Shown: one piece after another, positions 1 through 64,000 of the stretch
How the letters are laid out: the number at the start of each line of letters is the position of its first letter
Position numbering within the stretch: the stretch's first letter is position 1
DNA from: an uncultured Oscillospiraceae bacterium
Lineage (GTDB): Bacteria; Bacillota; Clostridia; Oscillospirales; Oscillospiraceae
Assembly: GCA_947630375.1 (NCBI GenBank)
Contig: CANRHH010000003.1
Location: 32,502 to 96,501 of the forward strand
Length of the DNA: 64,000 nucleotides
Direction: 5' to 3'
Notes under the pieces: generated by a model
Told to the model about the DNA's origin: nothing
The model's database searches: none
What the model saw: the letters and a program-made list of their open reading frames with translations, nothing else
Translations under genes and position numbers: made by a program

Positions 1-29
1 GAAGCATGGAACGAATGAGCTTTCGGCCT

Positions 30-165
30 CTGGACGGAAGCGAATGAGTGTAATCGCTTCCGACGTAGGCAAGCAGAGCGTCTGTCCGACTTCGTCGGTC
101 GCCACATTTCGCCGGGGAACCCGCTCCCCCGGCAAAAGGGCAGAAGCCCAAACCCACTTCTTCGT
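30..165 (+). other. Putative oriT / mobilization leader
   Basis: Non-coding stretch directly upstream of the MobC and relaxase genes. It holds three inverted repeats: an 8-bp stem at 36-43/54-61, a 5-bp stem at 86-90/94-98 and a 7-bp stem at 111-117/127-133. Relaxases of this type usually nick in a hairpin-rich region just upstream of their own gene, so this is the natural oriT candidate. The nic site cannot be placed. Bases 1-30 show nothing I can assign. Confidence 0.4.
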
Positions 166-221
166 CGGTGCAAATGATGTGGCAGAGAAAAAACAAAATC
201 ACTTTTAGCAAAGGAGGAAAC

Positions 222-542
222 ATGAAAACCACAAACAAGGATAAGCGGATCACGATACGTCTCACGCCGGAGCAGTACGAAAGCATCTGCTCTCGAGCAA
301 AGACTGCCATGATGTCACCCAGCGCATATATCCGAGCGGCAGCTATGCGGCACAAGGTCTGTGTGGTGCCGGGCCTGAAAGAGATGGTCCATGAGATGAA
401 AGGCATAGGCCGCAACCTCAATCAGCTCACCATGCTGGCCAACGCCGGAACCATCCATGAGGTCAACCTGAAGGAAATGGACAGGCGGCTGGACCACGTC
501 TACATTCGGCTCAGCGAGATCGCGTCCATGGAAAGCAGGTAG
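222..542 (+). CDS. mobC: MobC-like relaxosome accessory protein
   Basis: 106-residue basic protein. The N-terminus (RITIRLTPEQYESI) resembles a ribbon-helix-helix DNA-binding segment, and the C-terminal half (GIGRNLNQL, then a helical tail) matches the MobC family that helps the relaxase bind and melt oriT. The start at 222 is chosen because AAAGGAGG lies 8-10 bases upstream; an in-frame GTG at 168 has no ribosome site. The gene ends two bases before the relaxase start, as in typical mobCA pairs, so the two are probably co-translated. Family assignment is from sequence pattern; function is known for the family. Confidence 0.8.
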   Translation: MKTTNKDKRITIRLTPEQYESICSRAKTAMMSPSAYIRAAAMRHKVCVVPGLKEMVHEMKGIGRNLNQLTMLANAGTIHEVNLKEMDRRLDHVYIRLSEIASMESR

Positions 543-544
543 CT

Positions 545-1852
545 ATGGCGACCGTCAACTACATTAAGTACAGCTCTCAGAGCCGGGCCGTGCTCGGCAG
601 AGTGGCCGCGTATGTGGCTCAGGAGAAAAAGACTGTGGACGCACAAGGAGAAAAGCTGGTGAGCGGACAGAACTGCTCCCCGCAGTTTGCTCTCCGTGAA
701 TTTGTGGCGACGCGGGAGGCGCACCGAAAGAACAGCCCCGTCTGGTTCTACCACTACACCCAGTCCTTCCATCCGAAGGAAAACATCACCCCGCAGCAGG
801 CTCATACCCTGGCGAAGGAGTTCGCGGCCAGAGCGTGGCCGGAAAGCGAGGTGCTCATCACAACGCACTGCGACGCGGAACACATCCACTCTCATTTTCT
901 GGTGAACGCCGTCTGCTACGAGTCCGGGAAGATGCTCCGGCAAGGTCCCAACACCCTCGAGACGCTGCGGCAGCTCAGCGACGAGCTGTGCGTGGAACAC
1001 AAGCTCTCTGTCCTGCCTCCTAAGCGCAGGGAGCAGAGGGGCAGCATGAGCTCCAGGGAATACCGTTCGGCAGAGAAGGGCGAGAGCTGGAAGTTCCGTC
1101 TGATGAACGCCATCGATGAATGTATGCTCTACGCGGCGAGCCGGGAAGAGTTCATCCGGCTGATGGAGAGCGAGGGCTATGGGGTACGCTGGACGGAGAA
1201 CAGGAAAAACATCACCTACACCACGCCGGGCGGCATGAAGGCCAGAGACTGCCGCCTGCACGAAAGAAAATATTTGAAGGAGGTTATGGAAGATGAGTTC
1301 AGGATCAGAGCAGAGCTCCTTGCTGGATCAGTTCCGGAGCCGCAACGGAGCGGCCACACAAGAACAGGTCGTGATGCACGCCGTAGCGGTCCAATGGTCG
1401 GAGGATACGGCGGAGCTAATGAACCAGCTGCTGAATATCACCGAGAGTCTGCTGGCGTCAGTCAGCCGGATAGAGACAGAGCTTGGGACGCTGAACGTGA
1501 ATACACGGCTGGCGGAGATACAGCAGATGCTTCTGAAGCTGGAGAAACGGACGGAAGCTCCGCCCGCACCGGCTGGGAGAAAGAGAGAGCCATATTCCTG
1601 GCGATGGCACTGGAGTCTGCCAAGGCTTCACTTCTCCATGGGACTGTTGTGGCTCCTACCGATTGGGATAGCCTTGTTCGCTCTGTGGTCCAGCTGGGGA
1701 GATCTGTGGAACGCGCTGAGGACCCTGCTCCCGTGATAGTGACAGGCCATACAGACCGCCGCCAACGGGAGAAAGAACGGGAAAAGCGGCTGGCCCTCGG
1801 CCACAAGGTGGATGACCATGAGGACAGCCCGAATTGGCAGCAAACAATGTGA
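545..1852 (+). CDS. mobA: Relaxase/mobilization nuclease (MobP-type)
   Basis: 435-residue relaxase. The N-terminal 240 residues carry the relaxase core: an early Tyr-rich start (VNYIKYSSQS), a middle motif YTQSFHPKENITP and the metal-binding histidine motif HIHSHF near residues 117-122. It should nick oriT and carry the strand to the recipient. The C-terminal 180 residues are low in hydrophobics and rich in Gly/Arg/Asp/Glu. That tail is dual-coding, because another protein is read from 1293-1736 in a different frame. No type IV secretion genes are visible, so transfer would depend on a helper. The element continues left of the window. Confidence 0.88.
   Translation: MATVNYIKYSSQSRAVLGRVAAYVAQEKKTVDAQGEKLVSGQNCSPQFALREFVATREAHRKNSPVWFYHYTQSFHPKENITPQQAHTLAKEFAARAWPESEVLITTHCDAEHIHSHFLVNAVCYESGKMLRQGPNTLETLRQLSDELCVEHKLSVLPPKRREQRGSMSSREYRSAEKGESWKFRLMNAIDECMLYAASREEFIRLMESEGYGVRWTENRKNITYTTPGGMKARDCRLHERKYLKEVMEDEFRIRAELLAGSVPEPQRSGHTRTGRDARRSGPMVGGYGGANEPAAEYHRESAGVSQPDRDRAWDAEREYTAGGDTADASEAGETDGSSARTGWEKERAIFLAMALESAKASLLHGTVVAPTDWDSLVRSVVQLGRSVERAEDPAPVIVTGHTDRRQREKEREKRLALGHKVDDHEDSPNWQQTM
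1293..1736 (+). CDS. Nested membrane protein overlapping the relaxase (MobB-like position)
   Basis: 147-residue protein read entirely inside the relaxase gene in another frame. It has its own ribosome site (AAGGAGG, 9 bases before ATG 1293). It looks like a real protein: a helical, coiled-coil-prone middle (LLNITESLLASVSRIETEL) with spaced leucines, a Pro/Arg linker, then one strong hydrophobic helix near residues 112-135 and a short tail. ColE1-type plasmids encode mobB, a membrane-associated mobilization protein, inside mobA in a shifted frame, so a similar role is plausible by arrangement. I see no direct sequence match to MobB. The frame is open for 147 codons with good initiation signals. 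Confidence 0.6.
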   Translation: MSSGSEQSSLLDQFRSRNGAATQEQVVMHAVAVQWSEDTAELMNQLLNITESLLASVSRIETELGTLNVNTRLAEIQQMLLKLEKRTEAPPAPAGRKREPYSWRWHWSLPRLHFSMGLLWLLPIGIALFALWSSWGDLWNALRTLLP

Positions 1853-2004
1853 AAGGAAGGGAACAAAAATGGAACACCCACAAGCCCGCGAAAGCGGAAA
1901 CAGATTAACCTGCTATGCGGACGTCAATAATGAAAGAAAAAGAAAAGCCGGCTCAGACTGCCGCGCCGAGGAAAAAATCATGAGTAAAACAAAGGAAGCG
2001 ACTT

Positions 2005-2187
2005 ATGGAGTTCAAAGTAAGATTGTTTTTAGACGAAAGATACATCGACCCATCCGAGTATCCGACGATCAAGATCTCATCTCCTGTGATCGACCGGATC
2101 GTAAACCACATCTACGATGTTAATCATATGGACGACCAGATCGATTACAGCGAGATAGAGTTGACGACAGACCCCACCCTGCAATAA
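2005..2187 (+). CDS. Small hypothetical protein of the mobilizable element
   Basis: 60-residue acidic protein beginning MEFKVRLFLDERYIDPSEYP, with AAGGAAG seven bases before the start. Its composition (regular hydrophobics, no stop-prone low complexity) supports a real gene. It lies between the relaxase and the recombinase and ends at a terminator. I do not recognise a family. A second open frame (1869-2123, with a good ribosome site AAGGAAGGG) overlaps it; that one has an Arg/Lys-rich, unconvincing sequence, though its beginning could serve as a leader peptide. Confidence 0.45.
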   Translation: MEFKVRLFLDERYIDPSEYPTIKISSPVIDRIVNHIYDVNHMDDQIDYSEIELTTDPTLQ

Positions 2188-2194
2188 GAGGGTT

Positions 2195-2228
2195 CGCCGG
2201 GGTATGCGATGCGTGCCCCGGCGATTTT
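2195..2228 (+). terminator. Rho-independent terminator after the mobilization genes
   Basis: An 8-bp GC stem (CGCCGGGG at 2195-2202, CCCCGGCG at 2216-2223) is followed by ATTTTTC. It separates the mob genes from the recombinase. Confidence 0.65.
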
Positions 2229-2276
2229 TCGCTGTTCGTATGTTTCACGGTTCGTATAAGAAAAATAAGGAAACTG

Positions 2277-2305
2277 TTGATAATGGAGAAAAGATGTGAT
2301 ATACT
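2277..2305 (+). promoter_or_regulatory. Promoter of the serine recombinase
   Basis: TTGATA (2277-2282), a 17-base spacer and TATACT (2300-2305) form a near-consensus sigma-A promoter. Transcription would begin about 2311, which rules out the upstream in-frame starts and supports ATG 2331. It resembles a vegetative promoter, not a sporulation one. Confidence 0.65.
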
Positions 2306-2330
2306 GCTGAAAAAGAAGGCGGTGAAGGAA

Positions 2331-3905
2331 ATGAAAAGGACCGAGAGGACCTATCATCTGAAAAACATTCTCGATATGCGGTCGAATATGAAGATTGTGA
2401 TCGACGACGCGGTCGAGGTCAGCGAGGACGGGGCCTATCTGGTCAACGTGGGCTATCTGCGCGTATCCACGGACCGGCAGGCGGACAAGGGCTTCGGCCT
2501 GGATATCCAGGAAGCCGATATCATCCGCTATTGCACGGCCAACGGCTATAAGAATCTGGTGCTGTATATCGATGACGGCTACACCGGCACCAACATGGAC
2601 CGGCCCGCTCTGCAGGCGATCATCCAGACGATACGGGACTTCAACGACGGAAAATCCCGCGTCCGGGTCAACGCCATGGTGGTGGCCAGGATCGACCGGC
2701 TGGGCAGGTCGCTGCTGGGGACGCTGCAGTTTATTCAGGATTACATCGTGTGCGCCAAGGACAGCAAGAACAGCCTGGTCAACCGGAACCGGGAGGACAT
2801 CAACTTCGTGTCCGTGGCGGAGAACTACTGCCGCATAGACAGGGACAATCCCCAGGGAAAATTCCTGCTGATGCTGTTTGCGACGCTGGCCGAATTTGAC
2901 CGCGACCAGATCGTGGAGAAGCTCAGCCGGGGCCGTATAGAGCGGGTGGCCTCCGGCAAGTGGATGGGCGGCGGGAACACGCCCTATGGCTACCGTTACG
3001 ACCGGGAGAGCTCGTCCCTGGTCGTCGTCCCGGAGGAGGCGGAGGTGGTCAAAGAGATATTCCGCCTGTACATCGAGGAGAAGCTGAGCCCCCAGAAGAT
3101 CGCGGAGCGCTTCGGCTTCAGCGGCGATAAGGCCATTACGCAGATCCTACGGCGAAAGTCTCTGACCGGCTGCATCGTCTACAAGGGAGAGGAATATCCG
3201 GGAAACCATGAGGCGATCATCCCGCTGGACGTCTGGGAGCAGGCCCAGGAGGAGCTGGAGCGGCGGAGCGTCCACCGCACGGCGTCCAACTATCTGCTGT
3301 CCGGGCTGCTCTATTGCGGTGAGTGCGGCGCGAAAATGCGCTATCAGCGCTGGGGGAATAACGGACATAAGCTGGTGTGCTATACTACCCAGGATTCCAG
3401 CAAAAGGCGGTTCGGGACGGCGGAGAGCTGCGACAGTGAGCGGTTTCGGAGCGAGGACGTGGAGCAGGCGGTCATCAGTGAGCTGTTCCGCCTGAGCTAC
3501 CTGGGCCTGGAGAACAACAAAAAGACGGCGGGGGCCATTGACCCGGTGGGAGTCTTGCAGAAAGAGCTGGCCGCCGAGCGCAGACGCCTGAGCCGCCTGT
3601 ATGACTTTGAGGACGAGGACGAGCCGGACGATGTGCTGTTCGAGAAGATCCAGGAGGTCAAAAAGCGGATGCTGAGCCTGGAGGCCCAGATCCGCAACGA
3701 GGAGACCCAGGCCAGCATCGACAAGAAGCTGCGCCGGGCGAAAAAGCTCCTTCGGACCCTCCAGTCCACCTGGCCGCATATGAGCGACGCGGAGCGGCAG
3801 AGCGCCTGCCAGGAGCTGATAGACCGGGTCGTCATCTACAAGGACGGCACGATCGATGTCCACCTGAAGCTGAAAAGCTATCTGCAAAGTAACGAAAATT
3901 CCTGA
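2331..3905 (+). CDS. Large serine recombinase (site-specific integrase)
   Basis: 524 residues from ATG 2331. Order: a resolvase domain with the catalytic serine in GYLRVSTDRQ, arginines in ARIDRLGRS and the E-helix motif FATLAEFDRDQIVEKLSRG; a Recombinase domain (GNTPYGYRYD onwards); a zinc ribbon starting CGECGAKM; and a C-terminal coiled coil (two long Arg/Glu/Leu-rich helices). This is the standard plan of integrases that insert and excise elements at fixed att sites. The gene ends about 50 bases from the sigG fragment, so the enzyme sits at the element's right end and very likely recognises sigG as attB. That arrangement recalls SpoIVCA of the Bacillus sigK skin element. Confidence 0.9.
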   Translation: MKRTERTYHLKNILDMRSNMKIVIDDAVEVSEDGAYLVNVGYLRVSTDRQADKGFGLDIQEADIIRYCTANGYKNLVLYIDDGYTGTNMDRPALQAIIQTIRDFNDGKSRVRVNAMVVARIDRLGRSLLGTLQFIQDYIVCAKDSKNSLVNRNREDINFVSVAENYCRIDRDNPQGKFLLMLFATLAEFDRDQIVEKLSRGRIERVASGKWMGGGNTPYGYRYDRESSSLVVVPEEAEVVKEIFRLYIEEKLSPQKIAERFGFSGDKAITQILRRKSLTGCIVYKGEEYPGNHEAIIPLDVWEQAQEELERRSVHRTASNYLLSGLLYCGECGAKMRYQRWGNNGHKLVCYTTQDSSKRRFGTAESCDSERFRSEDVEQAVISELFRLSYLGLENNKKTAGAIDPVGVLQKELAAERRRLSRLYDFEDEDEPDDVLFEKIQEVKKRMLSLEAQIRNEETQASIDKKLRRAKKLLRTLQSTWPHMSDAERQSACQELIDRVVIYKDGTIDVHLKLKSYLQSNENS

Positions 3906-3960
3906 AATTCCGAAATTTCAAGAACATTTTATATTATTACGCCATTCGGTAATCGTTCCC
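3906..3960. other. Right attachment junction (attR) of the element in sigG
   Basis: Between the recombinase stop and the sigG homology. Similarity to sigma-G proteins starts abruptly at the codons for VPMIAGE (from 3955); the residues normally before it (FSTYA) are absent and replaced by unrelated AT-rich DNA. The crossover must therefore lie close to 3955-3965. The exact core needs the left junction, which is outside the window. Confidence 0.65.
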
Positions 3961-4452
3961 ATGATTGCCGGGGAGCTGCGGCGCTTTCTCCGGGACCACA
4001 GCGCCCTGCGGGTCTCCCGCTCCATGCGGGATACGGCCTACCGGGTGCTCCAGGCCAAGGAAAAGCTCACCGCCGAGACCGGCCGGGAGCCGGACATGGA
4101 GACCATCGCCAAGACCCTGGACATTCCCCGCCAGGAGGTGGTCTTTGCCTTGGAGGCCATCTGCGACCCGGTCTCCCTCTATGAGCCGGTGTACAGCGAC
4201 GCGGGAGAGAGCGCCTGCGTCATGGACCAGATCGGCGACCCCCGCAACACCGACGAGCACTGGCTGGAGCAGATCGCCTTGGAGGAGGCCATGCGCCGCC
4301 TGACGGCCCGGGAAAAGCGCATCCTGTCCCTGCGCTTTTACGACGGCCACACCCAGATGGAGGTGGCCAAAGAGGTGGGCATCTCCCAGGCCCAGGTCTC
4401 CCGGCTGGAGAAAAACGCCATCCGGCAAATCAAGAAAAATATCAGCGCATGA
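3955..4452 (+). pseudogene. sigG: sigG 3' part, sporulation sigma factor G, interrupted by a mobile element
   Basis: About 165 residues matching the C-terminal two thirds of sigma-G, the late forespore sigma factor. Visible are the end of region 2 (GELRRFLRD), region 3 (RVSRSMRDTAYRVLQ), the sigma-G-specific stretch DPVSLYEPVY...VMDQIGDPRNTD and the region 4 helix-turn-helix TQMEVAKEVGISQAQVSRLE. The N-terminal region, including the -10-binding part of region 2, is missing at the left and presumably lies beyond the element. The internal ATG at 3961 lacks a ribosome site and would give a protein without the core -10 binding helices. Excision of the element would be needed to restore the gene. 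Sigma-F is a less good match because the VMDQI/RNTD block is typical of sigma-G. Confidence 0.88.
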
Positions 4453-4492
4453 TAAGAAAAAACCTTCGGCTTGCGCCGAAGGTTTTTTCTTA
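4453..4492. terminator. Bidirectional terminator between sigG and the arginine operon
   Basis: A perfect 18-bp inverted repeat (4453-4470 and 4475-4492) with a TTGC loop, A-rich on one side and T-rich on the other, works in both directions. It contains the stop codon of the convergent aldolase gene. Confidence 0.95.
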
Positions 4493-5266
4493 TTCTCCTA
4501 AAATATGCTGCCGGGCGGCCTTGTAGGCGTTGACCAGCGCCACCGCGTCCATGCCGTAGGTGATGCTGCCGTAGCCCAAGTCAAAGCCGTGCCGGGCGGC
4601 GGCCTCGTTGGCCGCGTAGAGGATGGAGGGCTTGCCCGCCGCGGCGCAGGCTCTCTGCACCCGGACCAGCGCCGCCTGGAACTCCGGCCGGTCAAAGTCT
4701 CCGGGGATGCCCATGGCGGCCGACAGGTCGAAGGGCCCGACAAAGATCCCGTCGATCCCGTCCACAGCCAGGATCTCCCCAATATGCTCCAGGCAGCCCA
4801 GGGTCTCGCACTGGGGGAACAGCAGGGTCTCCCGGTTGGAGACCTCAAAGTAGTGGGGCAGGCCGTGCAGGGCGTAGTCCTCGAACCAGAAGCCGGAGCC
4901 GGCAGAGTTAGCCACGCCCCGCTGGCCCAGGGGCATGTACTTGCCGTACTCCACGATCTTCTCCGCGTCCGCCACGCTGTGCACGTTGGGGATGATGAGG
5001 CCCTGGGCCCCCACATCCAGCAGCTTCAAAATGGCGGGCCGGGTGATCTCCTTCACCCGGGCCAGGGGCGTGATGCCGTAAAGCCGGGCGGCCCGGACAA
5101 AGTCCAGGGCGCTCTCCGGCTCGAAGGGGCCGTGCTCCGTGTCGATGATCAGATAGTCCAGCCCCGCCAGACCCAGGCACTCCGCCGCCGTGGCGCTGCC
5201 CAGCTCCAGGAAGGTCCCCAAGGTCTTCTGCCCGGCGAGCATTTTCTCCCGCAGACTGTTTTTCAT
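4490..5266 (-). CDS. HpcH/HpaI family aldolase
   Basis: 258 residues from ATG 5266, chosen because GAGGAGG lies seven bases upstream (an in-frame start at 5281 overlaps the previous gene). Motifs of the class II pyruvate aldolase family are present: DTEHGPFE, the metal-site region NVHSVADAEK, QCET and FVGPFDLSAAMG. Family members cleave or form 4-hydroxy-2-oxo acids with pyruvate (for example 2-keto-3-deoxy-rhamnonate or 4-hydroxy-2-oxoheptanedioate aldolases); the substrate here cannot be read. It is the last gene of the arg/car operon, its ribosome site overlapping the carB-dapF stop, but it has no obvious link to arginine synthesis. Confidence 0.82.
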   Translation of the reverse strand: MKNSLREKMLAGQKTLGTFLELGSATAAECLGLAGLDYLIIDTEHGPFEPESALDFVRAARLYGITPLARVKEITRPAILKLLDVGAQGLIIPNVHSVADAEKIVEYGKYMPLGQRGVANSAGSGFWFEDYALHGLPHYFEVSNRETLLFPQCETLGCLEHIGEILAVDGIDGIFVGPFDLSAAMGIPGDFDRPEFQAALVRVQRACAAAGKPSILYAANEAAARHGFDLGYGSITYGMDAVALVNAYKAARQHILGE

Positions 5267-5277
5267 GGCCGTCCTCC

Positions 5278-8200
5278 TCAATATTCAAAGGTCCCGTCAA
5301 AGACTTTTACTGCCGCGCCGGAGAGGCTGACCCGCTCTCCGTCGTAGCGGACGGTGAGCTCCCCGCCGGGGAGGATCACCCGGATCTCCCGGTCCCGGTC
5401 GCAAAAGCCGTTTTCCACCGCGGCCACCGCCGCGGCGCAGGCGCCGGTGCCGCAGGCCAGGGTCTCCCCGATGCCCCGCTCCCAGACTCGCATCCGCAGG
5501 GTGCTCCGGTTCACCACATGCACGAACTCCGCGTTCACCCGCTCCGGGAACAGGGGCGCGTACTCAAAGGCCGGGCCCAGGTCCTCCAGGTCCAGGTGCT
5601 CCACCGAGGGGAAGAACACCACACAGTGGGGGTTGCCCACGTTGACGCAGGTCAGGGCGTAGTCCTGACCGCCGATCCGGGCCGGATAGCACACCATCCG
5701 CTCCCAGTCCGCGGCGGCGGGGATCTCCTCCGCCTTCAGGCTGACCCGGCCCATGTCCGCAGACACGGTGCTGACTTTTCCGTCCCGGGTGAAAAGCCGC
5801 AGCTCCTTGACGCCGCTGGCGGTCTCCACGGTGATCCGCTCCCGGCGCACCAGGCCCCGGTCGTACAGGACCTTGGCCACACACCGCAGGTTGTTGCCGG
5901 CCAGCTTTCCCTCGCTGCCGTCCCGGTTGAAGGAGCGCATTTTCGCGTCGGCCACCGCGGAGCTCTCGATGAGCACCAGCCCATCGCTGCCTACGCCGTA
6001 GTGGGCCGGGCAGAGGCTGACGCAGAGGGACTCGGGGCAGCTGATGGAGCCGTCAAAGTTCTCGATAAAGATATAGTCGTTGCCGCAGCTGTGCATCTTG
6101 GTGAAGGGCACCTGGCGGCGGGCGCGGCGCATGGTGTTGATGTCCACCAGCTCGGTGTTCTCCTGGTTGAAGCGGCTGGCGATGATGTCGGCCAGGGCAT
6201 TGGCGGTGTCCAGAGAGGTCAGGCAGGGGATGCCCAGCTGCATGGCCTTTCGGTGCAGGGCGATGTAATCACCCATGGTGGCGTCCTTCACCGCCCCGGT
6301 GTACACGATATAACACAGAGCGCCCCGCTCCATGAGCCGGTGGATCTCTCCGCTCTCGGTGGCGTTGGGGACGGACTCCACCTCCACGCCCAGGGAGGCG
6401 ATGGCCTCCGCCGTGCCGGGGGTGGCGTAGAGCTTCAGGCCCAGCTCATAAAAGCGGCGGGCCAGGGTCAAAATCTCCTGGTAGTCCCCGGTTTCCACGC
6501 TTAAGAGCACCCCGGCGCCGGAGCGCTCCCGGGGCGGGAGCCGGAACCCGGCGGCGGTGAGGCCCTTGAACATGGCCTCGGCCAGGGTGGCGCCGATGCC
6601 CAGCACCTCGCCGGTGGATTTCATCTCCGGGCCCAGGATGGAGTTGGCATCGTTGAGCTTTTCAAAGGAGAACACCGGCACCTTCACCGCGTAATAGGGG
6701 GGCACCGGGGCCAGCCCCGTGCCGCAGCCCAGATCCCGCAGCTTCTCCCCCAGCATGATCCGGGAGGCCAGGTCCACCATGGGCACGTTGGTCACCTTGC
6801 TGATATAGGGCACCGTCCGGGAGGCCCGGGGGTTGACCTCGATCACATACAGCTCCCCGTCGTAGATCAGGTACTGGATGTTCACCAGACCCTTGGTACC
6901 CAGGGCCAGGGCCAGCTTCTCGGAGCAGTCGCAGATCCGGTGCAGCTGCCGGTCGTCCAGGTTATAGGGGGGATAGACGGCGATGGAGTCCCCGCTGTGG
7001 ATCCCCGCCCGCTCGATGTGCTCCATAATGCCGGGGATCAGCACCTGCTCCCCGTCGGACAGCACGTCCACCTCCAGCTCGATGCCGGGCATGTACTTGT
7101 CCACCAGCACCGGATTCTCGATGCCGCCGGAGAGGATGGTGCGCATATAGCGCTCGGTCTGGAGCCGGTCGTGGGAGATGGTCATGTTCTGGCCGCCGAT
7201 CACATAGGAGGGCCGCAGCAGCACCGGGTAGCCCAGCTCCTCCGCCGCCGCCAGCGCCCCCTCCAGGCCGTTGACGCCCCGGCCCTTGGGCCGGCTGATG
7301 CCGAAGCGCTCCAGCAGGGCGTCGAACCGGGCCCGGTCCTCGGCGATGTCGATGCTGTCGGCGGAAGTCCCTAAGATGGGGATGCCCAGGCCGTCCAGAA
7401 ACTGGGTCAGCTTGATGGCGGTCTGGCCGCCGAAGGCCACCACCACCCCGATGGGCTTCTCCACCCGGATGATGTTCAGCACGTCCTCCCGGCACAGAGG
7501 CTCAAAATACAGCCGGTCGGCGGTGTCATAGTCGGTGGAGACGGTCTCCGGGTTGTTGTTGACGATGACCACGTCATAGCCCAGTTCCCGCAGGGTCCAC
7601 ACGCAGTGCACCGAGCTGTAGTCAAACTCGATGCCCTGGCCGATGCGGATGGGGCCGGAGCCCAGCACCATCACCACCGGCTTGCCGCTGCGCTTAAAGC
7701 TCTCCGCCTCGCACTCCGCGTCAAAGCCGGAGTAAAAATAGGGGGTCTGGGCCTCAAATTCCGCGCCGCAGGTGTCCACCATCTTGTAGTGCATGGCCAG
7801 GCCCGGCACGGTCTCCGCCCCGCTCAGGCGGCGGAGGGCCTCGTCCGGATAGCCCAGGAGCTTGCCCCGGCGGTAGCGCTCCGCCGTCAGGCCCTCCCGG
7901 GCCAGCTCCAGCTCATAGTCCGCTAAGTTTTGTATCTTACAGAGAAACCAGGGGTCGATCTTCGTAATGGCGTGGATCTCCTCCACGGAGACGCCCGCCT
8001 TCAGGGCCTCGAACACGGTGAAGAGCCGCCGGTCGTTCTGCTGGGCCAGGCGCTCCCGTACCGGGGCGGCGGTGAGAGGCGGGGCGTTCAGGGTGTCCAG
8101 GTTGATCTCCGCCCCCCGGACGGCCTTCATCAGGGCCATTTCAAAGTTGGAGGCAATGGCCATCACCTCGCCGGTGGCCTTCATCTGGGTGCCCAGCTTC

Positions 8201-9309
8201 CGGCTGGAGCCGGCGAACTTGTCAAAGGGCCACTTGGGCACCTTTACCACCACATAGTCCAGGGTGGGCTCAAAGCAGGCGCAGGTCTTGCCGGTGACCT
8301 CGTTGATCACCTCATCCAGGGTATAGCCCAGGGCGATGCGGGTACTCAGCTTGGCAATGGGGTAGCCGGTGGCCTTGGAGGCCAGGGCCGAGGACCGGGA
8401 CACCCGGGGGTTGACCTCGATGACGGCGTACTCAAAGCTGTCCGGGTTCAGGGCAAACTGGCAGTTGCAGCCGCCCTCGATGCCAATGGCGGTGATGATG
8501 TCCAGCGCCGCCGTGCGCAGCATCTGGTACTCCTTGTCGCTGAGGGTCAGGGCCGGGGCCACCACGATGGAGTCCCCGGTGTGGATCCCCACCGGGTCCA
8601 GGTTCTCCATGGAGCAGACGGCGATCACGTTGCCGGCGGCGTCCCGCATGGTCTCAAACTCGATCTCCTTCCAGCCGGAGATGCAGCGCTCCACCAAGAT
8701 CTGGGTGATGGGAGACAGGTCCAGCCCGCTTTTGGCGATCTGGCGCAGCTCCGCCTCGTTCTGGGCGATGCCGCCGCCGGTGCCGCCCAGGGTATAGGCC
8801 GGGCGGACGATCACCGGGTAGCCGATCTGCCGGGCAATCTCCAGGGCGGAGGGCAGGTCGGTGGCCGTGGCGGAGGGGATCACCGGCTGGCCCATGCGCT
8901 GCAGGGTCTCCCGGAAGAGCTCCCGGTCCTCGGCCCGCTCGATGGCCTCGATGGGGGAGCCCAGCAGGCGCACCCCGTATTTCTCCAGGCTTCCGTCCCG
9001 GCTCAGCTGCATGGCGATGGTGAGGCCCGTCTGGCCCCCCAGGCCCGCCAGCAGCCCGTCGGGCCGCTCCTTGGCGATGATGCGCCGCACCGTGTCGGCG
9101 GTGAGGGGCTCTAAATAGATCTCGTCCGCCAGGTGCTTGTCGGTCATGATGGTGGCCGGGTTGGAGTTGACCAGCACGGTGTTGATCCCCTCCTGCCGCA
9201 GCACCCGGCAGGCCTGGGCCCCGGCGTAGTCAAACTCCGCCGCCTGGCCGATGACAATGGGCCCGGAGCCGATGACCAGGACCTTCTGGATGCTCTTGTC
9301 CTTAGGCAT
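5278..9309 (-). CDS. carB: Carbamoyl-phosphate synthase large subunit fused to a DapF-like domain
   Basis: 1343 residues. Residues 1 to about 1060 are a full CarB: two homologous halves with ATP-grasp domains (GSGPIVIGQAAEFDYAG and GSGPIRIGQGIEFDYSS start the two halves) and a C-terminal MGS-like allosteric domain. It makes carbamoyl phosphate from bicarbonate, ATP and ammonia supplied by CarA. From about residue 1068 (FTKMHSCGND) the reading frame runs on into a diaminopimelate-epimerase fold, with GSDGLVLI, MRSFNRDGSEG, VNVGNPHCV and ACGTGACAAA. The usual CGNG of DapF, which carries the first catalytic cysteine, is AGNN here (about residue 1135); the second cysteine (about 1287) is kept. 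Epimerase activity of this domain is therefore doubtful. The start overlaps carA by eight bases. Confidence 0.93.
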   Translation of the reverse strand: MPKDKSIQKVLVIGSGPIVIGQAAEFDYAGAQACRVLRQEGINTVLVNSNPATIMTDKHLADEIYLEPLTADTVRRIIAKERPDGLLAGLGGQTGLTIAMQLSRDGSLEKYGVRLLGSPIEAIERAEDRELFRETLQRMGQPVIPSATATDLPSALEIARQIGYPVIVRPAYTLGGTGGGIAQNEAELRQIAKSGLDLSPITQILVERCISGWKEIEFETMRDAAGNVIAVCSMENLDPVGIHTGDSIVVAPALTLSDKEYQMLRTAALDIITAIGIEGGCNCQFALNPDSFEYAVIEVNPRVSRSSALASKATGYPIAKLSTRIALGYTLDEVINEVTGKTCACFEPTLDYVVVKVPKWPFDKFAGSSRKLGTQMKATGEVMAIASNFEMALMKAVRGAEINLDTLNAPPLTAAPVRERLAQQNDRRLFTVFEALKAGVSVEEIHAITKIDPWFLCKIQNLADYELELAREGLTAERYRRGKLLGYPDEALRRLSGAETVPGLAMHYKMVDTCGAEFEAQTPYFYSGFDAECEAESFKRSGKPVVMVLGSGPIRIGQGIEFDYSSVHCVWTLRELGYDVVIVNNNPETVSTDYDTADRLYFEPLCREDVLNIIRVEKPIGVVVAFGGQTAIKLTQFLDGLGIPILGTSADSIDIAEDRARFDALLERFGISRPKGRGVNGLEGALAAAEELGYPVLLRPSYVIGGQNMTISHDRLQTERYMRTILSGGIENPVLVDKYMPGIELEVDVLSDGEQVLIPGIMEHIERAGIHSGDSIAVYPPYNLDDRQLHRICDCSEKLALALGTKGLVNIQYLIYDGELYVIEVNPRASRTVPYISKVTNVPMVDLASRIMLGEKLRDLGCGTGLAPVPPYYAVKVPVFSFEKLNDANSILGPEMKSTGEVLGIGATLAEAMFKGLTAAGFRLPPRERSGAGVLLSVETGDYQEILTLARRFYELGLKLYATPGTAEAIASLGVEVESVPNATESGEIHRLMERGALCYIVYTGAVKDATMGDYIALHRKAMQLGIPCLTSLDTANALADIIASRFNQENTELVDINTMRRARRQVPFTKMHSCGNDYIFIENFDGSISCPESLCVSLCPAHYGVGSDGLVLIESSAVADAKMRSFNRDGSEGKLAGNNLRCVAKVLYDRGLVRRERITVETASGVKELRLFTRDGKVSTVSADMGRVSLKAEEIPAAADWERMVCYPARIGGQDYALTCVNVGNPHCVVFFPSVEHLDLEDLGPAFEYAPLFPERVNAEFVHVVNRSTLRMRVWERGIGETLACGTGACAAAVAAVENGFCDRDREIRVILPGGELTVRYDGERVSLSGAAVKVFDGTFEY

Positions 9310-10372
9310 GCTTCGTCCCTCCCATCATGGCCAGAAAGCGGTCAAACAGAAATTCCGTGTCGTGGGGGCCGCCGCTGGCCTCCGGGTGAAACTGGACGGT
9401 AAAGCAGTTCAGGTCCGGGTAGTCCAGGCCCTCGCAGCTGCCGTCGTTGGCGTTGACGCAGCTGAGCTTCGCCAGGCCCTCCATGCTCTCGCTGAGCACC
9501 GCATAGCCGTGGTTCTGGCTGGTGATGAAGCAGCGGCCGCTGTCCAGGAAGCGGACCGGCTGGTTGGCCCCCCGGTGGCCGTATTTGAGCTTGACGGTCT
9601 TTCCCCCGGCGGCCAGGGCCGCCAGCTGATGCCCCAGGCAGATGCCGAAGACCGGGAGCCTGCCCAGCAGCTTTTTCAGCTCCGCCACACAGGCGGCGTT
9701 CTCCTCCGGGTCCCCGGGGCCGTTGGAGAGCATGAGCCCGTCCGGCTGCAGGGCCAGCACCGCCTCGGCGGAGGTGTCCTGGGGCAGGACCGTCACCCGG
9801 CAGCCCCGCTTGGTGAGGCAGCGGATGATGTTCTCCTTGGCGCCGTAGTCCAGCAGGGCCACATGGAACCTCTCCTCCCCCTGGGCGGGCCGGACAGAGG
9901 GCTCCTTGCAGCTGGCCGCCGCCACCGCGCCCCGGACCGCATAGGCGGCGATATCCGCCCGGTCCTCCGGGATGCGGGAGCAGATCTTGGCATTCATGAC
10001 CCCCTGGGTGCGGATCAGCCGGGTGATGGCCCGGGTGTCCACCCCGCAGATGCCGGGGATGCCCCGGTCCTTCAAAAAGCGGTCCAGGGGATACTGGCTG
10101 CGGAAGTTGGAGGGCTGGGCGCACAGCTGGCGGACCACATAGCCTTTCGCTAAACAGGGGCCCTCGAAATCCTCCTCGATGACCCCATAGTTGCCGATGA
10201 GAGGGAAGGTCTGCATGATGATCTGCCCGGCGTAGCTGGGGTCGGTCAGGGTCTCTAAATACCCCTCCATGCCGGTGGTAAACACCAGCTCCCCCAGGCT
10301 GTCGCCCGCCGCGCCGATCCGCTCTCCCTCGAAAATCGCGCCATTATTCAAAACAAGATAGGCTTTTTCCAT
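9302..10372 (-). CDS. carA: Carbamoyl-phosphate synthase small subunit (glutaminase)
   Basis: 356 residues from ATG 10372 (MEKAYLVLNNG). It has the N-terminal CarA domain (GYLETLTDPSYAGQI, GICGVDTRAITR) and a C-terminal class I glutamine amidotransferase domain with the nucleophile in GICLGHQLAAL and the His/Glu pair in QFHPEASGGP. It supplies ammonia to CarB. The start has only a weak ribosome site; translation may be coupled to argF, which ends about 20 bases upstream. It overlaps carB by eight bases. Its place after argF suggests a CPSase mainly tied to arginine synthesis, though pyrimidine synthesis may share it. Confidence 0.95.
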   Translation of the reverse strand: MEKAYLVLNNGAIFEGERIGAAGDSLGELVFTTGMEGYLETLTDPSYAGQIIMQTFPLIGNYGVIEEDFEGPCLAKGYVVRQLCAQPSNFRSQYPLDRFLKDRGIPGICGVDTRAITRLIRTQGVMNAKICSRIPEDRADIAAYAVRGAVAAASCKEPSVRPAQGEERFHVALLDYGAKENIIRCLTKRGCRVTVLPQDTSAEAVLALQPDGLMLSNGPGDPEENAACVAELKKLLGRLPVFGICLGHQLAALAAGGKTVKLKYGHRGANQPVRFLDSGRCFITSQNHGYAVLSESMEGLAKLSCVNANDGSCEGLDYPDLNCFTVQFHPEASGGPHDTEFLFDRFLAMMGGTKHA

Positions 10373-10392
10373 CTTTGCCCCGTTTCTCCCGC

Positions 10393-11394
10393 TCACAGCG
10401 TGGCCGCCATGACCGCCTTGATGGTGTGCATCCGGTTCTCCGCCTCGTCAAAAACGATGGACTGGGGCCCCTCAAAGACGGCGTGGGTCACCTCCATGCA
10501 GTCCAGTCCGAATTTGGCGTGGATGGCCCGGCCGGTCTCCGTCTCCAGGTCGTGGAAGGCGGGCAGGCAGTGCATGAAGCGGCACTGGGGCCCCGCCTGG
10601 GCCATGAGCTTCTCGTCGATCCGGTAAGGCAGCAGGTCCGCGATCCGCTGGGCCCAGACCTCCTCCGGCTCCCCCATGGAGACCCACACATCGGTGTACA
10701 GCACGTCCGCGCCCTGCACCGCCTTCATCGGGTCCGTCTCAAAGTTCAGCTCCGCGCCGGTGCCGGCGGCGATCTCCCGGCAGCGGGAGACCAGCTCCCC
10801 GTCGGGGAAATAGCTCTCCGGGGCGCAGGCGGTAAAGCGCATCCCCATCTTGGCGCAGCCCACCATCAGGGAGTTGCCCATGTTGTAGCGGGCGTCCCCC
10901 AGGTAGACCAGCTTCCTGCCCTCCAGGGAGCCGAAGTGCTCCTGGACGGTGAGGAAGTCCGCCAAGATCTGGGTGGGGTGGAACTCGTTGGTGAGCCCGT
11001 TCCACACGGGCACTCCGGCGTAGCGGGCCAGGGTCTCCACCCGCTCCTGGCCGTAGCCCCGGTACTCGATGCCGTCGAACATCCGGCCCAGGACCCGGGC
11101 CGTGTCCGCGATGCTCTCCTTCTTGCCCAGCTGGCTGGCTTTGGGGTCCAGATACACGGCCCCCATGCCCAGATCCGCCGCCGCCACCTCGAAGCTGCAG
11201 CGGGTGCGGGTGCTGGTCTTCTCAAAGATCAGGGCCACGTTCTTCCCCGGGAAGTGCCGGTGGGGGATGCCCTTTTTCTTCTCCGCTTTCAGCAGGGCCG
11301 CCAGGGCCAGCAGGGCGGAGATCTCCTCTGGGGTATAGTCCAGCAGCGTCAAAAAGCTGCGGCCTTTGAAATTCAGATCGCCTTTAAAATCCAT
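10393..11394 (-). CDS. argF: Ornithine carbamoyltransferase
   Basis: 333 residues, the usual OTCase length. It shows the carbamoyl-phosphate site STRTRCSFE, the HPTQ motif ([11 protein letters not shown]) and the ornithine-binding, cysteine-containing HCLPAFHD. It converts ornithine and carbamoyl phosphate into citrulline. It lies between argD and carA, so the enzyme and its carbamoyl-phosphate source are made together. The biosynthetic context (argB, argC, argJ alongside) argues against a catabolic ArcB role. Confidence 0.96.
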
Positions 11395-11404
11395 CGCTCT
11401 CTCC

Positions 11405-12571
11405 TTATGCCAGTTCCTCTTTGATCAGCGCCGCCGCCTTCAGCAGCAGCTCCTCCGGGATATTCAGCGCCGGCAGCAGCCGGATCTTGTCTTTCGCCGT
11501 CAGGCACAGGACGCCCCGGCCGATCAGGGCCCGGACCACGTCCCCGGCGCTCTTTTTGGCGGGCTTGACGCCGATCATCAGCCCCAGACCGGTGACGGCC
11601 TCCACGCCCTCGGCCCCCTCCAGGGCCTGGCGCACCAGCTCTCCCTTCCGCCGGACCTGGGCGAGAAAGTCCTCATCCAGGCGTTCCAAGATGCTCAGGG
11701 CCCCGGCGCAGCACACCGGGTTGCCACCGAAGGTGGAGCCGTGGTCCCCGGCCCCTAAGACAAATTCCGCCTTCTCCCCCAACAGGGTGGCCCCTAAGGG
11801 CAGGCCACCCCCAAGGCCCTTGGCGGTGGAGACCACGTCCGGCGTAATGCCGTAGCGCATGTAGGCGTACAGGGCGCCGGAGCGGCCGTTGCCGGTCTGC
11901 ACCTCGTCCACCAAGAGCAGAATGTCCTCCGCCGCGCAGAAGGCGGCCACGGCCTGCACATAGTCCTTCTCCAGGGTGTTCACGCCGCCCTCCCCCTGGA
12001 CGCACTCGATCAGCACGCCTGCGGCCTTGTGCTTTAAAGCGGCGGCCTTCAGGGCCTCCAGGTCCCCGGCGGGGACGCTGACGAAGCCCGGGGTCAGGGG
12101 CTGAAACAGCTCATGGTAGTGCTCCTGGCCGGTGGCGGCCAGGGTGGTCAGGGTCCGGCCGTGGAAGCTGTTTTCCAGGGTCAGAATGGTATAGTGCTCC
12201 GGCCCCTTTTTTTCCGCGGCATATTTTCTCGCCGCCTTGATGGCGCACTCGTTGGCCTCGGCCCCGGAGTTGGAGAAGAACACCTTTTTCATCCCGGTCC
12301 GCTGGCAGAGCATCTGGGCCAGTTTGGCGCAGGGCTCGGTATAATAGAGGTTGGACATGTGCTGCACCTTGCCCAGCTGCTCGGTGACCGCCGCGCGCCA
12401 CACCGGGTCCGCGATGCCGAAGGCGGTGACGCCGATGCCGCTGCCTAAATCTATGTACTCCTTCCCGGCCTCGTCATAGACCAGGGAGCCCTGCCCGGAG
12501 ACGATCTCCACCGGGAACCGGGCGTAGGTATTGGCCACATACTGCTTGTCGATCGCTTTTAAATCAGACAT
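11405..12571 (-). CDS. argD: Acetylornithine aminotransferase
   Basis: 388 residues, class III PLP-dependent aminotransferase. Visible motifs: [10 protein letters not shown] near the N-terminus, [32 protein letters not shown], the [14 protein letters not shown] block and the PLP lysine in [11 protein letters not shown]. It transaminates N-acetylglutamate semialdehyde to N-acetylornithine. Its ATG overlaps the argB stop by eight bases, so the two are translationally coupled. The family can also act as succinyl-DAP aminotransferase in lysine synthesis, which the operon context makes secondary. Confidence 0.95.
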
Positions 12572-13439
12572 CTTCTTCTCCTTTTATCACCATGGTCCCG
12601 GCGCCCTCGTCGGTGAGGATCTCCATCAAAATGGAGTGGGGCACCCGGCCATCCATAATAATCACGCTCTCCACGCCCCGGTAAATGGCGTCGATGCAGC
12701 AGTCCACTTTGGGGATCATCCCCCCGGAGATCACGTTCTGCTTGAACAGCTCCGTGGCCTGGGAGATGGTCAGGCGGCTGATAAGGGTCTCGGGCCGGTC
12801 CTTGTCCAGCAGGACGCCGGCGATATCCGTCATCAAAATCAGCCTCTCCGCCTTCAGGGCCCCGGCGATGCAGGCCGCCGCCGTGTCGCCGTTGATGTTG
12901 TAGGTGTTGCCCTCGCTGTCACAGCCCACGGTGGAGATCACCGGGATATAGCCCTTCTCCAACAGGTCCAGCACCGGCTGGATGTTCACAGCGCTGATGG
13001 TGCCCACATAGCCCAGCTGGGGGTCCTTCATCCGGGCCTGGATCAGGCCGCCGTCCATGCCGGACAGGCCCATGGCCCGGCCCCCCTTGGCCTCCAAAAG
13101 GCTCACCAGGGTCTTGTTCACCTTCCCGGCCAGGACCATCTGCACGATGTCCATGGTCTCCCGGTCCGTGACCCGGAGCCCGTCCACGAATTGGGGCTTC
13201 TTCCCCAACCGGGTCATCAGCTCGCTGATCTCCGGGCCGCCCCCGTGGACCAGCACCACCTTCACCCCCACCAGGGACAGCAGGACGATATCCTCCATCA
13301 CCTGCTGCTTCAGCTGCTCGTTGATCATGGCATTGCCGCCGTATTTGACCACCACGATCTTGCCGTTATACTGCCGGATATAGGGCAGGGCCTGGGTCAG
13401 GACCCGGGCCCGCTGGGCATTGGAAAACTCTTCGCTCAT
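12564..13439 (-). CDS. argB: N-acetylglutamate kinase
   Basis: 291 residues, amino acid kinase family. Motifs: VVKYGGNAM at the phosphate site, VLVHGGGPEI for substrate binding, and NINGDTAAACIAGAL with LMTDIAGVL at the nucleotide site. It phosphorylates N-acetylglutamate, usually the arginine-feedback step in cyclic pathways. No long N-terminal helix of the arginine-sensitive type is obvious beyond the first 20 residues (SNAQRARVLTQALPYI), which could be part of one. ATGA overlap with argJ. Confidence 0.95.
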   Translation of the reverse strand: MSEEFSNAQRARVLTQALPYIRQYNGKIVVVKYGGNAMINEQLKQQVMEDIVLLSLVGVKVVLVHGGGPEISELMTRLGKKPQFVDGLRVTDRETMDIVQMVLAGKVNKTLVSLLEAKGGRAMGLSGMDGGLIQARMKDPQLGYVGTISAVNIQPVLDLLEKGYIPVISTVGCDSEGNTYNINGDTAAACIAGALKAERLILMTDIAGVLLDKDRPETLISRLTISQATELFKQNVISGGMIPKVDCCIDAIYRGVESVIIMDGRVPHSILMEILTDEGAGTMVIKGEEDV

Positions 13440-14650
13440 GTTCTGTAGTCCCCGTTGATCTTCACATAGTCATAGGTCAGGTCGCAGCCCCAGGCGGTGG
13501 CGGAGGCGTCCCCGTCGCCCAGGGAGACCAGGATCTCGATCTCGCTCTCGGTCAGAACCTTTTTGGCCTCCTCCTCGGAGAAAGGCACCCCGGCCCCGTC
13601 CCGGCAGACCTCCACAGTCCCCGCGGCGGACCGGAAGCGGACGCCCACCTTGTGCACATCCAGGTCCGCGCCGCTGTAGCCCAGGGCGCAGAGCACCCGG
13701 CCCCAGTTGGCGTCGGCGCCGAACATGGCCGCCTTGGTCAGGTTGGAGCAGACGACGCTCTTGGCCGCGGTCTTGGCGGCTTTTTCGTCCTTGGCCCCGG
13801 TGACGGCGCACTCCAGCAGCTTGGTGGCCCCCTCCCCGTCTCCGGCAATGCGGCGGCAGAGCGCCACGGTGACGGTGTTCAGGGCCTGCATGAAGACCTC
13901 GAGATCCGGCCCTTCGGCCCGGATCTCCGGATTCCCGGCCAGGCCGTTGGCCAGAACGGTGACCATGTCATTGGTGGAGGTGTCCCCGTCCACGCTGATC
14001 ATGTTGAAGGTGCTGGCCACGTCGCCCCGGAGGGCCTTTTGCAGCATGGCGGGAGAGATGGCCGCGTCGGTGGTGATAAACACCAGCATGGTGGCCATAT
14101 TGGGGTGGATCATGCCGCTGCCCTTGGCGATGCCGCCCAGGCGGCAGACCTTGCCCCCCAGCGTAAACTCCACCGCCACTTCCTTGCGCCGGGTGTCGGT
14201 GGTCATGATGGCCTCGCAGGCGTCGCCGCTGCCCTGGCCGGACAGAGCCTCCGCCAGCTCGCCGATCTTTTCCCGGATGGGGTCCAGGCTCAGGGGCTGA
14301 CCGATGACCCCCGTAGAGGCCACCACCACGTCCTCCGGCGCGATGCCCAGCTCCCCGGCGGCCAGCTCCGCCATGCCCCGGGCGATCTCCAGGCCGTTGG
14401 CGTTGCAGGTGTTGGCGTTGCCGCTGTTGCAGATCACGGCCTGGGCCATCCCGTCGGCCAGGTGCTCTTTGGTCAGCACCAGGGGCGCGCCCTTGACCAG
14501 GTTGGTGGTGTATACGGCGGCGGCGCTGGCCCGTTTCTCGCTGACGATCAGGGCCAGGTCCTTCTTGCTCCGGTTGTGCCGGATGCCGCAGTGGATGCCC
14601 GCGGCCCGAAATCCCTTGGCGGCGCACACACCGCCGGAAACGATCTTCAT
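13436..14650 (-). CDS. argJ: Bifunctional ornithine acetyltransferase / N-acetylglutamate synthase
   Basis: 404 residues from ATG 14650 (MKIVSGGVCAAKGF), with AGGAG about 10 bases upstream inside the argC stop region; an earlier ATG at 14671 would overlap that ribosome site. It contains the self-cleavage region KGSGMIHPNMATML, where the peptide bond before Thr is cut to give alpha and beta chains with Thr as nucleophile. It recycles acetyl groups from N-acetylornithine to glutamate, which explains why no argA or argE is needed in this operon. Confidence 0.95.
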   Translation of the reverse strand: MKIVSGGVCAAKGFRAAGIHCGIRHNRSKKDLALIVSEKRASAAAVYTTNLVKGAPLVLTKEHLADGMAQAVICNSGNANTCNANGLEIARGMAELAAGELGIAPEDVVVASTGVIGQPLSLDPIREKIGELAEALSGQGSGDACEAIMTTDTRRKEVAVEFTLGGKVCRLGGIAKGSGMIHPNMATMLVFITTDAAISPAMLQKALRGDVASTFNMISVDGDTSTNDMVTVLANGLAGNPEIRAEGPDLEVFMQALNTVTVALCRRIAGDGEGATKLLECAVTGAKDEKAAKTAAKSVVCSNLTKAAMFGADANWGRVLCALGYSGADLDVHKVGVRFRSAAGTVEVCRDGAGVPFSEEEAKKVLTESEIEILVSLGDGDASATAWGCDLTYDYVKINGDYRT

Positions 14651-14667
14651 ACGCTGTTGTCTCCTCA

Positions 14668-15582
14668 TCAAAGCTGTAAGCCTGTGGTCTCGTCCAGGCC
14701 CAAGAGAATGTTCATGTTCTGGATGGCCGCCCCGGAGGCGCCCTTGCCCAAGTTGTCAAAGCTGGAGATGAGCAGCAGCCGCTCCTCATTCCCCGCCACG
14801 GTGACCGTCATGCTGTCCCGGCCGCTGAGGGCGTTGGCGGGCAGCAGCCCCTCCGGGCCGTCTTCATAGCGGACCACCGGCCCGGCGTAGACGGCCCGGT
14901 ACAGGGCCTTTACGTCCTCCGCCGTCCCCCGCAGCTGGGAGGCGAAGAGGGGCACCGTCACCTGCATCCCGCTGTAAAAATCCGCCACCACCGGGCAGAA
15001 CACCGGCGGGCAGTCCAGGCCGCAGACGGCGGCCATCTCGGGCAGATGCTTGTGGGCCTGGTTCAGGCCGTACTGCCGGGGCGCGTCATAGAGGGCGGGG
15101 CGTTCCGCCTGTTCGTACTCGGCGATCATCTTTTTCCCGCCGCCGGAGTACCCCGTCAGGGAGAAACAGCACAGGGCCGCGTCTTTGGCCACCAGGCCCT
15201 CCCGGACCAGGGGCTCCACTAAGGAGATGAAGCCGCTGGCGTGGCAGCCCGGGTTGGCGATGCGCTTGGAGGCGCGGATCCGCGCCCGCCGGTCCCCCAA
15301 CTCCGGGAAGCCGTATTCCCAGCCGGGGGCGGTCCGGTGGGCGGTGGAGGTGTCGATCACCGCGGTGTCCCCGTGGACCAGGGCCGCGGCCTCCACGGCG
15401 GCGGCGTCCGGCAGGCAGAAAAAGGCGATATCGGCGGCGTTGATGGCCTCCTCCCGGGCTTTCAGGTCCTTGCGCCGCTCCTCGGGCAGGCGGATCAGCT
15501 CCAGCTCCGGCCGGCTCTCCAGCCGCTCCCGGATCCGCAGGCCGGTGGTGCCGGCGCTGCCGTCAATAAAAATCTTGGTCAT
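14668..15582 (-). CDS. argC: N-acetyl-gamma-glutamyl-phosphate reductase (short, type 2)
   Basis: 304 residues, shorter than the roughly 340-residue common form, and fitting the type 2 AGPR subgroup. It begins KIFIDGSAGTTGLRI (NADP-binding loop) and has the catalytic cysteine in ANPGCHASG and a conserved histidine-containing QAHKHLPE. It reduces N-acetylglutamyl phosphate to the semialdehyde. Start by ATGA overlap with argH. Confidence 0.93.
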   Translation of the reverse strand: MTKIFIDGSAGTTGLRIRERLESRPELELIRLPEERRKDLKAREEAINAADIAFFCLPDAAAVEAAALVHGDTAVIDTSTAHRTAPGWEYGFPELGDRRARIRASKRIANPGCHASGFISLVEPLVREGLVAKDAALCCFSLTGYSGGGKKMIAEYEQAERPALYDAPRQYGLNQAHKHLPEMAAVCGLDCPPVFCPVVADFYSGMQVTVPLFASQLRGTAEDVKALYRAVYAGPVVRYEDGPEGLLPANALSGRDSMTVTVAGNEERLLLISSFDNLGKGASGAAIQNMNILLGLDETTGLQL

Positions 15583-16955
15583 TTCTCTAAAAACTCCTCG
15601 ATACTCCGGATCTGGGCCTCCACCGAGGCCAGGGACGTGCCGCCCTCGGAGATCCGCTTCTCCATACAGGCGCGGATATCGATCTCCTCGAACAGGTCCT
15701 TGTCAAACAGAGGGCTGTACGCCCGGTAGTCCTCCAGGGACAGCTCCTCCAGCACCGTGCCCCCGGCCAGGCACCGGGCCACGATCCGGCCGGAGATCTT
15801 GTAGGCGTCCCGGAAGGGCAGGCCCTTTTTCACTAAGTAATCCGCCAGGTCGGTGGCGTTGATAAAGCCGCCCCGGGCCGCGGCGAGCATGTTGTCCTCC
15901 CGGGCGCGCATGGTGCGCACCATGGGGGCAAAGACCCCCAGGCAGAGCTTGACCGTGTCCACCGCGTCAAAGACCGCCTCTTTGTCCTCCTGCATGTCTT
16001 TGTTGTAGGCCAGGGGCAGGCCCTTCAGGGTGGTCAGCAGGGCCATCAGGTCCCCGTAGACCCGGCCCGTCTTGCCCCGGGCCAGCTCGGCCATATCCGG
16101 GTTGCGCTTCTGGGGCATGATGGAGGAGCCGGTGGTGTAGACGTCGGACAGCTCCACGAATTTAAACTCCCAGCTGGACCAGAGGATCAGCTCCTCCGCC
16201 AGGCGGGACAGATGCATCATCAAAATCGACAGGGCACTCAGCAGCTCCAGGCAGAAATCCCGGTCCGACACCCCGTCCAGGCTGTTGAGGGCGATGTCCG
16301 AAAAGCCCAGCAGCTCCGCCTCCAGGCGCCGGTCCGTGGCGTAGCTGGTGCCCGCCAGGGCGCAGCAGCCGATGGGCGACACGTCCATGCGCTTTTGCGT
16401 GTCCTCCAAACGGCCCAGATCCCGCCGGAGCATCATGCAGTAGGCCAGCAGATGGTGCCCGAAGCTGATGGGCTGGGCCCGCTGGAGATGGGTGTAGCCG
16501 GGCATGAGGGTGCTCTTGTGGGCCTTGGCCTGCTCCAGCAGGGCCTCCATCAGGGCTTTCACCAACTTCTGGATGGCCCCGATCTCCTCCCGGAGATACA
16601 GCCGCAGATCCAGAGCCACCTGGTCATTCCGGCTGCGGGCGGTGTGGAGCTTCTTGCCCAGGTCCCCTAAGCGCTTGGTCAGCTCCTGCTCCACGAACAT
16701 GTGGATATCCTCGCTTTGCAGATCAAAGGACAGCGCGCCGCTCTCCAGGTCGTTTAAAACGCCCTCCAGCCCCTGTACCAGAGCCTCCGCCTCCTCCGGG
16801 GCCAGGATCCCCGTGGCCCCCAGCATCTTCGCGTGGGCCATGCTGCCCCGGATATCCTGCCGGAACATCCGGCAGTCAAAGGCGATGGAGGAATTGAAAT
16901 CGTCCGCCAATTGATCGGTCATGCCGGCTGTGACCCCGGCCCAAAGTTTCGCCAT
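15579..16955 (-). CDS. argH: Argininosuccinate lyase
   Basis: 458 residues, normal family length. It has the fumarase/aspartase superfamily signature SSIMPQKRNPD with the catalytic serine, TARSRNDQVALD and HLQRAQPISFGHH. It splits argininosuccinate into arginine and fumarate. GGAG lies eight bases before ATG 16955. It is separated from argG by a 73-base gap holding a perfect hairpin, the only real break inside this operon. Confidence 0.96.
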   Translation of the reverse strand: MAKLWAGVTAGMTDQLADDFNSSIAFDCRMFRQDIRGSMAHAKMLGATGILAPEEAEALVQGLEGVLNDLESGALSFDLQSEDIHMFVEQELTKRLGDLGKKLHTARSRNDQVALDLRLYLREEIGAIQKLVKALMEALLEQAKAHKSTLMPGYTHLQRAQPISFGHHLLAYCMMLRRDLGRLEDTQKRMDVSPIGCCALAGTSYATDRRLEAELLGFSDIALNSLDGVSDRDFCLELLSALSILMMHLSRLAEELILWSSWEFKFVELSDVYTTGSSIMPQKRNPDMAELARGKTGRVYGDLMALLTTLKGLPLAYNKDMQEDKEAVFDAVDTVKLCLGVFAPMVRTMRAREDNMLAAARGGFINATDLADYLVKKGLPFRDAYKISGRIVARCLAGGTVLEELSLEDYRAYSPLFDKDLFEEIDIRACMEKRISEGGTSLASVEAQIRSIEEFLEK

Positions 16956-16980
16956 GGTTTTTCTCCAATTTCAGCACAAT

Positions 16981-17009
16981 TCCTGCACGGGCAAATTGCC
17001 CGTGCAGGA
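16981..17009 (-). promoter_or_regulatory. Perfect hairpin in the argG-argH gap
   Basis: 14-bp arms (16981-16994 and 16996-17009) around a single base. On the transcribed minus strand it is followed by ATTGTG, with no T-run, so it is not a standard terminator. It may be an mRNA processing or stabilising site, or a protein site. It lies 26 bases upstream of the argH start. Confidence 0.55.
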
Positions 17010-17028
17010 TGTGATCATACCGCATTTT

Positions 17029-18243
17029 TTACTTCCCGTCAACCATTGCCTGGACCTTGATGGGCAGGCCGAAGAGGTTGATGAAGCCCTCGGCGTCTTT
17101 CTGGTTGTAATCGCTCTCGCCGAAGGTGGCGATCTCCTCGCTGTAGAGGGAATAGGGGCTCCAGACCCCGGCATTGATCATGTTGCCCTTGTAGAGCTTG
17201 AGCCGCACCTTGCCGGTGACCTTCTCCTGGGTCTTGTCCACGAAGGCGCTCAGAGCCTCCCGCAGGGGCGTGAACCACTGGCCGTTATACACCAGCTCGG
17301 CAAAGGTGATGGACAGCTTCTGCTTCTCGTGCAGGGTCATTTTATCCAGGCAGATGCTCTCCAGCACGCTGTGGGCCTTGTAGAGGATGGTGCCGCCCGG
17401 GGTCTCATACACGCCCCGGCACTTCATGCCCACCAGCCGGTTTTCCACGATGTCCAGCAGGCCGATGCCGTTTTCCCCGCCCAGCTTGTTGAGCTTGAGG
17501 ATGATGTCCTTGGCGCTGAGCTTCTCCCCGTCCAGGGCCACGGGCACGCCCTGCTCAAAGTCCAGGGTGATGTAGGTGGGCTTGTCGGGCGCCTGGATGG
17601 GGGATACGCCCATCTCCAGAAAGCCCGGCTTCTCGTACTGGGGCTCGTTGCCGGTGTCCTCCAGGTCCAGGCCCTCATGGCTCAGGTGCCAGAGGTTCTT
17701 ATCCTTGGAGTAGTTGGTCTCCCGGTTGATCTTCAAGGGCACGTTGTGGGCCTCGGCGTAGTCGATCTCCTGCTCCCGGCTCTTGATGTCCCACTCCCGC
17801 CAGGGGGCGATGATGGGCATGTTGGGGGCAAAGTGCTTGATGGCCAGCTCAAACCGCACCTGGTCGTTGCCCTTGCCGGTGCAGCCGTGGGCGATGGCGT
17901 CGGCCCCTTCCTTCAGGGCGATCTCCACCAGGCTCTTGGCGATGCAGGGCCGGGCGTGGCTGGTGCCCAGCAGATATTCCTCATAAACGGCCCCGGCCTT
18001 CATGGTGGGAATGATGAAATCGTCCACATATTCGTCGGTCAGGTCCAGCACATACAGCTTGGAGGCGCCGGTCTTCAGGGCCTTTTCCTCCAGGCCCTCC
18101 AGCTCGTCCGCCTGGCCCACGTTGCCGGACACGGCGATGACTTCACAGTTGTTGTAGTTTTCCTTCAGCCAAGGGATGATAATGGACGTGTCCAGGCCGC
18201 CGGAATAAGCCAGAACGACTTTTTTGATGTTTTCTTTATTCAT
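17029..18243 (-). CDS. argG: Argininosuccinate synthase
   Basis: 404 residues from ATG 18243 ([19 protein letters not shown]). The N-terminal P-loop-like AYSGGLDTS is the ATP pyrophosphatase motif; [13 protein letters not shown] and the C-terminal [18 protein letters not shown] match the family. It joins citrulline and aspartate. AGGAG lies eight bases before the chosen start; an ATG two codons earlier is too close to it. First gene of the arginine operon, behind a consensus promoter and ARG-box-like sites. Confidence 0.96.
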
Positions 18244-18272
18244 GGTCATTTCTCCTATCCGCCCCCGGGGCG

Positions 18273-18286
18273 ATGAATATTTATGC
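18273..18286 (-). promoter_or_regulatory. ARG-box-like operator overlapping the argG transcript start
   Basis: ATGAATATTTATGC resembles the half-palindromic AT-rich box bound by ArgR/AhrC (consensus around TGAATA...TATTCA). It lies 5-18 bases downstream of the -10 element, a position expected for repression by arginine. Confidence 0.6.
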
Positions 18287-18290
18287 GGTC

Positions 18291-18319
18291 ATTATAGGGT
18301 CTCTCCCCGGGAATGTCAA
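18291..18319 (-). promoter_or_regulatory. Consensus sigma-A promoter of the arginine operon
   Basis: On the minus strand, TTGACA (18319-18314), exactly 17 bases, then TATAAT (18296-18291). Both hexamers match the consensus fully, about 50 bases before the argG start. Confidence 0.92.
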
Positions 18320-18329
18320 GAGAAATTCG

Positions 18330-18353
18330 GGATAATATTCATAATTACTGAAT
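18330..18353 (-). promoter_or_regulatory. Second ARG-box-like site upstream of the promoter
   Basis: On the minus strand ATTATGAATATTATC, preceded by ATTCAG, about 13 bases upstream of the -35. Two boxes flanking a promoter would suit a looping ArgR hexamer. The remaining bases up to 18403 hold no gene. Confidence 0.4.
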
Positions 18354-18403
18354 GTTTGTTGAACTTAGCAAAGGCGGACTTCCGTCGCGCGGCCCTGTCT
18401 TGT

Positions 18404-19642
18404 TCAACTTGTCGGCCCGCTTCGGCCGGTACGCCGCCGGGGAGCCTGCGGCCGTTTCGCCAGGAGAAAGAACGCCAGCGCGGCCGCGCCCGCCTCCAGC
18501 GGATACAGCAGGAAAAGGACCTGGCCCACCGTGCCGGCGATCTCGTTTGCCCGGCGCTGCCCCTCCAGCGTACCCACCCGGATGGGCAGGCAGGTCTCTG
18601 TGTTCGGGTAGGAGACCGAGACCGCGTTTTGATTGCGGTGCCGGTAGGTACAGACCGTCTGTCCCTGGTTGTTGACGATGCTGCGCAGGCGGTAGTCCGC
18701 GCGCTCCTCTTCCGCGCCCCCGGAGGCCGGGTCCCCCTCCTCCCGGCGGGAGATGTACGCCACGAAGTCCTCATACCTGTCAAAGGACAGATCCTGCCGG
18801 TAGAGGGCCGTATCGGCAGAGAGCATATAGTGGAGGGGCACGGTGCAGAGCATGGCAAAAACGGCGCCGAGGGCGCAGCGCCGCCCCAGCCGGTCCCGCT
18901 CCTTTTGCCGCTGTGTGCGGGGGAAGAAGGGCAGGCAGCGCCGGACCAGGGTGTTGACCCCGGCGGCCAGGGCCAGAAAGGCCGCGCCGGACAGCGTCCC
19001 GTACAGCGGCCAGCTCAGGCCCTTCAGGCCCACAGAGAGAAACGGCGTCTTTGCGGGCAGGATCACCAGGGGCAGCAGGCCCCCGGTCAGGGCCGCGACG
19101 AGCAGAAAGACCCGTCCGGCCCAACAGGCCAGTGTTCGCTTGCAGGCGTCCACCGCCTCCCCGGTAGTTTCCTCGCCCATAGAGTGGAAGGCGCGCGCCA
19201 GGAGCACAGCCTCCAGGAAAGCCGCCGTGAGCAGGAAGAAGCAGGCCGCGTAGAATCCCAGCTCCGCCCGGTTGGCGGCGTTGAAAAAGGCGGCCACAGG
19301 TACGCCCAGCAGCGCTGTCCCCGCCGCCGCTAAACTGCCGCTGAGGAAACTGTCCGTCCGGCGGCGCAGGAGATTTTTCAGCTCCCTTTCCGCCTTTTGC
19401 GCCTCCCGGTCCGGGTCCGCCGGGGCAGCGGAAGAACGCTGGCCCCGGAGCAGCTCGTCGGCCGTCACGCCGAAAAGATCCGCTATGGCCGGGATCAGGC
19501 TCAAATCCGGCATGCACTCCTCCCGCTCCCAGCGGCTGACGGCCTTGTCGGACACGCCTAACCGCTCCGCAAGCTCCCGCTGGGTCAGGCCCTGGGCTTT
19601 GCGCAGGGCCGCGATAAAAGCTCCCATTCTTTTCTTTTCCAT
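18404..19642 (-). CDS. XRE-family regulator with a C-terminal membrane domain
   Basis: 412 residues. Residues 5-65 form a Cro/CI-type helix-turn-helix (LTQRELAERLGVSDKAVSRWER, typical of the class that works with membrane domains). After a basic linker come several hydrophobic segments (around residues 105-120, 130-150, 175-195, 205-230 and 270-290), then a soluble extracytoplasmic-looking stretch (about 295-365) and one more membrane helix (370-390). This suggests a one-component sensor in the membrane. No target site was found. The start follows GGAAGG. It is monocistronic, with its own gap on each side. Confidence 0.75.
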   Translation of the reverse strand: MEKKRMGAFIAALRKAQGLTQRELAERLGVSDKAVSRWEREECMPDLSLIPAIADLFGVTADELLRGQRSSAAPADPDREAQKAERELKNLLRRRTDSFLSGSLAAAGTALLGVPVAAFFNAANRAELGFYAACFFLLTAAFLEAVLLARAFHSMGEETTGEAVDACKRTLACWAGRVFLLVAALTGGLLPLVILPAKTPFLSVGLKGLSWPLYGTLSGAAFLALAAGVNTLVRRCLPFFPRTQRQKERDRLGRRCALGAVFAMLCTVPLHYMLSADTALYRQDLSFDRYEDFVAYISRREEGDPASGGAEEERADYRLRSIVNNQGQTVCTYRHRNQNAVSVSYPNTETCLPIRVGTLEGQRRANEIAGTVGQVLFLLYPLEAGAAALAFFLLAKRPQAPRRRTGRSGPTS

Positions 19643-19735
19643 CCAAACCTTCCTCTCCTGCTTATGATACCCTCACTCTACCATCCCATCCGCGAAAATG
19701 CCAGCCCGGAGACCGCAAATCTCTCTCGCAAAGCG

Positions 19736-19777
19736 AGAAAAAGGACATGGAAAAACCGAACCCGGTTTTCCATGCCC
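19736..19777 (-). terminator. Terminator of the small-protein/PadR transcript
   Basis: Read on the minus strand, a 13-bp stem (CATGGAAAACCG and its complement) with a short loop is followed by TTTTTC. It ends transcription coming from the genes at 19834-21699. The 190-base gap between the XRE gene and the next gene holds only this. Confidence 0.75.
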
Positions 19778-19833
19778 TTTTCGCGGGGTGAAATATGAGA
19801 AGAGAGTTGAATGAGAAATGGCAAATAAATCCT

Positions 19834-19998
19834 TCAGCGCCGGTCGCTGGGGTCGGCGATGAACAGATCCACCTCGGGGCTCCAGCCGCGCAGGGCGGTG
19901 GTGGTGCGGAAGAGGGTGGGATCGGTGCCGAAGCAGCGGATCAGGGAGTTGTCGGTGCTGATGGGACGGTTGTTGTTAAAGAATACGGAACGTTTCAT
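19834..19998 (-). CDS. Small hypothetical protein, 54 residues
   Basis: Begins MKRSVFFNNNRPISTDNSLI, with GAAAGGAAAG upstream of ATG 19998, and ends before a terminator. Composition is balanced and Arg/Asn/Thr-rich, with no membrane helix or signal peptide. It follows the DUF4097 gene by about 100 bases, and that gap includes a GC-rich hairpin at 20045-20062. I do not recognise a family. The strong ribosome site and terminator support a real gene. Confidence 0.5.
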   Translation of the reverse strand: MKRSVFFNNNRPISTDNSLIRCFGTDPTLFRTTTALRGWSPEVDLFIADPSDRR

Positions 19999-20102
19999 GG
20001 TCAATCTTTCCTTTCTTTTATTCAAAAAATGTGGTTGTCGTTTGGGGGCCGGCACAGGCCGGCGCTTTTATTTTTGCCGCGCTGCCGCGGATTATGACAG
20101 GA

Positions 20103-21353
20103 TCAGATTTTTTCGACGGACACGTCGCCGCTGACGGTGCTGACCGCGTACTCCGCTCCGCCCTGGCCGCAGAGATAGCCGCCGGGGATGCGCTGCACGG
20201 GGAAAGCGGAATCCACATCGCCGCTGCGGGTGGAGGCCCGGACGGTGAAGGGCTCCTCCGGCAGGCGCAGGTTGCAGTCGCCGGATTTGGAGGAGAGGCT
20301 CAGGCTGTCCGGCAGAGAGGCGCTCTCTAAGTTCAGCTCCCCGCTGACGGTGACGCAGCGGGCCTCCCGCACGGAGCCGGCCGTGTCCAGATCGCCGCTG
20401 ACGCTGGTGGCGGTCAGGCTGCCGAAGCGGCCGTTCAGGGAGATGTCCCCGCTGATGGTCACCACACAGGCGGTATCGGCGTCGCCGGTCCACTCCATGT
20501 CGCCGCTGGCGGTCTCCAGCGCCAGCTCCCCGCAGCCGGCCAGCCGGCCGTCGATATCGCCGGTGGCGGTCTTGACGGAGAGGGAGGCCACCGTGCAGCC
20601 GCCCTCCAGCTCCACATCGCCGTTGGCGGTGCTCACCTGGACGAACTCCCAGTCCCGGCAGGGCAGGCACAGCTCCACATCGGAGCAGCTTAAGCCCCGG
20701 CGAAACAGGGAGGAGGAACTGGCCGTCCTGCCCTGGCGGATCAGCAGCACCCCGTCGGCCGTGCGGTTGAGCTCCAGCTCTTCCACGCTGCCGGAGAAGA
20801 GCACGCTGCCGTTTTCCGGCTCCGAGAAGCTGATGTGCACGTCGCCGTTGGCGATCCGCACATCCACGCCCCGCAGAGAATCGGCGGAGAAAGGCGCTTC
20901 CGGGGAGAGGCCCTCCCGGCTGTAGGGCCGGGCGGCGCTTCTGCCTCTGTCGCCCGCGTCCCGCCGGGGCGGTTCCTGCCGGGCGGCGCTGCCGTAGAGG
21001 GTCTCTTCCCGCAGCCGCTTTTTCACGTCCTCGATGGCGCTCTTGGCCTTGAGGAAGACGCCCTGGGTGATATCCTCCAGATCGTTGAGGAGCCCATCCA
21101 GCGGGTCCACCTGGCCGGGCCGCTCCGGGGACAGGCCGTTGAGATACTCCACCAGCTCGCTCACATCCCCCAGGCCGTTGAGGGCGGCGGCATAGGCCGC
21201 TTCCTCATCCAGGCCCTCGGAGAGGGCTTCCCGGTACCGCCGGCAGAGATTGTCAGACAGCTCTTCGATCAGCTCCGTTTTGGCGTCGCTTTCCGCGGCG
21301 GCGTAGAACCGCTTGCCGATCTCGGCGGCAAACCGTCTCTGCAGCTCATCCAT
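20103..21353 (-). CDS. DUF1700/DUF4097-type envelope protein, partner of PadR
   Basis: 416 residues from ATG 21353, overlapping the padR stop by eight bases. The N-terminal 110 residues are helical (AAEIGKRFYAAAESDAKTEL..., EEAAYAAALNGLGD), resembling the DUF1700/HAAS helical domain. From about residue 190 on there is a repeating beta-strand pattern: many SGD/NGD/TGD turns (VSGDLDTAG, KSGDCNL, VSGDVSVE) typical of DUF4097 beta-helix 'adhesin' domains. No membrane helix is evident. Such PadR-coupled pairs are common in Bacillota and linked to envelope stress, but the biochemical role is unknown. Confidence 0.8.
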   Translation of the reverse strand: MDELQRRFAAEIGKRFYAAAESDAKTELIEELSDNLCRRYREALSEGLDEEAAYAAALNGLGDVSELVEYLNGLSPERPGQVDPLDGLLNDLEDITQGVFLKAKSAIEDVKKRLREETLYGSAARQEPPRRDAGDRGRSAARPYSREGLSPEAPFSADSLRGVDVRIANGDVHISFSEPENGSVLFSGSVEELELNRTADGVLLIRQGRTASSSSLFRRGLSCSDVELCLPCRDWEFVQVSTANGDVELEGGCTVASLSVKTATGDIDGRLAGCGELALETASGDMEWTGDADTACVVTISGDISLNGRFGSLTATSVSGDLDTAGSVREARCVTVSGELNLESASLPDSLSLSSKSGDCNLRLPEEPFTVRASTRSGDVDSAFPVQRIPGGYLCGQGGAEYAVSTVSGDVSVEKI

Positions 21354-21699
21354 CGCTTTCAGCCTCCTCATAATCCACGCAGAACAGCGCGTCCAGGATG
21401 GTTTTGGTGGCCTCCCACTCTTTGACGCTCTCCGCCCACTGGAGGCGGCCCGCCTCCGTGATGGAGTAATACCGGCGGCGGGCGCCGGGCCCGTCCTCGC
21501 CCCAGTAGGAGCGGATGAACCCGTTCTGCTCCAGGCGTTTAAAGGCGGTGTACAAGGTGGCCTCTTTAAAGCCGTACTCCCCTTTGGTCCGCTGCTGGAC
21601 GCTCTTGTTGATCTCGTAGCCGTAATTGTCGCCCCGCATGAGCTGGGTGAGAATGATGGTATCCGTGTTGCCGCGCAAGGTGTCGGCGGTGATGGACAT
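21346..21699 (-). CDS. PadR-family transcriptional regulator
   Basis: 117 residues from ATG 21699 (MSITADTLRGNTDT), seven bases after GGGGAG. It has the winged-helix PadR pattern: DTIILTQLMRGDNYGYEI, KEATLYTAFKRLEQNGFI and RRRYYSITEAGR. It represses its own operon in well-studied cases. An inverted repeat spans its promoter here, supporting autoregulation of itself and the DUF4097 gene. Confidence 0.9.
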   Translation of the reverse strand: MSITADTLRGNTDTIILTQLMRGDNYGYEINKSVQQRTKGEYGFKEATLYTAFKRLEQNGFIRSYWGEDGPGARRRYYSITEAGRLQWAESVKEWEATKTILDALFCVDYEEAESDG

Positions 21700-21766
21700 G
21701 TGCATTCTCCCCTTTCACGCGGGCCGGCGGAGCCCACCCTAATGATCTCGAAGTACCTCAACTGGT

Positions 21767-21815
21767 GAAGTATTTCTTATGGTTTGAGTATAACATAAGA
21801 TACTTCGCCTGTCAA
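21767..21815 (-). promoter_or_regulatory. PadR promoter with overlapping operator
   Basis: Minus-strand TTGACA (21815-21810), 17 bases, TATACT, with an inverted repeat GAAGTATTTCTTATG (21767-21781) / CATAAGATACTTC (21794-21806) lying across the spacer and just after the -10. Placement fits a repressor site, most simply for PadR itself. Related half-sites flank it (around 21752 and 21820). Confidence 0.72.
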
Positions 21816-21913
21816 GGTATTTCGCAAGAAAAAATAAAAAATTTTTCTACTGCCTTTCCGCGGCTTGACGCCCGTGATACAATAGAGAAAAAGTGTACAA
21901 GGCGGGAACAAGT

Positions 21914-22735
21914 ATGGCTCTGATTCTCACATTTTTGGCCTTAGGGATCCTGGCGGCGGTCCTGCTGCTGCTTCTGGCCCAGGCGGCCTGGTGGCAGGCG
22001 CTGCTGCTGGGGCTGGGGGTTTTCCTGCTGGCCCATCCGCTGGGTCTGCTGGGGATCTATCTGGCCTCCCTGACGGTGGACCGGGACAAGCCCCTGGAAA
22101 AGCAGGTGCCGCTCTGCCGGGCGGGGACTGCCCAGGTGCTGGGCCTGGTGTGCGTCTACTGCGGCATCCGGCCCCGGGTCCTGGGCCTGGAGAAGCTGCC
22201 CAGGGACCGGCGCTTTTTCTTAGTGTGCAACCACCGCTCGGGCTTCGACCCCTGCCTGATGCTGTACAAGCTGCGGGGCTGGAACGTGTCCTTTATCGCC
22301 AAGCCCGCGATTTTGAACCTGCCTGTCATCGGCCGCATCGGCCACGCGGCGGGGATCCTGGCCATCGACCGGGAGAACGACCGCAACGCCCTGCGGACCA
22401 TTCTGCAGGCGGCGGACTACATGAAGCGGGACCTCTGCTCCATGGCGGTGTACCCGGAGGGGACCCGGACCAGGAGCGGCGAGATGCTGCCCTTCCACCC
22501 GGGCAGCTTCAAGGCGGCCCAGCGGGCGGGGGTGCCCCTGGTGATCTCCGCCATCCGGGGCACGGAGCACACCCGGCAAAACGTCCCCTTCCGGCGGACC
22601 AAGGCGGTCTTTGAGATCTTAGAGGTGCTGGAGCCGGAGCAGGTGAAGGCCATGAGCACCAACGAGCTGGCCGACTACAGCCGGGACCGGATCGCCGCCT
22701 GGCTGGAGCAGCCAGCGGACGGAGGGCAGCTATGA
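21914..22735 (+). CDS. plsC: 1-acyl-sn-glycerol-3-phosphate acyltransferase family protein
   Basis: 273 residues from ATG 21914 (upstream GGCGGG). Two N-terminal hydrophobic helices anchor it in the membrane. The PlsC catalytic motif NHRSGFDP (H and D of HX4D) is near residue 112 and the glycerol-phosphate motif YPEGTRTRSG near 180. It should transfer an acyl chain to lysophosphatidic acid; other acceptors are possible. A TGATACAAT extended -10 lies at 21875-21883. It ends in a 4-base overlap with the dehydrogenase gene, suggesting joint expression. Confidence 0.85.
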   Translation: MALILTFLALGILAAVLLLLLAQAAWWQALLLGLGVFLLAHPLGLLGIYLASLTVDRDKPLEKQVPLCRAGTAQVLGLVCVYCGIRPRVLGLEKLPRDRRFFLVCNHRSGFDPCLMLYKLRGWNVSFIAKPAILNLPVIGRIGHAAGILAIDRENDRNALRTILQAADYMKRDLCSMAVYPEGTRTRSGEMLPFHPGSFKAAQRAGVPLVISAIRGTEHTRQNVPFRRTKAVFEILEVLEPEQVKAMSTNELADYSRDRIAAWLEQPADGGQL

Positions 22736-23460
22736 GAGACGTGGCCCTGGTGACCGGGTCCTCCCGGGGGATCGGCGCGGCGGTGGCCGAGGCCCTGGCC
22801 CGGGAGGGCTGGGATCTGTGCATCAATTATATCGAGCAGCGGGAGAAGGCCGAGGCCCTGGCGGCCCGGCTGCGGGCCCTGGGCCGGCGGGTGCTGGTCC
22901 GGCAGGCGGACGTGGCGGACCGGGCGGCGGTGGACGCCATGGTGCGGGAGATCGAGGCGGAGCTGGGGCCGGTGACCCTGCTGGTGAACAACGCCGGCAT
23001 CGCCCGGCAGATGCAGATCCAGGATATCAGCGCCGAGGACTGGCAGCGGATGTTCCAGGTAAACTTAGGGGGCTGCTTCCACTGCGTCCAGGCGGTGCTG
23101 CCCCATATGCTCCACGTGCACGCCGGCTGCATCGTCAACATCAGCTCTATCTGGGGCTGTCACGGGGCCTCCTGCGAGAGCGCCTATTCCTCCACCAAGC
23201 ACGCCATCGTGGGGCTGACCCGGTCTTTGGCGGCGGAGCTGGCCCCCAGCGGCATCCGGGTCAACGCGGTGGCCCCCGGGGTCATCGACACGGATATGAT
23301 CCAGGTGCTGGGCCAGGAGACTCTGGAGCAGCTGGCCCGGGAGATCCCCTTAGGGCGGCTGGGCCGGCCGGAGGAGATCGCCCAGGCGGTGGTGTATCTG
23401 GCCCGGGCCAGCTATACCACCGGCCAGGTGCTCACCGTGGACGGGGGCTTCATGCCCTGA
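22732..23460 (+). CDS. Short-chain dehydrogenase/reductase (FabG-like)
   Basis: 242 residues with the classical SDR features: cofactor loop TGSSRGIGAA, NNAG, the catalytic serine in NISSIWG and the Tyr/Lys pair in SAYSSTKHA, then PGVIDTDM. Length and the VDGGF end fit FabG-type 3-oxoacyl-ACP reductases, which use NADPH. The ATGA overlap with the acyltransferase suggests a lipid role, but SDR substrate cannot be told from sequence. Confidence 0.88.
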   Translation: MRDVALVTGSSRGIGAAVAEALAREGWDLCINYIEQREKAEALAARLRALGRRVLVRQADVADRAAVDAMVREIEAELGPVTLLVNNAGIARQMQIQDISAEDWQRMFQVNLGGCFHCVQAVLPHMLHVHAGCIVNISSIWGCHGASCESAYSSTKHAIVGLTRSLAAELAPSGIRVNAVAPGVIDTDMIQVLGQETLEQLAREIPLGRLGRPEEIAQAVVYLARASYTTGQVLTVDGGFMP

Positions 23461-23486
23461 TTCCTGTTTTCTTCCACGCTTTTCTC

Positions 23487-23528
23487 GGAGCTGTAGTGAA
23501 ACGGCAAGTTTCGCTACAGCTCCTTTTT
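23487..23528 (+). repeat. Terminator hairpin, left copy of a flanking repeat
   Basis: Stem-loop with a 14-15-bp stem, followed by TTTTT, ending the acyltransferase/dehydrogenase transcript. Its 29-base core (23491-23519) recurs identically at 28406-28434 on the other side of the low-GC dlt-like island. Confidence 0.85.
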
Positions 23529-23770
23529 GTTTGTCCTCGCGCCAATTCGTCGCTGAAGTACGATAGCGTCATTTGCTTATCCATAGCTTTATTTTACATC
23601 CTTCCATCTCGAATTTGCACTATCTTTGTGCGGTGTTGCCTAAATGCTATCGCCGTGGAAAAAGCAGTCCGAAAGATTGACAATCATCCATTTTCAATGT
23701 AGAATACAAGCGTTTTTTATATCGGATTTTACAACATGATCTACATTATGTATTTAACGGAGAATATATT
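23529..23770 (+). promoter_or_regulatory. Leader and promoter of the dlt-like operon
   Basis: About 240 bases with no convincing gene. TTGACA (23677-23682), 17 bases and TAGAAT (23700-23705) form a strong promoter, leaving a leader of about 60 bases before ATG 23771 (GGAG nine bases upstream). Base composition drops sharply here relative to the left. Confidence 0.65.
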
Positions 23771-25267
23771 ATGCTTAATATTTTGCGGGATTTTGAGACG
23801 ACTTGCAGTCAATACCCAAACAAAACTGCAGTGGCTATGCGGGAGAAAACGATTACATATCAACAGTTAGAAACGAACGCAAGGCGTATGGGAACATTGC
23901 TTTGTCAAGTGAACCATAGGCCGATTGGAGTTTTCGCAAACCGGACGCTGGAACCGGCTGTCCAATTTTTGGCGGTAGTATATAGCGGTAATTTTTATGT
24001 GCCTCTTGATCCAAACATGCCTATCGAAAAACTGCAGGCAATTATCTGCGACACAGAATTCCCGTATATTCTGGGCATGGAAGAAAATAAAGCAACAATG
24101 GATCTGCTTTCATTTGATGGGGATTTTCTTACTTTGGCGGATATGCGTGAGGAGTTATGTCCTTTTCCTTCTACAGGAGATGACGACCCTTTATATATGG
24201 TTTACACATCTGGTTCCACGGGAGAGCCGAAGGGTGTAGTGAAAAGCCACAGGTCTATGTGTAGTTATCTTGCCGCATTTCTTGATGTATTCCCGGTAGG
24301 GCCGGATGAGGTCATCGGGAACCAAACTCCGTTTTTCTTTGACGCATCCGCTAAGGATTTCTATCTCATGCTGAAAACAGGAGCCACATTGGAAATAATT
24401 CCTACGGAATTGTTTTCCATGCCGCCTATGCTGATAGAATACCTGAATGAGAAAAAAATCACTTTTGCGTCATGGGTTCCGACGGCGCTTTCTCTGGTCG
24501 CACAATTAAATCCCTTTTCGCTTGTGAAGCCTCAATATTTGCGGCGAATGTTCTTTGTCGGCGAGGTCATGCCCATCAAGCATTTGAATAAATGGCGGGA
24601 GGCTCTGCCTCATGTACAGTATGTAAACCTTTACGGACAATCCGAACTTGCAGGCGTCTGTTGCTTTTACCAGGTCATCGGTGAATATGCAGCAGATGAG
24701 GTGCTCCCAATGGGAAAGCCTTTTGCAAATTGTCACATACATCTTATGTCAGACGGGAAAGAAATTACGGAATCTCATAAAGTCGGAGAGATTTATATTG
24801 TGAGCACCGCCTTGGCTACCGGATATTATCATGATCCCAAAAAGACCGCAGAGGCATTTGTCATGCGTGATTTTGGCCTTGGACCGGAACTTTGCTTTAA
24901 AACAGGCGACTTTGCTCAATACGACGAAAGCAAAAATTTGATTTTTTCCGCTCGACAGGATGCACAAATCAAACACATGGGGCATCGGATTGAATTGGGA
25001 GAAATTGAAAGTGTGGCAGGCGCTCTCCCGGAAATCGAGCGCTGTTGTTGTATTTATCAAAGCGAACGTCGAAAAATAGTTCTATTTTGTTCTATAGCCA
25101 GAGACAGCACTTTGAGTGGAAGAGAAATTCAAAGCCTATTGCGGAAAAAACTTTCCGCATATATGGTACCGGGTAAAGTTGTGGTTTTGGATCAGCTTCC
25201 GCTAAATGCAAACGGTAAAATTGACAGGCCAAAATTAAAGGAAATGCAAATAAAAGGAGAAGGTTGA
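23771..25267 (+). CDS. AMP-binding adenylation enzyme, DltA-like
   Basis: 498 residues, stand-alone adenylation domain. Core motifs: VYTSGSTGEPKGVVKSH (P-loop), NLYGQSE (A5), GYYHDPKKTAEAF, FKTGDFA (A7), and the catalytic lysine in NANGKIDRPKLK (A10). DltA activates D-alanine and loads it on DltC for teichoic acid modification; here the A5 motif lacks the NTYGPTE form usual in DltA, so another amino or carboxylic acid is possible. The next gene, one base on, is its carrier protein. Clearly lower GC than the genes before and after. Confidence 0.78.
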   Translation: MLNILRDFETTCSQYPNKTAVAMREKTITYQQLETNARRMGTLLCQVNHRPIGVFANRTLEPAVQFLAVVYSGNFYVPLDPNMPIEKLQAIICDTEFPYILGMEENKATMDLLSFDGDFLTLADMREELCPFPSTGDDDPLYMVYTSGSTGEPKGVVKSHRSMCSYLAAFLDVFPVGPDEVIGNQTPFFFDASAKDFYLMLKTGATLEIIPTELFSMPPMLIEYLNEKKITFASWVPTALSLVAQLNPFSLVKPQYLRRMFFVGEVMPIKHLNKWREALPHVQYVNLYGQSELAGVCCFYQVIGEYAADEVLPMGKPFANCHIHLMSDGKEITESHKVGEIYIVSTALATGYYHDPKKTAEAFVMRDFGLGPELCFKTGDFAQYDESKNLIFSARQDAQIKHMGHRIELGEIESVAGALPEIERCCCIYQSERRKIVLFCSIARDSTLSGREIQSLLRKKLSAYMVPGKVVVLDQLPLNANGKIDRPKLKEMQIKGEG

Positions 25268-25268
25268 C

Positions 25269-25496
25269 ATGGAAGAACTATTAGAAATACTCAACGAAAT
25301 CAATCCAGATATTGATTACAAAAAAGAGAACAACTTAATTGACGGAAAACTGCTGGATTCATTAAGCATTCTTACTCTGATTACGGAAATTTGCGATACT
25401 TTTGATATAGAAATTGGCCCAAAATGGATGCGGAATGAAAATTTTAATAGCATCGGCGCTATGTGGAAGATGATAGAATCCATCCAAAACGAGTAG
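25269..25496 (+). CDS. Acyl/peptidyl carrier protein, DltC-like
   Basis: 75 residues with the phosphopantetheine attachment serine in GKLLDSLSILTLI. The short acidic helical sequence fits a D-alanyl or acyl carrier protein. It accepts the activated substrate from the adenylation enzyme and passes it to the MBOAT protein. The gene starts one base after the adenylation gene (AAAAGGAGAAGG upstream). Confidence 0.8.
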   Translation: MEELLEILNEINPDIDYKKENNLIDGKLLDSLSILTLITEICDTFDIEIGPKWMRNENFNSIGAMWKMIESIQNE

Positions 25497-25509
25497 TTGG
25501 GGGAATATC

Positions 25510-27117
25510 ATGACAATTACATCTTTAACATTTATCGCTTTTATCGTAATTGTATTCGTTTTGTACTACTTGGCGCCCAAAAAGTTACAATGGGTTATAC
25601 TTTTATGTGCCAGCATATTTTTCTATTCATTTTGCGGCATAAAAAACACTTTATATGTATTGATTACCGCATCAACTGTATACGTAGCAACACTGTGGCT
25701 ACATAGACTTGCCGCTCGTCGGGACAATGAATTAAGGGTCCAGAAGGATATTTTAACCAAGCAGGAAAAAAATCTCAAAAAAGCCGCCTATCAGCGCAGA
25801 CGCAAGGCGATCTTGGTCGGAACCATTATCATCAATATCGGTCTGCTGTGTGTGTTCAAATATTCTCATTTTGCGATGGAGCAGTTGAATGGTATTTTAA
25901 GATTTTTGGGAAGCGGACAGCAAATTCGAGACACTTGGAATCTTATTGCACCCTTGGGAATCTCTTTTTATACCTTTCAATCTGTTGGATACCTTGCAGA
26001 CGTATATTGGGAGCACTATGAACCGGAACGAAACTATTTTAAGACCCTTTTATTTGTTTCATTTTTCCCGCAGATGACACAAGGCCCCATCAGCGAACAT
26101 GAAGCCTTATCGAAAGAACTTTTTAAAGAACATGCGCTTTGTTATAAAAACTTTTCCTGGGGCTTTCAGAGAATGGTTTGGGGGTTTACCAAAAAATTGC
26201 TTATTGCCGATGTGCTCGCCGATGCGGTAAAAAACCTTTTTACCGGATACGCGGGATACACGGGCGTTTCAACTATGATCGGGGCCTTTTGCTACAGTAT
26301 TCAGATATACGCGGATTTTTCCGGTTATATGGACATTATGTGCGGATATTGTGAGATGCTGGGAATTTGTCTTACAGAAAACTTCGAGCGTCCGTATTTT
26401 TCGAAATCCGTCGAGGAATATTGGCGCAGATGGCATATAAGTCTTGGCGCATGGTTCAAAAAATATGTATATTATCCCATTGGCATGACTAACTGGAGCA
26501 GAAAGCTGGCCAAATCGGTAAAAAACCGCTGTGGAAAATATCTGGCCAATACTATTCCTGCTACCATTGCACTGCTTGTTACTTGGCTTGCGACCGGTCT
26601 ATGGCATGGTGCAAATTGGGCATATATTGTTTGGGGGGGGGTAAACGGGTTATTTATTATTCTCTCTTTATGGTTAAAGCCGGTCTATGCTAAAACAAAA
26701 TCGATGTTACGGATTAATGAATCTCTTTGGATTTGGCGTGCCTCTCAAACTATCCGCACGTTTGTGCTTGTAACCTTCATAAAGGTGTTGCCGGAGGTTG
26801 GAAGCTTATCAGACGGTTTGGGATTGTGGAAGCATATTTTTACCGAGCATACGATGCCGGGAAGTCTGAACGCACTGCTTCCGTTTGTAGATCTGTCGAT
26901 AACAACAAAACAGATTGCATTTGGGCTGTGCATATTATTTACGATTATCCTGTTTGTTGTTTCGTTAATAGAAAGAAAAGCTCCAGCTCGTTATTATTTT
27001 AATAAGCTGCCCGCGCCGTTGCGTATTATGCTGCTGGTTTTCACGGTTTTTCTGCTATCGTCATTTGGCGTGCTGTCATCTTGGGGAAAAGAGGCGTTTA
27101 TGTATGCAAACTTTTAA
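25510..27117 (+). CDS. MBOAT-family membrane acyltransferase, DltB-like
   Basis: 535 residues with about ten or more hydrophobic helices. The MBOAT core is present: YTFQSVGYLADVYW, a conserved region RPYFSKSVEEYWRRWHISL, and the catalytic histidine in LWHGANWAYIVWG. DltB moves the D-alanyl group across or onto the membrane from DltC; AlgI-type relatives acetylate sugars. Adjacency to a carrier protein favours the DltB mode. A charged loop around residues 75-100 is rich in Lys/Arg. Confidence 0.86.
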   Translation: MTITSLTFIAFIVIVFVLYYLAPKKLQWVILLCASIFFYSFCGIKNTLYVLITASTVYVATLWLHRLAARRDNELRVQKDILTKQEKNLKKAAYQRRRKAILVGTIIINIGLLCVFKYSHFAMEQLNGILRFLGSGQQIRDTWNLIAPLGISFYTFQSVGYLADVYWEHYEPERNYFKTLLFVSFFPQMTQGPISEHEALSKELFKEHALCYKNFSWGFQRMVWGFTKKLLIADVLADAVKNLFTGYAGYTGVSTMIGAFCYSIQIYADFSGYMDIMCGYCEMLGICLTENFERPYFSKSVEEYWRRWHISLGAWFKKYVYYPIGMTNWSRKLAKSVKNRCGKYLANTIPATIALLVTWLATGLWHGANWAYIVWGGVNGLFIILSLWLKPVYAKTKSMLRINESLWIWRASQTIRTFVLVTFIKVLPEVGSLSDGLGLWKHIFTEHTMPGSLNALLPFVDLSITTKQIAFGLCILFTIILFVVSLIERKAPARYYFNKLPAPLRIMLLVFTVFLLSSFGVLSSWGKEAFMYANF

Positions 27118-28153
27118 AAAGATCATCACCGCGTCCATAAGTTTTGTACTCGCCTTATCGATATTGTCCGCTATTATAATCGAGCCATGGAGGCATTCGG
27201 AAACATATTATTACCAGGACGGAAAATTACGGGATATGCTTGCGGGACAATTGGATTATCTTATTGTGGGTGCTTCGCATAGTTTAGAAGGCTTCATTCC
27301 GGATGTTCTGGATAAAAAGCTGGGGTGTAATAGCTATAATTTGTCCAGTACTTTAGCAACTATGAAAGCTCGCGTTTTTTTAACAGAGCAAGAGCTGCAC
27401 AGGAATCCTGTTGATACAGTAATTTTGGAAATGTCGCATGACGCACTGCGTTCTACTTTAAACGAATACGGTAGTGGCGACAGCACAACCTTTGCTCGTT
27501 TGAGTTCATGGCGCACCCGGCTGGACTTCTTAATGAAATCTGTCCCGTTCGATGATTGGATGAATATATATAGCCGAGATTTAATATCGGGTCTGTACTA
27601 TTGGCAGCATTACGTCCAGGGGGATCTTTCAAATGCTGTAGATTATAAGGCAAAGGGATATCATCCTAACGAAGCCTTTGATCAATCGCTTTCGGCAGAA
27701 AAAATTGAAGAAATGTATAACACCACTTCGGAGATTCCGGAATTTGCACCAGATGCGCTTGAAAGCTTTCAACGTCTTGTTGATTTATGTAAAGAGAATC
27801 ATTGCAGAGTTATTATTGTTACAACTCCGCTGACTGACGCGCTCATATGGAGAGGGAAGGATTGGGATGTATTCTACGATTGGATGGAAGATTTTCGGGA
27901 AGAGAACAATTGTGAATACTATGACTTCAATTTATTGAAAGAGCGATACGCATTATGGTCGGATCAGGAGTCATTCTTTGATTTGTCGCATATGAGCGAC
28001 CAAGGTGCCCACGTCTTTTCCGAAACATTTGCTAAAATCATGAATCAAATAGATTGTGGAGAAGATATATCCGCTTTGTTCTATGAAAGCTATGCGGAAA
28101 TGAAACAAGATTCCCCCTATATGGATATTTATAAGGGGCGGGAATATGCTTAG
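27104..28153 (+). CDS. Membrane-anchored SGNH/DltD-like protein
   Basis: 349 residues from ATG 27104 (GAGG about ten bases upstream), overlapping the MBOAT gene by 14 bases. One N-terminal membrane helix (residues 8-28) and an extracytoplasmic domain with an SGNH-like layout: serine in IVGASHSLEG, a central ILEMSHD and a C-terminal Asp/His pair in FFDLSHMSDQGA. DltD family proteins act on the outer face in the last step of D-alanylation. The order A-C-B-D differs from the dltABCD of Bacillus. Confidence 0.75.
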   Translation: MQTFKKIITASISFVLALSILSAIIIEPWRHSETYYYQDGKLRDMLAGQLDYLIVGASHSLEGFIPDVLDKKLGCNSYNLSSTLATMKARVFLTEQELHRNPVDTVILEMSHDALRSTLNEYGSGDSTTFARLSSWRTRLDFLMKSVPFDDWMNIYSRDLISGLYYWQHYVQGDLSNAVDYKAKGYHPNEAFDQSLSAEKIEEMYNTTSEIPEFAPDALESFQRLVDLCKENHCRVIIVTTPLTDALIWRGKDWDVFYDWMEDFREENNCEYYDFNLLKERYALWSDQESFFDLSHMSDQGAHVFSETFAKIMNQIDCGEDISALFYESYAEMKQDSPYMDIYKGREYA

Positions 28154-28164
28154 CTGTAGTTTTG

Positions 28165-28290
28165 AAATTTCAAGCGGCTGTTTTGGTCGTATCCCGAATC
28201 CTGTGTAAAGTCCAATGTCCCGGCGGATGTATTGCAGCTGTTTGCGTACTGCGGAACGGATCGCCTTTAGCGTAGGTATAAGCCGCTAAA
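28165..28290 (-). pseudogene. Possible transposase remnant
   Basis: On the minus strand a short open stretch reads KAIRSAVRKQLQYIRRDIGL, reminiscent of the conserved KQL.YIRRD segment of IS5/IS1182-like transposases. Stops and a frameshift surround it, and no inverted repeats are evident. The rest of 28154-28400 holds a palindrome (GGAGGCTGACGCCTCC near 28375-28390) and nothing else I can assign. Its place at the edge of the low-GC island suits a past insertion. Confidence 0.35.
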
Positions 28291-28401
28291 CAACGCGCTC
28301 TATCGTATCCTTTCAGAGTCAAACTTAGGATACGGGCAAGCAATGCGCGGGTATATACCCGGCACGTGTTTGTTGGAGGCTGACGCCTCCACCCCCTAAA
28401 A

Positions 28402-28444
28402 GGGACTGTAGTGAAACGGCAAGTTTCGCTACAGCCCCTTTTTT
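28402..28444 (+). repeat. Terminator hairpin, right copy of the flanking repeat
   Basis: Same 29-base core as at 23491-23519 (here 28406-28434), followed by a run of seven T. It ends the dlt-like transcript and lies just before the VanR-box-like sites. A shortened relative (GGGGCTGTAGCAAAACGGCC) occurs near 63930. Confidence 0.85.
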
Positions 28445-28445
28445 G

Positions 28446-28512
28446 TCTTAAGAAAATCGTAAGCTTTTCGGCAGAAAGATTTGTGGATTCGGGGGCATAT
28501 TTTTGTTATAAT
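28446..28512 (+). promoter_or_regulatory. vanR promoter with VanR-box-like direct repeats
   Basis: Two near-repeats spaced 11 bases, TCTTAAGAAAAT (28446-28457) and TCGTAAGCTTTT (28457-28468), resemble the 12-base element reported for enterococcal VanR (TCGTANGAAANT, from memory). A TATAAT lies at 28507-28512 without a good -35, which suits an activator-dependent promoter. Confidence 0.6.
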
Positions 28513-28546
28513 AGCCGGTGGTACACTATACGAAAGGGGAAAAGCG

Positions 28547-29239
28547 GTGGGCACGGAACTGTTGATCGTAGACGACGAGCGGGAGATCGCCCAGCTGGTG
28601 CAGGTCTATCTGGAAAACGAGGGCTACCGGGTGCGCACGGCGGGCACCGCCGCCCAGGCCCTGGCCCTCATCGCGGAGCAGCCGCCGGAGCTGGCGGTGC
28701 TGGACGTGATGCTGCCGGACATGAACGGCTTCGACCTGTGCCGGAAGATCCGGGAGGAGCATCTGTTCCCCATCCTGATGCTGACGGCCAAGGTGGAGAG
28801 CACCGACAAGATCACCGGCTTGAGCTTAGGGGCGGACGACTATATCACCAAGCCCTTCAACCCCCTGGAGCTGGTGGCCCGGGTCAAGACCCAGCTGCGC
28901 CGCTACACCCGCTACAACAGCGCCGCCCCCTCCCCCGTCAGCCGGGAGATCGAGCTGCGGGGCCTGTGCATCAACCGGGACAGCCACCACTGTACCCTCT
29001 ACGGCCGGGCGCTGGGCCTGACGCCCCTGGAGTTCGACATCCTCTGGTACCTGTGCGAAAACCGGGGCCGGGTGGTGCCCTCGGAGGAGCTGTTCGAGGC
29101 GGTCTGGAAGGAAAAATACCTGGACAATAACAACACGGTCATGTCCCACATTGCCCGGCTCCGGGAGAAGTTGGGGGAACCGGCCCGGAAGCCCAAGTTC
29201 GTCAAGACCGTGTGGGGGGTGGGGTACACCGTTGAATAA
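28547..29239 (+). CDS. vanR: VanR-like response regulator
   Basis: 230 residues from GTG 28547 (AAAGGGG upstream). OmpR-family: receiver domain with acidic pair VDDE, phospho-acceptor Asp in LDVMLP and Lys in DDYITKPFNP; then a winged-helix DNA-binding domain (LTPLEFDILWYLCENRGRVV, ending TVWGVGYTVE). ADDYITKPFNPLELVARVK is very close to VanR of enterococci. It should bind the direct repeats before its own gene and before vanW. The stop overlaps the vanS start. Confidence 0.85.
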   Translation: MGTELLIVDDEREIAQLVQVYLENEGYRVRTAGTAAQALALIAEQPPELAVLDVMLPDMNGFDLCRKIREEHLFPILMLTAKVESTDKITGLSLGADDYITKPFNPLELVARVKTQLRRYTRYNSAAPSPVSREIELRGLCINRDSHHCTLYGRALGLTPLEFDILWYLCENRGRVVPSEELFEAVWKEKYLDNNNTVMSHIARLREKLGEPARKPKFVKTVWGVGYTVE

Positions 29240-30359
29240 GCTGTGGGAACAATGGGGAGACCGGCTGCGGGACTGGGACCGGCACGGCCGCCTGACCCGG
29301 AAGCTGCTGCTGGAATATCTGCTGTCTTTGGCGGCCTATGTGGCGGCCCTGTTCGGCTGCCTGACCCTGGCCTGGCTCTGGTGCTCCAGTCGTGTCTGGT
29401 ACAGCGAGGACCCGCTGTATCAGGTCCTGCGTTTCATAGAAGACTATCTGCCGGCCTTCCTGGTCCTGGCGCTGCTGCTGGGCTGGACGGCTGTCACCTA
29501 TTTCTTCCTGCGCCGGTCCCTGGGCTATCTGGACCGGGTGGTGGCCGCCGCCGGGCAGCTGACGGAGGACTTGGACCGCCCCATCCGGCTGCCCCACGCC
29601 ATCGGCGACGTGCAGCAGGAGCTGGAGGCGGTCCGGGAGCGGGCCTGGCAGGCTAACCGGGCCGCCAAGGAGGCCGCCCAGCGGAAGAACGACTTAGTGG
29701 TCTATCTGGCCCACGACCTAAAAACGCCTCTGACCAGCGTCATCGGCTATCTGAGCCTGCTGCGGGACGAGCCGGAGCTGTCCCCCGCCCTCCGGGCGCG
29801 CTACACCGGCGTGGCCCTGGAGAAGGCGGAGCGGCTGGAGGAGCTCATCAACGAGTTTTTCGACATCACCCGCTTCAACCTCACCGAGATCTCCCTGGAA
29901 AAGGAGACCCTGAGCCTGACCCGGCTGCTGGAGCAGAAGGCCTTTGAGTTCGACCCGGCCCTGAAGGAGAAGGGCCTGAGCTGGGACCTGGCCTTGGAGA
30001 GCGGCGTGGAGCTCTATGGCGACGGGGAGAAGCTGTCCCGGGTGTTTGACAATCTGTTTCGCAACGCCGTCAGCTACAGCTATCCGGACACGGAGATCCG
30101 CCTGTGCCTGGAAAAGACGGCGGACCGGGCGGTGGTCACGGTGCAGAACCGGGGCCGGAACATCCCGCCGGAGAAGTTAGAGCGGCTGTTCGAGCAGTTT
30201 TTCCGGCTGGACAGCGCCCGCGCCAGCGCCACCGGCGGCGCTGGCCTGGGCCTGGCCATCGCCAAAGAGATCGTGGAAAAGCACGGCGGCTCCATCCGGG
30301 CCGAGAGCCCCGGGGAGAGCGTCCAATTCACGGTGGAGCTGCCTCTGCGCCAGGCGTAA
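29232..30359 (+). CDS. vanS: VanS-like sensor histidine kinase
   Basis: 375 residues from TTG 29232, overlapping vanR by eight bases with GGGGTGGGG upstream. Two membrane helices (about residues 25-48 and 72-92) with a short extracytoplasmic loop (WCSSRVWYSEDP), a linker, the phospho-acceptor histidine in VYLAHDLKTPLTSVIGYLS (about residue 160), and an ATPase domain with N-box (NLFRNAVSYS) and G-box (GGAGLGLAI). The H-box block is the VanS type. The short outer loop suggests it may sense a membrane or wall intermediate; the ligand is not known from sequence. Confidence 0.85.
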   Translation: MNKLWEQWGDRLRDWDRHGRLTRKLLLEYLLSLAAYVAALFGCLTLAWLWCSSRVWYSEDPLYQVLRFIEDYLPAFLVLALLLGWTAVTYFFLRRSLGYLDRVVAAAGQLTEDLDRPIRLPHAIGDVQQELEAVRERAWQANRAAKEAAQRKNDLVVYLAHDLKTPLTSVIGYLSLLRDEPELSPALRARYTGVALEKAERLEELINEFFDITRFNLTEISLEKETLSLTRLLEQKAFEFDPALKEKGLSWDLALESGVELYGDGEKLSRVFDNLFRNAVSYSYPDTEIRLCLEKTADRAVVTVQNRGRNIPPEKLERLFEQFFRLDSARASATGGAGLGLAIAKEIVEKHGGSIRAESPGESVQFTVELPLRQA

Positions 30360-30376
30360 GAAATCCGCAAGAAAAA
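30354..30376 (+). promoter_or_regulatory. VanR-box-like direct repeats upstream of vanW
   Basis: GCGTAAGAAATC (30354-30365) and CCGCAAGAAAAA (30365-30376), again with an 11-base period and the same orientation as the pair before vanR. This suggests a second VanR-controlled promoter driving vanW and the genes after it. No clear -10 follows at the expected distance (AAGCAT near 30414 or TACACT at 30437 are the options). Confidence 0.5.
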
Positions 30377-30424
30377 CGCCGGCCCTTCACAAGGAAAATA
30401 AAAGCCCAAGAAAAAGCATTCCCG

Positions 30425-30469
30425 CCCCCGCTCTGGTACACTTATCGTACCGGAGCGGGGGATTTTTTT
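30425..30469 (+). terminator. Strong terminator hairpin between vanS and vanW
   Basis: A 15-bp stem (CCCCCGCTCTGGTAC at 30425-30439 with its complement at 30447-30461) followed by T7. It lies only 30 bases before the vanW start, so it either insulates vanRS from the resistance genes or sits in the vanW leader as an attenuator. Confidence 0.9.
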
Positions 30470-30498
30470 GCCTGATCCGCCCGGAGAGGAGGAAAACC

Positions 30499-31347
30499 AT
30501 GCGTCGAAAACGGCTGACAGAGCGCTTTCCCCGGCTGCTGCCCCTGCGGCGGCGGCAGAGGCGCTTATGCTTTTATCTGAAAATGGCCCTGGACCGAAAC
30601 CGCTACGCCCGGCGGCGGCAGGCGGAGCGCCTGCCCTGCCTGCTCTTTGAGAGCCGCTGCCCCATGGTGAACCGGGCCACGGGCTTTGCCCTGCGCTATC
30701 AGGAGAACAAGGTGTTCAATCTGCGCCTGGCGGCCAGGCGGCTGGACGGGCTGCTCATCGGCCCCGGGGAGACCTTCTCCTTCTGGCAGGCCCTCCGGGG
30801 CGCGGACCGGGAGACCCCCTACCGGGAGGGCCTGGCGGAGGTCAACGGCCGGCTGGTGACCGAGTACGGCGGCGGGCTGTGTATGCTCTCCAACCTGCTG
30901 TTCTGGGTGCTGCTGCACACGGAACTGACGGTGCTAGAGCGGCACGGGCACCGGGAGAAGGATTTCCCGGAGCCGGAGAGCGACGCGGTCCGGGGCGTGG
31001 ACGCGGCGGTGGCGGAGGGCTGGCTGGATCTGAAATGCACGAACAACACGGCCAAGGTCTACCAGCTGGCCGTCGCCTTTGAGGGCGGGGACATCGTGGG
31101 CCGCGTCTATGGGGCCCGCCCGGCGGCCCCCTGCCGGGTGTATAACGGCGCCGTCCGCTATGTCCGGGAGCAGGGCACCGTCTATGAGGAGGCGGAGGTC
31201 CGGCGGCGGCAGGGCGGCCGGGAAGAATTTCTGTACCGCAACCGCTGCCGCATCGGATATCCGCTGCCGGAGACGGCCGAGATCGAGGAGGGGAAGAACG
31301 ATGAAAAACGTACTGGTGCTGTTCGGCGGCTGCTCGCCGGAGCATGA
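30499..31347 (+). CDS. vanW: VanW-like protein
   Basis: 282 residues, right at VanW length. Shared blocks with VanW of VanB/VanG clusters: RKRLTERFPRLLP at the N-terminus, YQENKVFNLRLAA, GETFSFWQALR, GGGLCMLSNLLFWV and FPEPESDAVRGVDA. VanW is an accessory protein of unknown biochemistry found in some glycopeptide-resistance operons and more widely in Bacillota. No signal peptide; a basic start. AGAGGAGG lies seven bases before ATG. The end overlaps the ligase gene by 47 bases. Confidence 0.92.
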   Translation: MRRKRLTERFPRLLPLRRRQRRLCFYLKMALDRNRYARRRQAERLPCLLFESRCPMVNRATGFALRYQENKVFNLRLAARRLDGLLIGPGETFSFWQALRGADRETPYREGLAEVNGRLVTEYGGGLCMLSNLLFWVLLHTELTVLERHGHREKDFPEPESDAVRGVDAAVAEGWLDLKCTNNTAKVYQLAVAFEGGDIVGRVYGARPAAPCRVYNGAVRYVREQGTVYEEAEVRRRQGGREEFLYRNRCRIGYPLPETAEIEEGKNDEKRTGAVRRLLAGA

Positions 31348-32344
31348 GGTCTCACTCCGGTCCGCCCAGAGCGTGCTGGAGCACATGGACCGGGAGAAAT
31401 TCCGGCCCCTGCCGGTGGGCATCACCCGGCAGGGCCGCTGGCTCCGCTATGAGGGGCCCTGCGGGGCCATCGGCCCGGACCACTGGGAGCGGACCGGCCC
31501 CTGCGCCCCGGCCCTGCTGAGCCCCAGCCGGGGCGAAAAGAGCCTCTGGGCCCTGGGCCCGGCGGGGCTGGAGTCCACGGCGGTGGACCTGGCCTTTCCG
31601 GTGCTCCACGGCCAAAACGGGGAGGACGGCACCGTCCAGGGCCTGCTGACCCTGGCGGGGATCCCTCTGGCCGGATGCGGGGTGCTGTCCTCGGCCCTGT
31701 GCATGGACAAGGACCGGGCCCATCAACTGGCCGCCCGGGCCGGGCTCCGGGTGCCCCGCTCCGCTTTGGTGGACCGGGCCTGCCCGCCGGAGACGCTGAG
31801 GGACTTGGGGGCAGAGCTGGGCTGGCCGGTGTTCGTCAAGCCCCTGCGGGCGGGCAGCTCCTTCGGCGTCTCCCGGGCAGAGGGGCCGGAGGACCTGCCC
31901 GTGGCCTTGGAGCGGGCCCTGGCCTATGACAGCCGGGCCCTGCTGGAGGAGGCCATCCCCGGCGTGGAGTTGGGGGTGGCCGTGTTGGGCACAGCCCGGC
32001 CCCGGGCCTTCGGGCCCGACGAGGTGGAGCTGGCCGGGGGCTTTTTCGACTACGGGGAAAAATACGGCCCCCTCACCAGCCGGGTCCATGTCCCCGCCCG
32101 GATCTCCCCGGCCCTGGCCCAGGCCGCCCGGGAGGCGGCGCTGACCGTCTACCGGGCCCTGGACTGCGCCGGCTTCGCCCGGGTGGACCTTTTCCTGACC
32201 CCCGACGGGGAGCTGGTCTTCAACGAGGTGAACACCATCCCCGGCTTCACCGCCCACAGCCGCTTCCCCCAGATGCTCCGGGCAGCGGGTCTGGACCTGA
32301 AAGAGGCCCTCACAGAAATTCTGGAGGAGGCCGGGCAGCCATGA
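31301..32344 (+). CDS. vanG: D-Ala-D-X ligase, VanG-like (likely D-Ala-D-Ser)
   Basis: 347 residues from ATG 31301 (GAGGAGGGG upstream). ATP-grasp ligase with LFGGCSPEHEVSL, FPVLHGQNGEDG, SSALCMDKDRAH, VKPLRAGSSFG, FFDYGEKY and FNEVNTIPG. The CMDKDRAH, RAGSSFG and FFDY.EKY blocks are those of VanG and, more distantly, VanC, which join D-Ala to D-Ser. Housekeeping Ddl proteins usually lack this combination. The product would lower vancomycin affinity of the peptidoglycan stem. Substrate preference is inferred from motif and from the adjacent racemase. Confidence 0.85.
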   Translation: MKNVLVLFGGCSPEHEVSLRSAQSVLEHMDREKFRPLPVGITRQGRWLRYEGPCGAIGPDHWERTGPCAPALLSPSRGEKSLWALGPAGLESTAVDLAFPVLHGQNGEDGTVQGLLTLAGIPLAGCGVLSSALCMDKDRAHQLAARAGLRVPRSALVDRACPPETLRDLGAELGWPVFVKPLRAGSSFGVSRAEGPEDLPVALERALAYDSRALLEEAIPGVELGVAVLGTARPRAFGPDEVELAGGFFDYGEKYGPLTSRVHVPARISPALAQAAREAALTVYRALDCAGFARVDLFLTPDGELVFNEVNTIPGFTAHSRFPQMLRAAGLDLKEALTEILEEAGQP

Positions 32345-32802
32345 GCGCGCTGGAAAAGCTGACCGACTGGTCCACCGGCAGCGGCCTGACGCTCTACTGG
32401 CGGCTGCTCCGGCTCTGGGAGCGGACCCGGTCCCGTCCTCTGCGCTGGGCGCTGCGCTTTCTCCTCAACCGCTCCGCCCACCGGCACGGGGGCTACATCG
32501 GCCCCGGCGCGGTGCTGGAGGACCGGCCCAGCCTGCCCCACGGCCTCCATGGGGTGTATATCTCCCGCTACGCCCACATCGGGAAGCACTGCCGGATCTA
32601 CCAGAACGTGACCATCGGGGAGGTCCGGGGCAAGGCCCCCCGGATCGGCGACGGCTGCCTCATCGGGGCCGGGGCCGTGCTGGTGGGGGACATCCGGGTG
32701 GGCGACGGGGCGAGGATCGGAGCCGGGGCCGTGGTGGCCCGGGACGTGCCCCCGGGGGCCACGGTGGTGGCCCCGGCGGCACGGGTCCTCCCCCGCTCCT
32801 GA
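32341..32802 (+). CDS. Short hexapeptide-repeat acetyltransferase, CysE-like
   Basis: 153 residues. The C-terminal 90 residues form a left-handed beta-helix pattern (IGKHCRIYQNVTIGEV, IGDGCLIGAGAVLVGDI, IGAGAVVARDVPPG) as in serine O-acetyltransferases; the N-terminal helical domain of true CysE is reduced. A serine-related role beside a D-Ser-type ligase and a racemase is tempting, but such short proteins also acetylate sugars. ATGA overlap with the ligase gene shows translational coupling. I know of no van operon with this gene in this place. Confidence 0.7.
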   Translation: MSALEKLTDWSTGSGLTLYWRLLRLWERTRSRPLRWALRFLLNRSAHRHGGYIGPGAVLEDRPSLPHGLHGVYISRYAHIGKHCRIYQNVTIGEVRGKAPRIGDGCLIGAGAVLVGDIRVGDGARIGAGAVVARDVPPGATVVAPAARVLPRS

Positions 32803-32805
32803 GCC

Positions 32806-33930
32806 ATGGAGCGGGAAAAAGCCAGGGCCTGGATCGAGCTGGATTTAGAGGCCCTGGAGCGAAATTTTTTCCGGCTGCGCGCGCTTTTACCCCCGGGCTG
32901 CGCCCTGATGCCGGTGCTGAAGGCCGACGCCTACGGCCACGGGGCCCTGCCCCTGGCCCTCCGGCTCCAGCGCCTGGGGGCGAGGGCCTTCTGCGTGGCC
33001 ACCGCGGAGGAGGGGGCGGCCCTGCGGCAGGGCGGCGTCCGGGGAGAGCTGCTGGTCCTGGGCGCGACCCAGGAGAGCCTGCTGCCCCTGGCGGCGGAGA
33101 ACAGGCTGCTTTTGACGGTGCCGGACCTGGACGCCGCCCGGCGGATGGACGCCCGGGGCCTGCCCCTGCGGGCCCATCTGGCCATCGACACGGGGATGCG
33201 CCGGATCGGAGAGCGGGCGGAGGCGACCGAGCGGCTGGAGGCCGCCTGCCGGTGCAAAAACTTACGCATCGAGGGGGCCTTCACCCACCTGTGCACCGAG
33301 GACAGAGCCTTTTCCCGCCGCCAGGGAGAGCGGTTCTGGGCGGCGGTGGCGGCCCTCCGGGCCCGGGGCATTCTCCTTGCCAAGCCCCACCTTTTGAACA
33401 GCTACGGCCTGCTGCACTGCCCGGAGCTGGGCGGGGCCTACGCCCGGGCGGGCCTGGCCCTCTACGGCTATGCCGGAGAAGGAGAGGCGGCGGGCCTGGA
33501 GCCGGTGCTGGCCCTGAAGGCCCGGCTCGGCCCGGTACGGACGCTGCAGCGGGGCGAGAGCGCCGGCTACGGCCTGCGCTTTCAGGCCCGGCGGGAGACC
33601 CGCCTGGCCCTGCTCCCCATCGGCTACGCCGACGGGCTGCCCCGGTCCCTGTCCGAGGGCCGGGGCGGCGCCCTGGTCCGGGGCCGCTTTGCCCCCTTTG
33701 CGGGGCTCCTGTGCATGGACCAGTGCCTGCTGGACGTGACGGACATCCCCGGCGCCGCTCCGGGGGACGAGGCAGTGCTGATCGGCGTCTCCGGTCCGGC
33801 CCGGCAGGACGCCTGGGCCCTGGCCCGCGCCGCCGGGACCATCCCCAACGAGCTGCTGAGCCGCCTGGGCCCCCGCCTGCCCCGGCTGATCTTACCTGCC
33901 TCTTGCGGGGGAGAGAAAAGAATGGTATAA
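32806..33930 (+). CDS. Alanine/serine racemase, VanTr-like, without membrane domain
   Basis: 374 residues, PLP fold III racemase. PLP lysine in VLKADAYGHG (about residue 39), substrate-side KPHLLNSYGLLHCPELGG and YARAGLALYGY, catalytic tyrosine in ESAGYGLRF, then CMDQCLLDVTD. The HLL.SYGLL.CPELGG block resembles the racemase half of VanT more than ordinary Alr. VanT of VanC/VanG clusters also has an N-terminal multi-helix domain that is absent here; VanL clusters have a split VanTm/VanTr, and this matches the VanTr part. It would supply D-Ser (or D-Ala). It starts four bases after the acetyltransferase. Confidence 0.82.
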   Translation: MEREKARAWIELDLEALERNFFRLRALLPPGCALMPVLKADAYGHGALPLALRLQRLGARAFCVATAEEGAALRQGGVRGELLVLGATQESLLPLAAENRLLLTVPDLDAARRMDARGLPLRAHLAIDTGMRRIGERAEATERLEAACRCKNLRIEGAFTHLCTEDRAFSRRQGERFWAAVAALRARGILLAKPHLLNSYGLLHCPELGGAYARAGLALYGYAGEGEAAGLEPVLALKARLGPVRTLQRGESAGYGLRFQARRETRLALLPIGYADGLPRSLSEGRGGALVRGRFAPFAGLLCMDQCLLDVTDIPGAAPGDEAVLIGVSGPARQDAWALARAAGTIPNELLSRLGPRLPRLILPASCGGEKRMV

Positions 33931-33970
33931 TAGCCCAAAACAGCTGTTATACCATCCTTTTATTTTTATC
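33922..33970 (+). terminator. Terminator at the end of the van-like cluster
   Basis: A stem of about 14 bp (ATGGTATAATAGC with GCTGTTATACCAT) with a CCAAAACA loop, followed by CCTTTTATTTTT. It overlaps the racemase stop codon. Confidence 0.75.
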
Positions 33971-33993
33971 CGGTTTTGAAAGGGGCGGGAGAG

Positions 33994-34812
33994 ATGCTGA
34001 CGCCGGCGGAATTTGTGCGGAGCTATCTGGACCTGGGAGAGAAAAAGGCGGACGCGCCGGCCCTGCGGCTGCTGATCTTAGGGGTCCTGGCGGGCTTTCT
34101 GGTGGGCTGCGGGGCCTGCGTATCCAACACGGCCACCTTCGCCATCGAAAACCCCTCGGCGGCCCGGATCGTCAGCGGCCTGCTGTTCCCCTTCAACCTG
34201 TTTATCATCACCATGATGGGCGCGGAGCTCTTCACCGGCAACAACCTGATCGCCATGGACGTGTTCGCCGGCCGGGTGCCCCTGCGGGGGATGCTGCGCA
34301 ACTGGCTGCTGGTCTACAGCGGGAATCTGCTGGGCGGCCTGGCCCTGGCCCTGTGCATGAGTCTGGCCGGGCAGATGGACCTGGGCGGCGGCGCCTTGGC
34401 GGTCCACGCGGTGAAGGTGGCGGCCAACAAATGCGCCCTGCCCTTCGGCAAGGCCCTGCTGCTGGGGGTGTTCTGCAACATCCTGGTCTGCATCGCCGTC
34501 ATGTGCGGCTCCTGCGCCAAGAGCGTGCCCGGCCGGGCGGTGGGGGCCTATCTGCCCATCAGCTTCTTCGTGATCTGCGGCTTTGAGCACTGCGTGGCCA
34601 ATATGTATTACATCCCGGCGGGGCTCTTTATGAAGGCCCAAGCCGGCGCGGCGGCGGCCCAGGCGGGCGTTGACCTGGCCGGCCTCAGCTGGAAGGGCTT
34701 CTTCCTGTTTAACCTCCTGCCCGTGACCCTGGGGAACATCCTGGGCGGGCTGCTGGTGGCCGGGCTCCTCTGGTACGCCTACGGGGAGAAAAAGGCCCGG
34801 GTGGCCGCGTAA
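33994..34812 (+). CDS. Formate/nitrite transporter family channel
   Basis: 272 residues from ATG 33994 (GGGAGAG upstream). Six hydrophobic helices. FNT-family blocks: GCGACVSNTATFAI near the first helix, GAELFTGNN in the omega-loop region, and CGFEHCVANMYYIPAG with the central histidine. Members (FocA, NirC, HSC) form pentameric channels for formate, nitrite or hydrosulfide. No pfl or nir gene is adjacent, so the ion is open. Confidence 0.88.
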   Translation: MLTPAEFVRSYLDLGEKKADAPALRLLILGVLAGFLVGCGACVSNTATFAIENPSAARIVSGLLFPFNLFIITMMGAELFTGNNLIAMDVFAGRVPLRGMLRNWLLVYSGNLLGGLALALCMSLAGQMDLGGGALAVHAVKVAANKCALPFGKALLLGVFCNILVCIAVMCGSCAKSVPGRAVGAYLPISFFVICGFEHCVANMYYIPAGLFMKAQAGAAAAQAGVDLAGLSWKGFFLFNLLPVTLGNILGGLLVAGLLWYAYGEKKARVAA

Positions 34813-34815
34813 AGG

Positions 34816-36345
34816 GTGAAGACCGGTGAACGAAAGCGGGAGCGCTTTCTGCTCCTGCTGATCCTGGCCCTGGGGCTCTTTGCCCGGGTCTGGCTCTTCG
34901 GCCGGGTGCCGGGGGGCCTGAACCAGGACGAGGCCTTTGCCGGGTATGAGGCCTGGTCCCTGCTGACCACCGGGCGGGACACGGCGGGTTATCCCTTCCC
35001 CGTGTACCTGACCGCCTGGGGCAGCGGCATGAACGCCTTGGAGACCTATCTGATGCTGCCCCTGGTGGCCCTGTTCGGCCTGAAGGTCTGGGTCATCCGC
35101 CTGCCCCAGCTGCTGGTGGGGCTTTTGAGCATCGGAGCGCTGTACGGCGTGGGCCGGCGGATGGCCGGAACCCGCGCCGGCTTGGCGGCGGCCTTTCTGT
35201 TGGCCGTCTGCCCCTGGCATGTGCTTTTGAGCCGCTGGGGGCTGGAGTCCAACCTGGCCCCGGGCTTTCTGCTCTTCGGGCTGTATTTCTTTCTGCGGGG
35301 CCTGGAGGACAGCCGCTTTTTCCTCCTCTCCGCCCTGAGCTACGGTCTGTCCCTCTATGCCTACGCCACCATCTGGCCCCTCGTGCCCCTGATGCTGCTG
35401 TTGCAGATGCTCTATTGCGCCGCGCACCGGCGGCTGCGGCCGGACGGGCGGCTGCTGCTCTCGGCGCTGCTGTTGGGGGCGCTGGCCCTGCCGCTGCTGC
35501 TGTTTCTGGCGGTGAACTTCGGCTGGATTGAGGAGATCGTGACGCCCTGCTTCTCCATCCCCCGGCTGCTCTATATGCGCGCCGGGGAGATTTCCCTGAA
35601 AAATATGCCGGGCAAATGGCGCGCGCTCTGCCGGATCCTCTTTCGGGAGTCGGACGGCCTGCCCTGGAACAGCGCCGGGCCCTTCGGCCTGGGCTATCAT
35701 ATCACCTGGCTCTTCGCCCTGGGCGGCCTGGCCCTGGCGCTCCGGCGGCTGTGCCGCAAGGGGGCGGGCTTTCGCCCGGAGGCCCTGGTTTTGCCCCAGC
35801 TGCTTGCCGCGCTGCTGTTAGGGGCGCTGGTGGAGGTGAACGTGAACCGCGTCAACCTCCTGTTTATCCCGCTGGTGCTGCTGGCCGGGCTGGGCCTCGG
35901 CTGGCTCTGGGAGCGCCGGAGAGCCTGGGCCGCGCCTTTCGCGGCGGTATATCTGCTGCTGTTTGTCTGCTTCCAGACCTATTATTTCACCGGATACCGG
36001 CAGGAGATCGGCCGCAGCTTCGGGGAGGGGCTGGAGCAGGCCCTGGCGGCCGCGGAGACCTGCGAGGGGACCGTCTGTATCAGCGAGAGCGTCTACTATC
36101 CCCAGGTCCTCTTTTTCACCCGGACCCCGGCGGACGAATTTCGCGCCACGGTGGAATACCGGGCATACCCGGCGGCCTATCTGCAGGCCCGGTCCTTCGG
36201 CCGCTTCGTCTTCGGCTTTGACCCGGCGGCGCCGGACCGGGAGCGGACCTATATCCTGGATCTTTGGGCGGACAAAGCGCCCTTTGTAAACGAGGGCTTC
36301 ACCCTCCGGAGTTTTGGAAACTATACCCTGGCGACCATGGGGTAG
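34816..36345 (+). CDS. GT-C glycosyltransferase (GT39-like membrane protein)
   Basis: 509 residues from GTG 34816, three bases after the channel gene (AAAGG nearby). It has an N-terminal helix, then the acidic loop motif NQDEAFAGYEAW expected for the catalytic loop of dolichyl- or polyprenyl-phosphate mannosyltransferases (PMT_2/GT39), about ten more hydrophobic helices, and a soluble C-terminal domain of about 120 residues. It would move a sugar from a lipid carrier outside the membrane; substrate is unknown. Confidence 0.7.
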   Translation: MKTGERKRERFLLLLILALGLFARVWLFGRVPGGLNQDEAFAGYEAWSLLTTGRDTAGYPFPVYLTAWGSGMNALETYLMLPLVALFGLKVWVIRLPQLLVGLLSIGALYGVGRRMAGTRAGLAAAFLLAVCPWHVLLSRWGLESNLAPGFLLFGLYFFLRGLEDSRFFLLSALSYGLSLYAYATIWPLVPLMLLLQMLYCAAHRRLRPDGRLLLSALLLGALALPLLLFLAVNFGWIEEIVTPCFSIPRLLYMRAGEISLKNMPGKWRALCRILFRESDGLPWNSAGPFGLGYHITWLFALGGLALALRRLCRKGAGFRPEALVLPQLLAALLLGALVEVNVNRVNLLFIPLVLLAGLGLGWLWERRRAWAAPFAAVYLLLFVCFQTYYFTGYRQEIGRSFGEGLEQALAAAETCEGTVCISESVYYPQVLFFTRTPADEFRATVEYRAYPAAYLQARSFGRFVFGFDPAAPDRERTYILDLWADKAPFVNEGFTLRSFGNYTLATMG

Positions 36346-36357
36346 AAAGGCGAAAAA

Positions 36358-37053
36358 ATGCACATTTTGGAACAAACACACTGTTATGAGGAACCGGTCA
36401 GCACTCAAAAGCTGCTGTTCCTGCTTCAGGACGCCGCCGGCGCCCACTGTGAGCAGATCGGCCTGGGCGGGGACGTCACCGGGCCCAACCGGCTCATGTG
36501 GGTGGTGGTGCGGCAGCTGGTGGAGATGGAGCGCTGGCCGGCGCCGGGAGAACCTTTCCGGCTGCTCACCTGGCCCGGGGACACCCGGCACATGTTCTAT
36601 CCCCGCTTCTACCGGCTGGAGACCCCGGCCGGGGAGCTCTTAGGCCAGAGCAGCGCCCTGTGGACCCTGGTGGACCGGGACAGCCGGAAGATGATCCGCC
36701 CGGCGGCCTACGGGCTGGAGATCCAGGGCCTGGTCACCGGGCAGGAGGCCAAGCTGCCCGCGGCTCCGGCCAGGCTGCCTTTGGAGCACCGGGCCCAATA
36801 CACCGTCACCCCGGAGGTGCTGGACAGCAACGGGCACATGAACAACACCCGCTATTACCAGCTGTCCGAGGCCGTCTTAGGCCAGGCCCTGAAGGGCAAG
36901 CACCTGGCCCGGGCCGTCACCGAGTATGTGGCCGAGGCTTTAGAGGGCGAGACCATGACCCTGGACTGGGGCCAGGACGGGGACCGGTATTATATCACCG
37001 GCAGCCTGGGCGAGGAAAAGACCTTCTTCCGCATGGAACTTTCATACAAATAA
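36358..37053 (+). CDS. Acyl-ACP thioesterase
   Basis: 231 residues, double hot-dog fold pattern. The N-terminal half has STQKLLFLLQDAAGAHCEQIG; the second half has VLDSNGHMNNTRYYQL, the conserved Asn/His region of FatA/FatB-like bacterial thioesterases. It releases fatty acid from ACP. The ribosome site AAAGGCG is weak but close. It ends at a bidirectional terminator. Confidence 0.85.
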   Translation: MHILEQTHCYEEPVSTQKLLFLLQDAAGAHCEQIGLGGDVTGPNRLMWVVVRQLVEMERWPAPGEPFRLLTWPGDTRHMFYPRFYRLETPAGELLGQSSALWTLVDRDSRKMIRPAAYGLEIQGLVTGQEAKLPAAPARLPLEHRAQYTVTPEVLDSNGHMNNTRYYQLSEAVLGQALKGKHLARAVTEYVAEALEGETMTLDWGQDGDRYYITGSLGEEKTFFRMELSYK

Positions 37054-37085
37054 AAAACCGGGAGCTTATTGCTCCCGGCTTTTTT
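37054..37085. terminator. Bidirectional terminator
   Basis: An 8-bp stem CCGGGAGC/GCTCCCGG with a TTATT loop, flanked by AAAA and CTTTTTT, between the convergent thioesterase and HtrA genes. Confidence 0.9.
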
Positions 37086-37092
37086 GATTTAT

Positions 37093-38379
37093 TCAGTTGC
37101 CGAAGAACCAGGGCAGCAGGCCCGAGGGGATCTGCATCTGGCTGCTGCTGGGCTGGGGCTGGGCCTCCTCCTGGGGCAGGGCGGACTGGACCTGTTCGCC
37201 GATCCGGACCGTCAGCTCCAGGGTCTGGCCCTGCCGGTAGACGGAGAAGACCATCTCATCCCCCACCTTGGCGGCCTGGACCACCTTCACCAGCTCGGAG
37301 CTGCTGGAGACCGGCTCCCCGTCCACGGCGGTGATGATGTCGTTGACCAAAAGCCCGGCGGCCTCGGCGGGGCCGTCCTCGGTGACGCTCTGGACCGAGG
37401 CCCCGGCGGGCAGGCCGTAGCCCACGGCCTCGGTGCTGACGGTCAGCACCTGCACGCCGATATAGGGCTTGGAGATGTAGCCCTTCTCAATGATGCTCTG
37501 GACAATGCCCCGCACCTGGTTGATGGGGATGGCAAAGCCGATGTTGTCGATGGAGGCCGCGCCGGAGGAGCCGCTGCCGGAGTATTTGGCGTTGGTGATG
37601 CCGATGACTTCCCCGTAGAGGTTGAACAGGGCGCCGCCGGAGTTGCCGGAGTTGATGGCGCAGTCGGTCTGGAGCAGATCCATGGTGACGCCGCCGGAGA
37701 GGGTGATCTCCCGGTTCAGGGCGCTGACGCGGCCGCCGGTGAGAGAGAAGGTCAGCTCACCCAGGGGGTTGCCGATGGCCACCACCGGGTCGCCCACGTT
37801 GATGTTGTCCGAGTCGCCGATCACCACCGGGCTGAGGCCCTGGGCGTCCACCTTCAGCACGGCCACATCGTTGCTCTCGTCGTAGCCCACCACGGAGGCG
37901 TTATAGCTGGTGCCGTCATACAGCGTGGCGGTGATGGTGCTGGAGTCCTCGATCACGTGGTAGTTGGTGAGAATGTAACCGTCCTCGCTGAGGATGAAGC
38001 CGGAACCGGCGGCGGGGGACTGGCTCTGATAGCCCCAGTAGTTGGTGGTGATCAGGGTGGTGATGCCCACGGTGGAGTTGACGTTGGCGGCGTAGACCTC
38101 CGCCTCGGTCATGAGCTTACCGGTGTCCACGGTCTTCACATCCAGCACCGTGTTCTCCCGCTGGCCCACCTGGACCGAGGTCCGGCCGGCCGGGCTGCCG
38201 GCGGAGGCGCTGCCCAGGGCAAAGCCTCCCGCGCCGATGGCCCCGCCGATCAGCAGGAACACCAGGGCCAGCGCCACGGTCCGCACCCAGGCGCGCTGCT
38301 TTTTCGGCGGCTCCGGGCTGACCGGCGGCTGCCAGCCGCCCTCGCTGGGTTTAAAATCATAAGAATATTCTTCGTTCAT
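37093..38379 (-). CDS. htrA: HtrA/DegP-like membrane-anchored serine protease
   Basis: 428 residues. A cytoplasmic Pro-rich start, one membrane helix (about 35-56), then a trypsin-like domain with triad His (LTNYHVIED), Asp (ESNDVAVLKV) and Ser (AINSGNSGGALF), followed by a single PDZ domain (YIGVQVLTV..., VNDIITAVDGEPV) and a Gln/Ser-rich tail. It degrades or refolds damaged proteins outside the membrane. Single-gene unit; the start is followed at once by an acidic segment (MNEEYSYDF). Confidence 0.92.
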   Translation of the reverse strand: MNEEYSYDFKPSEGGWQPPVSPEPPKKQRAWVRTVALALVFLLIGGAIGAGGFALGSASAGSPAGRTSVQVGQRENTVLDVKTVDTGKLMTEAEVYAANVNSTVGITTLITTNYWGYQSQSPAAGSGFILSEDGYILTNYHVIEDSSTITATLYDGTSYNASVVGYDESNDVAVLKVDAQGLSPVVIGDSDNINVGDPVVAIGNPLGELTFSLTGGRVSALNREITLSGGVTMDLLQTDCAINSGNSGGALFNLYGEVIGITNAKYSGSGSSGAASIDNIGFAIPINQVRGIVQSIIEKGYISKPYIGVQVLTVSTEAVGYGLPAGASVQSVTEDGPAEAAGLLVNDIITAVDGEPVSSSSELVKVVQAAKVGDEMVFSVYRQGQTLELTVRIGEQVQSALPQEEAQPQPSSSQMQIPSGLLPWFFGN

Positions 38380-38777
38380 TTTTTCGCGCTCCTTTTATGC
38401 CGTGCCCCCCCGAAGGGGGCTCTTTTTCTTTTTTTACTGTCTACAGTGTAGGTCCTTTTTCTGAATAGAAGCTGAAAAAAAGCTGAACAATTTGTGAACT
38501 GAGAAAATTTCAAAATTTTCTTTTCACCCCTTTTTCGGGATCTTTTATAGTATGGCATTCCCGGGAGCAAATACCCGCGTCGGACTTCACATTTTCCGGC
38601 AGCTGTGGGGACCGGCGCTGTTGGCTGCGAAAATAATTTGTCTTTTCTGCGGCTCTATGCCATTGCCTTTCGGGAAAAAAGTTGATACAATAGGCAAAAG
38701 TTTGCAAAAAACTACCCTGCGGCCAGGGCCTGCCCTTTGGCGCCGGCGGCACGGCCACGGGTATTAAGAGGCTTTTT
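38380..38777. promoter_or_regulatory. Divergent intergenic region with ABC-exporter promoter
   Basis: About 400 bases, AT-rich, with no convincing gene. A plus-strand promoter TTGCCT (38663-38668), 17 bases, TACAAT (38686-38691) precedes the exporter genes. A GC hairpin followed by T-rich sequence (CCCCCCCGAAGGGGGC near 38404) points away from htrA into this gap, and a palindrome GAAAATTTCAAAATTTTC (38504-38521) could be a regulator site. Confidence 0.55.
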
Positions 38778-40535
38778 ATGAAACTGATCCTTCGTTATCT
38801 GGGCCGGTACAGGAGCAGCATCCTGCTGGTCATGGCGGTGAAGCTCTTAGGCACCCTGTCAGAGCTCATGCTGCCCTACATCCTGGAGCACCTGATCGAC
38901 CATATCGTGCCCCTGGGCCGCATGGACCGGGTGATCCTGTGGGGCTCCCTGATGGTCCTGGCCGCGGTGGTGACCAGGCAGCTGAACGTCATAGCCAACC
39001 GGCGGGCGGTGGAGAACGCCCACAACATCTCCTACGACGTGCGGCAGGCGCTGTTTCGCAAGACGGTGAACCTGTCCGGCGCCCAGTTTGACGCCTTCGG
39101 CCTGCCCAGCCTCATCAGCCGCATGACCAGCGACAGCTATAACGTCCAGTCCTGCGTCCAGTCCATCCAGACTATGTGCATCCGGGCGCCGATCATGCTC
39201 TTCGGCGGCATCGCCGTGGCGCTGACCATGGACGCCCATATGGCCCTGGTGATGTGCGTCATGGCGCCCATCCTCATCCTGGTCTGCGTCACCGTGTCCC
39301 GCAAGGGCATCCCCCTGTATAACCGGGTCCAGGAGAAGCTGGACCGGGTGGTCCTCATCATGCGGGAGGCCATCACGGGCATCCGGGTGGTCAAGGCCCT
39401 CTCCAAAGAGAAGTATGAAGAGGAGCGCTTCGCGGCGGCCAACAACGATATGGCTGTCAGCGATATCCGGGCCAGCACCATCATGGCCATCCCCGGCCCC
39501 GCCATGCAGATGGCGCTGAACATCGGACTCACCGTGGTGGTGATTTTAGGCGCTTACCGGGTGAACGCGGGGCTGATGCTGCCCGGCGTGATCCTGGCCT
39601 TTCTCACCTATTTCAACATGATCATGATGGGCGTGATGGGCCTGAACCGGGTGTTCATGATGCTCAGCAAGGCTTCCGCCTCCGCTAACCGTATCGCCTC
39701 GGTGCTGGAGGCGGAGGAGGGACAGACCGTTCTCCCGGCAGAGGACTGCCCGGCCCCAGCGGGAGAGGGCTTCATCCGCTTTGAGCACGTGTCTTTCAGC
39801 TACGGGGAGAGCGCCGCCGTGTCCCATGAGGCCTTCGCCGGCAGCGGCCGGGAGAAGTGCCTGGACGACATCAGCTTCACCCTGAACAAAGGGGAGAGCC
39901 TGGGCATCATCGGCTCCACCGGGGCGGGCAAGACCACCATCGTAAACCTGCTCATGCGCTTTTACGACGCGGACCAGGGGGCCGTGTTCGTGGACGGGCG
40001 CGACGTTCGGAGCATAGATAAGGACGCGCTGCACCGGCGCTTCGGCGTGGTGTTCCAGAGCGACACGGTGTTCAACGACAGCCTCCGCCGGAACATCGAC
40101 TTCGGCCGGGGCCTGGAGGAAGCGGACATCCTCAACGCCGTGGAAGACTCCATGGCCGCCGAGTTCATCGGCGAGCTGGAGGAGGGGCTGGACTACACGG
40201 CGGATATCAAGGGCGCGAACCTGTCCGGCGGGCAGAAGCAGCGGCTCTTGATCGCCCGCGCCCTGGCCGGGGACCCGGAGATCCTGATCCTGGACGATTC
40301 ATCCTCCGCTCTGGACTATAAGACGGACGCCGCCCTGCGCCGCGCCATCTTTGCCCGGCACCGGAACGCGGCCATTATCATGATCGCCCAGCGGGTCTCC
40401 TCCGTGCAGAGCATGACCAACATCCTGGTCCTGGAGGACGGGCGCTGCATCGGCTACGGCAGCCACGAGGCGCTATTAAGGAGCTGCCCCACATACCGGG
40501 AGATCTACGAGACCCAGATGGGCTCGCTGAGTTGA
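38778..40535 (+). CDS. Heterodimeric ABC exporter, half with degenerate catalytic site
   Basis: 585 residues: six membrane helices (about 1-310), then an ATPase domain from about 335. Walker A is GSTGAGKTT (about residue 378), the signature NLSGGQKQR is canonical, and the Walker B end is LILDDSSSALD, with Asp where the catalytic Glu belongs. This is the pattern of the BmrC/LmrC-type partner in multidrug heterodimers. Its partner follows after 16 bases. Substrate cannot be told. Confidence 0.9.
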   Translation: MKLILRYLGRYRSSILLVMAVKLLGTLSELMLPYILEHLIDHIVPLGRMDRVILWGSLMVLAAVVTRQLNVIANRRAVENAHNISYDVRQALFRKTVNLSGAQFDAFGLPSLISRMTSDSYNVQSCVQSIQTMCIRAPIMLFGGIAVALTMDAHMALVMCVMAPILILVCVTVSRKGIPLYNRVQEKLDRVVLIMREAITGIRVVKALSKEKYEEERFAAANNDMAVSDIRASTIMAIPGPAMQMALNIGLTVVVILGAYRVNAGLMLPGVILAFLTYFNMIMMGVMGLNRVFMMLSKASASANRIASVLEAEEGQTVLPAEDCPAPAGEGFIRFEHVSFSYGESAAVSHEAFAGSGREKCLDDISFTLNKGESLGIIGSTGAGKTTIVNLLMRFYDADQGAVFVDGRDVRSIDKDALHRRFGVVFQSDTVFNDSLRRNIDFGRGLEEADILNAVEDSMAAEFIGELEEGLDYTADIKGANLSGGQKQRLLIARALAGDPEILILDDSSSALDYKTDAALRRAIFARHRNAAIIMIAQRVSSVQSMTNILVLEDGRCIGYGSHEALLRSCPTYREIYETQMGSLS

Positions 40536-40551
40536 GGGGAGGTGTCAGGAT

Positions 40552-42327
40552 ATGCCAGGAAGAGGAGACAGAGGCGGCCGCGGGAAGCCCAAGGACGCCA
40601 AAGGGACGCTGAGGCGCATCCTGCGCTATCTGGCCCAGTACCGGGGCGTGGTCTTCGCGCTGCTGCTCTGCGCCTTTGCCAGCAACATAGGCAATCTGCT
40701 GGGCCCGTCCTTCGCGGGAAAGGCCATCGGCGAGGCGGAGGCCGGCCCCGGCAGCGTGGATTTCCAGCGGGTGTTCTACTATGCCGGCTGGATGCTCTTT
40801 GCCTACCTGGGCAGCAACGTGCTGTCTTTCCTCGTGAACCAGGGGATGATGCGTGTCAGCCGCCGCGTGGCGCAGAAAATGCGCAGCGATGTGTTTGACA
40901 AGCTCATGGCCCTTCCGGTGCAGTATTTCGACCGGAACCAGGCGGGGGACATCATCAGCCGCGTGTCCTATGATGTGGACGTGGTGAGCACCAGCCTGTC
41001 TACCGACGTAGTGCAGATCCTCACCAGCGTGGTCACCGTGGCGGGCTCCTTCGTCATGATGTGCGTGGTGTCGCCGCCGTTGGTCGTCTGTATGCTCATC
41101 ACCATCCCCCTGTCGGTGCTGTACACCCGGACCATGGGCAAGCGGACCCGGCCCAAATACTCCCGGCGCAGCGCCGCCTACGGGCATATGAACGGCTTTG
41201 TGGAGGAGATGTTCTCCGGGCAGAAGACCATCCTGGCCTACGCCCACGAGGACGCGGTCTGCGAGGAGTTCAGCGAGATCAACCGGGACGCCGCCCGGGC
41301 CTACCGGGACGCGGACTCCCTGGGCATGACCATGGGCCCCACCATCGGCATGATCAGCAACTTAGGGCTCTCCCTGATCGGCCTGCTGGGCGCGGTGTTC
41401 TACTTAAAGCGCATCGTGGACCTGAGCCAGATCTCCACCTTCGTGCTGTACTCGAGAAAGTTCTCCGGGCCCATCAATGAGATCGCCAACATCATCAACG
41501 AGATCTACTCTGCCCTGGCCGCGGCCGAGCGGGTGTTCCAGCTGCTGGACCACCCGGAGGAGGCCGCCGACCTGTACGGGGCGGAAGCCCTCACGGAGCC
41601 CGAGGGCCATGTGGAGGCGGAGCACGTGTCCTTCGGCTACCTGCCGGGCAAGCCGGTGCTCCACGACCTGGAGCTGGAGGCAAAGCCGGGGCAGACCGTG
41701 GCCATCGTGGGCCACACCGGGGCCGGGAAAACTACCGTTATAAACCTGCTCATGCGCTTTTACGATGTGGACGCCGGCCGCATCCTCACCGACGGAAAGG
41801 ACATCCGCGCCCTCCAGCGCCGGAGCCTCCGCCGGGCCTACGCCATGGTGCTGCAGGACACCTGGCTCTTTCGGGGCACGGTGTTTGAAAACATCGCCTA
41901 CGGCAAGGAAAACGCCACCATGGACGAGGTGGTGGCGGCGGCCAAGGCCGCCCGGATCCACAGCTACATCGTCCGCCTGCCCCAGGGCTACCAGACCATC
42001 ATCAGCGAGGACGGCGGCAACATCAGCAAGGGGCAGAAGCAGCTGCTCACCATCGCCCGGGCCATGCTGTACGACACCCGGATGCTCATCCTGGACGAGG
42101 CCACCAGCAACGTGGACACCCACACCGAGCAGCAGGTGCAGCGTGCCATGCGGGAGCTGATGCGGGGCAAGACCTGCTTTGTCATCGCCCACCGGCTCTC
42201 CACCATCCAGAACGCCGACAAGATCCTGGTCATGGACCACGGAGACGTGGTAGAGCAGGGCACCCACGAAGAGCTCATGGCCTCCCGCGGCGCGTATTAT
42301 AAGCTCTACGCCTCTCAGTTTGAATAG
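40552..42327 (+). CDS. Heterodimeric ABC exporter, half with canonical Walker B
   Basis: 591 residues with a Lys/Arg-rich start, six membrane helices and an ATPase domain. Walker A GHTGAGKTT (about 386), Walker B LILDEATSNVD with catalytic Glu, and a degenerate signature NISKGQKQ. Together with the preceding gene this makes one normal and one degenerate ATP site, as in BmrCD and TM287/288. GGGGAGGTG lies before ATG 40552. Its end lies 71 bases before the attachment site of the element. Confidence 0.9.
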   Translation: MPGRGDRGGRGKPKDAKGTLRRILRYLAQYRGVVFALLLCAFASNIGNLLGPSFAGKAIGEAEAGPGSVDFQRVFYYAGWMLFAYLGSNVLSFLVNQGMMRVSRRVAQKMRSDVFDKLMALPVQYFDRNQAGDIISRVSYDVDVVSTSLSTDVVQILTSVVTVAGSFVMMCVVSPPLVVCMLITIPLSVLYTRTMGKRTRPKYSRRSAAYGHMNGFVEEMFSGQKTILAYAHEDAVCEEFSEINRDAARAYRDADSLGMTMGPTIGMISNLGLSLIGLLGAVFYLKRIVDLSQISTFVLYSRKFSGPINEIANIINEIYSALAAAERVFQLLDHPEEAADLYGAEALTEPEGHVEAEHVSFGYLPGKPVLHDLELEAKPGQTVAIVGHTGAGKTTVINLLMRFYDVDAGRILTDGKDIRALQRRSLRRAYAMVLQDTWLFRGTVFENIAYGKENATMDEVVAAAKAARIHSYIVRLPQGYQTIISEDGGNISKGQKQLLTIARAMLYDTRMLILDEATSNVDTHTEQQVQRAMRELMRGKTCFVIAHRLSTIQNADKILVMDHGDVVEQGTHEELMASRGAYYKLYASQFE

Positions 42328-42398
42328 GGCCATTGGCGAAACGAAAGAACGGCTGCGGAAAGCAGGCTTTGAAAGATTTATGAAGGGAACTGTTTAAG

Positions 42399-42429
42399 AT
42401 GACAAAAATCCTATTTGTGTGCCACGGGA
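42399..42429 (+). repeat. Left direct repeat (attL) of the 17.9-kb element, with phosphatase stub
   Basis: 31 bases identical to 60261-60291. It is the start of a tyrosine phosphatase gene (MTKILFVCHG) behind a host ribosome site (GAAGGGA). The frame runs on into the element and stops at 42458, giving a 19-residue stub that keeps a CX5R pattern (CHGRIFR). It marks the left boundary of the element. Confidence 0.93.
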
Positions 42430-42490
42430 GAATATTCCGGAAAAGTCAAAAAGCCTGAAACTTCGCCATTTTTTGCGTTTCCTACTCAGG

Positions 42491-42514
42491 TTTTACCAAC
42501 AGTTTACCAATATT
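42491..42514 (+). other. Putative integrase arm-type site, left end
   Basis: TTTTACCAAC and TTTACCAATATT in tandem. The same pair (TTTTTACCAAC...CTTACCAATATT) occurs at 60100-60125 at the other end, in the same orientation. Tn916-family integrases bind such repeats with their N-terminal domain. Confidence 0.55.
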
Positions 42515-42591
42515 TCCGGAGAGCCAGAGCTTGCAAAATTACAGTCAGGACGAAAAAACAACAACTAAGCGGAGTTGTTGAATAGCAAATC

Positions 42592-42643
42592 AAGAAGCGT
42601 CTGCGGTATGCCTCTCATGCGAGGTAGCCGGCAGGCGCTTCTT
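42592..42643. terminator. Imperfect hairpin after the DUF1828 gene
   Basis: AAGAAGCG...CGCTTCTT outer stem with an inner CCTC...GAGG stem. On the minus strand it follows the DUF1828 gene and is trailed by TTGATTTG; a weak terminator for that pair. Bases 42515-42591 and 42644-42708 show nothing else. Confidence 0.45.
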
Positions 42644-42708
42644 TCATTAATGTCACAGATTATTAAATTGCCGACAAAAAGTTACTTCCGTTAAAGCAAG
42701 AGAATTTG

Positions 42709-43467
42709 TCAGGCTGAAATGAGGGCAATATTGGCATCTTTATTTCTTTCGCTCCAACGGATAACCTTTGCATCATAATTTATAAAAGCATCTTCAACTC
42801 CGCGGACTATATTGTTCTGATCATTCAGAATTACTATAAGCTGACTGTCTTTTTTGCGAGAAGGTTTTGTGTCGTTCCATGCAAACAGAATATTGCCCAT
42901 ACTGGATTTGTTTGGATTATTTATAGCTTGACACAATCTTTCAGGCTTTGTTTTTGTTCGTTGTAATAAAAAGTCATAACTATGGGTAAACCCGGAAGTT
43001 CCTGTAAATTGCACATTATCGGAATAATAAATCTCTCGTTCTTCAAAAAATTCTTGAATATCGTCCAGAAATAACGATGCGACTTTAGACTTGGTAATGG
43101 TGAACATATCATCTATTCTCAAAATTGCTTGAATAAATAGATGCTTTTTTTGCGCGAAACTTCTAATAGGAGCCTTGGCTATAAGTTCATCGCCATTTAA
43201 CTTAACACCGTATTGATTTAATATTCTCTGTAGATATGCTTTTCTATTTGCTGTAAACTGAAAACCACTCATTTTTAATGAATGAATCGTTGCACTGTCA
43301 TCCGTAAAAAAAATATCGTCTCCATCTTGCCGTACATATATCTGCAAATAATCATTGGCATTATCCAAATAAGGGGTGGTAATTTCGTAGTATTCGCCAA
43401 CTTTTTCAAATGTGATTTCGCTTTTTAACCAAGTTGCGTATTCATCAACTAATTTTTGAATATCCAC
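42709..43467 (-). CDS. DUF1828/DUF1829 domain protein
   Basis: 252 residues from GTG 43467 (GGGGGTGAT upstream). The N-terminal 95 residues (YLQIYVRQDGDDIFFTDDSATI) match the DUF1828 pattern and the rest resembles DUF1829 (FTHSYDFLLQR). No enzyme motif or membrane helix is seen. Much lower GC than the restriction genes nearby. It pairs with the next upstream gene in one minus-strand unit. Such pairs occur in mobile and defence regions; the function is unknown. Confidence 0.7.
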   Translation of the reverse strand: MDIQKLVDEYATWLKSEITFEKVGEYYEITTPYLDNANDYLQIYVRQDGDDIFFTDDSATIHSLKMSGFQFTANRKAYLQRILNQYGVKLNGDELIAKAPIRSFAQKKHLFIQAILRIDDMFTITKSKVASLFLDDIQEFFEEREIYYSDNVQFTGTSGFTHSYDFLLQRTKTKPERLCQAINNPNKSSMGNILFAWNDTKPSRKKDSQLIVILNDQNNIVRGVEDAFINYDAKVIRWSERNKDANIALISA

Positions 43468-43497
43468 GATATCACCCCCGTACTAAAAATAAAACAA

Positions 43498-43944
43498 TTA
43501 CATGATTTCAAGTTGCCATGAAATACTCGGTTTTTCAACCACATTAAATCTTTCTAAAAAACTAATCGTGTTTTCAACAAATTTGTCTTCTTCTATATTG
43601 TCAGCAGGAAAAGCAAATGTCCTTCCATAACCTTCTGTATAAATATGCCAATGGCTACCTGTGATTTTTTCTCCATCTGGATTATAATGTACTGTTGTTG
43701 GATTTATATGTAATTCCAATAGCATTATTCCATTTTTCTTTATACGAGCACCCATATTATATTTAAACGGTTGGATTTTTGCTCGATATATGTTTATTGA
43801 AAAAATATCAGCTTTTGTATCTCCGATTACATCAAATTCTTTATTTGCTCCACGAGCTGGAAATGTAATTGCGTCGATAAGGGAACGCTTTACCATATCT
43901 AATAATCGTTGTGCCTCGTCTTGTGTGAGCTTGTCAGCGCTCAT
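43498..43944 (-). CDS. DUF6978-like small protein, partner of DUF1828
   Basis: 148 residues from ATG 43944 (AGGGAG seven bases upstream). Contains LELHINPTTVHYNPDGEKI and GSHWHIYTEGYGR, with closely spaced His/Trp residues that could form a metal or catalytic site. I recall such proteins beside DUF1828 genes, but the DUF6978 label is a tentative match. Low GC, own promoter at 43972-44000. A two-gene defence or toxin-antitoxin unit is conceivable, not shown. Confidence 0.55.
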   Translation of the reverse strand: MSADKLTQDEAQRLLDMVKRSLIDAITFPARGANKEFDVIGDTKADIFSINIYRAKIQPFKYNMGARIKKNGIMLLELHINPTTVHYNPDGEKITGSHWHIYTEGYGRTFAFPADNIEEDKFVENTISFLERFNVVEKPSISWQLEIM

Positions 43945-43971
43945 TGAATCACTCCCTTACTTAGCTTATTA

Positions 43972-44000
43972 AGTCTATCATTTTTACCCTAATTATTCAA
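43972..44000 (-). promoter_or_regulatory. Promoter of the DUF6978/DUF1828 pair
   Basis: Minus-strand TTGAAT (44000-43995), 17 bases, TAGACT (43977-43972), 28 bases before the start codon. Confidence 0.6.
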
Positions 44001-44173
44001 GAGGTTTTGTAGCTAATATTGGCTGCCTTATGGTAGTATAGGTAGATTTTGCAACAATTCAATCAGGAAATAGAGATGACGGTGTGCAGAAACTTAAAAC
44101 ATTAAAACAATCTAAAGTCAGGTAGAGTAGGCCATGATGCGCGTTTGTTGTTCTCACTATCCTGTGCGTTAAG

Positions 44174-44208
44174 AGCGTTTCGTTTAAAAGACGGAACGCC
44201 CTTTTTTA
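44174..44208 (+). terminator. Terminator in the 44.0-44.2 kb gap
   Basis: A 9-10-bp stem GCGTTTCGT/ACGGAACGC followed by CTTTTTTAT on the plus strand. No protein gene precedes it; bases 44001-44173 could encode a short RNA, or be left from an earlier gene. Confidence 0.6.
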
Positions 44209-44236
44209 TATCCAAAACCGTAAACAGAAAGGAGAA

Positions 44237-45158
44237 ATGTATTTGAAAAGCAATGACACGAAACAAAACCAGGAACAATCTCTGCTATCCTCCGATGGAG
44301 TACCCCCGGTAGAAACGGTGGTTCGTATCCCGCTGGAGCGGCTGCGGCCCTTCCCAGACCACCCGTTCAAGGTCCGGGATGACGACGCCATGAGAGAGGC
44401 GGTCGAGAGCATTAGAACTTACGGCGTCCTGGCTCCGGCTATCGTACGTCCTGTTGAGGGCGGCTATGAGATCATCTCCGGGCACCGGCGCTGTCGCGCC
44501 TGCGAACTGGCCGGGCTGCCGGATATGCCCGCCATTGTGCGGGATATGGACGACGATACGGCCACGATCCTCATGGTGGACAGCAACCTCCAGCGGGAGA
44601 ATAATTCTGCCCAGCGAGAAGGCCAAGGCATACAAGATGAAGCTGGAGGCCATCAAGCGGCAAGGAGCCAGGAACGATTTAACTTCTGACCAAGTTGGGC
44701 AGAAGTTAAAATGGTCAGTTGAACGTGTGGCCGAGGACGCCGGAGAGAGCAAAAGCCAGGTGCAGCGGTATATCCGTTTGACCGAGCTGAAGCCGGAACT
44801 GCAAGAAATGGTGGACACCGGCAGGATGGCCCTGACCCCCGCCGTGGAGCTCTCCTACCTGAAACCCAAGGAGCAAGAGCTATTGCTGGAAACCATAGAC
44901 AGCGAACAGGCGACGCCTTCGCTCTCCCAGGCCCAGCGCTTGCGGAAGCTCAGTCAGCTCGGCGGGCTGAATGAGGACACCATGCTCTCCGTTATGGCAG
45001 AGCAGAAAAAGCCGGATCTAAGCAGCAACATCGTCCTGTCCGGGGAAAAGTTGAGCAAATATTTCCCCCGTTCATTCACCCCCTTGCAGATCGAGAAAAC
45101 CATCTTCAAGCTGCTGGATTCCTGGCTGCTGAAACGGCAGAAAGATCAGAGCAGATAG
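44237..45158 (+). pseudogene. ParB/Spo0J-family protein, split by a frameshift
   Basis: The first part (from ATG 44237, with AAAGGAGAA upstream) has the ParB nuclease-like core: ERLRPFPDHPF, GVLAPAIVRP, YEIISGHRRCRACELAG and DSNLQREN. The rest continues in the next frame: ILPSEKAKAYKMKLEA, the helix-turn-helix KLKWSVERVAEDAGESKSQVQRY and a C-terminal region. The break is at about 44600-44604, where AATAATTCTG reads with one base more than the expected AATATTCTG. Either a real mutation or a sequencing error. Intact, it would be a roughly 300-residue partition or regulator protein, common in mobilizable elements. Confidence 0.8.
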
Positions 45159-45172
45159 CTGCTGCACCGGGT

Positions 45173-45300
45173 ACGGGTTTACCAGATACGGAAAACCCGT
45201 ATATGGTAAATCCGTATCTGGAAATGCCGTGAGAATTAAATACTAAGATATATAAATATTAAATAATAAAATATATATAAATATAATCTATCCTTCTGTC
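45173..45300. other. Inverted iteron-like repeats next to an AT-rich stretch
   Basis: A 19-base repeat at 45173-45191 recurs inverted at 45197-45215 (17 of 19 match), and CCAGATACGGA/TCCGTATCTGG pairs 45182-45192 with 45211-45221. Bases 45235-45290 are almost pure A/T. Lying just after parB, this could be a partition site, a replication origin or a regulator site. Confidence 0.45.
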
Positions 45301-45365
45301 TTTCTTTCCTTCTGTCCCTAAAATAGAAGATAGACAGACTGACAGAAGTACATAGATAACGTGAA

Positions 45366-45397
45366 AAAGGGCGGCCAACCGAAGTTGACCGCCCTTG
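45366..45397 (-). terminator. Terminator of the Pro-rich secreted protein gene
   Basis: Stem AAGGGCGGTCAAC with its complement (one mismatch), TTCG loop, followed on the minus strand by TTTTTCACG. Confidence 0.85.
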
Positions 45398-45412
45398 CTG
45401 CTTTTCCGCGCC

Positions 45413-46066
45413 TTATTTCGTTGCTCCGCAGGAGGCGCACACCGCGCCGGTGACCATTTCCTCGTCCCAGGCGTCCCGGAGGACCCTCGTTTCGTAGTGA
45501 GCGATCTCCGGGCTGCCTTCGACCCACACCTGATCAGACCGGATGCTGTCGGTGAAGCCTCCATGACCCTCGCCGCTCACCTCGGAGTGGGCGTAGTATT
45601 CAGCGGCGCTTGTAAATTCTGCCCCGCAGCGGCAGACCACCACGGGATAGGTCCCGCCCTCAAAGTGCCCCTCCGTGGCCGGTTGATCGACCACCTTTAC
45701 TTCCTCGGTCACAGCCTCATGGTGGACCGTCTGCGTGACGTTCTGCCAATCGTGGACATGGACCGGGGCGGCGGGGACCGGCGCTGCCTCCGGCTCCGGG
45801 ACACTCTGCCTTTCGGCAGGGACCTCCGGGATCGGAACAGGCTCAACAGGCGTTTCCGTTTCCACCGGCGCGGGTGCCGGAGTGACAATGACCGGCGTTT
45901 CCATACGCTGGACTTTCGCGGGGACTTCTGCCGGAGAAACTGCCTGGACTACCGGGACAGGGGCCTCTGGTACAACTTCTTCCCTGGAGGCCATGGCACA
46001 GGAGCTGGCGGAAACCACCATGCCTGCCGCAAGCAGCATACTCAACATCTTCAAGGTCTTTTTCAT
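45413..46066 (-). CDS. Secreted, proline-rich hypothetical protein
   Basis: 217 residues from ATG 46066 (AAGGAGAG upstream; an ORF start further out lacks one). A signal peptide (MKKTLKMLSMLLAAGMVVSA) ends near SSCAMAS, perhaps a weak lipobox. Then a Pro/Val/Glu/Ala-rich segment (about 30-110), a His-rich stretch (VHVHDWQNVTQTVHHEAV), and two Cys pairs (CRCGAEF, CASCGATK) that could bind a metal. Wall-spanning or surface role inferred. Related proteins are often cargo of clostridial mobile elements; I do not know a function. Confidence 0.65.
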   Translation of the reverse strand: MKKTLKMLSMLLAAGMVVSASSCAMASREEVVPEAPVPVVQAVSPAEVPAKVQRMETPVIVTPAPAPVETETPVEPVPIPEVPAERQSVPEPEAAPVPAAPVHVHDWQNVTQTVHHEAVTEEVKVVDQPATEGHFEGGTYPVVVCRCGAEFTSAAEYYAHSEVSGEGHGGFTDSIRSDQVWVEGSPEIAHYETRVLRDAWDEEMVTGAVCASCGATK

Positions 46067-46196
46067 CGCTTTGCTCTCCTTCCGTTGGCTGTTTTGTGGC
46101 TCCATTGTCGCATTTTGCCGCGAAAACCGCAAGGATACCGCCATATTCGGGCGAGAGCAAAGCAGACATACTCAAAAAACAAAGAAAGGAGAGAAA

Positions 46197-46547
46197 ATGC
46201 AGGATATTATCCGAATGACAGAGGGACAGGCCCGGCGGGTGGGCGCTCTGATAAAGAAAAGCTGCTGCAACTATGCAGGCGGTCAATGTATCGCTCTCGA
46301 CTGCCCCTGTCCCCAGCTCATTACCCGGTCCCTGATCTGCAAGTGGTTCATCCGGGCCGTACTTCCGACAGACGCGCCGCTCCACACAGAGCTTTCCGGC
46401 AGCCGCAGGCGGACAAAGGCTTGCGCCGTCTGTGGCAAGCCTTTCTTCCCGCGCTCCAACCGGGCAAAATACTGCGAGAACTGCGCCCGGACCGTGCAGC
46501 GGCAGCAGCAGCGGGGACACATGAGAAAAAAGAGGGGTGAATGTTGA
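46197..46547 (+). CDS. Cysteine-rich VLP-domain protein
   Basis: 116 residues from ATG 46197 (AAAGGAG upstream). It contains ARRVGALIKKSCCNY, CIALDCPCPQ, and a C-terminal C-x2-C...C-x2-C ribbon (ACAVCGKPF, YCENCARTV) with a basic end. It matches the 'cysteine-rich VLP' family found in Clostridia mobile elements. Probably a zinc-binding regulator. Divergent from the secreted protein gene. Confidence 0.72.
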   Translation: MQDIIRMTEGQARRVGALIKKSCCNYAGGQCIALDCPCPQLITRSLICKWFIRAVLPTDAPLHTELSGSRRRTKACAVCGKPFFPRSNRAKYCENCARTVQRQQQRGHMRKKRGEC

Positions 46548-46756
46548 AAAATAGGCCCTCGAAAAGCCTTGAAAACACGGGCTTTTTTGAGGCCACTTTT
46601 TAGGGGGGAATATCATTTGACCTCCGGCCAGGAAAAGCCGGTTCTATTTTTCAACATTTTGACCGGGCAAGCGGCATGATTGACGGTCCCGGCCTGGAGG
46701 ACTATGCTGGAACAAAGAACAGCGCAAAACGAACTGCGCGGAAAGGACGGAAAGCT

Positions 46757-47110
46757 ATGAGCGAACTGAACTACGTCAGGAACGGGGACTACCTGATCCC
46801 TGACCTGAGCCTGACCGAGACAAAAGAGGCCCCACTTGGCAGATACGGACGGATGCGGAGACGGTATCTGGAGGAACACCGGCCGGTGCTGTTTGGCAGC
46901 CTGCTCCTGTCGGAGAAGCTGTACCCCCATCTGCGGGAGATCGAGACGGCGGCCAACCGCTGGATGGAGCAGATGATGCCCGGCCTGATGAGCGCGGCGG
47001 GGATCACGGAGAAGCTGAAAGCGGAGGACCCGCTGCGCTGGACCGGCCTGATGAACAACTGCAAGGCCCAGGCGGAGGAAACAATCCTGCGGGAGCTGAT
47101 CTACAGCTAA
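46757..47110 (+). CDS. TnpV-like transposon-encoded protein
   Basis: 117 residues from ATG 46757 (AAAGGACGGAAAG upstream). Begins MSELNYVRNGDYLIPDL, with GRYGRMRRRYLEEHRP and a helical end (YPHLREIETAANRWM), as in the TnpV family that accompanies conjugative and mobilizable elements. Function unknown. Followed by a terminator. Confidence 0.78.
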   Translation: MSELNYVRNGDYLIPDLSLTETKEAPLGRYGRMRRRYLEEHRPVLFGSLLLSEKLYPHLREIETAANRWMEQMMPGLMSAAGITEKLKAEDPLRWTGLMNNCKAQAEETILRELIYS

Positions 47111-47141
47111 ACAGCTCGGAAAAAGAGAATACAGATGGTGA

Positions 47142-47180
47142 AAGAACATATCCCAGGCGTTCGGGATATGTTCTTTTTCG
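47142..47180 (+). terminator. Terminator after tnpV
   Basis: AAGAACATATCCC (47142-47154) pairs with GGGATATGTTCTT (47163-47175), followed by TTTCG. Confidence 0.8.
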
Positions 47181-47216
47181 CGAGACCGATAGGGCATTTT
47201 GAGCAAAAAATATACG

Positions 47217-47245
47217 TTCCCTTTTAACTGCCGGCATGATATAAT
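47217..47245 (+). promoter_or_regulatory. Promoter of the type I restriction operon
   Basis: An extended -10 TGATATAAT (TATAAT at 47240-47245) with a weak -35 TTCCCT (47217-47222), about 80 bases before hsdM. Confidence 0.6.
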
Positions 47246-47325
47246 ACCCATACAGCGGCTCTTAAGTTGAGCTTGCAATGCGGGCTGCTGCCCTTGCGTG
47301 GGAGAAAAGCCAGGAGGCAACCGAT

Positions 47326-48894
47326 ATGACAGACAGCAAGAAAGAAATGGAAAGAGAGGAGCTGCACCGGGCGATTTGGGCGATAGCGGATGAACTCCGC
47401 GGAGCAGTCGATGGCTGGGACTTCAAAAACTATGTCCTCGGCACGATGTTTTACCGTTACATCTCCGAAAACCTGTGCAGCTACATAAACGACGGCGAGG
47501 CGGAGGCCGGGAATCCCGGCTTTGATTACGCGGCCATGCCGGACGGGGACGCAGAGGAAGCCCGCCAGGGTCTGGTGGAAGAGAAAGGCTTTTTCATTCT
47601 GCCCAGCGAGCTGTTCTGCAACGTCCGCGCAAGAGCCGCGCAGGATGACAACCTGAACGAGACGCTGGAGCGCGTGTTCCGGCATATAGAGGAATCCGCA
47701 AAGGGCAGTTCTTCCGAGAGCAGCTTTGCCGGCCTGTTCGACGATTACGACGTGAACAGCAACAAGCTGGGCTCCACCGTGGCAAAGCGGAACGAAAAGC
47801 TGGTAAAGCTCCTGAACGGCGTGGCGGCGATGAACCTGGGCGACGTGAAGGACCATGACATCGACGCTTTTGGCGACGCCTATGAATACCTGATGACCAT
47901 GTATGCCAGCAACGCGGGAAAATCCGGCGGCGAGTTCTTTACCCCGGCCGACGTCTCCGAGCTGCTGACCCGGCTGGGCACCGTCGGCAAGACGGAGATC
48001 AACAAGGTCTATGACCCGGCCTGCGGCTCCGGCTCCCTGCTTTTGAAGGCGGAAAAGGTGTTAGGCCGTCAGGCCATACGCAACGGCTTTTTCGGGCAGG
48101 AGATCAACATCACCACCTACAACCTGTGCCGCATCAATATGTTCCTCCATGACGTGGGCTTTGACAAATTCAATATCGCCTGCGAAGACACGCTCACCGC
48201 TCCCCAGCATTGGGACGACGAGCCCTTTGAACTGATCGTCTCCAATCCGCCCTACTCCATCAAGTGGGCGGGCGACGACAACCCGCTCTTGATCAACGAC
48301 CCCCGCTTCTCTCCGGCCGGTGTGCTGGCCCCCAAATCCAAGGCGGACATGGCCTTTATCATGCACTCTCTTTCCTGGCTGGCCTCCAACGGCACGGCAG
48401 CCATCGTCTGCTTCCCAGGTATCCTGTACCGGGGCGGCGCGGAGCAGAAGATCCGCAAATACCTGATAGACAACAACTACATCGACTGCATCATCCAACT
48501 GCCCGGCAACCTGTTTTTCGGCACTCCTATCGCCACGTGTATCATGATCCTGAAAAAAGGCAAGAGCGACAACAAGGTTTTGTTCATCGATGCCTCTGGC
48601 GAGTTTGTCAAGGTGACGAACAACAACAAGCTGACGCCGGAGAACATCAGCCGGATCGTGGACGCCTATGCCTGCCGCAAGGAGGAACTGCACTTCTCGC
48701 ACTTGGCCTCCTGGGAGGAAGTGTCGCAGAACGAATATAACCTCTCTGTCAGCAGCTATGTGGAGCAGGAGGACAAGCGGGAGAAGATAGACATCGTCAA
48801 GCTGAATGCGGAGATCGCGGAGATCGTGGCCCGTGAGCAGGTGCTGCGGGACGAGATCGACCGGATCATTGCGGAGATCGAGGGGAAAACATGA
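47326..48894 (+). CDS. hsdM: Type I restriction-modification methylase subunit
   Basis: 522 residues from ATG 47326 (GGAGG eight bases upstream). An N-terminal helical HsdM domain (residues 10-150), then an adenine methyltransferase with SAM motif [15 protein letters not shown] and catalytic NPPY ([10 protein letters not shown]). It forms the M2S methylase with HsdS and the M2R2S restriction complex with HsdR. ATGA overlap with rhuM. Confidence 0.95.
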
Positions 48895-49955
48895 ATAAGA
48901 AGAAAAACGAAGTCAGCATCGTCCGGTCCTCTGCGGCTGAATACTTGACCTTTATCACCGCCACCGGCGAGAGCGACGTCAACGCGGTCTACTGCGATGA
49001 AAACGTCTGGCTCACCCAGAAGATGATGGGTCTGCTCTACAATGTGGAGACTAATACGATCAATTACCACCTGAAGAAGATCTTTGCGGACGGCGAGGTG
49101 GACGAGGCGTCAGTTATTCGAAAATTTCGAATAACTGCCTCCGACGGGAAAAGCTATCTTGCAAACCACTATAATCTGAGCGCGATCATCGCTGTCGGGA
49201 ACAAGGTCGATTCGCCGCGGGCTGTTCAATTCAGAAAATGGGCGAACCGCATTATTGAAGAATTCACCGTCAAGGGCTTCACCATGGACGACGAGCGGCT
49301 GAAAAACTTCGGCACCGTTCTGACCAAGGACTATTTTGAGGAGCAGCTTCAGCGCATCCGGGAGATCCGCCTGTCTGAACGGAGATTTTACCAGAAGATC
49401 ACGGACATTTATGCTACCAGCATCGACTATGACCCCAGCGCGTACACCACCAAGCTGTTTTTTGCCCGGGTGCAAAATCAGCTCCACTGGGCCATCCACG
49501 GGGAGACGGCGGCCGAGGTGATCTATCACCGGGCGGACAGCGAGAAGGAACACATGGGGCTAACCACCTGGAAGGACGCGCCCAACGGCAAGATCCAGAG
49601 GTTTGATGTGGTGGTCGCCAAGAATTATCTGACCGAAGAGGAGCTCTCCGCTATGGCCAGGATCGTCAACGCCTATCTGGACCTGGCGGAGCTGCGTGCC
49701 AACGAGCACGTTCCAATGACCATGGAGGACTGGGCAGAGCAGTTTGAAGGGGTCCTGCGCCTGAGCAAAAAAGAGATTCTGACAAACGCCGGCAGCATCT
49801 CCGCCAGGATCGCGGAGGAGTACGCCCTGAGCGAATTTGAAAAGTACCGGGTAAAGCAGGATCGGCTTTACCAGAGCGACTTTGACCGGGTACTGCTGGA
49901 GGGCCAGCAGAGCGCGGCCGAACTCCCGGAAAAAGGCGGCGAAGAGGATGAATAA
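48891..49955 (+). CDS. RhuM-family protein
   Basis: 354 residues matching the RhuM ('virulence RhuM') family: [26 protein letters not shown] near the start, [24 protein letters not shown], and [12 protein letters not shown]-like (here [15 protein letters not shown]). The N-terminal half resembles a Bro/KilA-N-type DNA-binding region. Often found inside type I restriction operons; the role is unknown, perhaps regulatory. Translationally coupled to hsdM and overlapping hsdS by eight bases. Confidence 0.85.
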
Positions 49956-51198
49956 GCTGGAACAGTTGATAAAGGAACTTTGCCCGGACGGGGTAGAGTA
50001 TGTCGTTCTTAATACTGTATGTCAAGTGTTTGATGGCACACATCAAACGCCAAAATATACTGATTCTGGAGTTAAATTTGCAAGCGTCGAGAACATTGCT
50101 AATCCATACGATACGAAAAAATATATTTCTTATGAAGACTTTGAAAAATATAAAATAAAACCTCAACAAGGCGATGTTTTAATGACTCGAATTGGCTCTG
50201 TTGGGATATGTACCGTACTCGAATCATCCGAGCCATTAGCATATTATGTTTCACTTGCGCTTCTGAGGCCAAATCACGAAGTTTTAAATAGCAAGTTTTT
50301 AAAGTATTCAATTGAAAGTTTAACTGGCAGAAAAGAGTTACAAAAAAGAATATTAGTTAACGCCGTTCCTATTAAGATTAATGTAGGTGATATTGGTAAG
50401 ATTAAGATTCCCGTTCCTCCCCTCCCCGTACAAGAAGAAATCGTCCGTATTCTGGACGATTTTACAGAACGTACCGCAGAACTCACTTCGGAACTCACCA
50501 AAGAACTTGAAGCAAGAAAAAAGCTGTATGCGTATTACCGGGACAAACTGCTGACGATGGTGCCAGACTATAGAATCGTTGAATTAAAAGATGTATGCAC
50601 ATTTGTACGCGGCCCATTTGGTGGTGCTCTAAAGAAAGAAATATTCCAATCAACAGGGTATGCTGTGTATGAACAGCAGAACGCAATATATAAAAAACTG
50701 GAGTTTCGATATTTTATTGACAAGGAAAAATTTGGAGAGCTTAGAAGATTTTCTGTTCATCCTGGAGAAATGATCGTTAGTTGTTCCGGGACTATTGGGA
50801 GAACATTTGTAATTCCTCCAAATGCACCTGAAGGTGTAATAAATCAGGCTTTGCTAAAACTAACGCCAAACGAGGATGTGGATGTATTTTATTTGCAATA
50901 TTTCTTTGAGAACACGATTAGCAAAGTATTGAATAGTGTCGCAAGAGGCGGCGCAATAAAGAATGTGCCTTCTGTAGATGAACTTAAAGTAATTAAAATG
51001 CCTCTGCCGCCGCTTGATGTACAAAAACGCCTTGTGAATGTTCTGGACAATTTCGACGCAATCTGCTCTGACCTCAATATCGGTCTGCCTGCAGAGATCG
51101 AGGCCCGGAAAAAACAATACGAATTTTATCGGGATATGCTCTTGACATTTGCGGCCAGCGGCGCGACAATCTCTAATCAATCAATCGTGACGCTTTGA
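49948..51198 (+). CDS. hsdS: Type I specificity subunit, two target domains, ends at a switch repeat
   Basis: 416 residues from ATG 49948. It has two target-recognition domains (about 15-165 and 215-370), each followed by the conserved spacer helix (IPVPPLPVQEEIVRILDDF; MPLPPLDVQKRLVNVLDNF, then EIEARKKQYEFYRD). It sets the DNA sequence methylated and cut. The frame stops just after three AATC units (51175-51186). One more unit would continue it into the next gene. Lower GC in the target domains than in hsdM is usual. Confidence 0.92.
   Translation: MNKLEQLIKELCPDGVEYVVLNTVCQVFDGTHQTPKYTDSGVKFASVENIANPYDTKKYISYEDFEKYKIKPQQGDVLMTRIGSVGICTVLESSEPLAYYVSLALLRPNHEVLNSKFLKYSIESLTGRKELQKRILVNAVPIKINVGDIGKIKIPVPPLPVQEEIVRILDDFTERTAELTSELTKELEARKKLYAYYRDKLLTMVPDYRIVELKDVCTFVRGPFGGALKKEIFQSTGYAVYEQQNAIYKKLEFRYFIDKEKFGELRRFSVHPGEMIVSCSGTIGRTFVIPPNAPEGVINQALLKLTPNEDVDVFYLQYFFENTISKVLNSVARGGAIKNVPSVDELKVIKMPLPPLDVQKRLVNVLDNFDAICSDLNIGLPAEIEARKKQYEFYRDMLLTFAASGATISNQSIVTL
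51175..51186 (+). repeat. AATC tetranucleotide repeat, predicted phase-variation switch in hsdS
   Basis: Three AATC copies. In the present state hsdS ends 12 bases later. With four copies (or one) the frame would read on through INRDALIRLCQYIFG into the downstream half-hsdS, making about 631 residues. Confidence 0.6.
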
Positions 51199-51839
51199 TC
51201 CGGCTTTGTCAATATATTTTTGGATTTGTTTTTGTAGAATTGGATGAGGTTATTTTATCTTTAAATACGGGCCTGAATCCTCGTCAGTTTTTCAAACTCA
51301 ATACAGATGACGCAACGAACTTTTATGTAACAATACGAGAAATGAGAAATGGACAAATAGTAATAACAGAAAAGACAGATCGCATAAACAATGCTGCACT
51401 ACATCTCTGCAACAACAGGTCAAACCTTGAAAAAGGTGATGTACTGTTTTCTGGCACAGGAACCATTGGAGAAACTGTAGTAATCGAAGAATCCCCTCGA
51501 ACCTGGAACATTAAAGAAGGCGTTTATTCAATTAAGCCAAATCCAGATTGGATACTTTCTTACTACCTGCGTTATCTGCTTACAACTGAAAAGATAAAAT
51601 CAGCTTATATGAAGAAAGTAGCAGGTGGCACTGTAAAAAGCCTTCCTATGAAAGAGTTGAGGCAGATTTTTATCCCGCTGCCGTCGTTAGAAAAGCAGAC
51701 TGAGATTGTAAAAACGATACGGCATTTTGACGCTCTCTGTAATGACCTGGGCAGCGGTCTGCCCGCAGAGATCGAAGCGCGAAGAAAGCAGTACGAATAC
51801 TATCGGGACAAGCTATTATCTTTTAAAGTAAAGGAATAA
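51195..51839 (+). CDS. Half specificity subunit (third target domain), possible out-of-frame extension of hsdS
   Basis: 214 residues, one target-recognition domain (about 15-150) plus its spacer helix (PLPSLEKQTEIVKTIRHF, EIEARRKQYEYYRD). It opens at a TTG overlapping the hsdS stop (TTGA). The beginning IRLCQYIFGFVFVELDEV is the stretch that, in my experience of gut Bacillota HsdS proteins, lies between target domains of one chain. No good ribosome site of its own. Either it is made by coupled translation or it is silent until the repeat shifts. Confidence 0.78.
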   Translation: MIRLCQYIFGFVFVELDEVILSLNTGLNPRQFFKLNTDDATNFYVTIREMRNGQIVITEKTDRINNAALHLCNNRSNLEKGDVLFSGTGTIGETVVIEESPRTWNIKEGVYSIKPNPDWILSYYLRYLLTTEKIKSAYMKKVAGGTVKSLPMKELRQIFIPLPSLEKQTEIVKTIRHFDALCNDLGSGLPAEIEARRKQYEYYRDKLLSFKVKE

Positions 51840-51844
51840 ACAGA

Positions 51845-52720
51845 ATGCAGTTACAAAAGACGGTAAAACAGCATTATGTTCCTCGGGTATATCTTCGGGG
51901 CTTTTCCGAGGATAAGAAACGAGTTTATTCTTTTAATTTGCGCTCAAAGAAGCAAAGCAAGCAGCCTGTTCCAATAAAATCAGTCTGTTGGGAAAACCGT
52001 TTATATGAAATAAAAAGAGACACCCAAATTATTTTTGAGAATTATATTGAGCATATTTTAAGCGCATTTGAAGGAGAATTTGCAAAGCACTTTCGCACAT
52101 TAGAAGAAAAATCACAAGACGGTAAAAGTTATCGAACTGGTCCTCTTTTCTCAAATGAGGAAGAAGCATTCTGGAAGGGCTACACAGCTATTCAACTAAT
52201 GCGATCTCCACACACTTTAAAGGCGGCGGAGATAGCAATTGCAGAATGCTTTGGGGACAGCATTAACGATGACGAAAAAAGAAACACGGCAATTTCGCAA
52301 TGCCTTCCGTTTTTCAAAGAGCTTCAACCAGATGATTTAAATGCCTTCTCGTCCTTCCTCCGGCCAATTGACGAGATGTCTATTGCAATCGGAGTTGATA
52401 AGACTGGTAGCCTACTTACTTCAGATAACCCTGTTTACTGTTACGCTCCATTCTATGATAAAGGGGAAATTGAAAATATTGTATTTCCTCTTAGCTCGAA
52501 CTTCGCCTTGCTGCTTTTTGGGGGTGAAGAGAAGAAAGAATATGATAACAATCGGCTGTTCCTTTTAGACCAGGGCGGCATTGAGCGGATTAAAAAATCG
52601 GTAATTTATGTTGCAAAGGATTGGCTCTTTTCAAAAAGTCCTCTTAGTGAGAACGATTTTCAACTTATCGAGACAGTCTTACAAGATAAAAAAGCAGATA
52701 TGGAGGCGAACTCCTTATGA
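51845..52720 (+). CDS. DUF4238 domain protein
   Basis: 291 residues beginning with the family hallmark KQHYVPRVYLRGFSED. The middle has LLTSDNPVYCYAPF and FPLSSNFALLLFG, also as in DUF4238. No membrane helix. Low GC like the hsdS target domains. It lies between hsdS and hsdR and overlaps hsdR by four bases, so it is expressed with the restriction system. DUF4238 proteins occur in defence regions; activity unknown. Confidence 0.82.
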   Translation: MQLQKTVKQHYVPRVYLRGFSEDKKRVYSFNLRSKKQSKQPVPIKSVCWENRLYEIKRDTQIIFENYIEHILSAFEGEFAKHFRTLEEKSQDGKSYRTGPLFSNEEEAFWKGYTAIQLMRSPHTLKAAEIAIAECFGDSINDDEKRNTAISQCLPFFKELQPDDLNAFSSFLRPIDEMSIAIGVDKTGSLLTSDNPVYCYAPFYDKGEIENIVFPLSSNFALLLFGGEEKKEYDNNRLFLLDQGGIERIKKSVIYVAKDWLFSKSPLSENDFQLIETVLQDKKADMEANSL

Positions 52721-55700
52721 GCTATTTCAATATCGTCGCCGCGACAAATGAAAACACCGTTGTGACGGAGTATGAGCCAGTCAAGACCCGCTCGGACAGC
52801 TACCAGAGCGAGGCCGCGCTGGAGCGGGAATTTATCCGCCTTCTGACAGAGCAGGGCTATGAGTATCTGCCTATCCACAGCGAGAAAGAGCTGGTGGCTA
52901 ATCTTCGGCGCAAGCTGGAAGCACTCAATGGCATTCAGTTCAGCGAGGACGAGTGGAGCCGGTTTTTCGCGGAGAAGCTGGCGGACCCCAACGAGCACAT
53001 CACGGAAAAGACCCGCAAGCTCCAGGAGGATCATGTCCAAGTCCTCCGGCGTGACGACGGCAGTACCAAGAACATCACGCTGATCGACAAGAAGAACATC
53101 CACAACAACAGCCTACAAGTCATCAATCAGTACGCCGTCAGCACCGACGAGGGCGCAAGGCACGACAACCGCTACGATGTGACCGTCCTTGTGAACGGCT
53201 TTCCGATGGTACATATCGAGCTGAAGCGCCGGGGCGTCGCCATCCGGGAGGCTTTCAACCAGATCGACCGCTATCAGCGGGATTCCTTCTGGGCCGGCAG
53301 CGGCCTGTTTGAATACGTCCAGATCTTCGTGATCTCCAACGGGACGAACACGAAGTATTACTCCAACAGCACCCGGTTCAACGCCATCAAAGACGCCGCA
53401 TCCGGCAGGGTCAAAAAGGAAAAGACCAGCAACAGTTTTGAGTTCACTTCCTTTTGGGCGGACGCCAACAACCGGGTCATCCCCGACCTGATCGACTTTA
53501 CAAAGACGTTTTTCGCACGGCACACGCTCCTGAACATCCTCACAAAGTATTGTATCTTTACCTCGGAGAAAATGCTGCTGGTCATGCGCCCGTATCAAAT
53601 CACCGCCACGGAGCGCATTTTGAACCGGATCGAGATCGCCAACAACTATAAGAAATACGGCAATATTGCGGGCGGCGGCTACATCTGGCACACCACCGGC
53701 TCCGGCAAGACCCTGACCTCCTTCAAGACGGCGCAGCTGGCCTCCCGGCTGCCCTATATCGACAAAGTCCTCTTTGTGGTGGACCGGAAGGACCTGGACT
53801 ACCAGACCATGAAAGAGTACGACCGTTTTGAAAAGGGCGCGGCCAACAGCAACACCTCCACCAAGGTGCTCCAGCGCCAATTGGAGGACCGGGACGAAAA
53901 AGGCAACCCCCATGAGTACCGTATCATCATCACCACGATCCAGAAGCTCTCCAACTTCGTGAACCGGAACAAGAACCACGAGGTATATAACCGGCACGTT
54001 GTTATCATCTTCGACGAGTGCCACCGCAGCCAGTTCGGGGATATGCACGCCGCCATCGTGAAGAACTTTAAGAAATACCACCTGTTCGGCTTCACCGGAA
54101 CCCCGATCTTTTCCACGAACACAGGCTCGGTGCGAAATCCGCAGTTCTTCACAACGGAGCAGACCTTTGGCGACCAGCTCCACAGTTATACCATCGTGGA
54201 CGCTATCAACGATAAAAACGTGCTGCCGTTCAGGGTGGACTACATCAAGACGATGGATGTGGACGCGGACATCGACGATGAAGAAGTCTGGGACATCGAC
54301 CGCAAAAAGGCGCTGGAGGCGCCCCAGCGCATCGCCCTTGTGACGAAATATATTCTCGAACACTTTGACCAGAAAACCTACCGGGGCGACAAGACCTATG
54401 TGTTCAACGCCCTGACCAATATCTCCGATGTGGCCTCCGGCAAACAGGACGCGGTGGAAGAAATCAAACGCAAGCAGCGGCTCAGCGGATTCAATTCCAT
54501 CTTCGCGGTCGCTTCTGTGCCCATGGCGAAGCTGTATTATCAGGAGTTCAAACGCCAGATGGCGGCGGACCCGACAAAGCGGCTGCGCATAGCGGTCATA
54601 TACAGCTACGGCGCGAACGAGGCGGAGGCAGATGGAATTCTGGACGAGGAAAACCCAGAGGACACCAGCGCCCTCGACCAGACGGCGCGGGATTTCCTGG
54701 ACGCAGCCATCCGGGACTACAACGGGATGTTCCATACGAACTACGACACGTCCAGCGACAAGTTCCAGAATTACTACAAGGACGTCTCTCTCCGGATGAA
54801 GAACAAGGAGCTGGACCTGCTCATTGTGGTCAATATGTTCCTGACCGGCTTTGACGCCACCACGCTCAACACGCTGTGGGTGGACAAGAACCTGAAAATG
54901 CACGGACTGATCCAGGCGTTTTCAAGGACAAACCGCATCCTGAACTCGATCAAGACTTTCGGCAACATCGTCTGTTTCCGCAATCTGCAAAAGCGGGTAG
55001 ACGCGGCGATCTCCCTGTTTGGAGACAAGAACGCCGGGGGCATCGTTCTGCTCCAGAGCTTCAAGGACTACTATGAGGGATATGTTGACCTGGACGGCAA
55101 GCCGCATCCCGGATATGTGGACATGGTGGCGGAGCTGACCGAGAGATTCCCCCTCTCAGAGCCGCAGATCATCGGGGAGCAGGCGCAGAGAGATTTTATC
55201 GTGCTGTTCGGCGCGCTGCTGCGTATGCGCAATCTTCTCTCCTCCTTCGACGATTTCAAGGGGAAAGAGCTAATCTCCGAGCGGGATATGCAGGACTATC
55301 TCGGCCGGTATCAGGATTTGCGGGATGAATGGAACAAACGCCGTAAGCGCGGAGAGAGCACAGACATCATCGACGATATTGTTTTCGAGATTGAGCTGAT
55401 CAAGCAGGTCGAGATCAACATCGACTATATCCTGATGCTGGTGAAGAAATACCACGACACCCACTGTCAGGACAAAGAGGTACTTATCACCATCCGCAAG
55501 GCCATCGACGCCAGCCCGGAACTGCGCAGCAAAAAGGCGCTGATCGAAAACTTTATTTCCGGCATCAACGATGTGGACGACGTGATAGCCGAGTGGAACA
55601 GCTATGTGGCCGAAGAGCGGGAGCGGGAGCTTGCGCAGATCATCCACGATGAAAAGCTCCGTGAGCCGGAGACGCGGAAATTCCTGGAGAACGCCTTCCG

Positions 55701-55902
55701 GGACGGTGAGATAAAGACCACCGGCACGGATATCGACCGCCTTATGCCGCCGGTGTCCCGCTTTGGCGGCGACGGAGCGCGGGCAAAGAAAAAGCAGGCC
55801 GTGATTGACAGGCTGAAAGCGTTTTTTGAGCGGTTTTTCGGCATCGGAGGGGATTCTTTCACCGCATCCGAATTTCGGCAAGCCGAAGAGACCGGCATAT
55901 GA
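52717..55902 (+). CDS. hsdR: Type I restriction endonuclease subunit
   Basis: 1061 residues. The N-terminal nuclease domain has the PD-(D/E)xK-like block DVTVLVNGFPMVHIELKRRG. Then a superfamily 2 helicase motor: motif I HTTGSGKTLTSFKTA, motif II FDECHRSQFG, motif III FGFTGTPIF and motif VI QAFSRTNRI. A C-terminal helical region binds the methylase. It cleaves unmethylated DNA after translocation. Start by ATGA overlap. All three hsd subunits appear intact apart from the hsdS break. Confidence 0.95.
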   Translation: MSYFNIVAATNENTVVTEYEPVKTRSDSYQSEAALEREFIRLLTEQGYEYLPIHSEKELVANLRRKLEALNGIQFSEDEWSRFFAEKLADPNEHITEKTRKLQEDHVQVLRRDDGSTKNITLIDKKNIHNNSLQVINQYAVSTDEGARHDNRYDVTVLVNGFPMVHIELKRRGVAIREAFNQIDRYQRDSFWAGSGLFEYVQIFVISNGTNTKYYSNSTRFNAIKDAASGRVKKEKTSNSFEFTSFWADANNRVIPDLIDFTKTFFARHTLLNILTKYCIFTSEKMLLVMRPYQITATERILNRIEIANNYKKYGNIAGGGYIWHTTGSGKTLTSFKTAQLASRLPYIDKVLFVVDRKDLDYQTMKEYDRFEKGAANSNTSTKVLQRQLEDRDEKGNPHEYRIIITTIQKLSNFVNRNKNHEVYNRHVVIIFDECHRSQFGDMHAAIVKNFKKYHLFGFTGTPIFSTNTGSVRNPQFFTTEQTFGDQLHSYTIVDAINDKNVLPFRVDYIKTMDVDADIDDEEVWDIDRKKALEAPQRIALVTKYILEHFDQKTYRGDKTYVFNALTNISDVASGKQDAVEEIKRKQRLSGFNSIFAVASVPMAKLYYQEFKRQMAADPTKRLRIAVIYSYGANEAEADGILDEENPEDTSALDQTARDFLDAAIRDYNGMFHTNYDTSSDKFQNYYKDVSLRMKNKELDLLIVVNMFLTGFDATTLNTLWVDKNLKMHGLIQAFSRTNRILNSIKTFGNIVCFRNLQKRVDAAISLFGDKNAGGIVLLQSFKDYYEGYVDLDGKPHPGYVDMVAELTERFPLSEPQIIGEQAQRDFIVLFGALLRMRNLLSSFDDFKGKELISERDMQDYLGRYQDLRDEWNKRRKRGESTDIIDDIVFEIELIKQVEINIDYILMLVKKYHDTHCQDKEVLITIRKAIDASPELRSKKALIENFISGINDVDDVIAEWNSYVAEERERELAQIIHDEKLREPETRKFLENAFRDGEIKTTGTDIDRLMPPVSRFGGDGARAKKKQAVIDRLKAFFERFFGIGGDSFTASEFRQAEETGI

Positions 55903-55921
55903 TCCCAAAGGGCGCACTTCT

Positions 55922-56138
55922 ATACGGGGTAGCCCCGTATCGTGCGCGGTGAGTTTGAACCGCCCTGGCTGGTGAATGCCGGGGCGGTTTTCCGTCGCTC
56001 CGCGACGACAAGGGTGTCTCGGCTGTCGCCTCGGTCAGCGCTTCTGCCTTCGGCAGAGGTGCCCACCGGGCCCCCGCCCCTTGCGCCGCGCTGCGGCTAT
56101 CCCACTATGTCCGTCTGTCAAAAGGACAGGCGGATTTT
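55922..56138 (+). other. Terminator and putative oriT of the MobA/MobL element
   Basis: After hsdR lie a palindrome (55922-55940) and a terminator AACCGCCC...GGGGCGGTT (55958-55989). Then come several hairpins (TCTGCCTTCGGCAGA at 56043-56057; CCGTCTGTCAAAAGGACAGG near 56111-56130). The hairpin-rich leader before DUF3847 and the relaxase is the expected place for oriT; it resembles in style bases 30-165, the other element's leader. Confidence 0.5.
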
Positions 56139-56162
56139 TACTATCTTGAAAAAGGAGGAAGC

Positions 56163-56456
56163 ATGACAAGCAAATCATTGGAACAGCTCAGAGCAGAAAA
56201 GGCGGCGGCCGAGGCGAAGCTGGCCGAGTATGAGCACCGGCTCCAGCGGCTGCAAAACCGAAAGCAGTATTACGAGAAGAGCGAGCGGCAAAAGCGGGCG
56301 CACCGGCTTATCACACGGGGCGCGGCAATTGAGAGCATCGCGCCGGAGCTCAGGGGCATGACTGAGACGGACTTCTATTCTCTCATGTCGGAGATCCTCA
56401 GCCTGCCGGAGATCGCTGCCCGCATAAGGGCCGCCGTAAAAGAAAGGAGTGAATGA
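56163..56456 (+). CDS. DUF3847 domain protein
   Basis: 97 residues. The first half is a coiled coil (LEQLRAEKAAAEAKLAEYEH) and the second half LITRGAAIESIAPELRGM, as in DUF3847 proteins that precede MobA/MobL relaxases. Likely a relaxosome helper (inferred from position). AAAGGAGG lies before ATG 56163; the end overlaps the relaxase start. Confidence 0.8.
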   Translation: MTSKSLEQLRAEKAAAEAKLAEYEHRLQRLQNRKQYYEKSERQKRAHRLITRGAAIESIAPELRGMTETDFYSLMSEILSLPEIAARIRAAVKERSE

Positions 56457-57918
56457 CATAGCGGATTTTCATTTTCACGCGGATCAGATCAGGCGGAGCA
56501 AAGGGCAGTCCGCCGTTGCCTCCGCCGCTTATCGCGCCGGAGAGAAGCTGCACAGTGAGTATTACGGCGAGGACAGCGACTACACCCACAAGAGCGGCGT
56601 GGTGTGTTCCGAAATTCTCTTGCCCGCCCATGCCCCGGCAGAGTACGCCGACCGGCAGACCTTGTGGAACGCCGTCGAGAACGCCGAGCAGCACCCCAAA
56701 GCGCAGCTTGCATTCAGTTTCGATTTTGCCTTGCAGAACGAGTTTTCCCTGGAGGAGAACATCGCCCTTGCAAGGCAGTTTTTATTGGACGAGTTTGTGA
56801 GCCGGGGCATGATCGTGGATTTTGCCGTCCACCAGCCGGACAAAAAGGACGGCATCCCCAACCCCCACGTCCATGTGATGTGCCCTATCCGCCCGCTGGA
56901 TGAGCATGGGCAGTGGGGCGCAAAGCAGCACCGGGTCTACGAACTGGACGGGGACGGCAACCGAGTCCGCGACGAGGCGGGCAATTATGTGTTCAACGCC
57001 GTCCCTACCACCGACTGGGGCAGTCCTGAAACGCTGGAGCACTGGCGTGAGGCGTGGTGCAGGCTCTGCAACGCGAAGTTTGAAGAGAAGGGACTGGATG
57101 TGCGTATCGACCACCGCAGCTATGAGCGGCAGGGCCTTGACCGGCTCCCCACCGTCCATGAGGGTCCGGCTGTTCGGCAGATGGAGGCAAAGGGCATTCG
57201 CACCGATAAGGGCGATCTCAACCGCTGGATCAGGGCCACCAACCGGCTGATCCGGAGCATCCGGGAAAAGATCGAGGAGCTGACAGACTGGCTCAAAGAG
57301 TTCCGTCAGCCGCAGGCCCCCAATCTGGCGGAGCTGCTGGGTCGCTATTATGACATACGAAACGAGAACGCCTGGTCCCAGAAAGCCCGGCTGGGAAATT
57401 TGAAACGCTATGTGGAGGACGTGGCTTTCTTAAAGGAGCATATGCTCCTGGACACGGAACAGCTTCAGGCTCATGTTTCGGATCTGAGCGGCCGGGTGCA
57501 TGAGATCAATACCGCCGCGAGAGAAAAGGCTGCCCGCATGAAGGAGCTGAAGAATCTGCTCCGCTGGGCGGAGGACTATGCGCGGCTCCGGCCAGTCGTA
57601 GACGGCATCCCTCCGAAGGGCGGATTTGGAAAGCGGAGGGAGAAATATATGGCAGAGCATGACGGCGAGCTCCGCCAGTTCTACGCCGTCAAGAGGAAGC
57701 TGGACAACGCCCTGCCGGACAAGAAGCTGGCACCAAAGGCGTGGCAGGCTGAATTGGACCGGCTCGGTCAGGAGTACGCGCAGCTTCACGAGGAGCTGAC
57801 GCCGATCTATGCGGAGCTCAAGAAGCTGCGGGATATCCAGCACAAGACTGACGGAGTGCTCCGCCGTCAAAAGGAGCCGAAAGTCCAGGCACAGAAGCGG
57901 GCGCAGGACGAACGGTAA
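56449..57918 (+). CDS. MobA/MobL (MobQ-type) relaxase
   Basis: 489 residues from GTG 56449 (AAAGGAG upstream). The relaxase domain: FHFHADQIRRSKGQSAVASAAYRAG with the usual start block, HKSGVVCSEILLP, and the metal-binding histidines in IPNPHVHVM. The C-terminal 230 residues are helical and charged. It should nick oriT so the circularised element can be moved by a helper's secretion system. A different relaxase class from the one at 545-1852. Confidence 0.92.
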   Translation: MNDIADFHFHADQIRRSKGQSAVASAAYRAGEKLHSEYYGEDSDYTHKSGVVCSEILLPAHAPAEYADRQTLWNAVENAEQHPKAQLAFSFDFALQNEFSLEENIALARQFLLDEFVSRGMIVDFAVHQPDKKDGIPNPHVHVMCPIRPLDEHGQWGAKQHRVYELDGDGNRVRDEAGNYVFNAVPTTDWGSPETLEHWREAWCRLCNAKFEEKGLDVRIDHRSYERQGLDRLPTVHEGPAVRQMEAKGIRTDKGDLNRWIRATNRLIRSIREKIEELTDWLKEFRQPQAPNLAELLGRYYDIRNENAWSQKARLGNLKRYVEDVAFLKEHMLLDTEQLQAHVSDLSGRVHEINTAAREKAARMKELKNLLRWAEDYARLRPVVDGIPPKGGFGKRREKYMAEHDGELRQFYAVKRKLDNALPDKKLAPKAWQAELDRLGQEYAQLHEELTPIYAELKKLRDIQHKTDGVLRRQKEPKVQAQKRAQDER

Positions 57919-57941
57919 GGGACGGCGGAACTTTTCAAAAA

Positions 57942-58092
57942 AATTTTTTCAAGGGGAAGGTTAATTTTCAACTCAAAAAAGCGCGTTATAGATATAGGGG
58001 AATAAATCATTTCTCTCAACAGCAGATAATTTTTTCAAGGGGATAGGCAATTTTCGGCCAAAAAAAGCGCGTTGTAAAGTAGGGGGATATTT
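57942..58092 (+). repeat. Two tandem 86-bp imperfect repeats
   Basis: Units begin with TTTTTTCAAGGGGA at 57944 and 58030. Each continues with an AATTTTC block and AAAAAAGCGCGTT, then TATAG/GTAGGGGGATA-like ends. No gene lies within. They may be protein binding sites for replication, regulation or excision. The rest of the gap to 58525 shows no convincing gene. Confidence 0.6.
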
Positions 58093-58525
58093 TTTCCCCT
58101 CCAAGGCCCCCTGACAACTGAATATCCAGCATCTCAGTTACTTTCTGTTCAGGATGGAGCGACAGACTTCCCGACGCCATGACCCCGCGGGGCGAGCGAC
58201 CACCGGAGAAGTCAGACGGGCCGTGTGGTGCGGTCCGTTCGCAAGGAAAACTGAACAGTACAATGATACTCCTGCCCAGCCACATCCCTTCACAAAAGAA
58301 GGATCACGCAATGGGGGCAGCCCGGCGAGAACCGCGGGGAGGCAAAAGAACCTGTGACACATCAACCGGATGTGGGCTGAGATGTTCCCTTTCGATCAGG
58401 GATGCGGGCGGCAAATATGATCGGCTTGGACATAAGAAAAAACTCAGTTTAAAAACGATATGGCTGAAGCACAAAACCTCCAGCCTTATGACACCAAAAA
58501 TAACGAAAGTAAGGAGGCCGTGCCT

Positions 58526-58759
58526 ATGGCAAATTGCAAAATCTGTGGAAACGAAAACAATGTATATGTTATTCCCGTCTGGCACAGATATACGCTGACC
58601 ATTGAGGAGGCTGCCGGATATTACCACATCGGTGAGGCTAAGCTGCGGTCGTTGATCGATGAACATCCCAACGAGGATTTCTATGTCATGAACGGAAACC
58701 GGGCGCTGATAAAGCGGGAAAAATTTGAACGCTTTCTGGATCAGGCGACAGCTGTGTGA
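58526..58759 (+). CDS. xis: Excisionase (Tn916 Xis-like)
   Basis: 77 residues from ATG 58526 (AAGGAGG eight bases upstream). A short CxxC start (NCKICGNENN), then IPVWHRYTLTIEEAAGYYHIGEAKLRSL, a winged-helix recognition segment, and VMNGNRALIKREKFERFLD, as in Tn916 Xis. It directs the integrase to excision. It lies about 120 bases before int. Confidence 0.85.
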   Translation: MANCKICGNENNVYVIPVWHRYTLTIEEAAGYYHIGEAKLRSLIDEHPNEDFYVMNGNRALIKREKFERFLDQATAV

Positions 58760-58878
58760 GTCTCTCAAAAAAAGAACCGGCAATTTGCCGATTTCCCATG
58801 ATTAAACTGTACGGAGATCCGGATTTGTGATATGATGATAACGCAAGTCTGGCTCTCCTTCTTGAAAGGAGAGATTCC

Positions 58879-60078
58879 ATGAGCGAAAAAAGACGAGACA
58901 ATCGAAACAGAATTTTGCGCGAAGGTGAATACCAGCGCACGGATGGGAGGTATCGGTTTCGCTATATTGACGAGGACGGCAACGAGAACAATGTTTACAG
59001 CTGGCGTCTGGATAAAAATGACCCCACACCAAAAGGCAAAAGGCGGGAACTTACTCTGCGGGAAAAGGAACGGAAGATCGAGGCCGATTTGTTCGACCAT
59101 ATTGTTACCAACGGCGGAAATTATACGGTGCTGGAGTTGGTAGAGAAGTATATATCCCTGAAAACCGGGGTACGGCACAACACCGCTGCCGGGTACAAAA
59201 CGGTCACCAATCTTCTGAAGAAAGATGCCTTTGGCCGCCAGAGAATTGACAAGGTTCGCCTGTCAGACGCAAAGGCATGGCTCATTAAACTTCAACAGGT
59301 GGATGGCAGGGGCTACAGTTCCATTCATTCCATCAGGGGCGTACTCAGGCCGGCGTTCCGCATGGCCGTGGACGATGATCTGATTCGTAAAAATCCCTTT
59401 GAGTTTGAGCTTGCCTCTGTGATCGTCAACGATTCTGTGACCAGGGAGGCAATCTCCAGAAAGCAGGAGCGGGATTTGCTGAAGTTCATTCAGGAGGACA
59501 AGCATTTCAGCAGATACTACGAGGCAATTTACATTCTCTTTCATACGGGGCTGCGTATCTCGGAATTCTGCGGACTGACGATCCCCGACATTGAGTTTGG
59601 CGATATGCGGATCAAGGTCGACCATCAGCTGCAGCGAACCTCGCAGATGGAATATATAATCCAGGAGCCGAAAACCGAAAGCGGTATCCGGTATGTGCCG
59701 ATGACTGAGGAAGTAGCCAAGTGTTTCCGGCACATCATCGACAATCGGACAGCGCCGAAAGTGGAACCGACGGTAGACGGATATGCCGGATTTCTGTTTC
59801 TGGACAAGAACGACAGGCCCATGGTTGCCCTGCATTGGGAGAAATACATGGAGCATATCGTCGAGAAGTACAACAAGATCTATCGCATCCAGATGCCGAA
59901 GGTTACCCCTCATGTCTGCCGGCACACCTTTTGTTCCAACATGGCAAAGTCCGGAATGAATCCCAAAACCTTGCAGTATATCATGGGGCACTCGGATATC
60001 AGTGTGACGTTGAATACCTATACGCACTTGCAGTTCGACGACGCGAAGGAAGAACTGCTCCGCGTGACGGAGGCCTGA
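58879..60078 (+). CDS. int: Tyrosine recombinase (Tn916-type integrase)
   Basis: 399 residues. An N-terminal three-strand arm-binding domain (GEYQRTDGRYRFRYIDEDGN), a core-binding helical domain and a catalytic domain with Arg in TGLRISEFCGL, HxxR in HVCRHTFCSNMA, His in GHSDISVTL and the nucleophile Tyr in NTYTHLQ. GAAAGGAGAG lies before the ATG. It sits at the right end, about 180 bases from the att repeat. Confidence 0.95.
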   Translation: MSEKRRDNRNRILREGEYQRTDGRYRFRYIDEDGNENNVYSWRLDKNDPTPKGKRRELTLREKERKIEADLFDHIVTNGGNYTVLELVEKYISLKTGVRHNTAAGYKTVTNLLKKDAFGRQRIDKVRLSDAKAWLIKLQQVDGRGYSSIHSIRGVLRPAFRMAVDDDLIRKNPFEFELASVIVNDSVTREAISRKQERDLLKFIQEDKHFSRYYEAIYILFHTGLRISEFCGLTIPDIEFGDMRIKVDHQLQRTSQMEYIIQEPKTESGIRYVPMTEEVAKCFRHIIDNRTAPKVEPTVDGYAGFLFLDKNDRPMVALHWEKYMEHIVEKYNKIYRIQMPKVTPHVCRHTFCSNMAKSGMNPKTLQYIMGHSDISVTLNTYTHLQFDDAKEELLRVTEA

Positions 60079-60083
60079 GGCCC

Positions 60084-60125
60084 GTTGGTAAAGAGCAGAT
60101 TTTTACCAACGATCTTACCAATATT
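60084..60125 (+). other. Putative integrase arm-type sites, right end
   Basis: TTTTTACCAAC (60100-60110) and CTTACCAATATT (60114-60125), matching the pair at 42491-42514, plus an inverted GTTGGTAAAG at 60084-60093. The remaining bases to 60260 hold a CCCGGAATAT that is the inverse of the element's left-end sequence (ATATTCCGG) and no gene. Confidence 0.5.
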
Positions 60126-60260
60126 GCGGGAAAAAACCTGAGAAAATACGGGAAGATATGAGAAGATATCCCGGAAACACTGAGAATCGAGAACAGTGAA
60201 AAAGCCCGGAATATCAGGCATTTGAGAAGAAAAACAGGAGTTAAACGGAGAACCAAGAAA

Positions 60261-60291
60261 ATGACAAAAATCCTATTTGTGTGCCACGGGA
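60261..60291 (+). repeat. Right direct repeat (attR) of the 17.9-kb element
   Basis: 31 bases identical to 42399-42429, forming codons 1-10 of the regenerated phosphatase gene. Element DNA ends just before it with GGAG, giving a new ribosome site. Confidence 0.93.
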
Positions 60292-60719
60292 ACATCTGCC
60301 GGAGTCCCACGGCGGAGTACATGCTGAAAGACATGGTAAAAAAAGCGGGGCTTGAAAAAGAGTTTGAGATCGCCTCCGCCGCCACGGACCCCGACGAGCT
60401 GGGCAACCCGGTCTATCCCCCTTCCCGGCGGCTGCTGGAGCGGCACGGGATCGACTGCTCGGGCAAGCGGGCCCGGCTGTTGACCAAGGCGGACTTTGCC
60501 TACTATGACCTGATCATCGGCATGGACGAAGAGAACCTGTACAAGCTGCGCCGCCGCTGCGCGCCGGGTCAGGCGGAGAAGCTGCGCTGCATGATGGACT
60601 ACGCCGGCAAGCCCGGCCAGCCGGTGGCGGACCCCTGGTATACCCGGGATTTTGATCGGACCTGGCAGGACCTGACCGAGGCCTGCACCGGCCTGCTGGC
60701 CCAATTGACAAAAAAATAG
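60261..60719 (+). CDS. Low-molecular-weight protein-tyrosine phosphatase
   Basis: 152 residues, full family length. The P-loop VCHGNICRSP (CX5R with the catalytic cysteine) is near the N-terminus, and the general acid Asp lies in VADPWYT. It removes phosphate from protein tyrosine or arginine (YwlE/Wzb relatives). The element in front has separated it from its native leader; the start ATG 60261 is now served by GGAG within element sequence. The in-frame codon at 60222 belongs to the element and is not needed. A terminator follows. Confidence 0.92.
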   Translation: MTKILFVCHGNICRSPTAEYMLKDMVKKAGLEKEFEIASAATDPDELGNPVYPPSRRLLERHGIDCSGKRARLLTKADFAYYDLIIGMDEENLYKLRRRCAPGQAEKLRCMMDYAGKPGQPVADPWYTRDFDRTWQDLTEACTGLLAQLTKK

Positions 60720-60743
60720 GAGCTGTTCAAGCTCCTATTTTTT
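60715..60743. terminator. Bidirectional terminator
   Basis: AATAGGAGCT/AGCTCCTATT with a GTTCA loop, flanked by A6 and T6, between the convergent phosphatase and DivIVA-like genes. Confidence 0.9.
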
Positions 60744-61263
60744 ATTCTTCGTCCTGGCCGATGGCAAACAGCTCATTGGCGATGGCGTCCACCTTCTCCG
60801 TCACATCGGTGGGCAAGGGCGGCTCCTCCTCTTCCGGCAGCAGGCCGCAGAGGAAATCCTGCCATTCGGCGTTGATGGCCTCGATGCAGCTCATATGCTG
60901 CTGCCGCATCCGGTCATAGCAGGCCTGCACCCGATGCACGGCGTACTCCTGCTGCCGGAGGCTCTTTTCCAAAATCTCCTTCCGGCTGCGCTCCGCGTCC
61001 GCTAAGATCTGGGCGGCCCGCTCGTTGGCCTTGGCCACCACCTCCCGGTACACCGTCTGGGCGGAGAGCACCGCGTCGCCGATCTCGAACTTCTTGTCGT
61101 TCAGCGCGCCCAGCTGACGGTGCAGCGCCTCATTCTCCGCGTTGAGGGCCTCCGCCTGCTGGCGGATATCCTCAAAAACGGCGTTGACCTTGTTGGCGTT
61201 ATAATATTTTTTCTTTACGACGTCGATATGGATCGCGTCAAAGTACGCCTGATCGAGAGCCAT
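60742..61263 (-). CDS. DivIVA-like coiled-coil protein
   Basis: 173 residues. Residues 15-60 (VVKKKYYNANKVNAVFEDIRQQAEAL) resemble the DivIVA/GpsB N-terminal membrane-binding region, then a long coiled coil with heptads to about residue 125 (AQTVYREVVAKANERAAQILADAE), and an acidic end. It probably marks septa or poles. GGAGG lies seven bases before ATG 61263. Confidence 0.68.
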   Translation of the reverse strand: MALDQAYFDAIHIDVVKKKYYNANKVNAVFEDIRQQAEALNAENEALHRQLGALNDKKFEIGDAVLSAQTVYREVVAKANERAAQILADAERSRKEILEKSLRQQEYAVHRVQACYDRMRQQHMSCIEAINAEWQDFLCGLLPEEEEPPLPTDVTEKVDAIANELFAIGQDEE

Positions 61264-61330
61264 AGCCGCCTCCGTTGGAACAGATAGTTTTTAATACACA
61301 ACCGCTTTGCGATCGGTATAATTCAGCCAT

Positions 61331-61402
61331 GTTTTTCGGTTGCCGCGCAAGCGGCGAGAAAAACGGCATAAAATCTATAATAGCCGCCTTGCGGCTATTA
61401 TA
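61331..61402 (-). terminator. Two hairpins in the DivIVA/MGMT gap
   Basis: A perfect 12-bp stem (61376-61387/61391-61402) and a second GC hairpin with T/A flanks (GTTTTTC...GAGAAAAAC, 61331-61363). They likely end the MGMT transcript. Nothing else is seen in 61264-61468. Confidence 0.6.
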
Positions 61403-61468
61403 CCAGAATCCAGCCGGACAATCAACCGCTTTGCGGAAAAAGCCTGCCTGGAAAAGGCTGCCTGTTTT

Positions 61469-61777
61469 TCACAGGCCCTCCGGCCACTGGCAGCGGCCCA
61501 GGTCCACGTTTCCCTCCGCCGTAAACGGCACGCCCTCCAGCTCCAGCAGGAGGCGATGGCTGTCTTTCCCGGCGGGCTCGAACTGATCGCTGAGGCCGCC
61601 GAAACGGTTGACCACCCGGTGGCAGGGCAGGCCCTCCGGAGCGGCATACAGCGCACAGCCCACGATCCGGCTCATGCGGGGATTGCCCAACAGCCGGGCG
61701 ATCTGCCCATAGGTAGCTACCCGGCCATAGGGGATGCGCCGGACCACCTGGTATATTTTCTCGAAGTTGCCCTCCAT
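61469..61777 (-). CDS. MGMT-family DNA alkyltransferase domain protein
   Basis: 102 residues, only the C-terminal alkyltransferase domain. It has the helix-turn-helix GRVATYGQIARLLGNPRMSRIVGCAL and the active site GLPCHRVVN with the acceptor cysteine kept (alkyltransferase-like ATL proteins have Trp there). The usual N-terminal domain of Ogt/Ada is missing, as in many short family members. It may repair O6-alkylguanine. GGAGGGACGGT lies upstream of the ATG. Confidence 0.82.
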   Translation of the reverse strand: MEGNFEKIYQVVRRIPYGRVATYGQIARLLGNPRMSRIVGCALYAAPEGLPCHRVVNRFGGLSDQFEPAGKDSHRLLLELEGVPFTAEGNVDLGRCQWPEGL

Positions 61778-61833
61778 ACCGTCCCTCCTTCGCCATTATA
61801 TCCCCGGATTTCGCATATGTAAAGCTTCCGTCC

Positions 61834-61862
61834 TTGAAAGTCCCCGGTCCGTATGATATAAT
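61834..61862 (+). promoter_or_regulatory. Promoter of the FAD oxidoreductase/gtrA pair
   Basis: TTGAAA (61834-61839), 17 bases, TATAAT (61857-61862), 53 bases before ATG 61916. Confidence 0.82.
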
Positions 61863-61915
61863 AGCATATATTCTATTTTCTCGTATTTGAATCTACGAAA
61901 AAAGAGGAACAGACT

Positions 61916-63475
61916 ATGAAAAAAGTTGTGATCATCGGCGCAGGCCCCGCAGGGATCACCGCCGGGTACGAGCTGCTGAAAAACCGGGAGGGCGGCGAGC
62001 CCTTTGAGGTCGTCCTCTTAGAGGAGTCCCAGGCCATTGGCGGCATTTCCAGGACCGTGGTGCACCACGGCAACCGGATGGACATCGGCGGCCACCGCTT
62101 CTTCAGCAAGAGCCAGGATGTGACCGATTGGTGGGATGAAATTCTCCCCGCCCAGGGCGCTCCCGCCCTGGACGACAAAATTCTGGGGCGGGATGTGCCC
62201 CTTAAGGCCGGCGGCCCGGACCCGGAGCGGACCGACCGGGTCATGCTCACCCGAAACCGGGTCTCCCGCATCTATTACCGGAAAAAGTTCTTCGACTATC
62301 CGGTGAAGATGAACTGGAACACCATCAAAAACATGGGTCTGGTCACCACGGTGGACGCGGGGTGCAGCTATCTGGCCTCCACGGTCCATAAGCTGCCGGA
62401 GGACTCGCTGGAGAACTTCTATATCAACCGCTTCGGCCGCAAGCTCTACTCCATGTTCTTTGAGGGCTATACGGAGAAGCTCTGGGGCCGCCATCCCCGG
62501 GATATCTCCGCCGACTGGGGCGCCCAGCGGGTGAAGGGCCTGTCCATCGCCGCCATTTTGCTGGATATCCTGCGCAAGGCCCTGCCCCACACCAAGAACG
62601 CCCATGTGGAGACCTCTCTGATCGAGGAGTTCCAGTATCCCAAACTGGGTCCGGGGCAGCTGTGGGAGACCGCCGCCCGGGAATTTGAGCGGATGGGCGG
62701 CCAGCTGAAAAGGGGCTGCAAGGCGGTGGCCCTGCGCACAGAGGGCAGCCGGGTGACGGAACTGGTCTACGAGGAAGGCGGGGAGCGCAAAAGCCTCCGG
62801 GGGGATTATTTCATCTCCTCCATGCCGTTGAAGGATCTGGTGGAAGGGATGGACGGCGTGCCCGGCGAGGTCCGCCGCATCGCCGAAGAGCTGCCCTACC
62901 GGGATTTTGTCACCGTGGGCCTCTGCGTCAAAAAGCTGAACCTGAAAAACGAGACCAAGCTGAAAACCCTGCAAAACATCGTACCCGACTGCTGGATCTA
63001 CGTGCAGGACGCCGGGGTGAAATTAGGCCGCATCCAGATCTTCAACAACTGGTCCCCCTACATGGTGGCCAAGCCCCAGGAGACCGTGTGGCTGGGGCTG
63101 GAGTACTTCTGCAAAGAGGGCGACCGGTACTGGAACATGAGCGAGGCCGAGTGGGTGGACTTCGCCGTGGGAGAGCTGGTGAGCATGGGCGTGCTGTCCG
63201 GCCGGGAGGACGTGCTGGATTATCACAAGGAGTGCGTTAAGAAGGCCTATCCCGCGTACTTTGACAGCTATTATGAGATCGACCGGCTGATCGCCTGGCT
63301 CAACGGCTTTGAAAATCTCTTCTGCGTGGGCCGCAACGGCCAGCACCGGTACAACAACATGGACCACTCCATGATGACCGCCTTTGAGACGGTGAAGAAC
63401 ATCCGCGGCGGCATCGCGGACAAGAGCAACATCTGGAGCGTCAACACCGAAGAGGAATACCATGAGGAAAAATGA
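61916..63475 (+). CDS. NAD(P)/FAD-dependent oxidoreductase (amine oxidase/UDP-galactopyranose mutase-like)
   Basis: 519 residues. A Rossmann FAD site at the N-terminus ([18 protein letters not shown]), then [21 protein letters not shown], as in protoporphyrinogen-oxidase-like and UDP-galactopyranose-mutase-like proteins, and a C-terminal FAD end [25 protein letters not shown] upstream of the ATG. The following gtrA overlaps it by 14 bases, which points to a role in surface polysaccharide or lipid-linked sugar synthesis. Confidence 0.8.
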
Positions 63476-63902
63476 CGCTCCGGCAGAGGGGGAAAAGGCC
63501 GTGAAAATGCCGGCTGTATTGGAAAAGTTCAAACCGCTGTTTTTGTATCTGATCGTGGGCGGCCTGGCCACGGTGGTGGAATGGGGGGCTTTTCGGGTCC
63601 TGACCTATTCTCTCCATGTCCAGTACCTGCTGGCCACAGCCATCGCCTTCTTCTTCTCCACCTTTGCCAACTGGGCCTTTGGGCGCCTGCTGGTGTTCAA
63701 AAAGGCGGAGGGCCGCTCCCTGCTGCAGGAGATCGGTGCCATCTATCTGACCAGCATCGGCGGGCTGCTGCTGAACCTGGCGATCATGTTCGTCCTGGTG
63801 CAGTTTTTCTCCGTGGGAGAGATGCTCTCCAAGATGATCGCCACGGTCCTGGTCTTTGCGTACAACTATCTCATCCGCCAGCGGCTGATCTATAAGAAAT
63901 AA
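63462..63902 (+). CDS. GtrA-family membrane protein
   Basis: 146 residues with four hydrophobic helices and the GtrA pattern: [34 protein letters not shown] and a basic C-terminus ([13 protein letters not shown]). GtrA proteins are thought to flip or carry lipid-linked sugars for glycosylation. Start at ATG 63462 inside the end of the oxidoreductase gene (GAGG upstream). Confidence 0.88.
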
Positions 63903-63921
63903 GATCCCAACTAAAAAGGGG

Positions 63922-64000
63922 CTAAAAAGGGGCTGTAGCAAAACGGCCCAGAAAAAACAACACCGAGGACTGCAAGAAACAGTACCCCGGTGTTGTTTTT
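63922..64000 (+). terminator. Repeat relic and terminator at the window end
   Basis: GGGGCTGTAGCAAAACGGCC (near 63928-63947) is a partial copy of the hairpin repeat at 23487 and 28402. AAAAACAACACCG and CGGTGTTGTTTTT then pair over a loop of about 22 bases to form a terminator for the oxidoreductase/gtrA transcript. Confidence 0.7.

What the first reader, a model, noticed from the sequence alone, without database searches (positions are those of the whole stretch)
2331..4452. Mobilizable element with a serine recombinase splits the sporulation gene sigG
Sigma-G homology begins abruptly at VPMIAGE (3955), next to the recombinase gene; the FSTYA codons and everything before them are missing. 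Recombinase-borne elements in sigK (skin) are known and in some species are excised during sporulation; I know of none established in sigG. Either the strain cannot make sigma-G, or the element excises to restore it, which would be a new developmental switch. The presence of mobilization genes argues for a mobile element that chose a conserved sporulation gene as attB.
Basis: partly seen in the sequence, partly recalled or inferred. Interest (0 to 1): 0.9.

Follow-up and report, generated by a model that had tools for sequence, protein, structure and literature searches.

The report
Recombinase element splits sporulation gene sigG
In this gut bacterium, and in many of its relatives, a key spore-making gene is cut in two at one exact spot by a self-inserting DNA element or a later rearrangement, and the conserved halves and recombinase suggest that the gene is stitched back together by DNA recombination when it is needed.

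Summary
The missing sigG 5' half lies on the same contig and strand; the element is 22,678 bp. Both junctions share CGTTCC; the flanks rejoin to a 259-codon frame; the reconstructed attP is a dyad around the core's CC. The element carries mobilization genes, restriction/defence-like genes and a large serine recombinase, LSR.

It is not a one-off. Of 101 congeneric genomes 19 are split at the same dinucleotide, 50 intact by score. Of 394 genomes of the order, 30 have an LSR of this lineage and all 30 have interrupted sigG (one has an intact copy too); 313 others with intact sigG have no LSR at the threshold. In one genus, 10 of 11 species seen have halves on different contigs or far apart (757 kb, opposite strands, in a single-contig genome), yet att arms persist and both halves are under purifying selection.

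Best reading: LSR recombination restores sigG, probably around sporulation. Excision was not observed: no attP in 101 assemblies; G000 lacks a sigF hit. Ten library searches listed no sigG element.

The parts
1..3957 (+). Right end of the sigG-inserted mobilizable element (whole element 22,678 bp, C3:13777-36454; the rest lies left of the window)
   Evidence: junctions and shared core
222..542 (+). NikA/MobC-like mobilization protein
   Evidence: Pfam NikA-like 2.9e-20, MobC 3.5e-07
545..1852 (+). MobA/VirD2-type relaxase (435 aa)
   Evidence: Pfam Relaxase 4.8e-32
2005..2187 (+). Small ORF (60 aa, MEFKVRLFL...) upstream of the recombinase; similar small ORFs sit at this place in 12 of 13 other same-genus LSR loci and in g4, g108, G101 and L103: candidate partner (recombination directionality factor) of the LSR
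   Evidence: motif search by script; function inferred
2194..2224 (+). Terminator-like hairpin between small ORF and recombinase gene
   Evidence: 3 such sites in the region, 2.6 expected in shuffles
2277..2305 (+). Sigma-A-like promoter TTGATA-17-TATACT before the recombinase gene
   Evidence: 1 found, 0.9 expected in shuffles: weak
2331..3905 (+). Large serine recombinase (resolvase, recombinase and zinc-ribbon domains)
   Evidence: Pfam PF00239, PF07508, PF13408; invariant RVST motif
3932..3959 (+). attR: element-side arm plus core CGTTCC (3954-3959); central dinucleotide CC at 3958-3959
3955..4452 (+). 3' part of sigG (codons from V-P-M-I-A-G-E to the stop)
   Evidence: NCBIfam TIGR02850 2e-71 and PRK08215 1.3e-73

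Best explanation
A mobilizable element integrated into sigG by its large serine recombinase (LSR) at the CC dinucleotide of the conserved codons FSTY[A/G]-V-P-M. It belongs to an LSR lineage that, in the order sampled, goes with split sigG. The integrated state cuts sigG; LSR recombination of attL with attR would rejoin it in frame, by excision where the halves flank an element, or by inversion or resolution where the genome has since been rearranged. Because both halves stay under selection in the lineages tested, rejoining must occur often enough to keep sigG useful, most likely in or just before the forespore. Proposed control, inferred: the LSR is made constitutively; a partner protein turns it to excision. 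In the common orientation the candidate partner (LEP, a 179-187 aa ORF starting about 43 nt inside the left end in most elements) lies directly behind the sigG 5' half and would be transcribed from sigG's own SigF-type promoter; excision then cuts it off from that promoter, and the LSR's default reaction (attP x attB) can re-integrate the element. Shown: anatomy, site, frame, recurrence, selection. Inferred: excision, timing, identity of the directionality factor, re-integration.
For: 5' half found, core, in-frame rejoining, attP dyad. Same split point in 19 of 101 genus genomes, 14 with both junctions seen. 22 of 23 LSR relatives in named genome contigs lie beside a sigG half. Of 394 genomes of the order 30 have the LSR (E 1e-70; best three candidates per genome scored) and all 30 have interrupted sigG (G475 has an intact copy too); in 22 of the 30 sigG lies within about 1.5 kb of the LSR. 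LSR against split-only: 29/0/1/313; the Fisher p of 3e-41 was computed with 312. attP dyads 11-20 of 22 bases in all 33 genomes scored, random mean 5.5, P(>=11) 1.2%. dN/dS medians: g108 dispersed halves 0.092/0.075, g4 0.026/0.028, genus split 0.160/0.173, genus intact 0.124/0.163. spoIVA in 17 of 19 split and 40 of 50 intact genus genomes; SigF-like hit in 16 of 19 split. SigF-type promoter before sigG in 10 of 15 confirmed split genus 5' halves and 23 of 30 intact. Compact 3.8-kb element L103 keeps LEP, small ORF and LSR; no mobilization gene recognised by eye. Parallels: sprA and sprB of SPbeta flank attP, sprA constitutive (PMC8270828 passages); skinCd LSR constitutive, RDF decides (PMC5025042 passages).
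Against: No attP in 101 genus assemblies at up to 3 mismatches, none in IMG/VR with an exact pattern. G000 has no sigF hit. In inverted elements (G057, L100, L101/G438, G475, G484, G857, L223, and G462 by its LEP) LEP, where seen, is not behind the sigG promoter; no LEP was seen by BLAST in the g4 or g108 loci. The SigF-type motif was not found at that place in g4, g108 or 7 other 5' halves. In the genus some LSRs are much less diverged than host sigG (pS 0.14-0.26 against 0.42-0.59), so insertions there can be recent and the selection on the halves could date from before insertion. dN/dS of genus split 5' halves is slightly above that of intact ones (0.160 against 0.124). LEP and the small ORF have no tested function; the structure job failed.
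Confidence: 0.72

Rival explanations
1. Selfish insertion that simply abolishes sporulation. The element uses a conserved gene as a target; carriers are asporogenous and insertions turn over or die out.
For: G000 lacks a sigF hit. LSRs in the genus are partly spread between species. No attP found. The genus holds genomes with neither a sigG hit nor spoIVA.
Against: Splits in 5 of 5 g4 and 10 of 11 g108 species seen, with conserved neighbours and halves at dN/dS 0.03-0.09; 17 of 19 split genus genomes keep spoIVA, 16 of 19 sigF. A compact element persists with LSR intact.
Confidence: 0.15
2. Reversible switch without developmental timing (active lysogeny-like): stochastic excision gives a minority of sigG-positive cells, and only those can sporulate.
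For: In G050 two contigs overlap by exactly 99 bp starting at the core CGTTCC, as expected of an assembly branch where empty and occupied sites meet; mixed populations are reported for yin in yabG (PMC10747680 passages).
Against: The G050 branch may be a mixture of strains, and the 5' contig runs through the core unbroken, so no attL branch shows. No attP in any genus assembly.
Confidence: 0.1
3. Split sigma factor: the two halves are made as two polypeptides that assemble, as in the two-subunit SigO-RsoA of B. subtilis (recalled), so no DNA rejoining is needed.
For: Halves are conserved although dispersed in g108; 9 of 10 g108 3' halves have ATG at the junction.
Against: SD-like motif before the first ATG of 2 of 44 split 3' halves (3 if a start codon at the junction is taken) against 30 of 30 5' starts. 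The break lies inside conserved region 2 (general knowledge). It does not explain att dyads and the LSR.
Confidence: 0.03

Closest known systems
skin element in sigK (C. difficile skinCd, B. subtilis skin)
   Same: LSR-bearing element inside the coding sequence of a sporulation sigma factor; precise rejoining; LSR with a sigma-A-type promoter (PMC5025042, passages seen)
   Different: Target is the forespore factor sigG, whose cell line is inherited, not the terminal mother cell; here an IME-like element (G000), a probable prophage (L222), a compact element (L103) and dispersed halves; excision not shown
SPbeta in spsM; phi3T in kamA; gin in gerE; vfbin in spoVFB; yin in yabG
   Same: Insertions in genes of sporulating bacteria that are rejoined (PMC8270828 passages; PMC10747680 introduction and passages; PMC5595907 listing and abstract start only); in SPbeta sprA and sprB flank attP as LSR and LEP do here
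   Different: None of these targets is sigG; no dispersed halves described in what I saw
Integrative mobilizable elements (IMEs)
   Same: Integrase plus relaxase and accessory mobilization protein; no conjugation gene among the 10 proteins scanned
   Different: A sporulation sigma gene as attB with in-frame rejoining
fdxN element and XisF of heterocystous cyanobacteria
   Same: Best NCBIfam match of the LSR is XisF (7.4e-31, 107.6 bits, below the cut-off of 375); developmental gene interrupted
   Different: Only a distant sequence relation; PMC5025042 names heterocyst elements as another case (passage)

Membership tests
Sporulation gene-intervening (skin-type) element | Lies inside the coding sequence of a sporulation gene, both parts retained | tested here: met
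Sporulation gene-intervening (skin-type) element | Precise removal would restore the reading frame | tested here: met
   259-codon open frame
Sporulation gene-intervening (skin-type) element | Element-borne site-specific recombinase next to an att site | tested here: met
   LSR ends about 50 bp from the core
Sporulation gene-intervening (skin-type) element | Excision during sporulation | not testable with these tools
   no reads or cultures; attP absent from assemblies
Sporulation gene-intervening (skin-type) element | Recombination directionality factor | tested here: inconclusive
   two candidates by position and conservation only: LEP and the small ORF
Integrative mobilizable element (IME) | Own integrase and att sites | tested here: met
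Integrative mobilizable element (IME) | Relaxase and accessory mobilization gene | tested here: met
   PF03432 4.8e-32, NikA-like 2.9e-20
Integrative mobilizable element (IME) | No conjugation (T4SS) genes of its own | tested here: inconclusive
   none among 10 proteins scanned with Pfam; the element's short ORFs were not all scanned
Integrative mobilizable element (IME) | oriT | not tested
   -
Large serine recombinase | Resolvase, recombinase and zinc-ribbon domains, catalytic serine motif | tested here: met
Two-subunit sigma factor | Both halves have their own translation start signals | tested here: not met
   SD-like motif before 2 of 44 split 3' halves, 30 of 30 5' starts; both 3' hits are in g93

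The most novel reading that the evidence does not exclude
In many Oscillospirales sigG is kept permanently in two pieces and is reassembled by a dedicated LSR in the forespore, that is in the germ line, then split again after germination. In some genera the parts are no longer a mobile element but distant chromosomal loci, joined by programmed inversion or resolution of hundreds of kilobases.
Probability: 0.45. Interest if true: 0.96.

Novelty: new variant of a known kind. Interest (0 to 1): 0.9.

Why it matters
The sporulation switches by excision that I found described concern mother-cell genes, and one paper explains their success by the fact that such cell lines are terminal (PMC5025042, discussion passage). 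A recurrent switch in sigG would act in the cell that becomes the spore, so the rearranged chromosome is inherited and must be reset. It would also mean that annotation can call gut spore formers sigG-deficient when sigG is only split, and that two conserved, dispersed gene halves can mark programmed rearrangement in uncultured bacteria. The LSR lineage offers a set of natural integrases with one precisely defined site.

Tried and rejected
attP in 101 genus assemblies with up to 3 mismatches: none; exact attP pattern in IMG/VR: none. A search of 11 g108 genomes with a right-junction pattern gave known attR sites and what I judge to be chance hits, no rearranged form. LEP in phages and plasmids: no match at E 1e-5; in IMG/VR 104 pattern stretches, none confirmed. 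LEP against PDB by profile: only matches at E 0.26 or worse. Of seven one-mismatch hits of the attR pattern six were looked at and judged unrelated; the exact hit in G010 follows a recombinase C-terminal remnant at another gene. G024 was first counted as split, but its contig shows the intact junction and was dropped; G050, G030 and G053's extra contig were not counted as split. In the dN/dS sets G272 was left out of g108; the genus split set still held G050 (5' and 3') and G024 (3'). In one search three genus LSRs were cut short by the script; that genus Mantel value is discarded in favour. The tree is a quick one and its long branches (L108 above all) are unsure. The Fisher table used 312 where the recount gives 313; 'intact' there and is by score, not by reading each gene. 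Assembly artefact was considered and rejected: the same junction recurs in many assemblies, one of them a single contig (G436).

Full report
Observation. The window is G000:C3:32502-96501 of an unnamed 2.33-Mb, 64-contig genome, 95.9% complete. A search of the whole genome with the SigG model gave no full-length SigG, but two halves on contig C3, both on the + strand: residues 90-254 at C3:36450-36944 (window 3949-4443) and residues 2-97 at C3:13508-13795, about 19 kb left of the window. The junctions share the six bases CGTTCC (C3:13777-13782 and 36455-36460). Joined there, the flanks read as 259 codons without a stop...FSTYG-VPMIAGE.... The two element ends joined the other way form a dyad around the central CC of the core, 15 of 20 positions. 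So the element is 22,678 bp, set precisely into sigG.

What the element carries. In the window: a NikA/MobC-like protein, a MobA/VirD2-type relaxase, a small 60-aa ORF and the large serine recombinase (LSR) with its three domains. To the left: an AAA-ATPase of the AAA_25 type, a 1317-aa nSTAND NTPase with weak LmuA-like similarity, a type II methyltransferase (PADLOC only), a 1369-aa helicase with an Eco57I-type methylase, a Ser/Thr kinase and a Schlafen/AlbA-type protein. Just inside the left end is a 184-aa ORF, called LEP here. I read G000's element as an integrative mobilizable element with a restriction/defence-like cargo.

Recurrence in the genus. In 101 genomes of the genus, 50 have a full-length sigG by score and 19, counting G000, show sigG cut with element sequence at the junction; 14 of the 19 show both junctions. 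In all 19 the cut is at the same CC. An attR pattern matched exactly in 18 of 101 genomes, 17 of them at the sigG 3' half. The exception, G010, has no SigG-like half (its best SigG-model match is 9e-39, of the RpoD kind) and shows a recombinase remnant at another gene. LEP, starting about 43 nt inside the left core in most elements (farther in G059, G077 and G036), is at the left end of all 14 forward-oriented elements whose left end was seen; it has a weak HNH-repeat similarity in 9 of 11 members. G057 carries the same kind of element in reverse orientation. spoIVA is found in 17 of 19 split genomes, 40 of 50 intact ones and 7 of the other 32. A SigF-like full-length hit is found in 16 of 19 split genomes; G000, G056 and G078 lack it. 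That lack in G000 is evidence against G000 itself being a competent spore former.

Beyond the genus. A scan of named genome contigs with the LSR alignment returned 23 loci, titled Oscillospiraceae, Ruminococcaceae or other clostridial bacteria, several named after ruminants; 22 have a sigG half beside the LSR, down to 37% LSR identity; the other (L094) is cut off inside the LSR by its contig end. Among 394 genomes of the order 30 have an LSR match at E 1e-70 or better (only the best three candidates per genome are scored); 22 of the 30 loci have a sigG part within about 1.5 kb. The other 8 genomes also have sigG interrupted, with the LSR farther off or elsewhere. So 30 of 30 LSR-bearing genomes have interrupted sigG; G475 has an intact copy as well, and both halves were seen in 27 of the 29 others (G360 3' only, G306 5' only). 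Counted: 314 genomes intact by score (313 without G475), 30 split without an intact copy (29 with LSR, and G462 without), three unclear (G166, G172, G221), 47 without a match at that threshold. Every junction that my motif-anchored scripts read has the same CC. In the class-wide sample 16 of 391 genomes have an LSR at E 1e-90; sigG lies beside 3 (G000, G497, G857), and the other 13 were not checked further. In IMG/VR, of the first 10 of 80 loci kept, L223 has the sigG 5' half beside the LSR, and L222, from a 62.6-kb viral contig, ends in the sigG 3' codons after its LSR: probably a prophage at the same site.

Dispersed halves. In genus g4 all five species sampled are split; four carry about 6.4 kb between the halves, with, in the loci annotated (L159-L161), an iron alcohol dehydrogenase-like, ferredoxin-like and aldehyde ferredoxin oxidoreductase-like cassette (names by eye from the sequence), a small ORF and the LSR. 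In genus g108, 10 of the 11 species seen are split. In eight the halves are on different contigs (some of them short, so the distance is unknown there); in the single-contig genome G436 they are 757 kb apart on opposite strands, and in G430 112 kb apart in reversed order. The 3' half follows the LSR in all 10. Around the 5' half the two following genes are found in all 9 other species compared with G436; on the 3' side the small ORF and LSR in all 9 and the pta-like gene in 7. So the arrangement is shared and old. The one intact species, G359, has sigG beside the pta-like gene and no LSR hit. A deletion-type excision is impossible in the G436 layout, but recombination of the same two sites as an inversion would rejoin sigG. 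The att arms are recognisable beside both halves in all 10 species, with dyad scores of 11-14 of 22 bases against a random mean of 5.5.

Selection. Nei-Gojobori dN/dS medians: g108 (9 species) 5' 0.092 (28 of 36 pairs usable), 3' 0.075 (18 of 36); g4 0.026 and 0.028 (10 of 10 each); genus split 0.160 (102 of 105) and 0.173 (187 of 190); genus intact 0.124 (304 of 406) and 0.163 (380 of 435). The halves are constrained about as intact sigG is, the split 5' halves of the genus a little less. For g108 this holds with a median synonymous difference of 0.53-0.63, so the dispersed state has lasted long. The LSR of g108 diverges in step with the unlinked 5' half (Mantel r 0.78, p 0.0002) and less tightly with the 3' half (r 0.47, p 0.016), as expected of vertical descent. 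In the window's genus LSR and sigG 3' differences also correlate (r 0.61), but in some pairs the LSR is much more alike than host sigG, so elements also move between species. LSR dN/dS is 0.152, LEP 0.229. The LSR tree has two deep groups, both on the same site.

Why rejoining rather than two proteins. All 30 5' starts that the script found have an SD-like motif; of 44 split 3' halves 2 do (3 if a start codon at the junction is taken; G024, the 45th row, is not split). The break lies within conserved region 2 of the sigma factor (general knowledge). Together with att arms and the LSR this points to DNA rejoining.

Control, inferred. Upstream of sigG in the genus stands GTATC-N14/15-GGAAATAMTA, matching the B. 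subtilis SigF consensus as I recall it: 10 of 15 confirmed split 5' halves and 23 of 30 intact genes; shuffles give 0.13 over all 41 split-set sequences and 0.095 over the 30 intact. It was not seen at that place in g4, g108 or 7 other 5' halves. The LSR has a sigma-A-like site, which is weak evidence (1 found, 0.9 expected). In forward elements LEP therefore lies behind sigG's promoter. In the excised circle LSR and LEP would flank attP, as sprA and sprB do in SPbeta (PMC8270828, passages), and skinCd pairs a constitutive LSR with a regulated directionality factor (PMC5025042, passages). In inverted elements LEP is not behind that promoter, and in g4 and g108 only the small ORF before the LSR is shared, so either could be the directionality factor, or neither.

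Negative evidence. No attP was found in 101 genus assemblies or IMG/VR. Two contigs of G050 overlap by exactly 99 bp starting at the core, as if occupied and empty sites met in the assembly graph; a strain mixture would do the same, and the 5' contig runs through the core unbroken, so an attL form does not show.

Literature. Ten searches of the held open-access library listed no title or abstract start on an element in sigG; long result lists were shown only in part (20 of 37, 15 of 85). Intervening elements are reported in sigK, spsM, spoVFB, gerE and yabG (PMC10747680, introduction), spoVR (PMC5025042, passage) and kamA (PMC8270828, passage). PMC11536998, a survey of sporulation genes in such metagenome genomes, lists sigG as present and its passages with my terms do not mention interruption. 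Subscription papers and preprints were not searched. PMC5025042 argues that insertion in genes of terminal cell lines ensures vertical transmission; sigG is a forespore gene, so this case does not fit.

Verdict. The insertion is real, precise and part of a wide, old recombinase system tied to sigG. That it is reversed to make sigma-G is the best-supported reading at the level of the family, likely but unproven; for G000 alone it is less certain.

Noticed in passing
G272: L140, L141, L142: sigG of G272 appears in three pieces: residues 2-96, 92-203 at a contig end and 180-254 at another contig end; may be only a contig break.
   Followed up: partly
L159-L161 (genus g4): The sequence between the sigG halves holds a conserved aldehyde ferredoxin oxidoreductase-like and alcohol dehydrogenase-like cassette (named by eye): metabolic cargo inside a sporulation gene.
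   Followed up: partly
L222 (IMG/VR 3300032167_000130), 6480-6655: A 62.6-kb viral contig ends with a clade-A LSR followed by the first codons of a sigG 3' half: probable prophage in sigG.
   Followed up: partly
L103, 5527-10127: Compact 3.8-kb sigG insertion: sigG 5' half in one open frame with LEP (301 codons), a prepilin-like protein of 213 aa, the small ORF and the LSR.
   Followed up: yes
L153 and L154 (G475): A genome with an intact sigG and a second sigG 5' half beside an inverted LSR; duplication or strain mixture.
   Followed up: no
L079 (G010), 682-699: In a genome without a SigG-like half the element's right end and an LSR C-terminal remnant sit at another gene: possible secondary integration site.
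   Followed up: partly
G395, L163: In this g4 species the sigG 5' half is inverted relative to the 3' half, 3.4 kb apart: natural inversion or misassembly.
   Followed up: no
C3:16820-29652 of G000 (left of the window; L009, L010): Cargo with a Ser/Thr kinase, Eco57I-type helicase-methylase, type II methyltransferase and a LmuA-like nSTAND NTPase: a defence-like island.
   Followed up: partly
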